Made by a program: the position numbers and the translations under genes
NCBI GenBank assembly: GCA_019915135.1
Contig: JAHLMK010000013.1
Coordinates: 62,001-126,000, forward strand
Direction of reading: 5' to 3'
DNA: 64,000 nucleotides
Origin: Strobilurus pachycystidiatus
Taxonomy: Eukaryota > Basidiomycota > Agaricomycetes > Agaricales > Physalacriaceae
The notes under the pieces: generated by a model
The model's input: only the letters and a program-made list of their open reading frames with translations
What the model was told of the DNA's origin: nothing
The model's database searches: none
In this document: in pieces, positions 1 through 64,000 of the stretch
How the letters are laid out: every line of letters begins with the position of its first letter
Position numbering within the stretch: position 1 is the stretch's first letter

Positions 1-358
1 TCTGGCGCGTCACATGGCCTCCACAGGGGAGGGAAGGTAAGTGCGCTGTCCACCACTGCTAAGGCTGGGATCGTTGCAGTAGATTGGGTGAATAGAGTCT
101 TAGAGATGGGAAAACGCACTTCAATGGTTTATCGCTTCCTCATTATTCCCTGATGGCGGACGCGGCGCGATGCGAGAGGGCAGTGAAAGGCGCATTGCGC
201 AATGCATGAGGAGACGAAGTCGCGATGTGCTGACCGCAACAATGAGGGCAAGTGCCAAGTGGCAAATTTGAAATGGCAGATGAACTCACCCAAAATGGAG
301 ACACACTGCACAGCCACTGACGTAAATTGCGCCACATTTCTAAGCACGGAACACAAAA

Positions 359-432
359 TGATTCGACCCAGGCTCGAACTGAGGACCTTCTGTGTGTTAG
401 ACAGATGCGATAACCAACTACGCCATCGAACC
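359..432 (-). tRNA. tRNA-Val (anticodon AAC)
   Basis: Read on the minus strand this is a 74-nt cloverleaf. The 7-bp acceptor stem is GGTTCGA against TCGAATC, with one G-T pair, and the discriminator base is A. The T arm contains GTTCGAGCC, and the anticodon loop carries AAC (complement at 396-398) between CTGT and ACAG stem arms. AAC reads GTT valine codons. There is no intron and the CCA end is not encoded, as expected for a eukaryotic nuclear tRNA. Confidence 0.93.
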
Positions 433-673
433 GCATGTCCTGGCCAAGGGCTATTACTTCATTGCACATTGATAAGTAGGGTGTGAGTCTTGAAACTCGT
501 GGGTGGCGCAAAGCGACCAAGAATCATCTCATCCAAGAGCCTAGAAATTTTCATGTAGATAGACTTTAGATTGACACCTCCCTCGGCAAGTATCCTTGCG
601 GATTGTCCTCATTGTTCACAATGTATGGAGAATATGACATGCTGTCCATAACCCTTTCATGCACTCATACTAC

Positions 674-1760
674 CTAGATTGTTCTCTGAGACCAGTGAGC
701 TATACGTTGCCACGACACAGAGATAACATACCTTCTCTTTGCTCCAGTCAATAATCAAATCCTTCACGCGTGCAGCGACGATATCATTGCATTTCTTGCA
801 GTCAACCTCGCTGATCATCGACTTGTATGCCGCCTTTATTCTCTCGCAAGTCCTGTCTATGGCATGGTCAGTACATGGGGCTCATCAAAATTGTGAGTTC
901 ATGAAGACGTACTTGGGTTAACGTGTCCAAAGACCAACGTTGCCGTTGCCACCTTCCATCTGACCATCGTTTTGTCCTGCGATGCGAGAGTGCATTGCCT
1001 GTTGGGGCGATGAAGCTCAAGAGGCCGCACCAGCATCTTTATTAGCATCCTCTTCCTGCGTTGGTGCAAATCGAAGAGCCTCTTCATATAGCTGGGCCCT
1101 ATCACCTTCCCGACGTCGAGTGAGATGCTTTGGAGGTCGCAGGAAAGTAGATAGGACGAGGCGGCGACGGCAAGATCCTCTGCGTCGTGAATAGCCGCCA
1201 CGACATACACCAGCAGTGGTGCCAGTGCCGCCTGATCCAAGATCGCTGAGAAGAGAGGGGTGCCCTGGCGGGCGTATCTCCGAACTAACAGCCCGTAGCG
1301 CGGAAACAAGTTGATAGCGGTGATAAGCGCTTGCAAGGAAGGTCGGAATTCCGACTGTGTGAACGACATGTCATAGATCGTGTACAGCAGGATGCTCAAC
1401 GTGTCGGACTTCTCTGGAACGGCAGCAAACGTGCTTTCTTCGTTACGAAGAGCGTAGTTGAACATGTTCGCCGACCCACGGGATAATGCCTGGCGGTGGA
1501 CGTGGTAGAGGACATTGTCAGAGGAGATGAGTTGGAAGTTGGGCCGAAACATGCCGTAGGCCAGGCGGTCATGGAACTTGGTGGATACAAGCCGTTCCAG
1601 ATCGTTCGCAGACCAGGGAACGGATGGAGGGTAGTGCTGTGGCGTGACATCGGCGTGAGCCAGCCAGGAGTACGAAGTCGGAGGTTACCTCTGCACCAGC
1701 AGGCGCACTGGAAATCTCGGTTCTTGGGGTAGCGAGGAAAGAGGAATGGCGATCTTGCAT
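674..1760 (-). CDS. BTB/POZ-domain protein, basidiomycete type
   Basis: Four exons give about 290 residues: 1760-1689, 1576-913, 856-732 and a 12-nt last exon 685-674. The intron between 912 and 857 has GTACGT, a TACTGAC branch site and ATAG. The N-terminal third holds the BTB signature seen in many agaricomycete proteins (ISSDN..YHVHRQALSRGSANMF), followed by a helical region and a Cys-containing tail (VDCKKCND). The pattern matches the large basidiomycete family of BTB proteins with no known partner; BTB domains usually mediate dimerisation or Cullin-3 binding. The first exon and the tiny last exon are the least certain parts. No function beyond protein-protein interaction can be inferred. 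Confidence 0.7.
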
Positions 1761-2705
1761 TGTAATTTAACACTCCCTGTAAAGAGGTAGGAGAGCGTAC
1801 CAATGATTCTGTGGACCACTTACCGACCCTTGAGAAATGCTCCAAGACACAGAACGAACCTGGCAGTTTATCTCATACGGGGGGTGGAGTCTCAAGGCAG
1901 AGCAGAGCTCAACCCAGTTGAAGAAGGGAGATAAGCGTGAGTACCTCAAGTGCAGATGACCGCTTCTAGTCTAGGAAGGCAGGTCAAATCGAGCCGCCTT
2001 CCTTTCGTGAATGAATACTGTGAAGGAAGTACGACTTGATCTCACATATGTATGTGAACCCAGCTGCGTGTTGGTGAGTGAACGTGTGATACTTGACCTA
2101 CGTCCAACTATACGCACTCGGAAGTCATTCTGCCCAATATTCATCAGGACTAGTACTTGACAGAGTGGGAAGGAAGGAGAATCACGTTTCCATCTAAGAT
2201 CAGTTGAGGCCTTGTCAGCGTGCACGCACGGAGAAAGTCCAATCATCTAGATTTCTAATCCTGCGGTAAATTCACAGTGAATACCAAAACGATTGCTGCC
2301 GACCTTATTTGAGTTTGGACAGGCCACATCGAGAAGGAGACAGAGAGGCGGTTGTGTTATCTTTTCACATCGGTCTCGAGCTTGGAACCCGCGTTCGTCA
2401 ATGGACACGGACGCTGGGAAACCATTCGTACTTGTCCCAGGTAAAACCCACGAACAAAACATGCTTTGGGTTACCCAATGCATTCCATGGGACATGGCAA
2501 CCAGAGAGCGACCTATCGGATCTGATGCGATCGACAGACTAGATTTCCTTATGGACTTTGACGCGTTCGAGGTGCGTGCATCGTCTTCATACCGCCGCGG
2601 TACTCACTGGCATTGAGAGGAGATGGCGGGAGGTCGGAGGCTGGGCGCGATGCCGGATAAGTACATGAAACCCTGATGGCATCAATTGCCACTGTCCCCA
2701 GAACC
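1761..2705. other. Intergenic, no gene recognised
   Basis: This stretch lies between the divergent BTB and zinc-transporter genes. Short open frames occur on both strands (for example 2293-2616) but none shows a family motif or joins to neighbours through good splice sites. It probably contains both promoters. Confidence 0.5.
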
Positions 2706-4617
2706 ATGTCTTCGAAATCTCTTTTCGTGCTGGTCGCCTTCACCGTGCTCGCCCTACACGCCCACGCCCAGCTGGTGGACCAACAGCCGAATTACCTCAA
2801 TGTTTCCATTCCGGTGCGTCGCTCGCCGACGCGTACCCGACTGTCCTGACGTCGTTCGGCCGCCGTCAGGACGGGGCCATTGCTGAATGCGCCGCGGCGA
2901 AAGAGCTCAGCGCTGTCAAGCACGCCGTCGAGGCACAGCAGTCGCCCATCATGCGCCAAATATTTACCGTGCTCTTTCCCTTCGGTCCGGCGTGGAACTC
3001 GATCCTTGGCACATTCTACATCAGCTCGTATGTTTTTCGGTCACGCGCGTGCAGATCTAAATGAATGACCGTCTCGACAGCGTACCCAACTTCATTCTCG
3101 CCTTCATCCCCGCTAAAATCAATGCCAACACCCTCAACACCATGACCGCCTTCGCCGTAGGAGATCACCGTGAACCACCGATATACACTTACAATCTAGC
3201 GCACAGACTGGCGGCCTGCTTTCTGATGTCTTCTTGCATCTGGTACCACACTCCTTCATGGGTGAACACCAGGACCCTGGGGTGCATTTTGTCATGGTCG
3301 AGGAGAAACGAAACATCCTGATAGGGTATCTCGTCTCCATCCAAAAGCTTCACGCGAGTACTCAAAGCAACACGCAGCCTGGGTATATTCTCTGGATTCG
3401 CGGCATTCTTCTTTATGGAGAAGACACTGCGCGTATTGGGAGGGGGCGAGGAGGACGGACACTCCCATTCCCATTCCCATCCACACACTCACGAACCCCC
3501 CACTGCCCAGGCCTCGGGAGTGTCCCCCTCGGAATCGAGCGATGGATTAAGATCACGCTCAAAGACCGAATCTGGACCGGAGGATCATTCTCCTTCAACT
3601 ACCACTTCCGCGTCAGGGCCTTCAAAACTCTCAGCGTACCTCAATCTCTTTGGGGACTTTGTTCATAACATGTAGCTGCTACTCCACGAACACGCACCCC
3701 TCCGCGATATTGATTTCCATTCACAGCACGGATGGTCTTGCGTACTCCAAAGTTCTGCCATTCCAGGCTGGAAATTAACTTCTCTCTAGGATGGCGGCCT
3801 CGTTCTATGCTTCGCCCATGATTGGGGCGACTACGACGCTTGCGTGTTTCGCACATGAAATCCCACACGAGATTGCGGACTACTCGATTCTGATTCGAAG
3901 CGGTTTCACGAAGAAGCAGGCCATGCAGTCCCAGTTTCTTACCGCTGTTGGCGCTTTCGTAGGTGGAAGCGCGTCCTTGTCTACATCAAGTATCTGACAC
4001 GTCTCATACTTCACGTCTGTCCTAATATTAGGTCGGGTGTGTAATTTCAAAATCACTCTATTGTTTTGCTCACTTACCCACTCAACTAGCACCTTCATTG
4101 GAATTGCCGTTCATAATGCAACGTCCTCTGGTGACCCGCATGCTGATGCAATAGACCTGGCTGCTGGAGTAAGACAAGACGCCTCAGGACTGCTGGGTAC
4201 CACGCTGCAGCTGGCGGATTTGGTTAGCGAGTCCTTTAGCCTCAACCATGCATCTCTGGGCTCAATACAGCGCTACGCCAGGTTATTCCCTTTGTTGCAG
4301 GAGGTTTCCTGTATATAGGTGCCGTTGCTGTCCTTCCAACGTCAGTCCTCATGCTTGCTGTACTCGCACGTCTGATTATGGCTGCTAGACTACTTGCCGA
4401 GAGCAAGAGTGCGACCCAGGCTATTCGGGAGGTGCGGCAGGGTTACTCTCGACTTGCTTTGCTCTTCCTGATCGATATTGCCTATAGTTTGCTGCGATGA
4501 CTTTCGGAGTCGTGTGCATGTTTTTGGTCGCGTGAGTGATATCTATCAGAGTGATATATTTCATGTCATGGCCGTGTCATGGCCGCGAACTAATGTGACT
4601 GCAGATGGAACGAATGA
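2706..4617 (+). CDS. ZIP-family zinc transporter (Zip7/Yke4 type)
   Basis: Members of this group release zinc from the ER/Golgi. The model starts with a signal peptide (MSSKSLFVLVAFTVLALHA) and continues through at least seven introns. Conserved parts in order are the segment LLSDVFLHLVPHSF, a His-rich loop (HSHSHSHPHTHE, near 3463-3500) between membrane segments, the metal-binding motif HNITDG in TM4, HEIPHE in TM5, and a last hydrophobic segment ending VAWNE before TGA 4615-4617. HNITDG only forms if a 15-nt micro-exon (3727-3741) is included between two introns. The ATG at 2706 was chosen because it begins a clean signal peptide. Exon edges in the last third are approximate. The SLC39A7/Yke4 assignment rests on the signal peptide, His loop and HEIPHE. 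Confidence 0.9.
3727..3741 (+). other. 15-nt micro-exon of the ZIP transporter
   Basis: CACGGATGGTCTTGC lies between an acceptor CACAG and a donor GTACTC. Joined to ...CATAACAT upstream and GATGGCG downstream it encodes ITDGLAM, completing the family motif HNxTDG. Skipping it removes the metal site. Confidence 0.85.
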
Positions 4618-5434
4618 TTAGTCGGGGAGAGAGGAGCCGAATGCGTCTCAAAGATATAGAACACAATAGTATTCAATCAATAGAGCCCGGACCTTGACGC
4701 GCACATACATCATGCCGAGTCTATGTCATATAGTGGGTTCGTGTGGAAGATCATTACGAAGACAGATGGACCTTGTAAGAAGTTGCCCAAACAAGCGAAG
4801 ACATTTATTTGCAGCGATCCGGGTGCATTCCGTGTACCCTGCGTGTACCAGTACCTACCGGAATAGGCTTGGGTTTGGGTGGCTGGAAGGCGCCGACATT
4901 GGGCCTGAAAACCACTCGGCGCCACCCGGTACGATCGTGCCGAAGAACGTGCGTGAAGATACCCAATGGTCGTTACGTCAGGGCTTACTTTTGCTCAAAG
5001 CGATAGAGCCGAACCTTTTTCTGTCCCTCTACCACCATCTACTCTGCACGAATCTGCCAGCATCTGTAGATTGGTCCTGCATCGGGTCGTTCCTTGCGCG
5101 CGCACCATATAAAGCGCTCAACAGCACTCGTGGACACCCCAGAGGTCAGCATGCGACCAGCTCTTACCGGCCATATGTGCTGACGACAGCATTTCACTCT
5201 GTGCTGCACAGCGAGCTCGCGCCGCAATCATCCCCTCTCGCCGCCATCCGCCGTCCTGCCGGGGCATACTCCCACCGTCACCCAAGCCGTAACCTCAAAA
5301 CGTCAGACTCCGCAGAATTTGTTTGGTCGTCTGCCGGACGCCAACCGCGGCCCACATCATCAGAACGAGCCAGTCCGCCCGACCCGAGTACCCACCTCTA
5401 CCTGCGCATCTCATCTCTGACCGCCACCACCACA
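4618..5434. other. Intergenic / 5' region of the Nudix gene
   Basis: There is no recognisable gene. The frame of the Nudix gene happens to stay open from 4694 down to its ATG at 5435, but this upstream part has no domain, and the family protein fits the shorter start. It probably holds promoter and 5' UTR. Confidence 0.5.
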
Positions 5435-6079
5435 ATGGGCACCAACAAAGGACGCGCTACTCCCCGCATCGTGTGCTGTGCGATCCCCATAGCTCGCGCC
5501 GCGGGCAAGGTGCTTGTCATCACCAGTCGCAAACGGCCGAACAGCTGGGTCTGTGAGTGCTCTTTTTCGCCTTGTCCCATTCCCCCGATGTTTTACCCGT
5601 TCCCTCTCTTCCGTGCCGAACGAACGCTGACTTTGTCTCCTCTTCTCTTCGCTCGGCCCCGCTCAGTGCCAAAGGGTGGCTGGGAATCATCAGACGTAAA
5701 GCTGGAGGATGCTGCGTCGCGGGAAGCCTTGGAAGAAGGTCTTAACCTCTGTCCCTCTATCCGTCTCCTCACCTCCTGATTATCCCTCTCTGCGCTGCCT
5801 CCTTTTTCCCGCAACCCTTGTGTTTTGACGCAAATCAACCTGCACACCACAACAGCCGGCGTCCGCGGCACAATAACACGCTTTGTCATAACGATACCGA
5901 CACCCTCCGCCACATACCATTTCTACGAGCTCGATGTCAACTCGCTCGAACAGACTTGGTTGGAGTCCCACGAACGGAGAAGAGAATGGGTCGACTACGC
6001 CGAGGCCGTTAGGCGACTGGAATGGAAATCCGAGCTGTCACAGGGCTTAAAACTGTCATCGTTGGCGCCTACACGGTGA
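5435..6079 (+). CDS. Nudix hydrolase, diphosphoinositol polyphosphate phosphohydrolase type
   Basis: Exons 5435-5552, 5667-5738 and 5856-6079 encode 137 residues. The Nudix box is assembled across both introns: PKGGWE, then REALEEAGV, giving the GG...REx2EEAG core that binds Mg and cleaves the pyrophosphate. Basic residues just before (ITSRKRPNSWVLPKGG) and the PKGGWE form are typical of the Ddp1/Aps1 (DIPP) group, which acts on inositol pyrophosphates, diadenosine polyphosphates and polyphosphate. Length is close to small fungal DIPPs. Both introns have consensus GT-AG ends and keep phase. A role in phosphate and inositol-pyrophosphate signalling is inferred from the family only. Confidence 0.9.
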
Positions 6080-8541
6080 CCAGCCTGTGCGTCTCCGTGG
6101 TCGATCGGATGGTCCAAAATAGTCGTGGAAACGACTCTTCCGACTCTTTTCCCTCACACACATTTGACTCTTTTGACATCGCATTCCCCACATCCATAGA
6201 GCATTGGACTGCAGGCGCATTGAAAGACATCAGCTCACTTTTTTTACTTCACCCCTCCTACTCTTGTTACCTTACCTGCCATTTACTAACGATACCCGCA
6301 CTACACAACCCCCACATTTCGCTGTTTTCTCCGCACATCGCCGTCCCCTCGCCACACACCAATTAGACAGATGTAATTCTAGCGTACAGTACATGAATGC
6401 TCGTGGATTCTATACTATCCCCTGCAATATCCGGAAATACCTCTCTCATGTCATCCTCGACAACCAACAGGGCGACATCGTCTAACCAGTGACAGAGAGG
6501 GCTGCCCCCAAATCATTCCTCTTAGATAAACGGGCATCTGCCCGCCAAGGTACGTGTATAGCCCTTGCATGTGTAGTCAAACATGCAGTCCATGGTCAGC
6601 ACACAATCTCGATGCCGTCGGATTTTTTCTAGAGCACTCCCATATGCATTGCTTGGCATTTTGCTTCATGTATATCATTCTTTGACACGAAGATCACGCA
6701 GTATTTGGAAGGAAACTGCAAGACCAAGGTATACATGAGCGAAAACGCCGGCGACGTACGACAGAGGTGCGGTGACTTCCTGACGACGGGGCAGCGTCGG
6801 TGTCTGCATTTGCATCTGAATACTCTCTCGCATACTACTTGCCGGCGGTGGGGCAGTTTTCCTTGATGAATAAATTGATCACCATGCGCCACTCGGCGCT
6901 CGATATTACCAGAAATTGAACTGAACTTCAGACAAGATAAACCATCCGACTCGAGTTTGGGGCGATATGGGATCGTGTGCGCACGTTCAGAGCGGACATA
7001 AGTACCTACCTTTGGATGATGGACACATACTTGGTCACAGGCTCAATATATAGTCAGGTGGTGGTCGAAAGCGCACGTTCCAGGATTTGACTGCTTTTGC
7101 GACTCAGAGTGGGCGAACCTTGATCATAATGCACTAGTTCCATGGGGCTCGATTGGCTCGAAGCTACCATTGCCGTGGTGTCTGTTCTGACACATCACTG
7201 GCTCATCGAAGGCTGCTGTAGATGGGTTCCCCACTGAAATCCATCGTAATTGGACTCTGGAGCTTCTGCCCGGCGGGAGATCACCGACTCACGACTGTCG
7301 CTCGACAGCCGAGCCTCGAGGACGGCCATACAGTGTATACTTGTCCCCCCATTAATATCTTCTCAAACTCGACTCTTCGTAGGATTACGGCTGACGAACA
7401 GCCTTCCATGGTGCAGTCCCTCCCATTTGTCAAGGACAACGACACCCTGGACTCAGTTTTCCGCACTGCGGCTGTCTTCCCTCTTACCTGACAGCTATCG
7501 GCACTTCTCGTCGCTCCAAATGCCGGGCTTTGTTTGCCCTGAACTGTGCCGGATAGCTGGATCCCTACACGCTCCTTCCTATAAGGAAGGTGTCGTTCCT
7601 CTTCGAGAGGCACTCTGGTTTCCCTGCAGCACCTTCAGAAATTCGAGACACTGGAATGGGCCGGGGTTGCCCCACGGTATAGTACTAGGAGAGAAGCATT
7701 GAAGACCTGCGTTTTTCGGTCCTGCCGATCTGACTCACTACTGTCAGTGCACCTAGGACTTGCTATGCGCTTTGTTTCTGTTGGAGGAGGCAGAACGGCG
7801 AGAAGAATCGGAAACAGTCATCGAGAGATGCAGCGCGACGCCAGAGCCGGTGGGCAGACTTCTAGATCAAGCGATGCGATGTGTACCAACGAATGGGCTC
7901 AAAGATCACTGGAGATGTTATCCTTCAATACCGGTGAAGTCCGGGTCAACGCGACTGAAGATACGTATAGAAAGATACCAATGGACACGCTGAAAAGGTT
8001 ACTCCGATCTTTTCGACGTATAGTGTCCCAATCTGCGAAAGCCTCAAGCCCAAGCCTCTCCGGGGACCAAGTCGAGTTCACCCACCACGAAGCTCTCGCG
8101 AAATCCTTCGAAAAAAGAGGCTAAACGTCGAGCATGGGCGTCCGACCGGCCGAAGATGGAGGAGTAAATCAATTGGTCACAGATGCCGCCATTAGTAGGA
8201 TCCAATGCGGTGACAAAGTTGAAAGCAAATCGAGTAAGACTGCATATCACCACCAGGGTGGTACAATGTGAGTAATAGGTCGATCGACTAGAGGAATCCA
8301 ACGAAGGGCCGCCGAGGAGCTTTAGAAAGGGTAGTCTCACCACTCAAGGAAGCGATCTGCTTGATTTGAGACGTAAGTAAGCGCGTTGGCATCCCCAGTG
8401 CCAAAAGGAGAGGCTGCGCCGAGTGTTTGGGATACGCCTAGCCGAGGCCATACACGTTGATGAGGCTTACGCAGAAGCAGCTGAACTTGATTACGGTGGT
8501 TGAACTGAGAAGACTACGGAAGACCGGTCCGAGTGAACACA
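6080..8541. other. 2.4 kb without a recognised gene
   Basis: The first 300 bases look like 3' UTR of the Nudix gene. Beyond that, open frames at 7222-7702 (+), 7699-8124 (+) and 8044-8343 (-) give low-complexity or unfamiliar peptides with no motif and no good partner exons. A lineage-specific gene cannot be excluded. Confidence 0.4.
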
Positions 8542-9647
8542 ATGTGGCTGTGCAAGACTCTTGAACAGTCATTCACACCTTTGACTCAGACCACCATGTA
8601 TCCCTCCGAAGAGGAGAGACTGGTTATTGATGCTGCAGAGGCGCTTATGATTGAGACCATGGCGCGTTACGATCCGTCCCACGACGCCTATCACGGTACC
8701 CCCTTCGCGTTGCTTGCCTCTTGAGTCTCTCTAATCGAAATACAGTGCAACGCGTCCGAAAGACAGCGCTGGCCATTGCCAATTCTCTCCCGTCCACACC
8801 AGATCTCTTTGTTGTGGAGCTGGGTATGGCATTCCAACAACGTCTTTCATACAGAAATATGAATAGAATCCCGTTCCAGCGGCCCTCTTGCATGACGTCC
8901 TCGACAAGAAGTATGTCTCTGCAGAGCTGGCAGCAGATCCTTACGCGTTTTTTGTCCCCTACTTTGAGGCCTGGACTAAGGACACCAGCATTGATATCAT
9001 CGCCGACAGTCGAGCGCGTTTGATTACTCAGGTTATTGACAACGTCTCATGGAGTACCGAAAAGAAACGACGCGCATCTGGAGATTGGGGCACATGGCAC
9101 CAGAATTGCGTAGAGCTGCATTGCGTCCAAGATGCAGATAGGTTGGACGCCATCGGTGCTTTCGGTCTGGTTCTGTTCCCTCCAAGCTTGCGACTGCATA
9201 TCAATCTGACGCGCGACTTGCAGGAATAATGAGATGTGCTGCATACACTGCTGCCACCAAGACGTACGTGGCTTCCTTCCTTCCTCTCAACAAATATCTC
9301 AGTATACGCCTGTCAGCCCTCTTCACACACCGCCACAAGATCCAGCTCTTCCCACGTCGGGCGTACAGCACTTTTATGACAAACTCATCAAAATTCAAGC
9401 TCAGTTGAAAACCGAACCAGGACGCATCATGGGACAGAAACGCCACCAAGTTGTTCGTTGATTACCACCCATTTCAGCGGTCCTGCATCTGACGAGCCTT
9501 GAAGATATTGGACTTCCTGGGTGCGGTTCAGGACGAGGCAAACTGCACCATCGGAAGCTAGCGTTTGAAGCCCATGTCCAAATTGGACTGCGATGCGGGG
9601 TGCCGAATGCTACATTAGACGACTTAGGCCCTGGCAATAAAACGTAG
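8542..9647 (+). CDS. HD-domain metal-dependent phosphohydrolase (YedJ-like)
   Basis: Exons 8542-8695, 8746-8823, 8880-9164, 9224-9263 and 9317 onwards keep a single frame. The HD signature is complete: His in HDAYHVQRV, the HD pair in AALLHDV, and the distal Asp in DADRLDAIGAFG. The C-terminal part (VQHFYDKLIKIQ...QKRHQ) also matches the YedJ-like branch of the HD superfamily, which is predicted to hydrolyse phosphate esters or nucleotides; the substrate is unknown. ATGs at 8542 and 8596 are both possible. The last intron near 9460-9480 is uncertain, so the true stop may lie before 9647. The gene converges on RFC3. Confidence 0.8.
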
Positions 9648-9693
9648 ATGGAGTCGAGTACAATTACAAGTGTATGATATTACAATGGTCCAA

Positions 9694-11276
9694 TCAATCG
9701 AACATATCCATCTCCATCGCCATATCATAGAAAAAGTGCTAATCAGGTCCTTTCTATTAGCTACTTTCCTGCAGGGAGAAGGGTTAAGTTCGTACCTTGT
9801 AGATACTCATGACCTTGACGACCCACGCCTCCAGATGATATATCTTCTTGCTCCCGATTCGCATGCGGACCTCCTGATTTAAATGAGCTCCAGAAATGTT
9901 ACGATGCCAACTGTACTTGCATATATCGCTGCCCAGTGCATGATGTCCGCTCGGATAGATTCATCCACCTTGCTCACCACACGGTCCGCCACCGTCTGCC
10001 GAGCCGTCAATTACAAGTGCGTCTGGAGGAGAAACTTGACGTACCTTGAGGATGACCGTAGGGGGAATGCAGTGGCTCAGTAGCTCGTAGAGTTTCTGGC
10101 GCACCTCCATCACGCGCGCAGGTGATTGTTCAGCGATGATCATATCCGCCACCTTATGGCAATAGGTCTCCCAGTCCGGTTTCGCTATCGTCAAAGAGCC
10201 CGAGAGATCAGGACTACGATGCACAAGTCAGTACTACAACAGTGCAGCAGGTGCAATACACTCACGACTGCATTTTGAGAGCCTCTAAGACAAGTATCGC
10301 CTTGCGCATATTGCCCTCGGAGTCATCGATAATTTTGTCAGCAGCTTCGGGCGGTAAATCGAATCCAGCTCGTTTGGATACGTATTGCATGACGGTTTGC
10401 ATCTTGTGGAAAGGTTGGTATCACATCAGTGCGACAATGTACGGACGGACCTCTTCCCTTCTAGGTGCCGCGACGCGTACTAAAAGACATCGACTTTTGA
10501 TGGGTGCGATGAGCCGACTGGTGCTGTTAGCGCATAGAATGATTCGCATGTTGCTCATGTATTTTTCCATGGTTCGACGAAGGGCAGCCTGAGCGTCACG
10601 CGATAGAGAATCGGCTTCGTTGATGATCACGACTAGAAGCTGGTGAAGCAAGGTACGGTACAAATAGCAAGAGAACGAACCTTTGAATCGTTGCTTTGCA
10701 TTCAAGTCTACCTGCTGAGTTTGCGCAATCTCTTTCAGCAGCTCTTGAATAACCACTCGGTCGTAGTTTCCCGCCTCACTGCCCGGAGTCAGAACGATGG
10801 GAATAGCGCGGGCTCGCGGTCGAACCTTGGCGTAATTTCTATGTGAAAATTGCTTTGGACAATATTGACCTCCACTTTTCGTCTCGAGGGCGTAAGAAAG
10901 ACGCGTTGGTCAATTTTGAGCTGAAAAGAAATCTTTCAGACGCTGGCCAAGGGCGAGAAGGTTTGGAGAGGCACCTTTTCCACTCCGGCACCGAAGAGTT
11001 CGCGCAGAGTGCACGTTATACGCGTCTTTTTGCCGGCACCAGATGGACCATAGAATAGAATGTGGGGAAAATCGCCTGTCGCAGCCTGGACAGTCGGTAT
11101 GCTAAGCATTTTTGGTTGGTGCAGGTGGCCCAGTTTCTCACCAGAGATTTGAGGCGTGCTGAGAGGTCTTCATGGTAATGGAGGGTATCAAGAGTTCTTG
11201 GGCGGTACTGTAAGGGATGTGAGCCTTTGCGCTCGTAAACGGAGGGGAATCGCACCTGGTCAACCCAGAGAGACAT
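9694..11276 (-). CDS. RFC3: Replication factor C subunit 3 (clamp loader; Rfc5 in budding yeast)
   Basis: RFC loads PCNA onto primed DNA. The start MSLWVDQ joins by splicing to YRPRTLDTLHYH, the conserved opening of this subunit. Next come Walker A (GPSGAGKKTRI), the Walker B variant NEAD in VVIINEADSLSRDAQ, and the SRC motif (IKSRCLLVRV) that carries the arginine finger acting in trans. The C-terminal collar domain follows. About seven introns are needed. One of them (9920-9874, 47 nt) begins with GCAAGT, a GC-AG intron, because only that junction restores YEVRMRIGSKK. The tail ...MSIYK is followed by an intron and a short acidic end (MAMEMDMFD), stop at 9694. The domain order and the NEAD motif identify RFC3 rather than RFC2, 4 or 5. 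Confidence 0.92.
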
Positions 11277-12127
11277 GGCCGGATAGAATCAAGAGGATAG
11301 TAACAAGACGCGTGACTGTGGCCACGCGATCTGTGACGATGAGACGTGCGGCTGCCGGTCCGACCCATTGGACCATGTTCCCGGAACCAGCATTGAGTAC
11401 ATGCGCGACTACTGAAAGTCACCGTTGAAACCTATCTTTGATTTAACAACATTCGCTAACTGGACTTCTTGGTCAGTCCTTATCATACGACACAAAACTC
11501 ACCTGCCCGACCTTGCCGTCAACTTGAACTTGAAACTTGATTTGACCAGCGCTAGCCAAACTTCTCGGCCAGTTCCTATCACTGGAGTATAACATGACAC
11601 TATTTGTGGACTTGTGCATCCCCTTCGAATTCGACTGTAGCGCCAATCTCACGAGTCGCTTGTATTTGGCTCAGTAGGCTGGATCACAGCTTTGTCTACA
11701 TTTCGCAGTCACTCTTGAGTCTTCGCATCCGCCACATGAAACTCCGATGCCTATTGTACTGCTCGGCATGCGTATGGTCGCCCGACCTATCTACCTCGGT
11801 ATAGGCGAGCGGGCCCGAACGCCAAGGCGGTCCGACTTCCCTTGCTTTCACCCCAACTCAGCTAAATCGGTCTTCCCCACTCTATTGCCTGCGACATACT
11901 AAACCCCCATCTCCGCCATTTCGTACAGTCGCCCTTTGAGGGCTAAAGATCTTTCGGGCACCTCCAGTCGTTTCATCGCTGAGCTGCTGTCACCATATGC
12001 CGTAGAGTCGACTCGGATCCATCCCTCTTTCGGATCCCTCTTACCTGGACCGGACATCATTTATAATAACTCTGCTCTCCACCATCATCAATAGCTTCCC
12101 CAAAGTCATAACTTCGACCATCACACA
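11277..12127. other. Intergenic, divergent promoter region
   Basis: It separates RFC3 and the NTF2-like gene. There is no coding signal. A degenerate direct repeat of about 30 bases (near 11455 and 11551) is visible, and the last 300 bases are pyrimidine-rich, as in fungal 5' regions. Confidence 0.5.
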
Positions 12128-12699
12128 ATGGCCTCTTCGACCACTATTCCCTTGACGACTCTGACAGAATGGTCCCAAAGCCGGATCAAGGAGGTCTTCG
12201 AGGCGACGTCGACGGAGTCTTCTAAGGAGGCGATCTCGCGAACATTCGCCAAGAATGTGAACGCTACCATCAACGGTACACCTTTGACCTACGAGGGTCT
12301 CGTCGGTCTGGTCACTTTCATGAGGGAGTCGTCCAAAACCGGCTTGAAGGTTCGTTGGCTGCAGGGTGTGGACGTCGCGCAGGATCCTGCCACGAACCGA
12401 GTACGTGGGCTATGTGTCCTTCCCTGCCACTGTCTGACATTTCCTTTCAGGACGGCGTGTTTGGCGGATACTACATCATCGGAGGTCTCTCAAAGCCTCT
12501 ACCGAGCGGCGAAGTCGTTGAGCATGAACGCCACAAGGCTGTGAATGTCATGTAAGCTCTCAAGATTTGCCCCTGGAAGGATCCCCATTGACATACCAGC
12601 AGAATCAAATTTGACGCCAATGACACCTCCTCCGCTGATCCTCGTCGTGTTACCAATATCGTGTTCGTTGGGAACGACCGCCCCACGGCAAAGTTGTAG
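12128..12699 (+). CDS. Small NTF2-like (SnoaL fold) protein
   Basis: Three exons (12128-12400, 12451-12551, about 12600-12699) encode roughly 157 residues. The pattern is that of fungal NTF2-like/SnoaL-like proteins: an N-terminal helix with FEATSTESSKEAISRTFAKNVNATING, a central part with TYEGLVGLVTFMR, and beta strands GGYYIIGG and VTNIVFVGNDRP near the end. The fold binds small ligands or forms dimers; no catalytic residues can be named here. The second acceptor is a CAGCAG pair, so either acceptor may be used, changing the protein by one residue. The function is unknown. Confidence 0.75.
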
Positions 12700-13133
12700 A
12701 CTTGGGAGATCAGTCAAGAGGGTTGTGCAAAATGTTGTGTATCACAAAGGATGTGCGTAGATACCGTACAGAGTGGAAGGCCATATAACCTGACATGATG
12801 GGGCAACTCGAGGAACCCCATATGTGACCCACTATTTCTCAAAGTGTCCCAGCGCAACAAAGACGCAGGCGATCTTGAGCGAAGCGACCTTGATCTGCAA
12901 GTCAAGCATAGACCACGAGCCATAAGTTATTGTCATTGGGTACTGTTGCGACACGAGATGGCCAGTGGATTTCATGCTCAAAAGGCCGTGTGGTTGTTTG
13001 TCTCGCCCAGGCGATGGTCAGGGAACCAGGGACGCACAAGAGACGCAATAAAGTTTTCGCCAGGTATGGGAATGTTCTTGTCGCGACTTCCGAGCGATGA
13101 GAAGAGAGGCCCATGAGCAGTGGAAAAGAAGAC

Positions 13134-13940
13134 TTACAGTTCCCGCACTACGATAGGATGACAGTCAGTGACGTGACTTGCGGTAGAGATAGGTGAAGCA
13201 TACCTCGAATCCAGAAGTTGGCAAGTATCGCGAAGAAGAGAAGGGCACTGACAATGAGCGCACCGGCCATAGCATCTGAGAGCATAATTGAATACAGGAA
13301 GTTAGCGACGCTTGGAACGCGTACCAAAGGAACCGGGATCTCTCCTTCGAATCATAGTGATACGGCGTTGATATAGAGTGTAGCCATAGGCCTGGGTGCG
13401 AGTGAAAAGATGATAGAGCAGCCCCGCGGCGTACTCACCATGACACCGACACTGATCAGGGCGTAAACGTAGGCGAAACGTCTTGCGATGACATCCTCTG
13501 ACGCATTGAACAATGCCAAGGCCAAAGTGCCAATAAGAACGGATAGATTGAGCCAGGAGATCCATGCTACGCCATTCTCTAAGCAAGCAACAAACAGACT
13601 TGAGTGAGATAGAAGACCACTCACTGCGTTCGTTGGCAAACCAGACCTTGCTCTCAACCTTGATTGGCGTGGCAATCTTCTTCGGCACACGAACAGCTGG
13701 GGGGAGCGAGTTTATGGCATTGTAGTCTCTGACACTGCTGGCGCCGTTCTCTGTTTCTGGGATGTTGTCCGCACGTGTGTAGCGCTGGGGGCGGTTGGCA
13801 GCGGGGAGGCTGGCTAATGCTGACGGGGAGAAAGGCGAGAGGCGGTCTGTCATCGCATGCCATGAGCGGCGAAGGAAAGATTCGGGGCGGTCATTGCTGA
13901 GAAAATCTTTGGGCGGCCTGGGCGTAGCAAAGGTGCTCAT
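13134..13940 (-). CDS. VTC1/DUF202-type membrane protein with N-terminal extension
   Basis: Five exons (13940-13625, 13566-13439, 13391-13325, 13275-13204, 13147-13134) give 198 residues. After about 95 polar, probably disordered residues comes the VTC1-like core: PIKVESKVWFANERTW, then three membrane segments (ISWLNLSVLIGTLALALF, VYALISVGVMAYGYTLY, ALIVSALLFFAILANFWI). The motif KVWFANERT is diagnostic of the vacuolar transporter chaperone small subunit and DUF202 proteins. VTC1 is part of the vacuolar polyphosphate polymerase complex. Yeast Vtc1 is about 130 residues, so the N-terminal extension is notable. The 434 bases to the next gene (12700-13133) show no coding signal. Confidence 0.85.
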
Positions 13941-14887
13941 CGTGGTCGACCGTCAAAGATCCATAAAGTGGGACGAACGTGCCTCAAATGATCGGTCCGA
14001 TCATCCGATTTACATTGATTTCGCCCTGTCGTCCGTCCAGTCACTGTGACACTGACTACGACATTGACCACTTTTGACTGGTGACTGGGAATGGCTCGCA
14101 AGCTAGCTGGTAGCTCCCGCTTTCCTTTGACTTCCTGGCCTGGCAAACGGACAGCTCCCCAGCTTTTTTCCCTTTCAAAGCTGAATTTCCGACTTCTCTC
14201 TCAGGCTCAGGCTATTTACCCTCATCGCTGCACACAGATAACATGTTGTTATAGCACCGAGACCTTGTCAAGGACGACCATCACCACTGTATGCATTATT
14301 ACAAACATGTCCTGAGACTCACGTTCAACGACCTCACTGTCGATAAAAGTTTGCCAAACAGGGGAAAACGTCGGGAAAGGTTATGGACCTCACTAACTGA
14401 TTCTTCATGAGGCTTATCATCATCATTTACTCATCAGATGGACCCTCTTCAGTCTGTGCAGAGAGAGCACCCTCTGAAATATTAATGATTGTATAAGGCC
14501 TAGATTGATTGGGTTTTCGCCTATATCTGATTGTTGCATTTTGCCTGGAATTTATCTGACACGAGCCAAGGCCTCAGGTCAACTATTGTCTCTAGAGTCT
14601 TCAACCTCACTGTGGTCAGAGTTGACATACGCCTCTTTGAGTTTGTGGCGCCCTCCAGTCATGCAGTCGAATCAATGAGTCGATACGTGAACTTTCCAGT
14701 GCGATCCAGGGCCGGACCATTGAGCCGATATCGCCGTCCATTCCACACTGCACGTGGCAAGAAAATCACTACGTCATATGGAATTTGCCAGTATGTTCGC
14801 TGCTTTTCGCGGACAGGCTGGGCGCCTGGCTCTATCCTATATACCTTTTCGAAAAAAGTCAAGCAGTGGACTATCAAGCATTTCACT
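13941..14887. other. Intergenic region
   Basis: It lies between divergent genes (VTC1-like and the J-protein). An open frame at 14531-14992 runs into the J-protein start but carries no domain upstream of ATG 14888. A TATATA at 14838-14843 lies 45 bases before that ATG. Confidence 0.5.
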
Positions 14888-16195
14888 ATGACTGACTACT
14901 ACAAACTTCTTGGCGTCTCCAAGAGCGCCGACGACAACGAAATCAAGAAGGCCTACAAGAAAATGGTACGCACCTCTTCTCGCAATATCTGACGAAACGC
15001 TGACCTCTGCATGTCAGGCTCTGAAATGGCATCCTGACCGTAACGGCGGCTCAGAAGAAGCATCCAAAAAGTTCAAGCAGGTGCGCTGATGCACTTACGT
15101 CTGTACCCAGACTGTGTCTGATCGTTGCTCGCCAGATATCAGAGGCCTTCGAAGTCCTCAGCGACAAGAACAAACGCGCAATATATGACCAGTTCGGTGA
15201 AGAGGGTCTGAAAGGGGGTGGTCCCAGTCCAGGCGCAGGTGCTGGCCCAGACTTCTCTGGCTTCAGCGGATTCCCTGGCGGCGGCGGAGGTGGCGGCGCA
15301 CGGACCTTCAGCTTTTCCACGGGACCTGGCGGAGGGTTCGGCGGAGGCGGCGGCGGGTTCAATCCCTCCGATCCCAACAAGATCTTTGAGTAAGTTTTCT
15401 CTAGTCTCTCTCCTCCGCCTGCTCATACTAATCAATATCACCAGGCAGATATTTGGCGGCGGCGGCCTCGGCGGGTTCAACTTTGGGAATATGGGCGGGA
15501 TGGGCGGTGCTCGTCAACCGCGGCGCACATTCGACGACGACGACGACGACATGGACGGAAACTTCTTCTCATCCGGCGGAATGCCCGGCGGCATGGGAGG
15601 CGGAAGCCGCCAGCACCAACACCACCAACACGCCCGCCCTTCCACCTCTTCCGCACCCACAGAAGTCACCCGCCCTCTTCGTGTATCTCTCAAAGAGCTC
15701 TACTCGGGCACAGTCAAACACCTAAAGGTCGGCCGGCGCCTGCTGAACGGCGGGATGGAAGACAAGGTTCTAGACATCCAGATACATCCGGGCTGGAAGA
15801 GCGGAACGAAGATCAGGTTTGCTCGCGCAGGAAACGAGCAGCCAAACGGGGAGGCGCAGGATCTTGTCTTCGTTGTGGAAGAGAAGCCCGACGAGACATT
15901 CAGCCGGGAGGGGAACGACCTGATCTGCAAGGTGCCTATACCTCTCCTCGATGCATTGGCAGGATCGTCTGGCAAGAAGGTTGTCGAGCTGCTGGACGGG
16001 CGAAAGCTACAGATCCCAGTGCCATCTGGCATAATCAAACCTGGGCAGGAAACGACGATACCCGGGGAAGGCATGCCCATCCGGAAAGACGGTGCGGTGA
16101 AGAGCAAGGGTGATCTTATCGTGAAGTGGAACGTCTTGTTCCCTGATCGTTTGACGCCTGCTCAGAAGGAGGGTCTGAAGAAAGTGTTAGGATAG
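14888..16195 (+). CDS. Class B J-domain protein (Sis1/DNAJB1 type)
   Basis: This is a co-chaperone that stimulates Hsp70. Exons 14888-14965, 15018-15080, 15136-15389 and 15445-16195 join in frame. The J-domain covers residues 1-70 with the HPD loop (WHPDRN). A long Gly/Phe-rich stretch follows ([22 protein letters not shown]), with an unusual acidic run of about six Asp near 15534-15551. The two substrate-binding C-terminal barrels come next ([27 protein letters not shown]) and a short dimerisation end ([14 protein letters not shown]). There is no zinc-finger domain, so it is type B. Domain order matches Sis1, which acts in protein folding, disaggregation and translation. Confidence 0.95.
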
Positions 16196-16651
16196 ATGGA
16201 ACATTTCGACCTATTTATTTGCATCCGTACTTTATTATACCGACATATGTAACATTGCGCACCAGGAATTGTACTACTACTGTATGAGAACTTTGGAACA
16301 CAACCGCTCGGGCAGCAACTTGGCCCGCGAAAGTATGTGAGCTTCAGGCGCTCGGAGTGCACTATAAACCAGCTCTGGGGTATCACGTTAAATTGACAGA
16401 GTGGGGTTGCCTCCAGGGAGGCGAGTTGAGAGTCAACGACAATGATGAACGTTCATCATAAGTCGCGTCGGGCCGCATACCAAGTGCCCACGGTGAGAGT
16501 GAACTTTAGCTTTAATCATGCGTTGCGACTTCAAGCTTCAAGTTTCACGTTTGGCGTAATAATTGAAGAAGATGTGTATTTCAGTCCATGGTCCAATGTA
16601 GTACAGTAACGGGAGAAACAGCTACTTATTCAACGTCCACAGTGTATATAT
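16196..16651. other. Intergenic between convergent genes
   Basis: It holds the 3' ends of the J-protein gene and of the secreted-protein gene on the other strand. No gene or repeat was seen. Confidence 0.5.
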
Positions 16652-17378
16652 CTAGACCCGGCGCAACCCAGCGAGGAGTGTCCAGAGCAGCGCAACGACG
16701 ACTCCGACGACATCATCAAGACTATAGAAATTCATCAGCCAAACTTCAAATGAATACACATATCTTGAGAGGACGTACATGACAACAACGTCATCCAAAA
16801 TGTGAGGAACATAGATGTCCAAGTCAATGAGGAGCTTGCGGAGGGCGGTGCTGAAGTTGAGGATAATGACGGGGAAGCCAAGCGCAACGGCAGAGTCGGC
16901 AGCCGTCACAGAGCTGTTGATGTTCTGTCATAGAATATGCGTTAGCACTGGGCGTGCCCGATGAATGAGGAAGGGCTTACGGTGATGATTGTCGCCACAA
17001 GGTTGGCAAGGGCGGACTCGGACTGTCTCTTAACCTTGGCACTGGGAACCTCGAGGGCCTCCACCGAGGCGACAGCCGTGTCCAGCGCCTCTTGGATCTC
17101 AGCAAAGAGAGGGTCGAGAGTGGTGTCGCTGGCCTCTCCATTGGCCACAATAGTGTCTATAAGAGCCTCCAGATTAGTTACTAGTAAAATATGGAAAGTG
17201 TGGACGAACCAATCTGAGGCAGAACGCTATCCGTGGTGCTTTTGAGCGTGTTGAGAATGGTCTCAACGTCGGCGTTGGTGTCACGCTTGGCCACACCCGT
17301 GATGGGAGTGGTCAACGCGTTGACGGACGCGTAAGAGAAGAAGGAGAGGGCTACGAATGCGAGGCGGGTGGCGATCAT
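16652..17378 (-). CDS. Secreted protein of unknown function
   Basis: Exons start at ATG 17378-17376 with a clear signal peptide (MIATRLAFVALSFFSYASVNA), followed by a KR site (VAKRDTNADVE) that could be a propeptide cleavage. The mature part is Ala/Val/Asp-rich and helical (ILNTLKSTTDSVLPQID..., EALDTAVASVEALEVPSAK), and the end is hydrophobic (VVVALLWTLLAGLRRV). There are four exons with consensus GT-AG introns. Similar helical secreted proteins are common in agaricomycetes, loosely like hydrophobic surface-binding proteins, but I do not recognise a named family. A TATA box lies 57 bases upstream. Confidence 0.72.
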
Positions 17379-17434
17379 TGTGAGGATGAGAGATGCTGCT
17401 AATGCTGCTGATAGAAAAGAGCTCTTCACGCGTC

Positions 17435-17442
17435 CTTTTATA
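17435..17442 (-). promoter_or_regulatory. TATA box of the secreted-protein gene
   Basis: TATAAAAG on the minus strand, 57 bases upstream of ATG 17378, is a strong consensus TATA element, consistent with a highly expressed secreted product. Confidence 0.6.
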
Positions 17443-18276
17443 CCTTTACCGACGCTTGAACGCCCCAATGCCAAGTCGAACGATGTTCTGCGGAACTACG
17501 GAGAATAACGATGAAAGAGCACACCTTGTGGCGCCATTTGTATGGATGACGCGGACTACTGTCATTTATGAGGGCGAAATATTGCAGAATACGCGTCTCA
17601 GCCAAGCTTTTGTTGGCCCTTTGCTGTTGGGCTCTGGAGGTATGCAGCCTGGAAGCCTGCAAGTGGCGCCGCAACGTGACTTAATGCTGTAACTCCACGG
17701 TTACTGATGGAGCAACAAATTAAGTTTTTGGTTTTTCTGCTGATGAGAATGTTGAGGCTTCTAGAATTATGAGGGTCAATGACGACCGTGGCCACATGAA
17801 GGACCGGTCTGTTGTCATTTATGAGAGAAGTAAGTCATCGCAACGCCGCAAAACCGGAGCCCAGCGCCATAGCTTGGTGTGTGTGTGTGTCCAGGAACTC
17901 TTCCAGCAGACCGTGACCAGCAGCAGTCCTGAGATCAGTAGCCGTGAAGAGAAGCGCATGGGACTGGCATGGGAGTAGAGGTCGCGTCACTCAACACGTC
18001 CTGCAGTCAAAACATCAGCACGAGTCTGGGCCTTCAACGTGTCATCAACACCCCCTTCAATACTCACGTTGAGTCCAGAGCCTGCCCAGGTCGTACCAGT
18101 TCTTGCGTTATGTCCTGTGCTTCGCCCAGATGGCTTTCGTCAGGCTTTCATGGAGAGAAGGATGACACGGGAGATCCCTGCGGCACAGCCCATGCCGAGT
18201 GGGACCGCGCATCCCAATTTCCAAAACGGCGCTGCCTCGACCCTGGCCCGACGCGTACCCTTTATCTCCTGCCATC
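17443..18276. other. Intergenic, divergent promoters
   Basis: No gene recognised. It holds the upstream regions of the secreted protein (-) and the dienelactone hydrolase (+). A short GT run (TGTGTGTGTGTG) occurs near 17878-17889. Confidence 0.5.
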
Positions 18277-19197
18277 ATGCTGATCAACAAGACGCACCGC
18301 GACGTGCCCACATCGGGCGGCACCACCATGCGCGTGTTCATCCTCTCACCGGTGGTGCCCAACTACCCACACGCAAAGTTCCCCGGCGTCGTGGTGTTCA
18401 GCGAAATCTACCAAGTCACTGGGCCCGTGGAACGCTTTGCGGGGCAGATCGCGAGCCATGGGTATGTCGTCGCGTGTCCGTCGAGTTTCCACGAGTGGGA
18501 AGGGCCGGAGGCGATCCCGTATGATGTGGAGGGGACGGATAGAGGGAATAAGTATAAAGTGCGCCGCCACACTTCTGATAACCAAGTGAGTGCTGACGCG
18601 GAGTACGGATGTAGGTAGAGAAAACGGTTGAAGCGTACGACGAAGACGCCAAGCTGTCTATTGACATTCTTGCTTCGCTCCCGAACTGTACGGGACGGAT
18701 CGCAACAACGGGGATGTGTCTGGGTGGTCATCTTGCCTTTCGGGTGAGTCTCGTCCATCCTGTTACTGACCCACTCACGATCACCATATCTGTAGGCGGC
18801 ATTTGACTCCCGGATTCTCTCCTCCGTATGCTTCTTCGCCACGGACATCCACTCCTCCTCCCTTGGCCTTCACCAACAAGATGATACACTCGCTCTCGTC
18901 AGCTCCTCCCCTCCCCAAGCCGAGTATGTGATGATCTTCGGCAAACAAGACACACACGTCCCTCGCGCCGGGCGGGATCTCATCCGCGCTACACTCGAGG
19001 ACGCCAATGTGCGATGTAGCTTCCTCGAGGTGCAGGCGCAGCACGCTTTCATCCGAGACGAGAGCAGTAAGGGAAGGTGGGACGCTGCATTGACTAGGAG
19101 TCTGTTCAGCTTCATGCTGGAGGTCTTTGAGAGGACCGTGGGCCGCGATCTAGGCGAGAGAGTCGGGAGTGAGGCGGGCGTGGAGCATGTTTGTTAA
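18277..19197 (+). CDS. Dienelactone hydrolase-family alpha/beta hydrolase
   Basis: Exons 18277-18558, 18615-18743 and 18796-19197 encode about 270 residues. The catalytic Cys sits in GMCLGGH, replacing the usual GxSxG serine, the family Glu is in FSEIYQVTGPVE, an Asp lies in FGKQDTHVP and the His in AQHAFIRDE: the complete Cys-Asp-His triad. The family hydrolyses dienelactones in aromatic ring cleavage, though many fungal members act on other esters or lactones. No signal peptide is seen, so it is probably cytosolic. An earlier in-frame start at 18199 is possible, but the family alignment begins near MLINKTHRDVPTSGG. Confidence 0.88.
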
Positions 19198-19965
19198 GGA
19201 GGCAGCATAGAGTTGTCTTTCCCGCTACGAACGTCAAAGTCTATCAGGAGATCTATTTCAGGCTATTCTGGGTATTAACCATCTCTTTGCGCTCATGTGC
19301 GTATCTTCAAGCTCTCGTGCTGCGTTGGAGTACGGGCAAGTGCCTGTGGTGCTTTCGGTGTCACTTTGGACGTGTTGGCTGATCTGTCCAGGATCCCTTC
19401 CAGCTAGGCGCGTCGTGGACCAATTCTTACCGTCTGATGATCATCGATGGTTCACATCCTTCTTAGGGCATCCGCCTGCCTGGATTCAGAAGTGTGGCGG
19501 CTCCCTCTTGGCGTCAATGTATGGGAGCAAGTTGATGACTTGACGAGCTTACTTAGTAGTCCATGATGCATCTGCATCATGGCATCATCCTTCATGGTAC
19601 GTCTTAGGTGACTTGACGCTGACAGTGATGTGAAATGTTTCTGCAGTGTACACAGCCTTAGTATTACGATGCTGTTGTTTCATGTTGTACACTATGTAGC
19701 GTCGTAGAGGTACATCTTTTCTGATTCTCAGATAGACGTTGTCGAATCCTTGCCGTATTACTGAGTTGACAATGAGTGCCTTCAAAAACAGAATAACGAA
19801 GTCGTGCTTGCCCGGCAACCCGGACCGGTCATCTCAAACGCTCTTAGCCAGCATTCCTCAAGGCTCACCATCTGTCTCACGTCCAGACCCCTGATCATGA
19901 GCACCGCCTATAGCTTGTCTGTCTTCCCCTTGACTGTCCCGTGAAGCCCTCTCGACGTCTCTGCC
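19198..19965. other. Intergenic region
   Basis: No coding signal was found in the 768 bases between the hydrolase and the coiled-coil gene. It probably holds the 3' UTR and the next promoter. Confidence 0.5.
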
Positions 19966-21183
19966 ATGTCCTATCAACAGCAAGGACAGTATCCTTCCAA
20001 CGACGTCGTTGCTGGCGAGCAATACCGCTATGCTCTGACCAACTTTGTGCGCGACCCACTGCTGCTCGATGCGACAAAAATTGACCGATTGGAGTAGCGC
20101 ATTGCCCACGAAAAAGTCGAACAGCAGCGAAGCCAGCTTGAGCAGCAGGAACGGCAGGTCGCGGAGTTGCGGGCGCGGATAGCTCTCCTCGAAGGAGGCA
20201 ACCAGCAACGCCCGCTCGGAAGAGGAGAGGCATCCATAGATGACTTCTCGATCAAGGTGTGCCAGTGCCTCATGCAACGACGACAAGATCATCGCTTAGC
20301 CGGTCGCAGAACTCCGCCTCGCAGCTCGACAAGCTGATCAACCGATGGGCCTCGGATATCTGCCGCAACCCGCCCGCCCCGTTGGAGGCCATCTGCCGCG
20401 CTGTGTTACGCGACATCCCGGGCGGCGGTGACACTGCGAAATTGATACAGGGATCCTCCATGCAGGTCCAATATCTCCTGCGCCACGCAATGTCCGAGAC
20501 GATCTCGGAGGGCATCATAAACTGCCTGATCGTCACCAATTCCAGCGATGCCAATATCCAGCTTACCCGTATACACGAACATCTCTTTGCTCGTACGAAC
20601 ACCTCCTCGATTGTCTGTTCATCGTCGCTAACACATCGCAGGTGACCCCACTGTGGCTTGTGTCTGGCGTCGACAAACCTTCTCCGCTGCAGTAGAGTCA
20701 TGTACCCCCGATATGTCTCTCAACATCCTCCAAGAACAGGTCCCTGACCTCATGCGCATATTCAACAACGCCATCCCCATCTCCGGCGGCGTCTCCCTCC
20801 TCGAAACCGCATACGACTTTTCGCGCATGTTGCACGGAACCACCACGTCGGGCGACGCGTTCTATCGCGCCTTCGTCCCCGAGATTGGCAGCACCCTCTA
20901 CCCACGCCAGATAGAGCTCGTCAAACGCTGTCTACGCAGTGAGCGGGGCGACCTGGACAGAGTGGGCGCGACAATCTTTCCTGGCCTGGTCAAAGTGACG
21001 CGCGGCCCTTTGATGCCGGATGGAGAGGCGCCGGAGAACGTGCAGACGGTCGTGAGGAGAGCGCAGGTGATCTGCGAGTGTGCGATGCATGGAACGCAGA
21101 ATCAGCCAACCTCGCCACCGCCTCAGAATCAGAATGACATAAATCGCGTCGGATCGCCTGGCTCTTCCTACTCGGGTTATTGA
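19966..21183 (+). pseudogene. Coiled-coil protein gene with an in-frame stop codon
   Basis: Exons 19966-20256, 20325-20592 and 20642-21183 form one frame of about 365 codons apart from a single TAG at 20095-20097 (codon 44). The frame before it (MSYQQQGQYPSNDVVAGEQY...KIDRLE) and after it (RIAHEKVEQQRSQLEQQE...) is continuous and makes a heptad-like coiled coil across the stop. Both introns have good GT-AG ends and keep phase. The C-terminal region (SGGVSLLETAYDFSRMLHG, FVPEIGSTLYPRQIELVK) is helical, with no family I recognise. One change from CAG would explain the stop. It may be a recent pseudogene, an allele, a sequencing error or a readthrough site; the annotation as broken is provisional. 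Confidence 0.6.
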
Positions 21184-21726
21184 TTTGACTTGCTATGGGG
21201 GAACTTTTGGATGCGCTTGAGCTTCTCAAGGGACGCCTGAGGGGACGCCTCGAATGAGAACACGACCACTTACGACATTAATTTGTATGAAGCTTTCCAA
21301 TAGTTGCTTTACTAGTCACTCTCCTCGCAAATATTCTCTGGATATCATTAGCAATCACTGCACCCAGTCGGACCTCAATGTCAAGGAAGAACTTTGCTGA
21401 TAGATGGCATGTTGCATGCCACCGTGCGTCATGAGTCGACCATACAAATGTAGAACTCTTTGGTCCAAGTCTTCTCATGAGAATCGAGGATCAATTCTTC
21501 TACGGACAGCTCGACGAGGTTCGCCATTGATTGTATTTTCGTTCCTCTACTGACCGCCGCTCCAGACGGCTTCTACTGTCAAATTGCACTCTCATGGAAA
21601 GCCATCGTACTGAGTGGGTCACACGAGGTTCGACCAGACATACATAAGTATGCTCACCCGAGTTCCTGTCATCCGCCGCGATGGGCACTGGCAGGTCATT
21701 CTCCTAAGACAAGGCACAACCCAGTC
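21184..21726. other. Intergenic region
   Basis: No gene or repeat recognised; presumably a 3' UTR and the promoter of the small secreted-protein gene. Confidence 0.45.
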
Positions 21727-22187
21727 ATGATGTTCAAACAATACGCTCTCCTCTTCGCCACCCTCGCCCTCCTCATCACCACCTTTGCGGCTCCGCTCCC
21801 TCCCCTTCATGACACAGACACAGACACTGGCATCAGCCACTTACCAGCGTCAATCTTACTGCTGGTAGCCTGCGACTACATAAACCTGGGCGGGTACTGT
21901 CTCGTGTATTACTCAGACTTCCTTCCAACCGGGTGCATCAGCCTCGCTGACGAGGGACAGGCCAGCTCAACAAGCAGCGCATTGACGGGTCCGGGTGCCA
22001 TGTGTACGTTCTACACGTAGGTGCAGCACGCCAGATTTAAAGTTCATTTCATGTTGAGAATGGACACAGGTCCCAGGAATGTACGGGGGAGGCGCTGCTC
22101 GTGAACGGGACTGTTCATGACTTTGCGACCGTCGCGTACGACAACGCCGCCAACTCCTTCTTCTGCGAGTCATGCCTGCAACTCTGA
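21727..22187 (+). CDS. Small cysteine-containing secreted protein
   Basis: Two exons (21727-22016, 22070-22187) encode 135 residues with a strong signal peptide (MMFKQYALLFATLALLITTFA). The mature part contains several cysteines in segments such as ACDYINLGGYC, PTGCISL, MCTFYTSQECTG and FFCESCLQL, suggesting disulfide bonds. The size and cysteine content fit the small secreted proteins common in basidiomycetes; no catalytic motif is visible. The start could be either Met of the MM pair. It could be an effector-like or structural secreted protein, but nothing in the sequence decides. Confidence 0.72.
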
Positions 22188-22775
22188 GGGCGAGGTCAGT
22201 GAGTGCTGCTTGGTGTATGATTGTTCGTCGCTTACCAATGGCATGTGGCAGGATCAAGAGAACCGTGAAGTTGCTGAGTATGAGGATCATGATAGCTGCT
22301 TAACGGAGGGCCACGAGATAGCAGAAAAGGGTGCAGTTTGGGCAATACGCCTCGGAAAAAAACGGTTGTTCGAATGATGACGGGCTGGGAAGAAATCGAT
22401 GTAGTGAAACGAACCACAACGTGTACATAGCATGCATGAACTTTTGCTATGGCATGATCATAAGCAAGGCGTGGAATCCAAGGCCGCCTGCAATTCCTCG
22501 GGAGTGTAAGCGCAGAGAGGAATAAGGGAACCGACGGCGAACAGGGTCTCGCCTAACACGTTCGCTCGTCCAGTCAGGCGCTGGCAAGGTACCCCCAGCT
22601 ACCATGCGTTGCCTCAGCTTTATGCCGCTCCTCGTCCTCGAATACCTGTAGATATCAACCTGATTATGAAACAAACAAATGCGCACGTCTTGCTTCGTCC
22701 CAAGCCAGACGTACAACGTCGACGAATATGGTCCTCTACAACACTGATAAAAAACGATTCTAAGTTTCGCCACCA

Positions 22776-24911
22776 CTATACAAGTAGTAGAGATGATAAT
22801 GTAGCTTGGGTTTGCACAACCTGAGAAGAGGTTAATTTCATGATCCTCGCAACGACATTCGACTTACCTCGACAGCTTGTTGCACTGCAAGTCGTTGTCT
22901 TGCAGCAGCCAGCCAATCCGACAATAAGATCTGCGCGGTACCCTTCAACTGGTTCAGCTCCCGAGTCGCAGTATCCAAATCCTTCTCGTTCAAATAGTAC
23001 TCCGCCCGTGCCAATACACTCAGCACATCGTCACCCTCAACCAACCCATGCCTCTTGAATCGGAAACTCGAGAGCAAGTGGCTGGCAAGGTGCGAGAGCA
23101 GCCCGGCGTCCTGGTCCGGCACCAACGCGACGGTGGACACTTTCGGTGCAACGGACGTCGTGAACCACGTCGCAAGGTCCGCGAGCGGCTCAACGCCGAC
23201 GTCAGCGACCTCGGACGACTCCAAAGTATCGAGGGCGGCAGCCGTGACGGGGTCTTCGCGCGCGACGGCGAGGTGGCGGAGGATGCGCACTTCTTCCCGG
23301 AAGGGCTTGCGGACGAGGGATGAAAGGGCAGAAGAGGATAGCGAGCGGATGGCGGTCCACAGGGCGTGGATGCGGATATTCTCGTCCAGGTAAGTCGAGT
23401 TGTCGAGGGCGACGCGCTCGAGACGCTTGAGCTGCGTCGAAAGCTCGTCAAGTTTGGCCAGACGGCCGCCGCGCTCCTCTTCGACGTGGACTTTGACTTC
23501 GCGAATCCAGCGGCGCTGGAGTTCAATTCCCTGGGCAATGACTTCTTCCTTCAGCCTAGAAAAGTAATGAGATGATGATTTATGAGAAAAGATGGAAACA
23601 GACCGTTCGTTGATGATGTCCATGTGTGTCCTGAGCTCGTTGTCAAGTTTTTCACGGTAGGCACGCGTGAGGGCAACCTGCGACTCGTCGAAAATCTGGC
23701 GGAACTGCTCCTCCTTGAGGTCGAGCTTGTCCTGGGCCTCCATCTCCAACTCGAGCAGCTTGAGTTTGTATTCGTGCGTCTGTTCGTCCATTTTTGCCTC
23801 GAGTCCCTTGCGCTCCTCGTTCTTGACAGTCTCTATGCGTTCGACGAGGGCAGAGAGATCGCCCTTTGCGGTCTCCAAGACGGGCGTGATCTGGGCAGCA
23901 GCGTTGGGATTGGACTTGAGATAGGAAGCCAAGTCATCGATGGTGCCAGCCAGGTGTTTGATGATGGGGTCGGAAACGTCAGAGACCGAGGGAGCGACGA
24001 GGGGTAAAGGGACTGGCGGAGGTTTGGGCACGACCTTCTTAGGTGGAGGGGCAGGTCGCTCATAGCCTGGCGGAGGCTCGAAGCCGACGGGAAGAGGTTC
24101 GGTATAGATGGGTTTCCCATCCTGCAACGACTTTTCTGCCGCTGGAGCGGGCGCGGACGGAGGAGATGGAACAGACTCGTGCGCAGGAGCAGATGTCACG
24201 GAGGACGGCAGTTTCCCAGCAAGCGCGTCTTCGGCCTCACGGACAAGATTGGCGAGCTCGCCGACGAGCTGCTCGCCCTGGTGCTTGGTCAGTGCGCCCG
24301 CCTTGTCCATGACCTTGTCCTCGACCTTGTGGACGTCGGTGATGATCTGTGACGCGACCGATTTGGCGCGCTCCTTCGTCGTCGTGTACGCCTTGAGAGC
24401 AACAGACTGGACATCCTTTGCCTTTTTCTCTGCGCCCTGCTTGGCGCTCTCCGCGGCAGAGGGAGTGCCATTGATCTTGTCGGTCACGAAGGTCTGCGCC
24501 GACACAACGGTGTCCTTGACTGACTCAATGGACGACGCGACGGTCAGAGTGTCCCAGTTGTTGTACTCTGCATATTCAAGCATCGATTGGCCGAGCGGGA
24601 CGTGGTCGGAAAAGAAATTGTAGTACGTCTGGTTGTTGAAGGCGACGAATGTGCTGCCAACGTAGAATGTGCCCAGTGCCGTCACTGTGCTCCATAGGAT
24701 CCTCCTAAAAACGCGCGGCTTTTTCACTGGCGCGGGTGGCGCCGATTCTGCGGCCTCTGTCGCGATTCGCTGGGAGAGAATATGAGATGAATATTGCGCA
24801 GATATTATCACTCACCCTCCTGGATATCCGGACAGCACCTCTACGGGCCGCCGCCGTCGCTGACGACGACGGCGACAATGGCTTGGAGACTAGCAGAGCT
24901 CGACGATGCAT
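22776..24911 (-). CDS. MIC60: MICOS complex subunit MIC60 (mitofilin)
   Basis: It shapes crista junctions in the mitochondrial inner membrane. The first exon encodes a basic presequence (MHRRALLVSKPLSPSS, RRGAVRISRR) and is joined by a GTGAGT intron to the main exon. A single membrane segment follows (WSTVTALGTFYVGSTFVAF), then an Ala/Pro-rich linker, a long charged coiled coil (KLKLLELEMEAQDKLDLKEEQF, KEEVIAQGIELQRRWIREV) and the C-terminal mitofilin domain (RKPFREEVRILRHLAVAR, VLARAEYYLNEKDLDTATRELNQLKG). The last exon (VVQTQATLSSLLLV) ends at TAG 22776. A 48-nt intron at 23603-23556 has no stop and a length divisible by three. Total length, about 680 residues, is usual for fungal MIC60. 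Confidence 0.93.
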
Positions 24912-25225
24912 TTCGCCGGCCCACGACGTTGGCGTTCAAGAGGGAGACGAGCCGACTCAGCCGACTTTCTCCGCGTGGTCCTTACGTACGTCATTGATGT
25001 TCACTCATCCCTCTCAGCCAAGAAACAACAAAACTCTCTTCTAGTTACCTATTGAAAGGCTGAAGCTTACTATGCGTAGAATGCTTCGTCTTTCTTCCAA
25101 AATCGAGTGTCCTCTTCTCCTTCCTCCGATACCGGGCAAATGGCCATCATTTTCAAGTGGAAGATCTATTCAATCTGGGTGGTGCTTTGACTCCGGCGTT
25201 TGACTGGCCTTGCTTCTTGACCACC

Positions 25226-27635
25226 ATGTCCGACAGCCCTAGTCCAATCGAAAAGGAGCAGCTAGAGACTGAGGACGAACAAGTCAGCGGATACACGACT
25301 TCGCGACTCGAGCTGTGGTCTTACTATGTCTACTACATCGGCAACAACGGTCTCTCTGGATTCAACTTTGGCCCCTCCCAGTTTCAAAATCTCCTTTACC
25401 TGGCTGGGTACGATCCAAAAGATCCACCGTTCGTCACTCCGTGTGGTGATGACTGTGTGCTACCTTATCTTGGCCGCGTGCGTGATGGTATGTGCTTCTG
25501 GCTCGACAAAAACAGATCCTTACCCATGCATTCCACCCCGTGCAGTCAACTCAATAGTGCTTCTCACGAATGGGATTAGCTTTGCTCTCCAAGCAGTCCT
25601 GTTGCTCTTCATTGGCGCGTGGGCCGACTACGGCAAATGGAGGTAATGTGGCCCCTTCATCGATTGTTCTTCGCGAACTCATGGCCGACTAACAGACCCA
25701 ATATCACAATATTCTTCACTGTGTTGGCTGTTGGAGTCTCATTTGCGTGGCTTGGCGTCGAAGAACCTTCTCAATGGCGGGCAGGCGTCGCACTTTACAT
25801 GCTAGGACGTCAGTGTCCATCTCATATCTATTTACCCTCTCCTCATACTCGTTCTACTCAGTCATCACATACCAGGTCTGTTCGTACCTCTGCATTTGTG
25901 GACAGCTACTCATGCATCTTTACCAGTGCTCACTCACATTCTGGACCGCCGCGTTTCCTGGTCTTGCTCGCGATTTACCAGAAGTGAAGAGCTCTCTGGA
26001 AGAAGTGCAGGATGGTCGCAAGACGTGTGCCCGATTACTCTTCAATCTTGTATAGCTGACGCACACTTCTCACAGCCTCCAAGAGCACGCCGCATTGACC
26101 TCCTTATCCCGGAATCGCATCTCGAATATCTCATTCGCGATATGCTCCGCCGGAGAAATCATCATTCTCGCTGTGATGGTCGGTATTCTGAAGGGCCTCA
26201 AGTCAGATGCAAGCACCGAAAACAACACCAAGGCGTTCAGCGTCTTGATCGCCTTCTCCGGCGGTGTCTGGCGTACGTCAAGACTGATCACGTCTATGAT
26301 GAGCGGCTAACAAACCATGTACAGTCCTATGCGCCATACCTTGGTTCATCTTTGAGAATCGTCGCCCTGGACTGGCCTTACCCGCTGGATCGAGTCTTCT
26401 GACTGTTGGATTCAAGCAGACCTACGTCGCCTTCAGGGAGTGCATGCGGTTAAAGCAGACGTTCTTGTATCTGATCTTCTATTTCTTGATGTGAGAATTT
26501 GTCTCGCTGCGGTTACTTTTGACTTACGTGCTTCAAGGGGAGATGTTCTGAACACAACTGTGTATGAAGATGCAATTCACCAAAGCGCAGGTCTCAAACT
26601 GATATTTCTATAGTACCGTCATTGGCACCTTGCAAAATAGGTCAGAGCATCATGTCAATGTTTCATAACTCTTTTACTAACCTCTCGCAGTGTTGTTGCA
26701 TACTCGACTCTACAACTTACACTCCTGTTGATTGTTGGTATCGTAACACAAGGACTTGGAATTTAGTAGGTTTGCACCTGCTGCGTCTTAGCGTGTTTGA
26801 CTCCTTTCTCAGTCTGTTCTGGCTAGTCCAAAAGCGCTTCAAGTTGAGCACCAAGACAGTAAGCTCTTGCTCTCTGCCCACAATGCTTAATCACTCATTT
26901 GCCGTAGATGCTCATGTTCAACGTCTTCTGGATCATCGTAAGCATCATCATTTCCAGTAATGCTCTGTACCTCAACGACAGGAACTCGCCTAGATACTCA
27001 CGATCTGGGGTCTCATCGGTGTCCATACAGACAAATTTGGGTTTAAGCATGTCTGGGAGATTTGGTTTGCTCCATCTGTTGTCCTACCCTCGCGTGATCT
27101 TATAACCCCCAAGGTTATACCAAGCGTTCTACGGGCTATTGGTCTGTCCCTGGTATGCATACAGCCAGACGATGATCTCCGAGGTGTCCCCCTTACCCCA
27201 GATGTACGTACCCCGCCCAATGTCGTACATTGCAACTCATGTCTTCGACGTTAGGTTCCTTTTCTTCGCGTTGTTCTCTGTCGTGAGTCGCCCATCCGCT
27301 TTTCTTGTCTCAAGTACACATACTCACGGCCTCGCAGATTGGTAAAACGTCTGCATTCATTGGGCCCTTCGTGTCTTCGGCTATCATCACAGCTTCGAAC
27401 AACAACGATAACATGCCCTTCGCCTTCTTGTTCGGATTGTGAGTGATATTTGGATCCAGTGTTCATGGTGAACTGATTGTGTCCGTGCAGAGGCGTCTTT
27501 AGCACGGTCTTCCTGTGGTTGGTTGATGTGGACAAGAGCAGAGTGGAATGCGAGGAGTTCATTCGAGCAGAAGCAGACAGGAAGGCTTTTGAGACGAATA
27601 CTTACATTGAAGATCCAGCGAATAAGTTGGCATAG
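25226..27635 (+). CDS. Atg22-like vacuolar amino-acid effluxer (MFS-related)
   Basis: Atg22 exports amino acids from the vacuole after autophagy. The start MSDSPSPIEKEQ leads to a 12-membrane-segment protein of about 550 residues, split by about a dozen short introns. Diagnostic parts are SGFNFGPSQFQNLLY near the start, the central helices (SIVLLTNGISFALQAVLLL, TIFFTVLAVGVSFAWLG), and the C-terminal block (QTMISEVSPLPQMFLFFALF, IGKTSAFIGPFVSSAIITAS, NMPFAFLFGLGVFS, VDVDKSRVECEEFI), characteristic of Atg22-like proteins (PF11700). A 14-nt exon at 25862-25875 is required to connect YMLG to SLTFWTAAFPG. The stop is at 27635. Whether it is the functional Atg22 or a paralogue cannot be told. Confidence 0.88.
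25862..25875 (+). other. 14-nt micro-exon of the Atg22-like gene
   Basis: TCATCACATACCAG lies between introns 25809-25861 and 25876-25926. It adds LITYQ between YMLG and CSLTFWTAAFPG and keeps the frame that neither larger neighbour can keep alone. Confidence 0.65.
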
Positions 27636-27860
27636 TATAGTCGGTTACGATATTCCGGCATGCACTACCCAGTTCATTCCACGAGTAATAAGTACAAAAA
27701 CAAAGACTGCCAGGCAGCGGAACTTGAAGTCTTTTTGAGGCCACCTACCCAGCGCAACGCGAGACCCTGCATTACCAATCTTTCCTCGAGCCGGTCAACC
27801 CTACATACAACCTCGGAGAATGAGTCAAGATCTCCCTACCGAGGTCGTTTCTCTCCCTCC

Positions 27861-29549
27861 ATGACTGGCACTACAGATGCACCGGCGCCAGCGATAGCGC
27901 GCTCGCCGCTCCCGAAGCTCCAGGTGTTAGTCGTCTTCCTGGTACAGCTGGCCGAGCCCATCACGGCGACGGTGATCTACCCGTTTGCCCCAGAGTTCGT
28001 TCGCCGGACTGGGATAACGGGGGGAGATGAGACGAAGACGGGGTACTACGCTGGGATCATCGTGCGTTTCCCCCTCGAGGTCCGCTGAATCAATCTTGAC
28101 TTGTCCATGTCAGGAATCCGCCTTTTATATTGCCGAATGCCTGAGCGTTTACCACTGGGGTCGGGCCTCTGATAAATTTGGGCGGAGAACTGTGTTGCTT
28201 TTGGGACCGTTGGGACTGGCGCTGTCTATGCTCGGCTTTGGGTTGTCCAAGAACTTTTGGTTCTTAGTGCTTTTCAGATGCTTGCAAGGAATCTTCAACG
28301 GGAACATCGGTGTGTACCAAGGTACCGTTCGACGCTATGGTGGTGATTGACTTTGCTCCCAGGTGTATCAAAGACTGTTCTCGGGGAGGTGCGTCGCTTC
28401 CTGACGCGGTGGTATGACTGCACTCAATCATTTGCGATAGATCACCGACTCGACGAACATGGGAGACGTGTTTGCCGTCATGCCATTCATATGGGCTCTG
28501 GGCTCGACATCGGGGTGCGTATATTGTCTCTCCAAGTATACCGCCTTCTCATCGCGACACGCGTAGACCTATCATTGGCGGACTTTTGGCCGACCCAGAG
28601 GAGCGATGGCCCGTATTCAAACGATTACCACTCTTCAAAGATCATCCATATCTCCTTCCTTGTGGCGTTTCTGCACTGTTCGCTTTCACCATCTTCATAT
28701 TGACGCTTGTTTCCTTGGAAGAGGTACGGCACCCCCGGTACTTAGATGTTTCCCCGGGCGGTACTGACAATTCCCAAGACCCACCCCTCTCTGGGAAAGT
28801 CAAAGAAACAGGCTACAAGCGCATCGCTTCTCAACAATGGGCCTGAATCCGATTATGGAGCCACAGGGACTACTGAGGCGGCATCGGTGCCTGTGTCGCC
28901 AACGCGTTCACCTTCATTCAGTGAAGTAGCGAACAAGAATGTCCTTCGCGCCATTATGGCCTACTGTTTCATGTCGTTCAACGCAACCTCGTATGAAGCT
29001 CTTACGCCCCTCATGTTTTCGACTTCCATTCCCGTCGGCGGCCTTGGTCTCAGTCCTTTCCAAATCGGCTGGATCATGTTCATTTGGGGCACAATCAACG
29101 CCATCCTCCAGATATTCATTACCAGCCATTTCATTAGACGCCTCGGGCCACGCGGCGCCTTCATTCTCTCGTGCCATTGTCTCACCTTGTCCTTCCTCGC
29201 TTTCTCGTTCGAAAGCTACTTTGCCCGAAAGGCGGGCTACATCGACTGGCGCGTCATCACGCTCATGATCGTTCATTATGCGTTCAATTTCATGATATAC
29301 ACCGCCTTTGGAGCAATCCATGTGCTGATTGTGCGTTCGGCGACGAGTCGCGAGACATTGGGATCGACGAATGGGTTTGCACAGTTTGCGAATTCGGGTA
29401 CTAGAGGCTTCGCGCCATCAGTGGCCTCATCTCTCTTTTCGCTTACACTACAGAAAAACATTGCAGGGGGCTTTGGAGTGTATATTTTCTTCCTGGTGCT
29501 TATGATTATGGGACTGAAGGCCTCGTATCACCTTCCTCGATTCACATAG
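27861..29549 (+). CDS. MFS transporter (drug:H+ antiporter / ZIFL-like)
   Basis: The start MTGTTDAPAPAIARSPLPK precedes twelve membrane segments. The first halves read LQVLVVFLVQLAEPITATVIYP..., and the MFS motif A lies between TM2 and TM3 as DKFGRRTVLLLGPLG. RCLQGIFNGNIGVSKT matches motif B/C of the ZIFL-like fungal MFS group. A polar central loop with LNNGPESDYG and a C-terminal half with FIRRLGPRGAF follow. About five introns in consensus form are used (the first at 28062-28113). The substrate is unknown; relatives move drugs, sugars or chelators. The gene starts 225 bases after the Atg22-like gene on the same strand. Confidence 0.88.
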
Positions 29550-29591
29550 TACAACTTTCGCAATCCAAATAACAGTAGTAACTAGTAGAGA

Positions 29592-29846
29592 GTGTCGTCC
29601 TTCCTTGATTCGAGGTATGTAGTGTTTGGTTTCGCACCGTCGGTTGCGTGCCTCATTTTATCTGCTCGCTTACAACGCAGAGCGGCAGACAGATATCATT
29701 CATGTAAACCACCTGCTCAAGCGATCAAGAGCAACGACGGGCATACAGTAGCATACACTGAGGTGAAGGATTTTGAAGACAAGCTGAAGCGGATCGCGGC
29801 CCGAGCTGCTGGACGACGTGATCGGGTTGTGATCGGGCGTTATTAA
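29592..29846 (+). pseudogene. Possible degenerate echo of the MFS 3' end
   Basis: Just after the MFS gene, bases 29628-29690 resemble its own C-terminal coding part at 29409-29460. The peptide GFAPSVACLILSARLQR compares with GFAPSVASSLFSLTLQK, and the DNA matches at most positions of a 50-base stretch. The frame stays open to 29846 but the rest (DFEDKLKRIAARAAGRRDR) matches nothing I know. This could be a relic of a tandem MFS duplication. Confidence 0.35.
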
Positions 29847-30043
29847 TATTCGCACCGCTTGTCATTTCACAACCTCCACCAGCGTCGCAACTTCACACCG
29901 CTGCAGCTTTGAAGAAAAGCACATTTTGGTTATTCGGGAAGTGCCCTGAACTCCCTTAGCTGAGGCTTAGCATGCTACATCGTGGTCGTCTTCTGACCGT
30001 TCTTCGGCTCATCAATAGCCGATGCACACCCATTTAAAGGCTA

Positions 30044-33000
30044 ATGCAAATGCTTTATGGTGCGATCGTTACTTATCCACTATGTCCACCTGGATTCCGA
30101 GACACTCAATTCAAGAGAGTGGGTCCTCGAGAGAACCAAGTAACATGGTTGCATTCATGGGTCTCTGTAGCCGACAAACTCTTATGCGCACCTGGAGGTC
30201 CCTTCGAAGTCGAAACATGCGTGAGATAGCCCTGTTTGAATGGCTACAACACCAGCACTAACCATCAATTGATAACAGTTGATTGACGGGAGAGTTCAAC
30301 GCGTCTACAAGAACCTCCACCCCTCTGCGCGTAGCTTCTGGTTATGGACGACGAACGAGTTTTCTGACAATACCTATGTCGTCTTCGAGAACCAGCGATA
30401 CACTTACAAGCAGATGCATGATATAACCGTCAGAGCTGCTGCCGTTTTCCAAGATAACTTCAGAGTACAGAAGGGTATGTCTTCTTATGCAACCATCGTC
30501 CTTGTGGTAGGTATTAATGCTTCTTCAAGGTGACCGCGTCGCAATTTGCTCTCGGAACTATCCCAGCTATTACATCGCATTTTGGGCTTCTCGTAAGATT
30601 TATACCACAGAGCTTAGCGTTCTTTGCTCATCCACTCTGTTCAGATCTTTTAGGTGCTGTTCCCGTCCTTGTAAACGCGCAAGTTCCTCCAGTACCCTCT
30701 CATTCTTTCGTTGTCTGAGACCTTTGCAGCTGGCTTCCTCTTGTTCCTTTGAAACATTGTCTCTCCCTCACTGGATGCAAACTGATGTTACTGGATTCTG
30801 AGCGTGCCGACATCATTGAGCCACATGTTCACGATTTCAATGCAGCGTTTCTTGTTCTGGAGAGCCATGAGGGGAAAGGCACTTGGAATTTGATGTCCAG
30901 CTTCAACAATGCCGTTACTAATTACTCTGGAAACGCTCAAAGGATCGTACAGGAAGATCCGAAGATCTTACCTGAAGACCACGCCACCATTATATTCACG
31001 TCTGGCACGACCGGTCTACCAAGTATGGTCTTTGTCATTGACTCGATCGAAACGTACCAACCTCGTTATCCGCAGAGGGTGTGCTCAGCACCCAGCGCAT
31101 GTTCCTCTCCATCTTATGCAATGTAGTATGCCCATGCTATGTTGAAGCTCACTGCTTGACGTTTTGCGCCAGGGACCCGCTCCCTCTGCCAGAGCACTGA
31201 TCAGAAACGGAGACAAGTTTCCTCCTGATCCCGCCGTTGGGCCTCAGACCGCATACCTATTGCCGACGCCAATCTTCCACGTAACAGGAACCAGTGTTAC
31301 AGTACGTAGCCTTCCTGGCAGAGGCGAATCTTTGCTCACTTCTTTCTAGTTAACTTCCACTGCGCAAGGTGTCAAGCTTGTTCTGATGCGCAAGTGGGAC
31401 GTCGATCAAGGTAATTTACGAGCTGTGTCGTACCGGATCGGATACTATGCTCTGACCATTGTCCACTAGCTGTTCGGTAAGAGGCATCCTCTGTGTACTC
31501 CTCTGCGCGTCTAATTTGCTTACTAGTTTGATCCTAAGAGAAAACGTCAAATTGCTGGCTGGGTAGTCGTTTCAGGGCTTCTTGATTCCCCAGCTGACAA
31601 CAAACAAGGGTGCCCACTACCATATCGGACCTTGTTGACAGCAGATTAGCGAAAGAGAACTATTCTTTAGCTCTCATCACTTACGGAGGTGCTCCCGTCG
31701 CATCGGCATTGGCTAAGCGCTCGGCCAAAATATTCCCTGATTCCGTCTTGTAAGCCCTTCTGCAGCCCTGTAAGGGATCGGTGTATTTAGTATTGTTTGC
31801 GAACCCCTTCGGGGTTCTTAAGTCACGATCGCGTGACGGTAACAGTAGGAGAATTACTTGTATTGCTTTCGTAGCTACCAGTATACACTTGGTCAAGCTA
31901 CGAGCGTGCTACGTAAGGACCCATTACACATTTTTAGCTTTCGAAGCTATACTCGCAGCGAAACGGTACTCGGTACCGACAAGCTATACAAGCAAGTAAA
32001 AGAACCCGTGTCGGGTCTTAAAAAGACCGCAAAAACCCAAAAGGAAAAAGTTTTCCATAGAATCTGATGAGTGACCACGAGCACACGGACTCTCAGGACA
32101 CGGCGTACACTCTGCACGCGCAGGGAGTGGGCCCGCGGAAACCCAGCGAAAAATTTAGACTAGAACCGGAACCAGACGGAACAGTCGAAAATAACCCCGG
32201 GGATCGGCTCGATCATGATCGAGAGAAGACCATCTCGGACGAAGAACGGCAAACTCAGAAGGCCACGTTCGTCCAATCCCAAGTCAATAAGATCAACGAC
32301 AGGGAAGTACTATTCCCTGGAACGAGACTAGGATCACCGGGAGGAGCTACAGAACGGCCTGAATTGGGCCAAGCACAGGCACGGGCACTACGAAAATCCG
32401 AAGTATACGGATCAGCGTTCCAACAGAACGCAGCGTTCAAGTCGGTTCAGGACGGTAAAGACCGGCGAGCTATGGAGGACTTGAACCGAACCGCGAATAA
32501 TCGGTTCCAACAACGATTGGCTGATCAGGCAGCCAGACTGTCACGAGATCACATTGGATCGGCCAACGAAAGTGAACACCTGGAGCCTGGTGAAGTGAGC
32601 AATCACCCATCCATAGCGAGCTCCAGATCGCTCCGGTCTACGACATCTCGTGCATCATCCAAAAGGACTGGAATCACGGTGTTTCCGCCATACGAAACTA
32701 TGATGGAGCTTATGCAAGAAGCTCGACAAGGACTATCGGACTCATTGCTGGCTGAGATCAGCGAAATTGCCGTAAACCAAGCGCAAGCTCAGTTTGAGCT
32801 CATAGGCATACCAATACAGGAGAACTTGGATAAGTTCAAGGAACTGGTACACCAGAATGAATGGTCTCAGATACAAAACCCGAACACCATACGAGAAACA
32901 CGACAAGAGGAACTGGATCGCAAAATACGCGAACTTAGTCAAGATGCCGAATCGCCTATAACGGTAGGCAGTCGATCAGGATCGCGTATGTCGCACGAAT

Positions 33001-36000
33001 CTGCGCGGAGCAAAAAATCGTCCAGTAAAGGTTCCCCGAAGGATAGAACCATCAAAGTCGAACCCAGAGAGTTCTTAATTCCAATCCAGCCAGGAATGGC
33101 TGCACAGAGTGATGCGGATGAGGCGATCACATCTGATCCACCGAAACCAATCCCACAATATGTGGGCAGGAAACGAGTCTCACTTCAAGATCTTGTGGGT
33201 CGAACATACGACCCCTATCTACTCGTAGACGTGCGGCCAGGAATAACAAGGCATTGGAAGGATATACAACGGGACGAGACAGACCCCTATATTCTTAAGT
33301 GTGCTGGATTTGAACAAACGGTAGACATTATACCGAAAATACATAAATCCCCTACGGGGATGGAAGTTGTGCTCCAATATGATGACAATCGAGCCCCGCC
33401 AGGATCGGCGGCTAGACGAGCCAGAGACGCCGCATTGCAACATGCGGCGGATATGGCCACTAGAACGGACAGACCGTTGGCCGTATCTGATGGATATACA
33501 ACATATGACTTGAGAGAGAAGCGCAAGGCGCTACATAAACAACCTAACTCTAGGTTGACTGGGAACTTAGGCCTGAGATTGGCCGTATCGAATTCGATGG
33601 CGAAGGAAGGAGTTACGAAAAGTAATTTCGTGACCGCCACAAGCAAAGATTCCCTTCTCGGCGAAGACCGAAAGTTGAAGGACGCTGCTGCATTACAGCG
33701 TATTCGGTTAGGACAGCTACGAGATGGGATATCCACCACCATACCCGATCAGGGTATCAGATTCGACGAACACGGAATACCTCGATGGGTATTAAAAGAA
33801 TTGGACCCCGACGATGGGTTTCAGAAGGGTAATGCACCTTCAAAGAATAAGGCCAATAGTCCGCCAGCTCCTGCAGGCACAACCGATGCTCCTGGGCCTC
33901 CGAATGGAGGGAACTCATCCAAAGCTCCAAACCAAAAGGCTAAAGATAGCCGTGAAAGCAGTAAACGGGCGAGTCGTGCACCATCTCCGAATGATGAGAA
34001 CGACAATGCCCCAGGGGGCGGAGGAGACAGTGGAGGAGGAAGCGACGGAGGCGGGGGAGGCGGAGGGGGAGGTAATAACTCCCCGGATGACGAAGACCCA
34101 GAAAGTGGGTCCGACCAACGATCACATGGCAACGTTCCACCCAACCCACCTGGAGGTGGTGGCGGTGGTGATGGTGGTGGTGGAGGAGGTGACGGCGGGG
34201 GAGACTCCGACGTGGGAGTACCCGATCCCTCTGACGACGGGATCGCTCGGAATCGAAGATCCATGGCGAGAGCGATTACCCCAGCAGGGGATAACTCGTC
34301 ACAACGGTATCGCGACCAAATGGTCGACAAATTGCTGGTGATTATTCATGAACATACCGACAAACGATTAGAGGTCGCTAGCGGCCTAGGGAAGATCAAG
34401 CCCGACAGGGCTGTAGTGAGCCGCTACGCTGGCGGCCATAAATATGAAGAGTTCAGCAAGTGGTTGCTGGAAATGTGCATAATTTATGAAGCCAATCAGA
34501 TGGCTGGCGCCGATCGTGAAAGAGAGAAGGTCAGCAACTTAGTGCTATTCCTGGAAGGAGACGCCAAAGATTGGTACCTAGACAACATTCGCGGGCCCGA
34601 CAGGGCCGTACAGAATTGGACCTTTGCAGAAGCGATAATCGCGTTATACGACCGATTCGTACATGAGACGACATTCCAAGAGAACCGTGTGCGTTATGAT
34701 AACGCCAAATACGTCGAGAAGCTAGGAGTACTCGGATGGCACGATAGGGTTCTAGCCCTCTCTAGAGCTCTTATATTCAAACCTACCAGTCACGAACTCA
34801 GGAATAAGTTCTTTTCGGGACTGCCGGCTAGAATTCGCGATGAGCTCATTGACAAAGGATACTCGGCCGATATTCACTCAATGGATAAACTTCTGAAGGC
34901 TGCTAGGGCCAAAGAACTGGCCATAATCCGCAAGGCTCAATATCACCAAAACGAACCTAGGATAGAGTCGAAAGACTCAAAACCAGCCAAGGCTAGTAAA
35001 CCCGAAGAGAAGGCGGTCGAACGAAATCCTAAGGTAGGATTTAAACCTATAGGTTTTGTCCGGAAAAATAGATTCCGGACCACGACACCAGGAGTTCAGG
35101 CTAATAAGGAGCCTGTAGTAGACAAAGCGAATAGACCGCCAGTTGACAAATCTAAGCTGACTTGCCATCGATGTGGTGGTCTCGGACATTTCGCTAGCGA
35201 TGTCCATATATGCCCAGCCGCGAAGCAGGACAAAGTGCACATCAGGGCGATCCATACCGAAATCGGTAGCACCAAATCTCATGGGTCACAAGACGGGGAT
35301 CGTGAAGAGGAACCGTCCCGTTCGGTGAATAATAGCGAAGCCGAATACGAATATGAACCAGTGTATGGTCAAGAAGTGATCTTCGAGGAGGACTCAATGC
35401 CTGAGTCCGACGATGATAACCAGACAAGTGATGAAAACGACTGGCAGGAACACATCCGGATGATGACGGTTATCGACTTCGAAGAAGACGATATGCCTGA
35501 ATTGTGGGATGCGAGCGATAGCGAACCAGAGCCCGAGGAGGAAGATGAGATACCGCCGCTTGCGGAAATCTCGGATGACGAGCTCAGTAATATGAGTGAG
35601 TCATATTCGGACGAGGAAGAAGACTCCATGGAAGGCGATGATGGTTTCGCCGTTGAAGAGTTCGACACACCAAGGGAGGTGTACGTTTCTGATGTCAAGG
35701 TTGAGACTCGATCGAGTCATAACGAATGTATGGCCTCGATACATACAGCAAGCGAAGAGGAACGGCACGTACCCCGCCAAATCACATTGAAGGTGGCGGG
35801 GACTATGGATAGGCCGACGTTTCCTCCAGAAGATAAGCGATGCCTCGCTATACGAATGAACATAAACGGACTAGAAGCACATACGCTACTGGATTCCGGA
35901 AGTACATCGACTTCGATCACCCCTTCATTTGCGAGGGCTTCAAAGGTGAAGGTACTAGAGCTTAAGAAACCGGTAAAGCTACAGCTGGGAACAATTGGCA

Positions 36001-39000
36001 GCCGGTCGGTGATAAACTACGGCGCAATAGCCCCAGTGGGGCTGAAAGGCTGTGGCCAGACATACTTCGACCTGGTCAACCTCGACAAGTACGATGCATT
36101 GATCGGGACGCCGTTCATGAGACGAAATAAGGTCGTCTTGGACTTTGAGAACTCGTGTGTACGAGTAAACGGTGTCACTATCCCTGGCGCGATAATAGAG
36201 GGGGAGGAAGCGGACGAGGTGGTACGAAGATACCGACTGAAAAGAGAATGACTCCCAGGAGTCAAACCGACTTCAGTGGAAGAAGTCGCAGACGAAGAAT
36301 CGGAAAATGAGATTCGTGCTATGAGATCAAGAGCACTACCATCGGACGCTCCCCTGCTTATGAAAGAGGGAGAATATGAAGAATGGCGGAAGAAACCGCC
36401 AGAAGCCATGAAAAGAAGAAGGCAAGGGAAGAAAAGGACTTCATTGGAAGAAGTCGAAGATGAAGAATCAGAGCGCGAGAATCGCGACATGAAGAACAGA
36501 GCGCTGCCAGACGATGCGCCATTACTAATGAAGGACAATGAGTTCGCCGAATGGCGAAGAATTACGCCACAGTCGGGGGTCAAAACCCCAAAGCGAGGGA
36601 ACAAAGGGAAGCAGAAACAACCCTTTGCGAAGCCGCAGGAAACTACGGAGCGAACGCCGGAAAGGGAATACTGTCAACCCACGTCGTCACGGGTGAAGGT
36701 CGAAGACCTAAGGACAGACGAGGACGACAACCGCCACGAGGAGGAACATCATCGTGACCAAATACCAATACCCAAGGAGAGCGAAGAACCGTCGCTCGAA
36801 AGACGATTCTGGGATCGACCAGTTCCAGCAGTGGAGATGGCATGGCCATACGATCCAAGAATGCCCACAGAATGGAACTCCGTCGTAGGAGCACTGTGGG
36901 ATAACGGGGTAGCCCAAACATACCCCAGAACATCGGGAGGAAAAGACCTCAAGAAGAGGTCGAACCCAAACATGACATATAATTATGTCCAAAGAGAATA
37001 CGAACCAAGCATAGTCGAACCACTGTGGTCATCACACAAGACATACAACAACCCTAAACACAGGGAAGCCATTCGTAGAATGATGACCATAGCGCCCGAC
37101 TTGGGCCAGGATGAGACGACAAGATCCATTGCAAGAAGTATTCGAGCGAATGAGAGACGAAATGTTCACAAGGAGTATAAGAAACCGCCTTGGAAACCCA
37201 CGGTAGATAAAGGGAAGAGAAAAGCGAAATGCTCCGATGATGATATACCCGCACTTCGAGAGAAGTGGTACGCGGAATACGAAGAACTCCTTAATGGAGT
37301 TCCCGAATCTATGCCCCCATTCAGGGAGATTAACCATGAGATTCACCTGATAGACGAACAAAAAAGGTATCAGTATCACCTTCCTCGATGTCCGCATTCG
37401 CTACGAGACGAATTACGAGAGAAAATAGACAAATACACCCGCGCTGGGTGGTGGAAACCGGCGACAGCCTCGCAAGCGGCTCCAATGTTGTGCATCCCCA
37501 AGAAGGATGGTAGACTTAGAACAGTAGTAGACTGTCGGAAACGGAACGATAACACCGTAAAAGATGTAACCCCCATGCCAGATCAGGAGGCCATTAGGGA
37601 AGATGTGGCCAGAGGGAAATATAGGTCAAAGATTGACCTGTCCGATGCGTACGAGCAAGTGAGGGTGTTACTGGAACATGTGGACAAAACCGCGTTTGCT
37701 ACTACCTTCGGTACATTCGTAAGTATGGTAATGCAACAAGGGGATTGCAACGCCCCTGCTACATTCCAGCGGCTAATGACCGCTATATTTCGCGACTATA
37801 TTGGCGTGTTTATGCACGTATATCTAGACGATATATTCATATACTCCGATTCCATCGAAGAGCATGAGGAACACATACACATTGTGTTGGAACTCCTGCG
37901 CAAAAATGCGCTGTATCTGAAGAGAGCGAAGTGCGAACTATACGCAGCCGAGGTAGACTGTCTAGGTCATATGATTGACCATAAAGGATTGCACGCCGAC
38001 GGGGACAAGTTGGCTCGAATTCGAGAGTGGAGGACCCCTCGATCCTACCACGACATTCAACGATTCGTCGGGCTAGTACAATACTTAGCCACATTCCTAC
38101 CCGACCTGTCCGCATATACTGGACCACTGCTTGGGATGACCCATAACGGGAACGTCTTCAATTGGAGACCTATACACCAACGATGCTTTGATATGATAAA
38201 GCACATCTGCTGTAAGACTGCGATACTGAAACCCATTAATTATGGCTCGGAGGAGCCCATATGGATAATATGCGATGCGTCCGCAACAGGTGTTGGTGCT
38301 ATGTATGGACAAGGGCCGACTTGGCAAACTTGTCGCCCAGCGGGATTCATGTCCCGGAAGTTCACGAACGCGCAACAGCACTATCGTGTATTCGAACAAG
38401 AGACATTGGCTATACTCGAAGCCCTAATGAAGTGGGAAGATAAATTAATCGGATATCCTATCCGTATTATCACAGATCATCGCGCATTGGAGTTTTTCAA
38501 AACTCAACTTCGAAATTCACCTCGAAATGGTGGCGCGAGCTGCATAGGATTCTAGGAGCGCGCCTCCTGATGTCGACATCCTTTCACCCTCAGACGGACG
38601 GACTCACAGAGCGGACTAATCGCTCAATAGGACAGATATTCCGTACCATGGTACACGCGAACCAGAAGGACTGGTTGGACAAAGTCGACCTGGCAGAGTT
38701 TGCCATAAACGCGAGTATCAGTAGTACGACTCGATATGCCCCATTCGAACTCAACGGCGGATATATGCCCTCAATGATGAGGGAGATGCGAAGTGCTGAG
38801 ACAGCGCCCAGAGCGATAAAAGAGTTTGCTAAGAACGCGCTATTGAATCTAGCAGAGGCCCATGATGCAATTATCGAGAGTCGAGTATTTCAGACTCATC
38901 ATGCAAATAGACGCCGCTCCGAAGAGCCAGAAATAAAGGTCGGAGACCTTGTGTATTTGAGTACTAAGAACTTGAACCTTCCCAAAGGAAGGGCGCGAAA

Positions 39001-42000
39001 ACTATGCCCTAAGTATGTAGGACCATATAAGGTGGCCGAATGTTGGCCTAGCACATCTACATACAAATTAGAGCTGCCTACAGCTCTCGCGGAGAGAAGG
39101 ATATATCCCACTTTCCATGTGGGATTACTAAGGCCATACTACGCGAACGACGACGCGCTGTTCCCTAACAGAGCAACACCGGAACCATACGATTTTGGGG
39201 CGCCAGACGACGCCGAATGGTTCGTAGACGAGATCATTGGCCATCGATGGATGGCAGATGGCACTATCGAAGTCGAGGTTCGCTGGAGTCTGGGAGACAC
39301 CACTTGGGAACCTCTGGATAAAGAAATCAACAAGCTAGAAGCGCTAGACCGCTATCTGGAAATCCAAGGTGTAAAGACACCTTCCAAACTGCATAAGAAG
39401 GACCACACTGTGGTGGTCGCAGACAAGGCGAAGAAACATAAGCGCCGGAGGAGATAGCGGAATAGACGCTGGCGTCAATTGGACACATGGTAATGTGTCG
39501 TAAATGATCGGGACTTATAGAACTTAGACCCCGACCACGACGACGAAAATTTTCGTCCGAATACCAGATGTCTAACGAAAACAACAACTCCCGTTGGAGT
39601 TCTGGTTGGGGGGGTAGAGGCCAGTCTGGCCAAAATCCCGCCGATTCGAACTCGGCAAACAATCAAAATCGGCCACTGGACCAAGCCAACAGAGCATGGG
39701 GACAAGCTCCCCCTAGTTGGCAAGGACCGGCTCCGCCCACGCCTTGGGCAGCGCAGCAGCCGTACCAAAACTGGCAAGGACAACCGACCTATATGCCGTA
39801 TTCAACCGCCCGCACGGACACAATGGCGCCTCCGTACGGGCAATACCCGGTTCCCATTCCCGGTCCATTCGCGATGGGACCAAACGCGCCAAATAACGAA
39901 GACTCCCAATGGGAGTCAGAACGCAGATTCGCTGGTCTAGAAGACCTACCAGGAAGAGGACCTCGCGGCGGACCGACGGTCAACCGTGGCGCGATCATAG
40001 ACGGACCAGCACAGCCCTCGGGATCCTTCAACAACCCACGATCTGGGTTGGGATCCTATCATAGCTCCCACAATAGGCACCAAGGAAGAGGGAGTTCAAG
40101 ATACCACCCCGCGAGACGTGACGCGGGACGGTTCCTAGATTCCTCGTCGGATAGCCAGAGCTCAAGCTCGAGGAAAGGAAAGAGACGAGCGACCTCACAA
40201 GAGGTCGAAGAACAGCAGCGAGAGATAGAACGCCAACGAGAATTGGCGGAAGATGCACGTATCGAGGATCGACGACGCGAGGTCGAAAGGGAACCATTCG
40301 TCAGAGGCGTTCCATCGCACGTCCTCGACGACCCCCAATTCCAGAGCGCCGTCGAAGACCTCTACCGCTCGCAGTATCTGCAGCATGACGAGGAACTAGC
40401 ACGGCAAGAACAGGAAGCCGAACGTTTTGCAGAGCAACAACGGCTAGAGCGGATTATCGCGGATTCTCAGAGAATGTTACAAGAGGCACAAGCAGGCCTA
40501 GAAAGATTGAAGAGACCTCGAGGATCCCCACCTCAGCAAGGGGAGGCCAAACGCGTGAAACACGGCCATATGCCCAGTGGGGGGGGGACGACGTCGGCTC
40601 CACGAAGGGAGCCAAACACTCAGGTCCAGCCAGAACCTTCCACATCGTTAGCACCAGGAACGACACCGGCTCCTCGTAGGGAGCCAAACCTTCAGGTCCA
40701 ACCCGGACCTTCAACATCAGTAGCACCACGCGCCACAGCGCGGGACGCCCTGGCTCCTACCAGACCCATACCGGCCCCGTATATGGCAGACGTCAATATG
40801 ACAGGGCCAGAGATGGAGGCGAGGCCGATGATCAAGGCCAAAAAGACGACATCGGCTCCAGAAACGGAGCCTAAAGTCAAGCGGGTCAGTACGACTGGGA
40901 CACCACGACGGATCCCATCTGCACCCGAACTGGTGCAACGGCGGTTTTACCTTACAAGTGTCGACAGGGAGATCTTCCCTGATAGCTTCCCAGACACTGA
41001 AAGTCGAATCGCTCGACTATATCGAGAGGCGATGCCTGCAGAGAATCCACCCACCGAGGCGGAGATATATCAACAGATGCTGAACGAGTATGAGGATCAG
41101 CACGAAGCAGATACTAATCTGCATGTCCCAGACGAAGGAGAGTGGAGCGACGCCGCCGACGAGTCTGACTACGAAGACTCACAATTGAGTCATAAGGATA
41201 AGAAGTCGCGCAAGAAAAAGGACGAGCCATTGGTTCAGATGGAAATCGAAGCCGACGACGACGAGAAAGAGCGGCGCCGTAAGGAGCGCCATAACGCACG
41301 AGTAGAGGAGGTCGCGGGACTTCGGTTCCGCCAGGCCATGAACCGGTATCGCAACCAACCTGGTCGTATGCCCAATGGCCTTAATAGAGTAACCATCGAT
41401 GGCATGGTTCAACGGGATAACTTCCTTTGGGGAATTACTTCCCCCAGATTCTTCGTGTATCGACCACGCAATCTGGTCCTTCACGGTGTCCGCGCTCGTG
41501 CAGCCCTCCGATGTGTGGAGGAGGGCCGCGAATTCGTGATTACGACCGGTGACAGGAAGGAGATTATGTGGCAGGGGTTCCCCATGAACCCGAAACAACT
41601 GTATCAGGCAGTCAATGCCATAGAAGGACAATATGGTCGCCACCGCGAATTGTTGGTGTACCTCAACCTGTTCTACCGAATATCTCGGTACTTCGTCCCA
41701 GAACTGCGGGATTGGACGATGTGGGAGACACTTCGCGTGTTCGACCAGCACCCGGACTGGCACCAGCCCGAGTTATTGCGCTCGGTTCAACTCTCAATCC
41801 CAATACCCGAAGGGATACTACTCGAAGGTGAAACCATTCACCTTAAACAACCATCGCCGGAAGAGCCTATCGAGATACATTTCCGGCACTTCCTTTGGAC
41901 GAGTGCTCCGGGAACTCGAAATGCCATACACGGATTGATGGTCGGGCGAGGCAACGCCATATACGCTCCAACTGGGTTTGGGGTACTAATGGCTCGGGGA

Positions 42001-44169
42001 CTGCAACCCCCCTCTCATGTTGGTGATGCCACCATTAAAACCTATATCCGTATCCTGGCGTCCATAGTGGCGACACCTGGACGGGCGGAACGAGTAGTTC
42101 AGGAATGGAACGAGCGTAATCCGGACGATATTATGCGTCGAATCCCAGGGGTACAATCGCAACTATTGCGATTCAATACTATTCGTGGAGCGAATATCGA
42201 CGAGTACGACGTCGTACGACACTTGCTCGTGTGTGGAATCCGAACCCAGCACATCGAGCTCATGTACTCCTGGGGAGTACAATATCTTAGTGGAATCAGC
42301 GAAGGATTCCACACTGACTTCGTTCGGGAAGTCGAAGGACGTCGAATGGAAGCCCTTCATCGACATGGAGTACCCATCATTCCCGCCGCGTGGGATGGTT
42401 GGTACTGGCTCTCGGAGCGCTCGCAATTTATATTGCGCCAAATTGTGGAAGAGGAAATCTACGGCGAGAATATCGCTATTCAGCGACGGGACCAGGAAAA
42501 TCGGGCAGCAAGGCCGCGGGTAGACCGAGCCATCGATCCTCGTTGGGTGCCCATTGGAGTATCTCCTATGAGGAGATTCGTGTTGCCCCCTCGCCCCGAG
42601 GATTTATCTCTAGTCGATTCATCGCTAGGGGTATCATCCGCGGTGCCCAGTGCGTCAGACGTGGCGTCTGGGTCGGGATCAAACCCTCCCGAGGAAGATG
42701 CCTCCATGGCTCCTCCAACCGCGGTCGAAACCATGCCGCTTACCTCTAACAAGGAAGCGCCCATGGAAGTAGACGGAGCGCAATCTCAACCTGGTCCTGA
42801 AGGGATTCCTCTACCCCCACCGGATATCGGTGACAATCTCTAATATTTGCATCCGCGGATGCAGACTTACCCTGTAAGTCATAACTAAAACTAAACGTGT
42901 CGAATCGCCGACTTATACGCTAACCACAGCACTATTTATTATTGGATAACTTGGTTTAGACCGTTGACGGTCTCAAGAGGGGGTGTGTAAGGGATCGGTG
43001 TATTTAGTATTGTTTGCGAACCCCTTCGGGGTTCTTAAGTCACGATCGCGTGACGGTAACAGTAGGAGAATTACTTGTATTGCTTTCGTAGCTACCAGTA
43101 TACACTTGGTCAAGCTACGAGCGTGCTACGTAAGGACCCGTTACAAGCCCGCTTCTTCATATCGAAGTGCTGCAGTTGATATCTGCAAGGTCGCAAGCAT
43201 ATGGTCTTACGGAAACCAATGCCAACGTTGTCGCACAAAGTAAGCACTTCTGTGTCCTTGTGCAATTATCCTTTTCATGGGTCGTCTAGGTGGTCGGGAT
43301 TTTCTTCAACGGCCGTCGAGCGCGTGCGTACCATACCTGCATTTACCCAAGTCGGTTTCGAATCCTGCTTTGCAGTGGATTACCTCTTCCTGTAACCGAA
43401 ATCCTCATCATGAAAGACAATGTGAGCGTTCCAGCTGGTTGTGTTGGAGAGGTTTGGATCAGAGCACCGAACGTGATGAAAGGCTATTGGGGGGATCAGG
43501 GTACGTCCGTTGACCAAGAGTATCAACCATTTGTTTTCATCGCGATGGTGTCCTCTTGTAGTCGAAACGGACAAGGTACTTACCAAGGACGGCTGGTTCA
43601 AGTCGGGCGATCTAGGCTGTCTTGACGAGGAGGGCTTTCTTTATATCAAGGACCGAATCAAAGACATCCTTATCCGTGGAGGAGAGAACGTTGTATGTGC
43701 CCAAGCCTTTCTGGCGTTAAGAGAGGTCTCAATCAACCTGCAGGACTCGGTCTCTGTCGAGAGTGCCCTGTACAACGAACCTGGTGTTTTCGAAGCCGCA
43801 GCTGTGGGTGTACCGGACCGACGCTTTGGCGAGCTCGTCGCTGCTCTTGTCAAGCTGAAGCCCGGCTACGCGGGCAAAGTCAACGAGAAAAGTCTCATGT
43901 CATTGGCAAAGAAATTGTACGTGCTCTACTACGTGTGATTGAGACTTGGTATCTATGTCCTCCTTCCAGTCTACCGAAGTTTGCCGTTCCGGTCATGATC
44001 GTCATCCAAGATCAGAATTTTGGTGCGTGTCGATGGGGTCCCTCCTATCGAGCCTAACTTGTTCTGCGATTTAGACCATACGCAGTCTGGTAAAATCATT
44101 AAGGCACAGCCACGAGTAGCGGCACGAAAAGAATGGGAGAAAAGAACCAAGGAAAGGGTAAAGCTGTAA
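30044..44169 (+). CDS. Acyl-CoA synthetase-like (AMP-binding) gene, interrupted by a retrotransposon in an intron
   Basis: The enzyme class activates carboxylic acids as acyl-AMP and then as CoA thioesters. Exons give ...FEVETCLIDGRVQRVYKNL, AMP-binding motif A3 (TIIFTSGTTGLPKG), the A5-like QAYGLTETNAN, A7/A8 (GWFKSGDLGCLDEEG, IKDRIKDILIRGGENV) and A10 with the catalytic Lys (QSGKIIKAQPRVAARKEW). It ends RVKL, not a canonical PTS1 signal. One intron (30679-30729) starts GCAAGT. The intron from 31750 to 43189 contains the retrotransposon; without it and one target copy it would be 58 nt. All exons on both sides stay in frame, so the gene was intact until very recently. Splicing across 11.4 kb is unlikely but not excluded. 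The start (30044 or 30050) is a choice. Confidence 0.82.
31764..31768. repeat. Target-site duplication, left copy
   Basis: AGCCC immediately before the 5' LTR, repeated exactly at 43146-43150 after the 3' LTR. Five bases is the usual Ty3/gypsy size. Confidence 0.93.
31769..31928 (+). repeat. 5' LTR (160 bp)
   Basis: Begins TGTAAGG and ends TTACA. Identical to the 3' LTR except A at 31923 (G at 43140). It contains hairpins such as GAACCCC/GGGGTTC with a TTC loop (31801-31817). No obvious TATA box. Confidence 0.97.
31929..32066 (+). other. Leader between 5' LTR and gag, no canonical primer-binding site
   Basis: The sequence after the LTR starts CATTTTTAGC, without the TGG that pairs with a tRNA CCA end. 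It is full of small stems: AGCTT/AAGCT around TCG (31936-31948) and CGGTAC/GTACCG (31964-31978). I see no match to the first bases of a transcript that would indicate Tf1-type self-priming. Confidence 0.5.
32067..36251 (+). CDS. Retrotransposon gag-protease polyprotein
   Basis: 1394 residues. Residues 1-750 are polar and mostly disordered, with one ordered-looking block (residues 365-500, VGRKRVSLQDLVGRTYDPY...) and a Gly run (residues 650-720). A retrotransposon gag domain follows (about 757-970: YEEFSKWLLEMCIIYEANQM, LFLEGDAKDWYLDNI, LRNKFFSGLPARIRDELI). Near 1031-1048 is a knuckle CHRCGGLGHFASDVHICP, with seven rather than four residues between His and the last Cys. After a very acidic stretch comes the aspartic protease (LLDSGSTSTSI; ALIGTPFMRR). 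The frame ends with TGA 36249-36251, and the pol frame continues in the same phase directly after it. Confidence 0.9.
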   Translation: MSDHEHTDSQDTAYTLHAQGVGPRKPSEKFRLEPEPDGTVENNPGDRLDHDREKTISDEERQTQKATFVQSQVNKINDREVLFPGTRLGSPGGATERPELGQAQARALRKSEVYGSAFQQNAAFKSVQDGKDRRAMEDLNRTANNRFQQRLADQAARLSRDHIGSANESEHLEPGEVSNHPSIASSRSLRSTTSRASSKRTGITVFPPYETMMELMQEARQGLSDSLLAEISEIAVNQAQAQFELIGIPIQENLDKFKELVHQNEWSQIQNPNTIRETRQEELDRKIRELSQDAESPITVGSRSGSRMSHESARSKKSSSKGSPKDRTIKVEPREFLIPIQPGMAAQSDADEAITSDPPKPIPQYVGRKRVSLQDLVGRTYDPYLLVDVRPGITRHWKDIQRDETDPYILKCAGFEQTVDIIPKIHKSPTGMEVVLQYDDNRAPPGSAARRARDAALQHAADMATRTDRPLAVSDGYTTYDLREKRKALHKQPNSRLTGNLGLRLAVSNSMAKEGVTKSNFVTATSKDSLLGEDRKLKDAAALQRIRLGQLRDGISTTIPDQGIRFDEHGIPRWVLKELDPDDGFQKGNAPSKNKANSPPAPAGTTDAPGPPNGGNSSKAPNQKAKDSRESSKRASRAPSPNDENDNAPGGGGDSGGGSDGGGGGGGGGNNSPDDEDPESGSDQRSHGNVPPNPPGGGGGGDGGGGGGDGGGDSDVGVPDPSDDGIARNRRSMARAITPAGDNSSQRYRDQMVDKLLVIIHEHTDKRLEVASGLGKIKPDRAVVSRYAGGHKYEEFSKWLLEMCIIYEANQMAGADREREKVSNLVLFLEGDAKDWYLDNIRGPDRAVQNWTFAEAIIALYDRFVHETTFQENRVRYDNAKYVEKLGVLGWHDRVLALSRALIFKPTSHELRNKFFSGLPARIRDELIDKGYSADIHSMDKLLKAARAKELAIIRKAQYHQNEPRIESKDSKPAKASKPEEKAVERNPKVGFKPIGFVRKNRFRTTTPGVQANKEPVVDKANRPPVDKSKLTCHRCGGLGHFASDVHICPAAKQDKVHIRAIHTEIGSTKSHGSQDGDREEEPSRSVNNSEAEYEYEPVYGQEVIFEEDSMPESDDDNQTSDENDWQEHIRMMTVIDFEEDDMPELWDASDSEPEPEEEDEIPPLAEISDDELSNMSESYSDEEEDSMEGDDGFAVEEFDTPREVYVSDVKVETRSSHNECMASIHTASEEERHVPRQITLKVAGTMDRPTFPPEDKRCLAIRMNINGLEAHTLLDSGSTSTSITPSFARASKVKVLELKKPVKLQLGTIGSRSVINYGAIAPVGLKGCGQTYFDLVNLDKYDALIGTPFMRRNKVVLDFENSCVRVNGVTIPGAIIEGEEADEVVRRYRLKRE
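36252..38555 (+). CDS. Retrotransposon pol: reverse transcriptase and truncated RNase H
   Basis: Same reading frame as gag-protease, after one TGA; no ATG is needed if the stop is read through (the first in-frame candidate start is near 36276, a GTG). The N-terminal part contains two copies of a ~55-residue repeat (RALPSDAPLLMK / RALPDDAPLLMK). RT follows with ASQAAPMLCIPKKDGRLRTV, SKIDLSDAYEQV and the active site VYLDDIFIYSD. RNase H starts as expected (WIICDASATGVGAM, FEQETLAILEALMKWEDKL, ITDHRALEFFKTQ) and then breaks off. After FFKTQ the frame runs into unrelated residues and stops at TAG, because a deletion has joined it out of frame to integrase sequence. Confidence 0.9.
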   Translation, partial: LPGVKPTSVEEVADEESENEIRAMRSRALPSDAPLLMKEGEYEEWRKKPPEAMKRRRQGKKRTSLEEVEDEESERENRDMKNRALPDDAPLLMKDNEFAEWRRITPQSGVKTPKRGNKGKQKQPFAKPQETTERTPEREYCQPTSSRVKVEDLRTDEDDNRHEEEHHRDQIPIPKESEEPSLERRFWDRPVPAVEMAWPYDPRMPTEWNSVVGALWDNGVAQTYPRTSGGKDLKKRSNPNMTYNYVQREYEPSIVEPLWSSHKTYNNPKHREAIRRMMTIAPDLGQDETTRSIARSIRANERRNVHKEYKKPPWKPTVDKGKRKAKCSDDDIPALREKWYAEYEELLNGVPESMPPFREINHEIHLIDEQKRYQYHLPRCPHSLRDELREKIDKYTRAGWWKPATASQAAPMLCIPKKDGRLRTVVDCRKRNDNTVKDVTPMPDQEAIREDVARGKYRSKIDLSDAYEQVRVLLEHVDKTAFATTFGTFVSMVMQQGDCNAPATFQRLMTAIFRDYIGVFMHVYLDDIFIYSDSIEEHEEHIHIVLELLRKNALYLKRAKCELYAAEVDCLGHMIDHKGLHADGDKLARIREWRTPRSYHDIQRFVGLVQYLATFLPDLSAYTGPLLGMTHNGNVFNWRPIHQRCFDMIKHICCKTAILKPINYGSEEPIWIICDASATGVGAMYGQGPTWQTCRPAGFMSRKFTNAQQHYRVFEQETLAILEALMKWEDKLIGYPIRIITDHRALEFFKTQLRNSPRNGGASCIGF
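38513..39457 (+). CDS. Retrotransposon integrase C-terminal part with chromodomain (fragment)
   Basis: Open frame from about 38513, first ATG at 38570, different phase from pol. It begins in the middle of integrase: KFTSKWWRELHRILG, then STSFHPQTDGLTERTN, which contains the last acidic residue of the DDE triad. The zinc-binding HHCC domain and the first two catalytic Asp residues are absent. The GPY/F region (KLCPKYVGPYKVAE) and a chromodomain (EWFVDEIIGHRWM...VEVRWSLGDTTWEPLD) are intact, followed by a basic tail KKHKRRRR. As it stands this cannot integrate DNA. Confidence 0.88.
   Translation, partial: KFTSKWWRELHRILGARLLMSTSFHPQTDGLTERTNRSIGQIFRTMVHANQKDWLDKVDLAEFAINASISSTTRYAPFELNGGYMPSMMREMRSAETAPRAIKEFAKNALLNLAEAHDAIIESRVFQTHHANRRRSEEPEIKVGDLVYLSTKNLNLPKGRARKLCPKYVGPYKVAECWPSTSTYKLELPTALAERRIYPTFHVGLLRPYYANDDALFPNRATPEPYDFGAPDDAEWFVDEIIGHRWMADGTIEVEVRWSLGDTTWEPLDKEINKLEALDRYLEIQGVKTPSKLHKKDHTVVVADKAKKHKRRRR
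39568..42843 (+). CDS. Extra retrotransposon ORF of unknown function
   Basis: 1091 residues between integrase and the 3' LTR. Residues 1-130 are Gln/Pro/Gly-rich, 130-470 polar with a charged helical part (EEQQREIERQRELAEDARIE) and two tandem PAPRREPN-QVQP-PSTS repeats (40591-40740). From about 550 to 970 the sequence looks globular (MVQRDNFLWGITSPRFFVY, MNPKQLYQAVNAIEGQYG, LLVYLNLFYRISRYFVPEL, HGLMVGRGNAIYAPTGFGVL, RHLLVCGIRTQHIELMYSWG), then a disordered tail. I do not recognise a family: it is not a second gag, an env with a membrane segment, or a methyltransferase. It shares the hairpin-rich DNA of the rest of the element, so it belongs to it rather than being captured host sequence. Confidence 0.8.
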   Translation: MSNENNNSRWSSGWGGRGQSGQNPADSNSANNQNRPLDQANRAWGQAPPSWQGPAPPTPWAAQQPYQNWQGQPTYMPYSTARTDTMAPPYGQYPVPIPGPFAMGPNAPNNEDSQWESERRFAGLEDLPGRGPRGGPTVNRGAIIDGPAQPSGSFNNPRSGLGSYHSSHNRHQGRGSSRYHPARRDAGRFLDSSSDSQSSSSRKGKRRATSQEVEEQQREIERQRELAEDARIEDRRREVEREPFVRGVPSHVLDDPQFQSAVEDLYRSQYLQHDEELARQEQEAERFAEQQRLERIIADSQRMLQEAQAGLERLKRPRGSPPQQGEAKRVKHGHMPSGGGTTSAPRREPNTQVQPEPSTSLAPGTTPAPRREPNLQVQPGPSTSVAPRATARDALAPTRPIPAPYMADVNMTGPEMEARPMIKAKKTTSAPETEPKVKRVSTTGTPRRIPSAPELVQRRFYLTSVDREIFPDSFPDTESRIARLYREAMPAENPPTEAEIYQQMLNEYEDQHEADTNLHVPDEGEWSDAADESDYEDSQLSHKDKKSRKKKDEPLVQMEIEADDDEKERRRKERHNARVEEVAGLRFRQAMNRYRNQPGRMPNGLNRVTIDGMVQRDNFLWGITSPRFFVYRPRNLVLHGVRARAALRCVEEGREFVITTGDRKEIMWQGFPMNPKQLYQAVNAIEGQYGRHRELLVYLNLFYRISRYFVPELRDWTMWETLRVFDQHPDWHQPELLRSVQLSIPIPEGILLEGETIHLKQPSPEEPIEIHFRHFLWTSAPGTRNAIHGLMVGRGNAIYAPTGFGVLMARGLQPPSHVGDATIKTYIRILASIVATPGRAERVVQEWNERNPDDIMRRIPGVQSQLLRFNTIRGANIDEYDVVRHLLVCGIRTQHIELMYSWGVQYLSGISEGFHTDFVREVEGRRMEALHRHGVPIIPAAWDGWYWLSERSQFILRQIVEEEIYGENIAIQRRDQENRAARPRVDRAIDPRWVPIGVSPMRRFVLPPRPEDLSLVDSSLGVSSAVPSASDVASGSGSNPPEEDASMAPPTAVETMPLTSNKEAPMEVDGAQSQPGPEGIPLPPPDIGDNL
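42975..42985 (+). promoter_or_regulatory. Polypurine tract
   Basis: AAGAGGGGGTG ends directly at the 3' LTR start (TGTAAGG at 42986). This is the expected position of the second-strand primer. Confidence 0.7.
42986..43145 (+). repeat. 3' LTR (160 bp)
   Basis: The direct copy of 31769-31928 with one substitution. Preceded by a purine-rich tract and followed by target duplication AGCCC. Confidence 0.97.
43146..43150. repeat. Target-site duplication, right copy
   Basis: AGCCC immediately after the 3' LTR, identical to the five bases before the 5' LTR. It proves that both LTRs belong to one insertion. Confidence 0.93.
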
Positions 44170-46129
44170 CATCTTGCTTTTGTACCTTGTCCATTTGGTC
44201 TTATGACACTGCGAGTCGGGGCATGGAACCGTGGTCTCATCGGGAGCCGACGTAGGTTACAGACGTTTGCTCTCTGTTAGTAGACGGGAAGTTACCACTG
44301 GCGCGCGACGTCCTCGGCGACTCCTCGCAGACATTGATCTCCAGGACCAAGATGATTGTCAAAGACGTCCAACGATTTGACCGACCTGAAGTACAGTCTA
44401 CCGAAATTTCTTCCTGCGCGCTTGTGCTGTGGCGTTTTTCCTTCTGTGGCCATATTCCCATATAGTCGAAGACATGGACGTGATGCGCGCATGAGTCTAA
44501 AAGGGTCGGTTAACGGTCATCCTTCTGGGCATGCTTTCCTAAGGGCGTCCGCGCCAAGGTTCTCAATAATCACGTCCGTTGCAAGTCCGAGATAGTTGTC
44601 GTGGGAGAGTGAAGCACACCGTTTCAATCGTCTGCTGGATCTAGACTCGCCCAAGTTTTGATAGATTTCTGACTCCTACACTGGCCGCTGTATGTCGGCC
44701 TTCCGCAAGAGGAGGAAAGTCGTACGTATAGTCAAGAATATATTGAAGTGATCCGAACAATCATCCAGAGAAATCAGTGCCGGTTGACGCCTCTCGGGAC
44801 GCAATTCGTGCTGAGTTCATCGACGAGGTTAGTCACAGGAACATGGCCAACCTAGACCCAGGATTTCTCGAGGAGTGCAGATAAAACATCACTCGGACAT
44901 GACGGTATACTAGGTAGAGACAGGGAAATTAAATCTAGGGCGCCGCAAAGGTGTAACTCAAACAGTAGCGAGGGAACATGAGTGGAAATTAGGCCTTTCT
45001 TGAACAGCCTGAACACCAGCTGAACACGCACGTCGCCGTCCTCATCGGTAAAACAACACTTGAGTCATGCCCTGAGAGAAAGACCTCATGAGAACTGACG
45101 GTTCTGGATGCAAAAATCCTCAAGGAAATCTGATAACCTGAGAGTCCTGTGAAGCAAATCACTTTATTTGGACTCTGAGTGGTTGACACGTTGACAGGAC
45201 CCGCGCTGGCAGACATTCTCGCGTGAAGAATCAGATTACCCCCAATGGAGCATTCTTGATATGCTGAGAACAGAACCTTCGGAAAGTACTAGGGACCGGG
45301 AGACACTTACTATACACATTCCTCCACGTTGTACGGAGTACTTTGACACGAAGTTGCCCACCGAAGTTCACACAAGTATGCAATCAGAGCGTCCCAGGAG
45401 TGTTGTCGGACATTTCGCGTCGGTAATTCTGAGCTCTACTTCGCCTGTTCAAAGTCCTTCCCACTGGGACTTCGTCCCTCGGAAGAGCTGATGAATCTGG
45501 ACGAGATCTCCCAGTTGGTAAGATCACCTGCCAGCCAATCGCAGTCGTCCACACACACCATTCCGTGCGATCTGAGGGTGGCCCTGGCCTGGGATGACAT
45601 CGAAAGGTCGCCGCCTGGTGAAAACTTCAACGGTTCTCATTGCCAGCTACAAAGTCCCAGGCTTTCTCTATCCTCGGCATTTCACAACTTCGTATTAAGA
45701 TAGAGAATGAATAGATGTACCTCCTGTCGCGAGAGAATGAAGGGCGCAAATTTAGTACAAGGTAGTGTGTATTTCCGAAGAAAAGCCACGTCGAAGCGAT
45801 TGTAGGATTGAAAGAAGCGTGGGACAGTTTTGGCCATCTTGGAAGATCATGGATTGAGCTGGGATGATCGAGCAATTCGACTTCCAAGCGCAACATTGAC
45901 CTGTTGGGACGGAACCTTACTCCATTTGCGGGATCATGGCGGGCTAGAAGGCAAGACATGGGGACTATTGTTGATACAGCTTGAGTGAGATAATACATTG
46001 GTTTACTATACAGGAGGTCGAGGGGGATCCTGGCTGGAAATGCGCGGAGGAAGCAATACGAAAGCAGAAATCAGACTGGCGAAGAAATCAGGTCAAGCTA
46101 ATGCGCTGGTATTTTGGCTACTCACGAGA
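44170..46129. other. 2.0 kb without a recognised gene
   Basis: Lies between the acyl-CoA synthetase 3' end and the WOPR gene (converging). Short open frames on both strands show no motif. Confidence 0.45.
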
Positions 46130-47331
46130 TTATAGGATTACCCGAAAGCTGTTCAGGACTCGGCGATCCTCTTGACTCAAAGGGGCATACGGAGATGCCC
46201 TTGGTGGTGGGAGCGTCCCGCGCCGAGGTGTTGGCCCATCACTCCTACTTCGAGTCATTTCAGGTCGTTTCGGCTGACGATTTATGGAGGAGAGGGAAGG
46301 TAGAGCAGGCCGTCGGTCGTATCCTTCGGAAGCGAGCCCATTCAAGTCGATTCGGGATAGCTGAAGCTCGGGAGCCATTGGCATAGGTGACGGAAAGGAA
46401 AACGAGGAGGTAGTGGATCTAGTGGGTGACACTGGACTCGAAGAGGCGCTGGATTCATACGCCTGGTTGGACTGTCTGTCATTAGCCTCGGTATCGTCCG
46501 AGTACTCTGAAAAGCGATCGGACCGCAGTGGTACGGTTTTGGTCGTCATTATCACTCCTTTCGGAACCTGTATTTGCCGAAGGTTGTCGTATTGGTCAAT
46601 GACCGGAAGATGCGAGTACTCCTTTCCCTGAGCAGCCGTCAATCACCATTGAAAGAAGTACATTGAGTTGCCTACCGAGAAATAGGCCACCACATGCCAT
46701 TTTCTACCCTCTCTAACGCCCGGAAGATAGACAAGGGCAGAGTACGTCTGTTTGGTGAGGCCGTTCGGCTTTGACGGTCGGTCCTTTCGCCTCGTTGGAG
46801 GCGGTATAACCGCGTTGGGGTCTGCGACGCGTTTTGCTCTGGAAAAACAGTTGAGAGGACACTCGCAGATGGTAAGATAAGCTTACCGCCGAGCGGCCTT
46901 CGCGTCACGTTCGTCTTGTGTAGTCTCCACTTTCTCCTCATAGAAGAGGTAATCGCCCCGCATGCGACTCTGTGACCTACCCGTGCCAGCTCAGCAAGGA
47001 AGGTCGATGACTCGATGGTACGAAATCAGCCTTACCAGCGTCGCCCATCCGTCCACCGAAGAAGACCACCTTCGTCCTCTGCCTCCTCCCAAACAAATAC
47101 ATTGCCAGCCTGTAGTTGTTCCCGCTCACTAGCCACCAATCGCCGCTTTATGAGCGGTAGTATGTTTCGTCGAACAGCCTCAAGGATGACTTGAGCGTCG
47201 TGGGCATCCCGTAGGTCTGATGATAACGATTACTTCACATGAAGGTGAGGGGAAGGACGGAGCTCACGCAGTGAAGGATGTGTGAGAGCGCGACTCATCG
47301 TCCCGTTGCCGTAGTGCGGTACGAAGGACAT
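46130..47331 (-). CDS. WOPR-domain (Gti1/Pac2) transcription factor
   Basis: Fungal-specific regulators that control morphology, sporulation and secondary metabolism. Exons 47331-47268, 47216-47036, 46976-46887, 46838-46676 and 46627-46130 keep phase. The WOPRa half reads HLRDAHDAQVILEAVRR, KRRLVASEREQLQAGNVFVW, LRWTDGRRWSQSRMRGDYL; the WOPRb half reads LTKQTYSALVYLPG, RKWHVVAYFS, LRQIQVPKGV. RWTDGRRWSQSR is the DNA-contacting signature. After WOPRb comes a Ser/Pro-rich tail (SSASSSPVSPTRSTTSSFS). An alternative start at 47298 (MSRALTHPSLH) is equally usual for the family. Total about 322 residues. Confidence 0.88.
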
Positions 47332-50008
47332 CGTGCAGAGGTAAGGTGGGGAGCACTTTGAGTGCGGGATGACGGATTATATGCGGACAGGTGCTAGGAA
47401 CCGATGTGCAAATTACACAGGGAACGCAACGCGGAGGATTCGAGGATGATCTTGTGCGAAGGTTCTAAATGTATCCGTTTGGTGGACCTTGAGAAGGTCT
47501 AGACAGAAAACATATGGAGATTCGTCAAATTAGTGACAGCTCGACATCAATCCGAGTAATTCGTGTGGTTGACTATTTAACTATGGCTAGGTCACATCAG
47601 GCCATGAATAGAGTTGCATCAGATCGCACCTCACCGTTTCTTATGCATTTCGATCAATCCGTAGGTTTCACAAGCCACATTCGCTTGGACAAGGCACGAA
47701 ATGAACAAGTCCGCTGGAGAAATGTCGGCGCGCCGAAGATTTCCCTATTGCGAAGATAAGAATACAGTTTGTGGCTCGGGAACGCACTCACCGCCTAAAC
47801 GACGAAAGTCTGATGGTGTACGTGTCAACACGACTGGCGGGCTTCACAGACCGCTTGGAGACGCAATGTCAGCGATGAATATGAAGATAAATATCAGGTA
47901 GGTATGATTCAACAATCGACCAACAACGGCGGTTCTCAGACCCGGCCGGCCCAGCCCGCTATGACCGACAGAAAGAGAGCTGGAGATACAGTACGGTTAC
48001 GGAGGGTTGCGGACTCGGATTCTGTAACAATTGAAGGGAACGTTAGAAACCAGGAGAAACAGAGTCAGGACTAAAAGCGCCGATCGATGCCCCTTGTGCC
48101 TGATTCGTTTGGCAGTTCGAGTTCCTCGAAACGCGTGGACAAGAGATGGATGGATGGTCATTGAGAGGTTCCAATCTATACAAGGTGATGTTGAGCACGA
48201 GGGTATTGCATACATGTTAGAGGTATGGAATTGCTGTCCATAGCACGCTGTGCACCACACATGCCAAGCGCATACGAGGGGCTTCCACTGCGCCGGGCGA
48301 CTGTGCGCACTCTGTGCGCACACATATAGCGCATGCTTCGTGTCATCACGATCCCTACCGTTCCTTATTTGAAATTAGAGCCTGATTTGCCTGGAGAAAT
48401 CAGGGAGAAATCTTGGGCATAGACGCCGTGGTTATGACTAAATAATCAATGCGAATGAGCCAGCAAAGGCCACCAGCTCCCTTACACTGTAAGTGACAGT
48501 ACAGTAACTTGTCAACATTGAATACTGAAGGTCTGGAACCACGCCGAGCTCATTCAGGGTGCATTTGACGCGATCGCATGTGTCGAAGGTGTGTAAAGAG
48601 CTCTATCAGAGATGTCAACTTACGGAGATCTTGACACAGAGCAAATACGCTACCTGCAACTGGAATGGTAAGAGGAAATCGGATGCGTCAATGCCGACTG
48701 GGGAATTTAGAAATAGACTGTGTTCATCAAATTTGCGGTCAATGAAAAAGGTACCGTCGGTCCTTCTCGGTCCCTGTGGTACCTGGTCAGAACATATGAT
48801 ATGGACCGTTGACAAACATTCCATGCGTCACCCACGAGCCGTTTCCTGAAGTTCACTGCCAGTTCACAGGCTAGGCTGGCCACGGGCAGACCGCACGTAA
48901 GCAACTGTGTGCTTGTACAGGCCCTGTCAACGCTACCGATAAGAATCCTAGCAAAATTCTAAGGCCCACAGTAGTGGATTTGTGACTTGGTAAGCACCAA
49001 GTTCCAAGACTTTTTCAGTGTCGTCGTAAACAGTCGTGGTCCGACGTTGAGCAGATGCACACGGTGTTCAGTTAGCATCATGGGGACCTGCGTGTACCGG
49101 GTACCCGCAACATTTCAAAGTGAGCATGCACTCGCTAGCAAGTAGTACTAGCAGACTCACAAGAAAGACATGTAAAGCGAACCATATGCGCCACAACATA
49201 CTCAAGGCCTTGGACGGTATTACGTCCATATGGGTGAGAATCGATGACCATGAGCCTCGGAAGTCATTCTTGTAGATGATGCCGAGCGTTGTCGACACAG
49301 TTCACGTGGGGAGGTAGGAGGACTCTGGGATCCCGGCTTTAGAATTCGAAAAACCAGCGTGGTCGCGTTGGTGCACATGAAGGTGATCCTGAGTCTGTCC
49401 TGAGCACACCAGCTATTTGGGTCGTATTGTATGGGACCAGTGTGGGACGTGGGACCATGGGTAGCAAGGAATGTTCTGATAGTACTCCACGAGAGCCGCG
49501 AGTGACGCAGGTCGTAAGTAGCTGATGGAGATTGAGACAAGTCACCAAGTGGAGGATAGAGTTCTGTCGGGCTAATCTAGGTACGTCCCCGTGTTGCCGT
49601 ATACCGCAATTACGAAGGACCGCAAACCACGGTGTCGAGTGTCACGACTCAATGAGTATGACGGCGACCAAACTGTTGGATCCGAACTACGTTCAGGATG
49701 TGAAAGAGCTGGGCACTTCCCAGATATACAAGGTGCCAGAAACAGTGGACATGCATTGAGAGGCAGAGATCAGTGCCCGACCCAAAGACCTGCAAGTAAA
49801 AAATAGATGCACTCCGAGTCGCTATTTATTGGGAGAGGCTGTCAGTCCGCAAGGTGTATTGGAGGCAGAGCCTGGTTGCAATAGAGAGCAGTAGACGTAA
49901 GAGTGGTCCCTCTGTGCCGGGCTTTCTAAAGACGAAGAGGTGGGACCGTGGAGGTTGAGAACAAAGGCCGATCGGCATTTGCCGATTCGCTTTCTCTTTT
50001 GGTCAACG
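47332..50008. other. 2.7 kb without a recognised gene
   Basis: Upstream regions of the WOPR gene (-) and NUP49 (+). WOPR genes often have long regulatory 5' regions, which could explain part of it. Scattered short frames (48031-48323, 48559-48904, 49220-49548) show no motif on either strand. No repeats or tRNA seen. Confidence 0.45.
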
Positions 50009-51859
50009 ATGTCTGCGTTTGCATCGAGGTGCGCGTCGTGCGGATTCTGTTCAAAAATCAAGTAAACTGTTTATCTAGTCTGTCCGCGTTTGGCTTGAAG
50101 CCCTCTACCACGTCAAACACGACCACCGGCGCGTTCGGCCAGCCCAGCGGACAGACGGGCGCCTTTGGCTCATCAACGACGCCCGGCGCGAACGCGTTCA
50201 GCGCGTTCGGACAGAACCAACAGCAGAACAAACCTGCCTTTGGGCAGACAACGGCGGCGGCGCCCTCTCTGTTCGGTCAGACACAGCAGCCGACGGCGGC
50301 GGCACCATCTGTTTTCGGCCAACCCCAGCAGCAACAGCAACAGACCGCCACTCCATCTCTCTTTGGTCAAACAAACACGAATACCCAGCAGCAGCCCAAC
50401 ACCTCAGTATTCGGCCAGTCCACGCAGCCCCAGCAGCAGCAGCAACAGCAACAGCCCTCTGCATTCGGCGGTGGCTCATCTATATTCGGCCAGGCGAATC
50501 AGCAGCAGCAGCAGCCTGCGGGAACGACCTCTTCATTCGGCCAACCCTCGCAACCGGCCGCTGGCTCGACGTCGATATTCGGCCAGCCATCTCAGCCGGC
50601 CGCGGGAAACACATCGATCTTTGGGCAGTCCACAAATCAAACCCAGCAACAGCCCTCTGCTGGTGCATTCGGACAGTCAGCTGGGACATCCATCTTTGGC
50701 GGCAGTGCCTTTGGCCAACCCGCTCAAAACCAGAACCAACAACAGCAGACGCCGAACGCCCCATTATTTGGAAGTACTTTCCAAAATCAACCGACTGGAG
50801 GCGGCTTCGGTTCCAGCCTGTTCAACAAACCGCAACAGTACGTCTTCCTCCTGATCCGTATATTCTTCCCTTGATGACTTTGTCCTGAAGAGCGCCAGTA
50901 GCAGCCCAAGCCCCACTGTTCCACAAATCCACGAAATTCAATGACTTAAACGACCAGATCAGAAAACATTTCGAGGATATCGAGTACGTTTCGTCTTCCT
51001 CTTTCAAGCATGATCTCAAGCTTTTGCTCAGAGCGCACATTCAAGGTCGCATTCAGATCAGCAAGGATCTATCTCAGCGTAAACTTGGAGAAGAACCCAC
51101 GAAAAGCCAGGAGCAACTTCGAGCTTTCCACAAAGTAATATCTCGATCTATAGTTCACAAGCTATGTGACTGACCATGCGTTGTAGGAGCTCGTCGACAC
51201 TGTGTCATTCATTCGCGCAGACTCTCATCATACGAAGGACCTCAAGACAAAAACGGAGCAGGCAGTAGAAGACACTATTACCGCTATGAGAATTATCGAT
51301 GCGCACAAGAGCCAACAGATGAATCACCCGCATCTCAAGGACCATGCGTCATTCCCGTTCGAGTGTGTAATTCTCCTTGTCTTCTGGGTCACGTTCCTGA
51401 AGATTCGTGTAGATTTTTCACCCGACTTTCCAAGGAAATGCGTGACCGGTTAGTCTGGTGCAAGAGCGTTATTGAAGTACGTATCTTCTATCGCCTCCGC
51501 GCGCAGGGAAGCTTGAACTCCTTTCAGCAAATAGAGCGCAAATTGGCGTCCATGGCACAGCAATCACAATACACACCACATGGTATGTCGAGAATCACCG
51601 TCGGATTGCGCCTACTTATGTTGGCCTTCTCTTAGGCATTTCTGCGACTCTTCAAGCACAACACTCACTCTTTCTCGCCCTCGCCAGCAAGACGGCAGTG
51701 CTCGACGCTGAGTTGCAGAAGATCAAGGGTCTCTACACGCAGCTGTGGCGCACCAAAACCGGCAGTGTGCGAGATCCGTTCAACGAGCTTGACACGGACC
51801 GAAATGTGGGGAATGGTAAGAATTCCGATCTGGGATTGAGTAGTCTGAGTGTTAGGTAG
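50009..51859 (+). CDS. NUP49: FG nucleoporin NUP49/NUP58 (Nsp1-complex subunit)
   Basis: Part of the central transport channel of the nuclear pore. A 20-nt first exon (50009-50028, MSAFAS) is joined to 50079. Residues 8-270 are a Gln-rich FG domain with many SLFGQ, SIFGQ and SAFGG units; CAG/CAA runs encode poly-Gln. The C-terminal half is coiled coil with NUP49/NUP58 blocks: LFHKSTKFNDLNDQIRKHF, RIQISKDLSQRKLGEE, FTRLSKEMRDRLVWCKSVIE, QIERKLASM, ISATLQAQHSLFLALASKTA, LYTQLWRTKTGSVRDPFNEL. The gene ends at TAG 51857-51859. The order of FG part, coiled coil and the LWRTKTGSVRDPF end distinguish it from Nsp1 and NUP57. Confidence 0.9.
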
Positions 51860-51970
51860 CTCCGATAATATCTGAGGTTAGTATGTTGTATATATGTCTT
51901 GGCACCTCGATTGTATAAAATCATCCACTTGTGAAATCGGCCATTTGCGGGCCTTGCTCAATTCTTGGTC

Positions 51971-52258
51971 GGCAGTGCTTGATGCCGAGTTGCAGTAGAT
52001 TAAGGGTATCTACACACAGCTGTGGCGCTCAAACCGGCAGTGTACGAGATCCGTTCAATGATCTCGATGCGGAGTCCTGCGGACCGGCAAAATGTGGGGA
52101 ATGGTAAGATTTCGAGCCTGAATTTGAGTGGTTTGAGTGTTACATAGGCAGCTCCGATAAAATCTGGGTTTATGTTGTATATATGTCTTGGCACGTCAGT
52201 TGCATCTCATTCGGCTGTGAGCTACATATTATTTGCGGGCTTACCTCACTTCCTCGTA
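51971..52258 (+). pseudogene. Tandem broken copy of the NUP49 3' end
   Basis: The sequence from GGCAGTGCTT at 51971 repeats the segment starting at 51694, with a period of about 277 bases, and includes last-exon coding sequence plus 3' flank (TGTATATATGTCTTGGCAC occurs in both). The copy carries a stop where the parent has Lys (CAGTAGATT against CAGAAGATC) and small indels in the DPFNEL region. It is too short and broken to code. Confidence 0.85.
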
Positions 52259-52492
52259 TCTGTCGAATGTCAGCTTGGAAGTGCATTCAGGAGGCTCAAT
52301 TCTCGAGCGGTATTGCCTGGGACCATTGTATTGGTCCGAGACCCCAGAGAGTCGAATAAGAAGTTAAGAACCGTAAAAGCTTATTGGTATGCAGATGGTA
52401 TGTATAAGGTAAGTATGAAGCCCAAGTCCATGTGATATCATACGTATACTTACTACTTACGATATCCTACCAAGTTGCTAACATCCGTCCAA

Positions 52493-54491
52493 TCATGCTT
52501 TGGTAAAAGTTACCTCCCCTTCGCCCGCACCGACTTGAGCTACGCCGTCCCCTGATGCACCCCAGAAGTTTCCACGGAACGCCCACTCTCCATTGACCCA
52601 CTCCACTATGTATCGCGAGTCCATTCCGGTCACCACATCGCCCTCAGTCACCTCGTCCATACTCGTCTCGTACCCCTCTGCCCTCCTGACGTCCCAGTTC
52701 GTCCAGATCATCGACGCGTTGAAGAGGTTCCCGTCGAAGTGCTGTAGGAGAACGTACTTGACCCAGTACTTCGGGAAGGACATGACAATGGCGGGTAGGG
52801 TCGAGTTTTGCAAGGCTTGTTGAATCACAGGGTGGGTCACTGCATAAGTGCAGTTGTCCGAAGGGGAGGTGGTGACATAGCACGCGTTGAACGATCCGTA
52901 TGCTCCGTTGGTAAACGTGCCTTCCATGTCGGCATAAGACGTCGAAGGATCAGCGGGCGATTCGGGTGGCGCTGTTATGAGCTCGAAGGATGCATAGGCG
53001 GCGTTCTGGGTGATCAAGTCTCTAAATCACGTTGAATATGCTCTCCATAACAGGTACTCTGCCTACCTCGATTCCCAGTCGACAAAATCAAGTCCGAGGA
53101 GGTCATCCGTTAGCCTGTACTTGATAGCTTCGGCGACGAAATAGTCGTTCTCATTGTTGGTGAGGACAATGACGCCAATGTTATCATTAGGATAACGAGC
53201 GATCTGAATCATGATGCGTAATTAGCACTGATCAAAGACGCGTAGACAATCCAAACCTGTGAGTGAAAGCCCGGATTGTGCCCGCTGTGTTCGAAGGCGT
53301 CATGGCCGCGATATGAAAAACCCCATTGCGCGCACCCATAGACCTGGGGACTCTGTATAGGACAAGAGGATGAGGAGGCTGCGTCAAACGAAACGAACGC
53401 GTCCTCACCAATTCCGGATAGTCACCCGTACCCATCGACACAGAGACCCCATTGGCAGCATGCGCAATGATATCGCTCGACACGATGGTTGACCCCGAGA
53501 CAGGATCGACGCCATCGTTCATGAGCATGGCAAGCCATTTGGTCTGAGGGGCGTCAGATTCACTTGGGCATCAGAATGTATTTGGTAAAGGACTGACCAA
53601 GTCTCTCGCAGTCGACAGAATACCGGCGGCGCCAGCCCATATGTTCTCTGTCCCTGGCCGTAAGATGTACGGAATGACCTCCCGCAGCACTCCAGGGTTC
53701 CCATAAGCGAGGTCTCGTCCGTGAGACACGAAAGAACTGGCGAGTAAGCCGGAATCCTCGGCTTCTTTGACCGAATATGTAGTTGAGGTCATATTGAGGG
53801 GTCGAAAGATCTTCTCCGCAACGAAGGATTCGTACGACTGGTTGGTCGTGGAATGGAGGACGGTTAGATGGGAGAGGGATTCGTACATCAGGTTGTTGTA
53901 TTGAAAAACCTGCCGGAGTTCTGCTGAGGGCTTGAGGTAACGGACGTTGGCGATCTAAGGACATACACCATCAGAAACCAAAGTCACAATGACCGCCAAT
54001 CGCTGTACCATTTCTTCCACGCCGCCATCCAGAGGACCACCAGAATATTCATGAGGAGGCAATCCGGTACGATGGGACATCATGTCTTGTATGTTTATAC
54101 CGATATCCATCACTTGGTCCATCATTCCCCAGAGCGGCTCCCCAAAGGCTTCGCTGGCCTTGGTTGTCCATGTCATGTTTGTTGCTTCCAGGACCATGCC
54201 GACCGCGAGGGTAGTGAACAGCTTTGTGTTAGACGCAATGGAAAACATGGTATCAGGTGTCACTGGCGTTCCGTCTCCCTTCGCCATACCGTAAGACCCA
54301 AAGTCTGTCTCCCATGTGTCGTTGGTCTTCTTTACGACGGCCACGGCGATCCCAGACGCGCTCCATCGTTTGAGGAAACCTTGGATATAGTCATGGGTCT
54401 CGAAGCTGATTAAGGCTGCATTGCTGACACCAGTGGATGCAAGCACGAAAAGGAAGGACGGTCTCATGTTGCAAGTTGTATGAGCGTTCAA
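52493..54491 (-). CDS. Secreted beta-lactamase-like serine hydrolase
   Basis: Class C beta-lactamase / penicillin-binding fold, used in fungi for esterase, transacylase or peptidase activity. The start MNAHTTCNMRPSFL or the internal Met at 54467 leads to a signal peptide (RPSFLFVLASTGVSNA). Motifs in order: SxxK as SNTK in TMFSIASNTKLF, YxN as QYNN, and HxG as HSGHNPG. The C-terminal domain (ADMEGTFTNGAYGSFNACY...) resembles the extra beta domain of fungal homologues. About seven exons, all GT-AG where checked. Several potential N-glycosylation sites (NMT, NQS, NST) agree with secretion. It is divergent from the GH45 gene. The substrate cannot be told. Confidence 0.88.
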
Positions 54492-55551
54492 AAAGGGGAT
54501 GGTAAGTAGGCGAGTCAGGCCGTACTTCGAAGCGTTTAAAGAACGGAAAGCAGTCCGCTCAGGTGTTGCATACGCGTAAGCATTGTTTGACTAAGCTTGA
54601 GGCAATTGAACTCTCTTTGAGAGAAGATTCGACGCCCTACTTTGCTCCACCTCAGATCAGTGGTCGTCAAGGCAGTACTGATGATTAGCGTTTGATTAGC
54701 GTACTAATAATCAACGAGAGGAACACGGGCGCACCAAAATGAAGGTTGAATTAACATACACGCGGTAAGTATCCATCCCAGAAAAGAGGAACGCTTTGTT
54801 CCCCAGTAAAGCCAGAATCAAGGCTCCCATTAATGTGTATGATCATGTATCACTATCAGAAGCATCGTGCCACCACACCCAGCAACTTGACGAGCCTGAG
54901 CGGGGTGAGAGGCAACGGCTGTTGGAGAAGGGCGTCGAATACTACATGCGGGCGCAGGTCTAGTAGCTTCCCTTTGGCCTGTGACCACCCAGCTGCCGCC
55001 AGACCAATGACATGCCACCGGGCGGAAGTGATGCGAAGATAGGCGAAGGTGATGGTCCGAGGTCAAGGCGCAAGAGCTGCCGATCAAGATCATCAACAAG
55101 TATTTCTACCTCTGACTGTCATGTCGAACCTGCTTCTGCGGCGTGCGCTGACAGTCCTGCTTCCGCTTGTCTGTCTTTCACTCTAAATGCGATGAATTCC
55201 TCCGCCATTTACACAAACGGCCGGCGCCAACTTTTCGGTGGTCGAGACTCGGAGTGGTGGCAGCATGGTTGAAGATAGTCTGCCAGAAACGACGCAGGAC
55301 ACCAGATCTGAGCGTGCTCTTTTGTCCAAAAAATGCGGTTATCTGCGTGTGTTGTGTGGTCTGGTTGTGCCTCGTCCTTGTGCTTGTGCTCATGTATCTC
55401 ATCCAGGAATTATCCGACGAACATTTGCCAAGCCAGTCGTTCGTCCCGACATCCTCCCTCAAACCTCCTCAAATCTTCCGGCCGCCTTGTGATATATCAT
55501 TCTGGAATATAAAGTGCATGACCTTCCACGGACCACCAGCAACGAGTTACA
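54492..55551. other. Divergent promoter region of hydrolase and GH45 genes
   Basis: No gene recognised in about 1.06 kb. It presumably carries regulatory sites for both secreted enzymes. Confidence 0.5.
55508..55514 (+). promoter_or_regulatory. TATA box of the GH45 gene
   Basis: TATAAAG 44 bases before ATG 55552. The position and sequence fit a core promoter. Confidence 0.6.
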
Positions 55552-56824
55552 ATGACCATTCGTTCTGCCCTTGTCGTCGCCTCGGTCTTCACCCTCGGCG
55601 CGTACGCGCAATCCACGGGGGTGACCACGCGGTATTGGTACGTTCCTACATACTCTGCAGACATGGATGATGTAGATGTCAAATGACGCGCCTTTTAGGG
55701 ACTGCTGTAAGCCCTCCTGTGCATGGAGCGGAAAGGTACGCCCCACTATCCTTGTCAACGTCTATGTACCCATACTTACAATCCTATGTGCTCAAGGCAG
55801 CCGTCAACCAACCCGTTCTCACATGCGACAAAAACCAAAATATCTTAACCGACCCAGACGTGAAGTCAGGGTGTGATGGTGGCACTGCCTTCACCTGCGC
55901 TAAAGACTCCCCTTGGGCAGTCAGTGATAAACTTGCATATGGCTTCGCCGCAACCTCCATTGCCGGTGGAACTGAAGCGTCATGGTGTTGTGCATGCTAT
56001 GAATTGACGTTCACGAGCACGTCGCTGGCTTCTAGTGGGAAGAAGATGGTCAGTTCCCACTCCAGGCTCCTGGACTTGAGATACTCATGGTAGTCTTACG
56101 TGAAGATCGTCCAATCTACGAATACCGGAGGTGACCTCGGCTCGAATCATTTCGATATTCTCATCCCCGGGGGAGGGCTTGGGGCCTTCACCTCTGGATG
56201 CCCGGCTCAGTACGGGAGCTGGAATGGCGTACGTCACGCCCATACTTCCCTTTCTTTATCTCATCCTACTTATCAGGGTGCAACTTACGGCGGCGTCTCC
56301 TCCCGCGACCAATGCGCACAACTCCCAGCTGCCGTCCAGCAGGGATGCTATTTCCGCTTCGGTATGTCTTTGAGTGCCGTTTCTGGGGTGATCATTGATA
56401 TGGCTGTTTTATAGATTGGTTCGAGGGCGCGGATAACCCTGCTGTCACGTTCCAACAGGTTTCGTGCCCGTCAGAGATTACGGCTGTTTCTGGGTGCAGG
56501 AGGACCTCGGACCCTGTCCAGTCCACGACTTCGACTAGTACTACCACTACTTCCGGTACCTCGACATCCTCCAGCACGGTCAGCACTACCTCGTCGGCTT
56601 CTGGTGCTACCCAGACCGCGTATGGACAATGTGGAGGTGCGTGATACAGGCATTTGGTGTTAACTCGGGTATTTACTTGACTGGTAGGAACTGGCTGGAC
56701 TGGCCCAACAACTTGCGTGTCTGGGTACACTTGTACGGCTGTTTCTCCGCCATACTATTACCAGGCGAGTACGGGAGTATGCAATCTAGCGCTGGGATGC
56801 TGACTTTCTTTTCAGTGCTTGTGA
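55552..56824 (+). CDS. GH45 endoglucanase with C-terminal CBM1
   Basis: Cuts internal beta-1,4 bonds of cellulose outside the cell. Signal peptide [19 protein letters not shown], then the GH45 signature [14 protein letters not shown], whose Asp is catalytic, and the second catalytic Asp in [12 protein letters not shown]. Further family blocks are [23 protein letters not shown] (partly) and [15 protein letters not shown] Ser/Thr linker ([18 protein letters not shown]) leads to a CBM1 ([15 protein letters not shown]...YYYQCL). The RYWDCCKPSC form is that of GH45 subfamily A (Humicola EGV type). The intron between YYYQ and CL starts GCGAGT, so it is GC-AG (56765-56815). Stop TGA at 56822-56824. 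Catalytic residues are intact. Confidence 0.93.
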
Positions 56825-58860
56825 TTGTTTCAAGTCGTATGATCTGTCTGATGTTTCGTCTCAAATGGGACACATCGACCAAGTACTCTAAAGCCCTCCA
56901 TGATCGCATCAATGTATGCTTTTTGGGTCATCTCAAAGAACCTGCAAAGCGCTTATAGCCATTGTTCTGCGCAAGGCTGACACCGAATGACTCACAAAAT
57001 GGTCGCTTCAATGAGGCGCACTTGCTGAACCTTTTGCCAAGCGGATGAGAGGACCCTCATTCTCCGTGCGCCATAACAAGTTCCTGCCATGTAGAGCTGG
57101 ATTACGATCTCGAGGTCAGGAAGAACAGCCGGACCACAGCTTCGTCCTAGACCGCCAGCTGAATCTGCCTCATCCGTAGAGCTTTAGCCCTTTGAACATA
57201 CTGACCACCAGGCGATGTTTCTGCAGAACCAAAATGCTACGAGCTGGACGTACGGTTTCGCTCTATAACCCGACTCAGCCTAAGTGGCGTCTTCAACTGT
57301 TTGCACCTACAAACAACTTGTTTTCTTCGATCCATCGCCTGATTCACAAAGTGATCCGGCGCTCTCTCTGGGCTGAATTAGCTTAACCAATTCGCCTCGA
57401 CCGACAGAAAGACATTCAGTGGACCTTTCACGATGCATTCCCAGTGTGATATCATGATTGCACGCCTGTTCGCCCGTCTTGCTCTGTGATTGTCGCCCCG
57501 AGAGCCTTACAGACTGTCACGTCAAGGCATCTCGGATAGAGGGCCTGCGAGTGTCTCCCGCGGAATCGGCGTCTATTTCTTTGGCTGAAGCCACAGGTAC
57601 CCTATCTAGCAGCTTCACGTCTTCCCGATCCGCTACAGGTTGTGGTTGGACCTCCCTTACCGAACCGCAGCTCCGCCTCCCTCTTGGTACCTGGTTCTGC
57701 TCTCAGAGGTCAGTCCTATATGCCGCCGAGTTCCCCGTACTAACTCGCTTTGGCGCCAGATCGCACCCTTCAAATTACATTGTAACAAAACAAGGCAGCA
57801 AACTCGGAAAAGCTTGACGACCAATCAAGTGATGCGAGGCGCAAGTATAGATTGTCGCCAGCAGCATCGAGCGTTAACGTTTGCCTCGCCAGAAATCCAA
57901 GATGGTGATTCACCAGACTCATTCCGGTCGATACAGAGTCAGGTGCACAGCCTGATGTCGTCACCTGTCCTCTCGCGGTCTTGGTCGTATGACGGTAAGC
58001 AATCCTGGCAGTCCGACGCCCGAGCCGATAGTGGTATCCCCCATGCCGCAACAGGCCCGCACGAAGCCCCGTCTCCTTCGTATCGCACATCGTCAATCAG
58101 TATTCGCATCCGGTCAATGAGGACTTGTGGTTCTCAAGAAGAGCGTCCGCTTGGCGTCCCGGATCGCTCGGGTCCTGTACTTATTTAGGCGTTGAATCGA
58201 AGTGCTATAGGAGAATGTTGCCGTCTTACCAATTCAGGTGAATATAGTCCAGTTCATGCATTCATGTCATGTCATGTCGAAATCAGCTCACTTAGTGCTA
58301 TGAGACCTCGCGATTCCTTCGCACATAAGCGATGATACGCTGAAGTTTGACCACCACAGATGAAACACGAGCTCAAACAATGTAGCGTTCGTATCATTCG
58401 CCCTGGGCGCAAAGGCTTTGCGTCACGAAGTAGCTTATGAACCTGACGCGTCGAGCTCCCGAGAAAGTGAATCTCGGGCTCGATGAAGTGTCATGATCAT
58501 CGGTAAGGGTGTAAAGTTTCTCGATAAAAGTGCCAATTGAATGTGTGGCGCTCATCGTAGAATTATCGATCACGGACTTCCTCTTTCCATCAGGACATAC
58601 TTTTCACTGCGTAGCTCACTTGACAGGTTACGCATACATTTTCCGCTCGATCTATCGAATATCAGAGTCAGGCCGGATCCGAGTTCCGTAGTGGCATTCG
58701 TATTCGTGTATTACAAGGCAAACGTCTACCTGTTCAAGACTTGCAGTCCGATACTGATTCTCACTTGGTGACAGGCTGGGGTATAAAGGGCGCGAACTCA
58801 AGCTGTTCATGCATCAAGCTCTCTTCTGCTACTCTCCCATCGAACTCGTTCCTCCTCACC
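56825..58860. other. 2.0 kb without a recognised gene
   Basis: 3' UTR of GH45 and the upstream region of UbiA. Open frames at 57458-58188 (+) show no motif. A short repeated TCATGTCATG occurs near 58264. Confidence 0.45.
58782..58788 (+). promoter_or_regulatory. TATA box of the UbiA gene
   Basis: TATAAAG 73 bases before ATG 58861. Confidence 0.5.
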
Positions 58861-60267
58861 ATGAGGCTCCAGCTCGACCAATCGACTCAACCTCTTCTTC
58901 CGTTCACTAACGAAAAAGAATGCGAAGCCGTGCCTGCCGCCCCGCGTCTCAAATTCCCCCTCAGCGTCTCCCCCACTTTCTTGCACCCATATGAAGAGCT
59001 CATTCGATTAGAAAAGGTGAGCCCTTCATTCTTTCTAGACTCGATTGGCCCTCATCATTGTCCTCTCCAACAGCCCGCGGGAACTAAACTCATGTTTTGG
59101 CCATATGGTGCGCTTACGCGCAGAAGCTTGCGACCACGGCCTAACCCAAATCGCGTCTAGCTTGGGGGCTCACTATGGCAGTATACCGGACAAACTCTAC
59201 AATGCCGCTGTCGGACTATGCCTGCCAAATGTTGCAGTGCCTTGTCGCTGCCTTCATCATGCGCAGTTCAGCATGCACCATCAACGATATCTTCGATCGA
59301 CATATGGATGCTGGTGTTGGTTCGTGGAGCGCTCTCCAAAGCCTATGTAGACGCTGATCATCAACGCATTCACCAGAACGCTGTAAAAGCCGTCCCCTCG
59401 CCAGCGGACGTGTATCGGTCGTTGCCGCATCGATATACTTAGCCGTTCAATACTTGCTCGGACTCTTGTTCTTTTATATGACGCTTGAAAGCTTGGCGTA
59501 AGCCATCCATACAATTGTTCCTGCAATCCTTATTAACCGCTTTCTTAGGCTCTACGTCGCCGTCTTCCAGCTTCTGCCTTTGTGAGTTCACGCCCGTGAC
59601 ATACCTGACCTGGCATCTGACTGTGTTCGTTCCTTTAGATTCGCGATATACCCATTACTGAAACGCGTCACGTACTGGCCACAGGCGTGGCTTGGATTCG
59701 CTATGAACTTCGGCTTCATCAGTGCATGGGTGTCCATCACGGACAGTTTTGATTATAAACTACTTGCCTGCGCTATCGTCGGTTGCTGGTGGTATGTGCC
59801 TTCTACGCAACATTTCCTCTGTTCTCATCCCAAATTACAGCTGGACCATGATTTACGACACCATTTACGCATGTCAAGACATCGTGGACGACATGAAAAC
59901 TGGCGTTCTTTCCACTGCCATCCTCTTTGGCACTTGGATACGCCCACTTCTCATCGGCTGTGCCGGAATCTTCGTCTCCGCACTTTATGTCGTGGGATAC
60001 CTCAATGGCCAGGGATTAGGATACTTCATCATCTCCGTCGGTGGCACTGCACTGCACCTCGTTTGGCAGTTCAACACTGTCCGCCTCGATGTTCCATCAA
60101 GTTGTTGGAGTAAGTGAATCTTTTCAAGTTGTCACTGTTCGTTGACAGACCTTTCTAGCTAATTTCAACCGCAATGGTGAACTCGGCTGGATTGTCTGGA
60201 CCGGACTAATGGTCGACTACTTAGTCGCTTCAGAGTCGTTCACTCGTCTATTTACCTCAGTGCTCTG
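58861..60267 (+). CDS. UbiA-family prenyltransferase (4-hydroxybenzoate polyprenyltransferase-like)
   Basis: Transfers a prenyl chain to an aromatic or other acceptor within the membrane. The first exons give HPYEELIRLEKPAGTKL then MFWPYAWGLTMAV. The first Asp-rich motif is NDIFDRHMDAGVERSKARPLASG and the second YDTIYACQDIVDDMKTG; both bind the Mg-diphosphate. About eight membrane helices are visible (LVAAFIMRSSACTI, AVQYLLGLLFFYMTLESL, FAIYPLLKRVTYWPQAWLG, LLIGCAGIFVSALYVVGYL). About eight short introns. A COQ2 role needs a mitochondrial presequence, and the start MRLQLDQSTQPLLPF does not look like one. A secondary-metabolite (meroterpenoid) enzyme is equally possible, although no other such gene is nearby. 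Confidence 0.87.
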
Positions 60268-60396
60268 AAGCCTATATAGCCCAGTCTATATATACCCTGA
60301 CCTTATCATCTGACGCCCACTGCAATGCGATGACCAAATGAAAATCCATTACTCTAAAGCTACAATAGTCGTGCCACAAGGGTCTAAAGGTCTAAA

Positions 60397-62879
60397 CTAC
60401 AAGAGCCATTCTACGAACCGACCCCAGATAGTTGTGGGCGGTACGTAGTTGTCCTTCCACCATTGCTCGTCCGCGTCGATGGCCTCCAGTCCTCCAGTCA
60501 GGTCCATTTCGCTGGCCTTGCGAGGCTTGGACCGCTTCACTATCTTCCAGCCAAAGAATATGGCGAGGGAGAGCGCAATGCCGAAATAGGCCGTGCTAGA
60601 TGGTGTGAGTACAAGAAATGAAAGTCAGGAGACGGTGATTTACAGGAAGCCTTGAACGTCGAAGTCACCGTCGATGTGAATGAAGACATCGAATCCGTTG
60701 GTCACTGGGGATGCCTGATAAGAGACAGAAGTCGTAGAAAGGTGGAGAAGCACGGACCTGCAAGGAGGACACACCAGACAAGGCCAATCCATGGTGTGTA
60801 AGGCATGCCGATCCCTATGAAAGGAAGAAGAGCTCGCGACATGCCCTGGGCCTTCATGCCAGCATTGAATCTGATCCATGCCAGACACATCCAGAAGTAG
60901 TTGATCATGGCAGCAACGGATGCGAGATCGATGAACCAGCCAAAGACGGTGGCGGCGCCTTTGTTCACAGCTACAGGTCATGGTTATTACTATTGCATCA
61001 ATATAAAAGGGCATAGTTCCTCACTCATATAGGACAACGAGCAGATCGCTAAGACGAAAAGCAGTGCGCTGAGAGGTACGCCGCGCCGCGTCGTATATCC
61101 AAGGACCTTGGGAGCGTGGCCTTGCATAGCCAAGGCGTGTATACAGCGAACAGCGACGAATATGAAGGAATTGCCGCATGACGTCGCAGACGTTATGATT
61201 ACCGCACTGAGAGAGCACTTAGTTCCGCGGCGATGCATTATGGGCCGATCTCACTTGATAATGTGGGGAAGCACAGATATGCCGAGGTGTTGCATACCGA
61301 GCACGAATGGAGAAGCGCCAACACCTGGAGGTTTTGTCAAGCCGTCGTCCGAGGACATAGAGAAAAAGATAACGCACCGGTTCCGTTCGCGATTCCGTCA
61401 ATCAAATCAGGATCGTTGGAGGCAATAAGAATGCCGACACAAAGGATGCCCAGGATGTAGAAGGCCGCAAGACGCCAAAATACACGACTGCAACCAATTG
61501 TCATTAGAGCGTGTTCTTCCAAGCGCTGGAAAGCCTACCGAATAGCCTTTGGAATAACCTTCCTTGGGTTTTCCGCTTCGCCTGCGCACATAGAAACCTT
61601 GACAGCGTAAATACACAAGCTTCGGCTATTACCGCCAAAACTCACGAATTCCGGACCACCGATGGAGAATGCCGCGATCTTGAAGACACCCCAGAATCCA
61701 AGGAAGCGACCCAGAGGACCATCGACGAGACTGATAGACGCCGTCAACATGTGGCAATTATCGAAGTAACGGGAAGGGACACACTATTCGGTCATTGGGC
61801 CAGGCTATTCAAGAACATCAGAGGCGAGCTGGGGTGATGCGTCAAGTACTCACGTCGTTCCAATATCTGAATCCGATGCGGTCGTGATTGGGGTTACCTC
61901 CGAGCATGGCAATGAAAGTGAAGATGATGAAACCAATGATCAAAACGACTTTGCCAGACGCGAAGTAGAATTCAGCCTGGTAAGATTGAGAATGTGAGTT
62001 GGACAAAGGAAAGTGGCTTACCTCTCCGTATATCTTTACAGCGAACGCATTGAGACAGAAGAAGACGACCAGGCAAAAAGACACCCAGATTGCTTCGGAA
62101 GTGTTAGGCAGCCAATATTGAAAGAGGCCGGTTACAGCAACGATATCAGCGCATCCGAAAGCAATGCAAGCGTCTATGAGAATCCGTCGCATCAGCATAG
62201 TGGCCATCCATGAAGTCAGAAGAACGTACAAGCATAATTCCATCCACATGCTATTCCGGCTGCTGGGTCGATGAATCGGTCAGCCCAGTGAATGAAACTT
62301 CCGTTGACCGGCTACTCAAAGTATAAGATGGGTGGCAATTGCAAGTGAGTGGAAGTACACGAACCAGAAGTGTAGCGAGCTCCCCCGCTGCTTGCGCCAC
62401 TATGATCGCGATCAATTGACGGTAGGCATCATGAGCGTCGGCCGAACTTACCACACCAGATGATGATACAGAATATTGTGTAGGCAAGGAAACAGGAAAG
62501 AGGGCCACCCATGACGAGAGCACGACCCGAACCGACTTGAGATAGCAGTCAGTACCTTCAAGTAAATCGTCCCAGAAAGACTCACTGAACAGTCCACTGA
62601 GAGCACACTCAAGGTCAGAGCTATCGAGATGCAAAGATGGGGAATAGCACGAACGTTCCAATTACACCTCCGATAGATCTGAGAAACTAGTCAGCGTCGA
62701 AGGTCATCGACGAAACATTGAATGTGAACGTACATGAGCTGGATATGTCGCGACTTCAAACCACGCGCGGTCTGCATCTTCGCCGTGTGAGAGTCATCAT
62801 TGGTGCCAACATCTTGAACCTCCACGTCCGGCTCGCTCTTGCCAATGGAAACCTTGCTTTCAACTTCGTATGAAGACAT
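60397..62879 (-). CDS. Amino-acid permease (AAP/YAT family)
   Basis: Proton-coupled amino-acid uptake at the plasma membrane. MSSYEVESKVSIGKSEPDVE starts a polar N-terminus, then TARGLKSRHIQLM leads to TM1 (IGGVIGTGLF). Further family blocks are FVSFGGNSRS, EAENPRKVIPKAI, VIITSATSCGNSFIFVAVR, LAMQGHAPKVLGYTTRRGVP and AAMINYFWMCLAWIRF. The C-terminal tail ends DNYVPPTTIWGRFVEWLL, stop at 60397. A dozen or so short introns; some exon edges are inferred. EAENPRKVIPKAI and the Arg-His motif near TM1 are characteristic of fungal amino-acid permeases. It is divergent from the FAD oxidoreductase. Confidence 0.88.
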
Positions 62880-63303
62880 GGCTGTAGGCTATGGGAACAA
62901 GACCAGTTGCAGATTGCAGAGCGCTCCCATATATGTATCACTCTCAATTGGTCAAGAGCGATAGAGCGATAGGAAGAACTATAGCCGCGGCGAGTAGAGA
63001 AGAGCTCCAACTTGTTGAGGAGACTCCTGTGAGACTCCTTGCAACCGTGACGCCAGCGGCCCATCCGACCTTTTGACCCCTCTCTTGCCACGTGCTTCCA
63101 TTGATGGTCCCCCACAAACTTGCCACAAACCTTCTTTTGTTCGCCGGGTGCCATCTCTTTTTCTATCTCCTTGATAGCGGACTGATAGGCATTGATAGCG
63201 GCCTGAAATAGACTCGTGAGAGGCGGAGAACCTCCGCCCAATCGAAAGGATTCATGTGTTATAATTCGCCTCATCTCAAGTTCAGCTTCTTCATCTATCC
63301 TCT
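62880..63303. promoter_or_regulatory. Shared upstream region of permease and FAD oxidoreductase
   Basis: 424 bases between the two start codons of head-to-head genes, which favours shared control. I cannot point to a specific factor site. Confidence 0.45.
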
Positions 63304-64000
63304 ATGTCTACCATTGCAAACGGCTCGGCCAACCCCATTGCTCCTGGGTACCCCCATCCCGAGCCATGCCTCTCCTTCTGGCTGCAGGGCACGAGGAGCT
63401 CGCCTCTGCTTGGACATCGCACAACGGAAACTCTGCCCGAATCAGCTGAGGTTGCCATCATAGGGTCGGGAATTAGCGGCGCTGCCGCCGCCTACTTCAT
63501 TCTCACTGGCCCCAATCCGCCGAAGAGCGTCGTCATGCTCGAGGCGCGTGAGCTCTGCCATGGGGCTACGGGTCGTAATGGAGGTCACTGTCGTCCCGAC
63601 TGCTACCGAGGTGAGACAAGAGTGCATTCATGTGTCAGTTGATCGTCTTACTTTGCTTCAAGGTTACAAGGGCTACAAGAACCATTTCGGCAAGGAGCAG
63701 GCTCTGAAGATTTTGCAGAATGAGATGGTCAGAGATCCCTATATTCCAACTTCTTGCCGCTCTGATATTGCTCCAGGACACCCTCAATCTTCTCAATGAG
63801 ATCATCGAGAAGGAAGGCATTGACTGCGACTTCTGGAGAGGATTATCATTTGGTTGGGTCGATTCCCCTGATCTGGAAGTCACTCTAACTTCACTCTCGA
63901 AGATGTCGCTATGGACCAACAATGCGCCGATTTCTTCTATGATTCCTTCAAAGAATTCCAGGAGGACGGCGGTCCGACCGAAGGCATCGTTGAGTTTATC
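63304..64000 (+). CDS. FAD-dependent oxidoreductase (DAO family), cut by window end
   Basis: Start MSTIANGSANPIAPGYPHPEPC. The FAD-binding Rossmann motif is EVAIIGSGISGAAAAYFI, followed by MLEARELCHGATGRNGGHC, a block typical of DAO-family flavoproteins (glycine/sarcosine/D-amino-acid oxidases and PuuB-like enzymes). The next exons read GYKGYKNHFGKEQALKI and LNLLNEIIEKEGIDCDFWRG. About 200 residues are present; the substrate domain and C-terminus lie outside. Its position opposite an amino-acid permease fits oxidation of an amino acid or amine, but this is inference. Confidence 0.85.

Follow-up and report, generated by a model that had tools for sequence, protein, structure and literature searches.

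Structure of the element

All coordinates are positions in the window, i.e. the whole 64,000-nt stretch of Strobilurus pachycystidiatus DNA that was analysed (contig JAHLMK010000013.1, positions 62,001-126,000, forward strand). At 31769-43145 (11,377 bp) it harbors an LTR retrotransposon of the Ty3/gypsy type from an Agaricomycete-type fungus, with all features below given on the plus strand. The element is bordered by a target-site duplication, AGCCC (31764-31768 and 43146-43150, without strand), and by two 160-bp LTRs (31769-31928 and 42986-43145) that show TG...CA ends and differ from each other at one position. The first ORF (32067-36251; 1394 aa, stop TGA) encodes Gag and protease, with zinc-knuckle (E 0.0035) and aspartyl-protease (E 3e-5) matches that are all below Pfam's cut-offs. 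Its stop codon is in frame with pol, which goes on in the same frame (36252-38555) with reverse transcriptase (RT) and RNase H, an arrangement that makes stop readthrough probable; the stop codon itself lies in a hairpin, TGACTCC-ca-GGAGTCA (36249-36264). The pol frame closes shortly past a deletion junction (38510-38525), where the zinc-binding and core parts of the integrase are lost, and the 3' remainder of pol (38570-39457) shows an SH3_Tf2-1 domain. Relative to C21, another copy of the same family (family A), the deletion comprises 1078 bp, and C21 holds a 16-nt direct repeat (13/16 alike) at the ends of the segment concerned; a recount of the copy comparison gives indel sizes of 1078 and 85 bp. 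The third ORF (39568-42843; 1091 aa) has no Pfam match, and one search with words from its first 500 residues yielded no homologue among 7990 candidates scored. It contains a 72-bp tandem repeat by which one hairpin is tripled.

The order gag, protease, RT, RNase H, and integrase is found when the window copy and its relatives are pooled: relative B from the same genome shows RT, RNase H, integrase (H2C2, rve), and SH3_Tf2-1 domains, and the scanned part of C21 matches RNase H, integrase, and SH3. C21 also carries an inverted copy (about 125 nt, 90%) of its own integrase-side sequence, apparently the trace of a strand-switch event within family A.

Density and distribution of the hairpins

An earlier note on this DNA had described the element, from a count by eye, as packed with short perfect inverted repeats. 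An exhaustive count (loops of 0-7 nt) yields 107 stems with arms of at least 6 bp, 36 with at least 7 bp, and 11 with at least 8 bp, so the figures of that note (22 and 9 for the two longer classes) reported a real excess but undercounted it. All stems it listed are present where it placed them (9 of 9 with 8-bp arms, 13 of 13 with 7-bp arms), the one at 39901 having in fact arms of 8 bp. The LTR carries GAACCCC-ttc-GGGGTTC (31801-31817, repeated at 43018-43034 in the 3' LTR) and GTCACG-atcg-CGTGAC (31822-31837, repeated at 43039-43054), and the leader TAGCTT-tcg-AAGCTA (31935-31949), CGGTAC-tcg-GTACCG (31964-31978), and GGTCTT-aaa-AAGACC (32014-32028). The spacer between pol and the third ORF holds GACACAT-ggta-ATGTGTC (39482-39499) and the palindrome GACGAAAA/TTTTCGTC (39542-39557); 3' of the third ORF, the palindrome TGCATCCG/CGGATGCA (42848-42863) is followed by the non-coding hairpin GACTTAC-cct-GTAAGTC (42864-42880). 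A further palindrome, CTCGATCA/TGATCGAG, is found at 32208-32223. Hairpins with 8-bp arms have loops of 1 nt (39901-39917), 3 nt (35024-35042, 42263-42281, and 42155-42173, the last absent from the earlier list), 4 nt (41825-41844), 6 nt (33428-33449), and 7 nt (35058-35080 and 42290-42312).

Dinucleotide-preserving shuffles of the element (n = 200), a check that the earlier note had proposed, do not reach this density: they contain on average 16.5, 4.0, and 0.9 stems (arms of at least 6, 7, and 8 bp) and at most 27, 10, and 5. Their means are close to the note's chance arithmetic (5.6 for at least 7 bp and 1.4 for at least 8 bp). Host DNA is at chance level, in line with the note's impression of the host genes, with 16-24, 2-10, and 0-3 stems in seven stretches of 11,377 bp, some of them overlapping. 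The element thus carries about 100 hairpins, some six to eight times the chance number. When the ORFs of C21 are shuffled synonymously (60 shuffles per ORF, loops of 3-8 nt), the protein is kept and the density is not reproduced: 30 stems are observed in pol versus a mean of 5.6 (maximum 10), 26 versus 5.6 (maximum 11) in gag-pro, and 29 versus 5.3 (maximum 13) in the third ORF. The hairpin density is not an effect of composition or codon usage; the note had argued against a codon effect alone, from the presence of stems in coding and non-coding parts alike. Stems occur in all three ORFs and also in the LTR, the leader, the gap, and the 3' part. The non-coding parts of family A, 718 nt in all, hold 12 hairpins where 1.2 are expected, twice the density of the coding ones. 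All 23 of the 500-bp bins along the element hold at least two stems, and spacing is near random and slightly even (CV 0.83 in A versus 0.99 for random placement, with 1% and 5% quantiles of 0.81 and 0.85; 0.88 versus 0.98 in B). No codon-register preference appears against synonymous shuffles, and no known RNA family matches the element at E up to 1.

Loops of 0-8 nt account for the strong excess, which peaks at 4 nt; for loops of 9-30 nt and arms of at least 6 bp it is slight (51 versus 42.7 in the element, 65 versus 46.2 in B). Among 6-nt arms spaced 3-8 nt apart, C21 shows 134 inverted repeats (17.9 expected), 50 direct (21.6), 34 mirror (19.2), and 33 parallel-complement ones (16.8). Direct and mirror repeats in family A are about doubled and far fewer than inverted ones; host DNA also has more than twice the expected direct repeats (133 versus 52.8). 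The parallel-complement excess is partly a by-product of the hairpins, since 15 of 33 such repeats in A and 24 of 37 in B overlap them. That chance, base composition, codon usage, or simple repeats are the source of the stems has a negligible probability: about 16 of the 107 are chance stems and the 72-bp tandem repeat triples one, yet the excess survives the comparison of repeat types, the counts in relatives, and the dinucleotide and synonymous shuffles, by which this candidate is refuted.

The folding energy points the same way as the counts. MFED amounts to 13.5% in the element (se 1.2; 35 fragments of 350 nt), 16.2% in B (24 fragments), and -0.3% in host DNA (35 fragments), obtained with dinucleotide-preserving shuffles, from which the published GORS algorithm may differ in details. 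Both elements lie above the GORS threshold of 3% over the genome, as given in the available part of the literature. Plus and minus strands fold equally well (13.5% and 12.5%), so RNA and cDNA are indistinguishable as the folded form.

Form of the stems and comparison with relatives

In family A, enrichment is flat from 6 bp upward (observed/expected 78/10.3, 20/2.7, 7/0.8, and 1/0.2 for arms of 6, 7, 8, and 9 bp) and 5-bp stems are doubled (90/42.8); 28 of 106 stems of at least 6 bp reach at least 7 bp (0.26), at an overall enrichment of 7.6-fold. Relative B shows 36/10.8, 32/2.6, 13/0.9, and 5/0.1 for arms of 6, 7, 8, and at least 9 bp, and the typical stem thus measures 7 bp in B and 6 bp in A. 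Of the 10 distinct non-coding stems of A, seven have arms of 6 bp and the other three arms of 7 bp, loop-0 palindromes being scored as 6-bp stems with a 4-nt loop. This suggests a stem-length threshold near 6 bp in A and 7 bp in B that also holds in non-coding parts. The LTR and leader of another relative, C9a, hold arms of 7 and 9 bp.

Watson-Crick stems in A are enriched about 8-9-fold, stems with a transversion mismatch are doubled (81 versus 41.7), and those containing G-U show a weak excess (41 versus 26.6, 11 versus 9.4, and 7 versus 2.8 for arms of 6, 7, and 8 bp). Arm GC in A is not clearly raised (0.559 versus 0.540, se 0.015), whereas C9a arms are GC-richer than chance (0.565 versus 0.502, se 0.024). 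Since G-U stems are little enriched and arms not clearly GC-enriched, stability as such does not appear to be the selected target. In B, at an arm length of 7, stems with an A-C mismatch (44; 11.9 expected) outnumber G-U stems (23; 9.3 expected). In both families the loops are rich in A/T and poor in C; no loop motif beyond A/T-richness was found, and no tuning of the flanks to free the hairpins was detected. Compared with stems from synonymous shuffles, family A prefers A at position -5 and C/G at -4 of the 5' arm as well as A at the ninth nt past the loop (chi2 18.0, 22.2, and 21.3, 3 df); one of these lies outside the paired part. The test covered 28 positions per family (22 distinct) in A and B and kept the tripled hairpin in; none of the 28 positions of B passes the limit applied to A. 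Arm composition differs between the two families.

Relative B, whose pol shares 67% aa identity with the element, is equally hairpin-saturated, and other relatives range from no excess to about fourfold, so that high density recurs in a relative, a point that the earlier note had wished to see checked. Particular stems are not conserved: only 2 of 26 mappable stems in pol and 0 of 17 in gag are kept between A and B, where hairpins recur at new positions. Of 132 pairs in which both sides differ, 47 are Watson-Crick, close to the one third that chance would give by simple arithmetic; the covariation for which that note had proposed a test is absent at this distance. Codon position 3 in pol is not better conserved inside stems (0.354 and 0.365 versus 0.382). 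Arms show no sign of protection after insertion, since in the C4 copy 5 of the 29 single-base differences considered lie in arms (3.2 expected; 32 were found and three beside the deletion junction excluded), and in C21 none of the 6 used does (10 found). Between C9b, C13b, and C20r some differences cluster in one arm, as seen without comparison to a control. Relative C1 has identical LTRs and stems at chance level (13 versus 11.6), and its family hence transposes without hairpins. In an RT tree, C8, C32, and C1 group together yet differ in stem density; this is the only grouping used, the A/B placement having 42-47% support and the C3 row being spoilt by a spurious match. As two viral-contig scans and one genome-contig scan returned no relatives outside the host genome, all comparisons of retrotransposon DNA rest on one fungal genome.

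Possible causes and known systems

It is considered moderately probable that this element was shaped by selection favouring short hairpins in its single-stranded form (genomic RNA or cDNA) wherever they lie, which would amount to GORS in an LTR retrotransposon. Independently of position, such selection would fill it with perfect hairpins that have loops of 3-8 nt and stems of roughly 6 bp upward, and the folded form would be the single-stranded element, most simply its genomic RNA. We infer selection rather than mutation bias as the cause, and RNA rather than cDNA as the folded strand. The preferred purpose would be to shield the genomic RNA against whatever binds single strands by sequence, host RNA silencing foremost, since such shielding calls for many hairpins at arbitrary places and for no conserved site. 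For selection speak the excess over both kinds of shuffle, the MFED values, the loop lengths (3-8 nt, most often 4 in family A), which are the geometry of single-strand hairpins, the A/T-rich loops, the sequence preferences around A stems, and the density kept during turnover of positions; the host, moreover, has Argonaute (Piwi-domain) matches at nine places and RdRP matches at nine (hits grouped by us). Against it stand the missing A/B covariation, the lack of position-3 conservation in stems, the weak G-U excess and unclear GC enrichment, the equal folding of both strands, the untuned flanks, the arms unprotected after insertion, and the chance-level stems of C1. In simulations, all parameters of which were our choice, selection on random proteins for stems of at least 6 perfect pairs gives a flat arm-length enrichment, as in A, and predicts dense non-coding parts with only 6- and 7-bp stems, as seen; it misses the doubled 5-bp stems (46/60.4 in the model, 90/42.8 in A) and the doubled transversion-mismatch stems (76 versus 64.4 in the model, 81 versus 41.7 in A).

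The main rival is a mutational drive, in which the nascent strand folds back during reverse transcription, copies a nearby inverted repeat, and perfects imperfect hairpins, with purifying selection leaving only the silent corrections. It is thought rather unlikely, although in the models template-switch mutation would fit the stem lengths of B about as well as selection does. Two strong variants of a drive simulation produce Watson-Crick stems without G-U excess and an enrichment climbing with arm length, a trend matched by B and also seen in C9a and C9b; the inverted copy in C21 is an apparent strand switch in family A, and the available part of PMC8604942 documents yeast genes in which templates were switched between short inverted repeats. 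For A the same variants overshoot, with at least 7-bp stems making up 0.47 and 0.54 of those of at least 6 bp instead of 0.26, whereas three weaker ones (0.29-0.35) reach an enrichment of only 1.9-3.2-fold instead of 7.6-fold. Without constraint, the drive model gives 55 of 121 stems of at least 8 bp, and the 10 distinct non-coding A stems include none, a comparison of few stems with our own model that the longer arms in the LTR and leader of C9a qualify. Drive by copying would not predict A/T-rich loops either. The foldback replication error that the earlier note had offered thus suits B's arm lengths but, under the models tried, not A's non-coding stems.

Dispersed coat-protein binding sites have been proposed for single-stranded RNA phages, and the roughly 100 hairpins could likewise be packaging or coating signals bound by the element's own Gag or third-ORF protein, which we hold to be unlikely. 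The hairpins are similar in size, the families differ in arm composition and in their typical stem (6 bp for A, 7 bp for B), and A shows position preferences; these are weak, however, no B position exceeds the same limit, loops share no motif beyond A/T-richness, and some relatives lack hairpins. Elaborated into a dispersed code, in which such hairpins with family-specific stem length and preference serve as mass binding sites for protein coating RNA or cDNA, specificity and positions diverge by family, and synonymous codon choice is subordinate, the proposal remains doubtful to the same degree. Selection for overall thermodynamic stability of mRNA or genomic RNA is already disfavoured and very improbable. 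The MFED values of 13.5% and 16.2%, stems a little more stable than chance ones (-7.1 versus -6.6 kcal/mol in A, -7.6 versus -6.6 in B), and the GC-rich arms of C9a agree with it, but a crude stability simulation yields 7-fold G-U stems, a ratio of at least 7-bp to at least 6-bp stems of 0.52, and arm GC of 0.605 versus 0.549; A has none of these features and B the longer arms only. MS2, moreover, folds better (MFED 27.8% versus 13.5%) yet has fewer perfect hairpins (13 in 3.6 kb versus 106 in 12.5 kb).

With selection for dispersed hairpins as the preferred reading, several systems invite comparison. MS2 and Qbeta share a short local hairpin excess (13 versus 4.3 and 22 versus 5.3, arms of at least 6 bp), which is lower than in the element, while the overall folding of MS2 is much higher. 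The yeast genes affected by template switching likewise show short inverted repeats made perfect across short spacers, but the events described in the accessible text concern 39 genes of the S. cerevisiae lineage with arms of at least 7 bp sought, against about 100 mostly 6-bp stems here (PMC8604942). Genomic RNAs of yeast Ty1 and Ty3 are also LTR retrotransposon RNAs with structured regions, stable ones making up to 30% of the RNA and many lying in the RT-coding part; the portion of the source at hand does not describe perfect hairpins as exceeding shuffles across the genome (PMC11381356). In the open-licence PMC literature searched, mostly beginnings of abstracts, no retrotransposon is described with GORS or hairpin saturation, so the note's remark that no element of this kind had been described is fair for retrotransposons, though there is a close resemblance to GORS of positive-strand RNA viruses.

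A fungal retrotransposon with GORS-level structure, and with relatives in one genome ranging from saturated to none, would separate the GORS property from interferon-type sensors; fungi are not known to have sensors of the kind invoked for GORS. It offers a natural comparison for asking what dispersed structure does: it may serve to evade RNA silencing or to pack particles, or it may arise as a side effect of reverse transcription. Over 11 kb, it seems, synonymous choice can follow forces other than codon usage. In the literature, as far as the available excerpts go, GORS is a property of positive-strand RNA viruses tied to innate sensing in animals, with pairings "poorly conserved in the positions" (PMC7642675) and duplexes never exceeding 11 bp in predicted foldings (PMC3950689). 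The element resembles these viruses in its consecutive stem-loops across coding and non-coding genome, an MFED well above 3%, presence varying between relatives, short duplexes, and poorly conserved positions (2/26 in pol and 0/17 in gag against B). It differs in its carrier, an LTR retrotransposon in a fungus, and in its short Watson-Crick stems (mostly 6 bp in A, 6-7 bp in B), where the excerpted GORS paper prints "most >8 bp". By analogy, the element would work like GORS, although the term was coined for positive-strand RNA viruses, to which it does not belong.

Hairpin density and its independence of codon usage

The Ty3/gypsy LTR retrotransposon at 31769-43145 carries 107, 36 and 11 perfect inverted repeats (loops 0-7) with arms of at least 6, 7 and 8 bp, respectively. 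Seven host stretches of equal length contain 16-24, 2-10 and 0-3, and 200 dinucleotide shuffles of the element yield means of 16.5, 4.0 and 0.9 (maxima 27, 10 and 5), so that the saturation described in an earlier note withstands this control; all 22 stem places listed there are correct. The strong excess is confined to loops of about 0-8 nt. Stems with loops of 0-2 nt can be read as hairpins with shorter arms and loops of 3-4 nt, and under this reading C21, a near-identical copy, holds 106 hairpins (at least 6 bp, loops 3-8) with 14 expected.

The note had also held that codon usage alone does not account for the hairpins. Synonymous codons were permuted inside each C21 ORF, with protein and codon usage preserved (60 shuffles, loops 3-8), and most stems were lost: from 30 to 5.6 in pol (shuffle maximum 10), from 26 to 5.6 in gag-pro (11) and from 29 to 5.3 in the third ORF (13), which upholds the claim. 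The non-coding parts of family A (the window element and its near-identical copies) carry 12 hairpins in 718 nt with 1.2 expected, or 16.7 per kb against 7.9 in coding parts, a count that takes the two LTR hairpins twice, once per LTR.

The element, its copies and its relatives

The element is bordered by LTRs of 160 bp (TG...CA) with one difference between them and by a 5-bp target-site duplication, AGCCC. Its gag-protease frame (1394 aa) ends at an in-frame TGA, located within the perfect hairpin 36249-36264, and RT-RNase H follows 3' without a change of frame. Six relatives (family B, C9a, C9b, C1, C3 and C20) likewise have an in-frame TGA where gag-pro meets pol, directly followed by CTA in four of them; judged from sequence, stop readthrough is probable. 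A third ORF after pol (39568-42843, 1091 aa) has no Pfam match, gave no homologue in one protein search and contains a 72-bp tandem repeat. ORFs of 437-843 aa, possible counterparts by position, lie at the equivalent place in C9a, C9b, C32 and C1.

Two further copies are present in the 51.8-Mb genome, with 99.6-100% identity across the main aligned blocks. C21 encodes the zinc-binding and core domains of the integrase; these are deleted from the window copy (1078 bp, junction 38510-38525), which retains SH3_Tf2-1 as a remnant of the integrase end and, lacking both domains, should not be autonomous. In C21, the 1078 bp are bordered by a 16-nt direct repeat (13/16 alike). Near the protease end of C21 (L027:4305-4429), about 125 nt are an inverted copy (90%) of integrase-side sequence of the element, a net of about 85 nt extra relative to the window copy; this resembles the outcome of a strand switch while the element was reverse-transcribed. 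Named relatives of the RT among the best 120 of 616 matches belong to Phanerochaete, Leucocoprinus, Mycena, Peniophora and Agrocybe, which suggests an Agaricomycete-type fungus as the host.

Hairpin density differs among related loci of the genome, counted as a subset of the 81 RT matches listed rather than as a census; for some further loci the count was per kb only. Family B (C6) shows 78/11.6 stems (observed/expected; arms of at least 6 bp, loops 3-8) in the first 11 kb of its stretch, of which the first 2.3 kb are probably part of another element; by ORF, its pol has 37 versus 5.7 and its gag 23 versus 5.5. Densities are moderate in C9a (31/12.4), C32 (25/11.8), C9b (28/13.8), the right part of C20 (20/10.5), C8 (20/5.4), its near-identical copy C13c (20/5.0) and C13b (10/4.2), and about chance in C1 (13/11.6), C3 (6/6.9), the left part of C20 (7/6.7) and C4c (20/13.3); in C4c, however, LTR plus leader have 9 versus 1.5. 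Three remoter families show 10/3.9, 2/3.7 and 6/3.8 (3 kb each); three loci probably of the first, grouped by equal SH3 score, show 9/4.3, 9/4.3 and 7/4.4. 

Upstream of B gag, L031:1-2430 is hairpin-rich too (17 versus 3.0); since a portion matches the C4c leader region at 97%, in inverted orientation, a second hairpin-rich element probably lies there. The C1 element (G000:C1:2525181-2535856) combines identical LTRs and chance-level hairpins with an RT close to that of the hairpin-rich C8 copy, and the pair offers a natural contrast for tests of the hairpins' role.

Stem turnover, stem type and models of origin

A and B share 63% DNA and 67% protein identity in pol. Only 2 of 26 mappable A pol stems (of 30) are fully Watson-Crick in B, and 2 of 35 (of 37) in the reverse direction; no mappable gag stem is kept in either direction (17 mappable of 26, and 15 of 23). 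Covariation of paired positions, for which the note had proposed a test, did not appear: pairs changed on both sides are Watson-Crick in 47 of 132 cases (9/28, 15/34, 13/35 and 10/35 by comparison), about the one third expected by chance. Third codon positions in stems show no extra conservation between A and B in pol (0.354 and 0.365 versus 0.382) or gag (0.270 versus 0.274; 0.291 versus 0.272). Closer relatives (C9b; C13b, 92%; the right part of C20, 79%) have a mix of common and new stems. Individual stems turn over, and density persists.

In A, enrichment is flat from 6 bp (6: 78/10.3, 7: 20/2.7, 8: 7/0.8, 9: 1/0.2), and 5-bp stems stand at 90/42.8; B shows an increase towards 7-8 bp (6: 36/10.8, 7: 32/2.6, 8: 13/0.9, 9 or more: 5/0.1; first 2.3 kb included). 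Compared with Watson-Crick stems of A (134/16.9 at arm 6, 35/3.8 at arm 7), those with one internal G-U are little enriched (41/26.6, 11/9.4 and, at arm 8, 7/2.8), as are those with one A-C mismatch (43/39.2, 13/11.5). In RNA phages, G-U and Watson-Crick stems at arm 6 are 27/9.6 and 21/5.2 (MS2), and 28/14.1 and 36/6.7 (Qbeta). Transversion-type mismatches are commoner in A (arm 7: A-A 23/7.4, G-A 15/5.9, T-T 11/3.1), as expected if silent transitions have already made most G-U and A-C pairs Watson-Crick, and mismatches without a silent route, blocked by the protein, would remain. B stems with one A-C mismatch number 44 versus 11.9, a larger excess than G-U (23 versus 9.3). Arm GC is not clearly enriched (A 0.559 versus 0.540, se 0.015; B 0.509 versus 0.527, se 0.018), with C9a as an exception (0.565 versus 0.502, se 0.024). 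Energetically, the stems are a little more favourable than chance stems (A -7.1, B -7.6 versus -6.6 kcal/mol), and loops are rich in A/T and poor in C. With 70-nt flanks, hairpin formation (mean pair probability >0.5) is predicted for 83% of A hairpins and 84% of B hairpins, against 74% and 63% of chance hairpins.

Simulations used parameters of our own choice, few of which were tried (sets of three, six and three models). Selecting for 6 or more perfect pairs on random proteins gives a spectrum resembling A from 6 bp up (6: 137/17.1, 7: 44/4.5, 8: 9/0.7), with G-U stems at 15/14.4 and arm GC of 0.531 versus 0.501; 5-bp stems, however, are depleted in the model (46/60.4) and doubled in A. A crude stability model produces long, GC-rich arms and 118 G-U stems versus 16.5. 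Under strong templated drive, as by template switching, enrichment climbs with arm length, as in B; once the coding constraint is lifted, stems of at least 8 bp make up 55 of 121, unlike the non-coding part of A, where none of 10 distinct stems is that long. The models favour threshold-like selection in A, and drive may still act in B or the moderate families.

Folding energy and possible role

The folding-energy difference (MFED, 350-nt fragments) is 13.5% for A, 16.2% for B, 11.4% for C9b, 8.5% for C9a, 8.1% for C8 and 5.8% for C1, with host sequence at -0.3% and MS2 at 27.8%. The GORS threshold is given as 3% (PMC3950689), and values of 7.5-10.7% and about 15% are stated for HCV and SARS-CoV-2 (PMC7642675). 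C1 exceeds this threshold with a chance-level count of perfect hairpins, which shows that MFED and hairpin count measure different things. As the minus strand of A reaches 12.5%, and both strands are alike in 120-nt windows (z -1.26 and -1.11), energy cannot name the folded strand; strand-bound signs are a weak preference around A stems and A-rich loops.

Beyond the observed density, codon independence, turnover and size limits, selection would act on a single-stranded form of the element. Shielding from RNA silencing is the preferred purpose, since it would require density, not position, and the host has matches to both Piwi and RdRP domains (nine places each by our own grouping, on several contigs, some with internal stops). 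Argonaute/RdRP-type silencing genes are common in fungi, and the sequence suggests a large complement of them in this host. Coating of the hairpins by Gag, or template-switch drive, may instead account for the density.

In the literature covered, the carriers of GORS are positive-strand RNA viruses, and searches of open-licence PMC papers showed no retrotransposon listed with GORS or hairpin saturation. The RNA of yeast Ty3 has been probed and is reported as structured in places (PMC11381356). A GORS-like property is therefore already known, and its carriage by an LTR retrotransposon is new, as far as those searches of open-licence PMC papers show.
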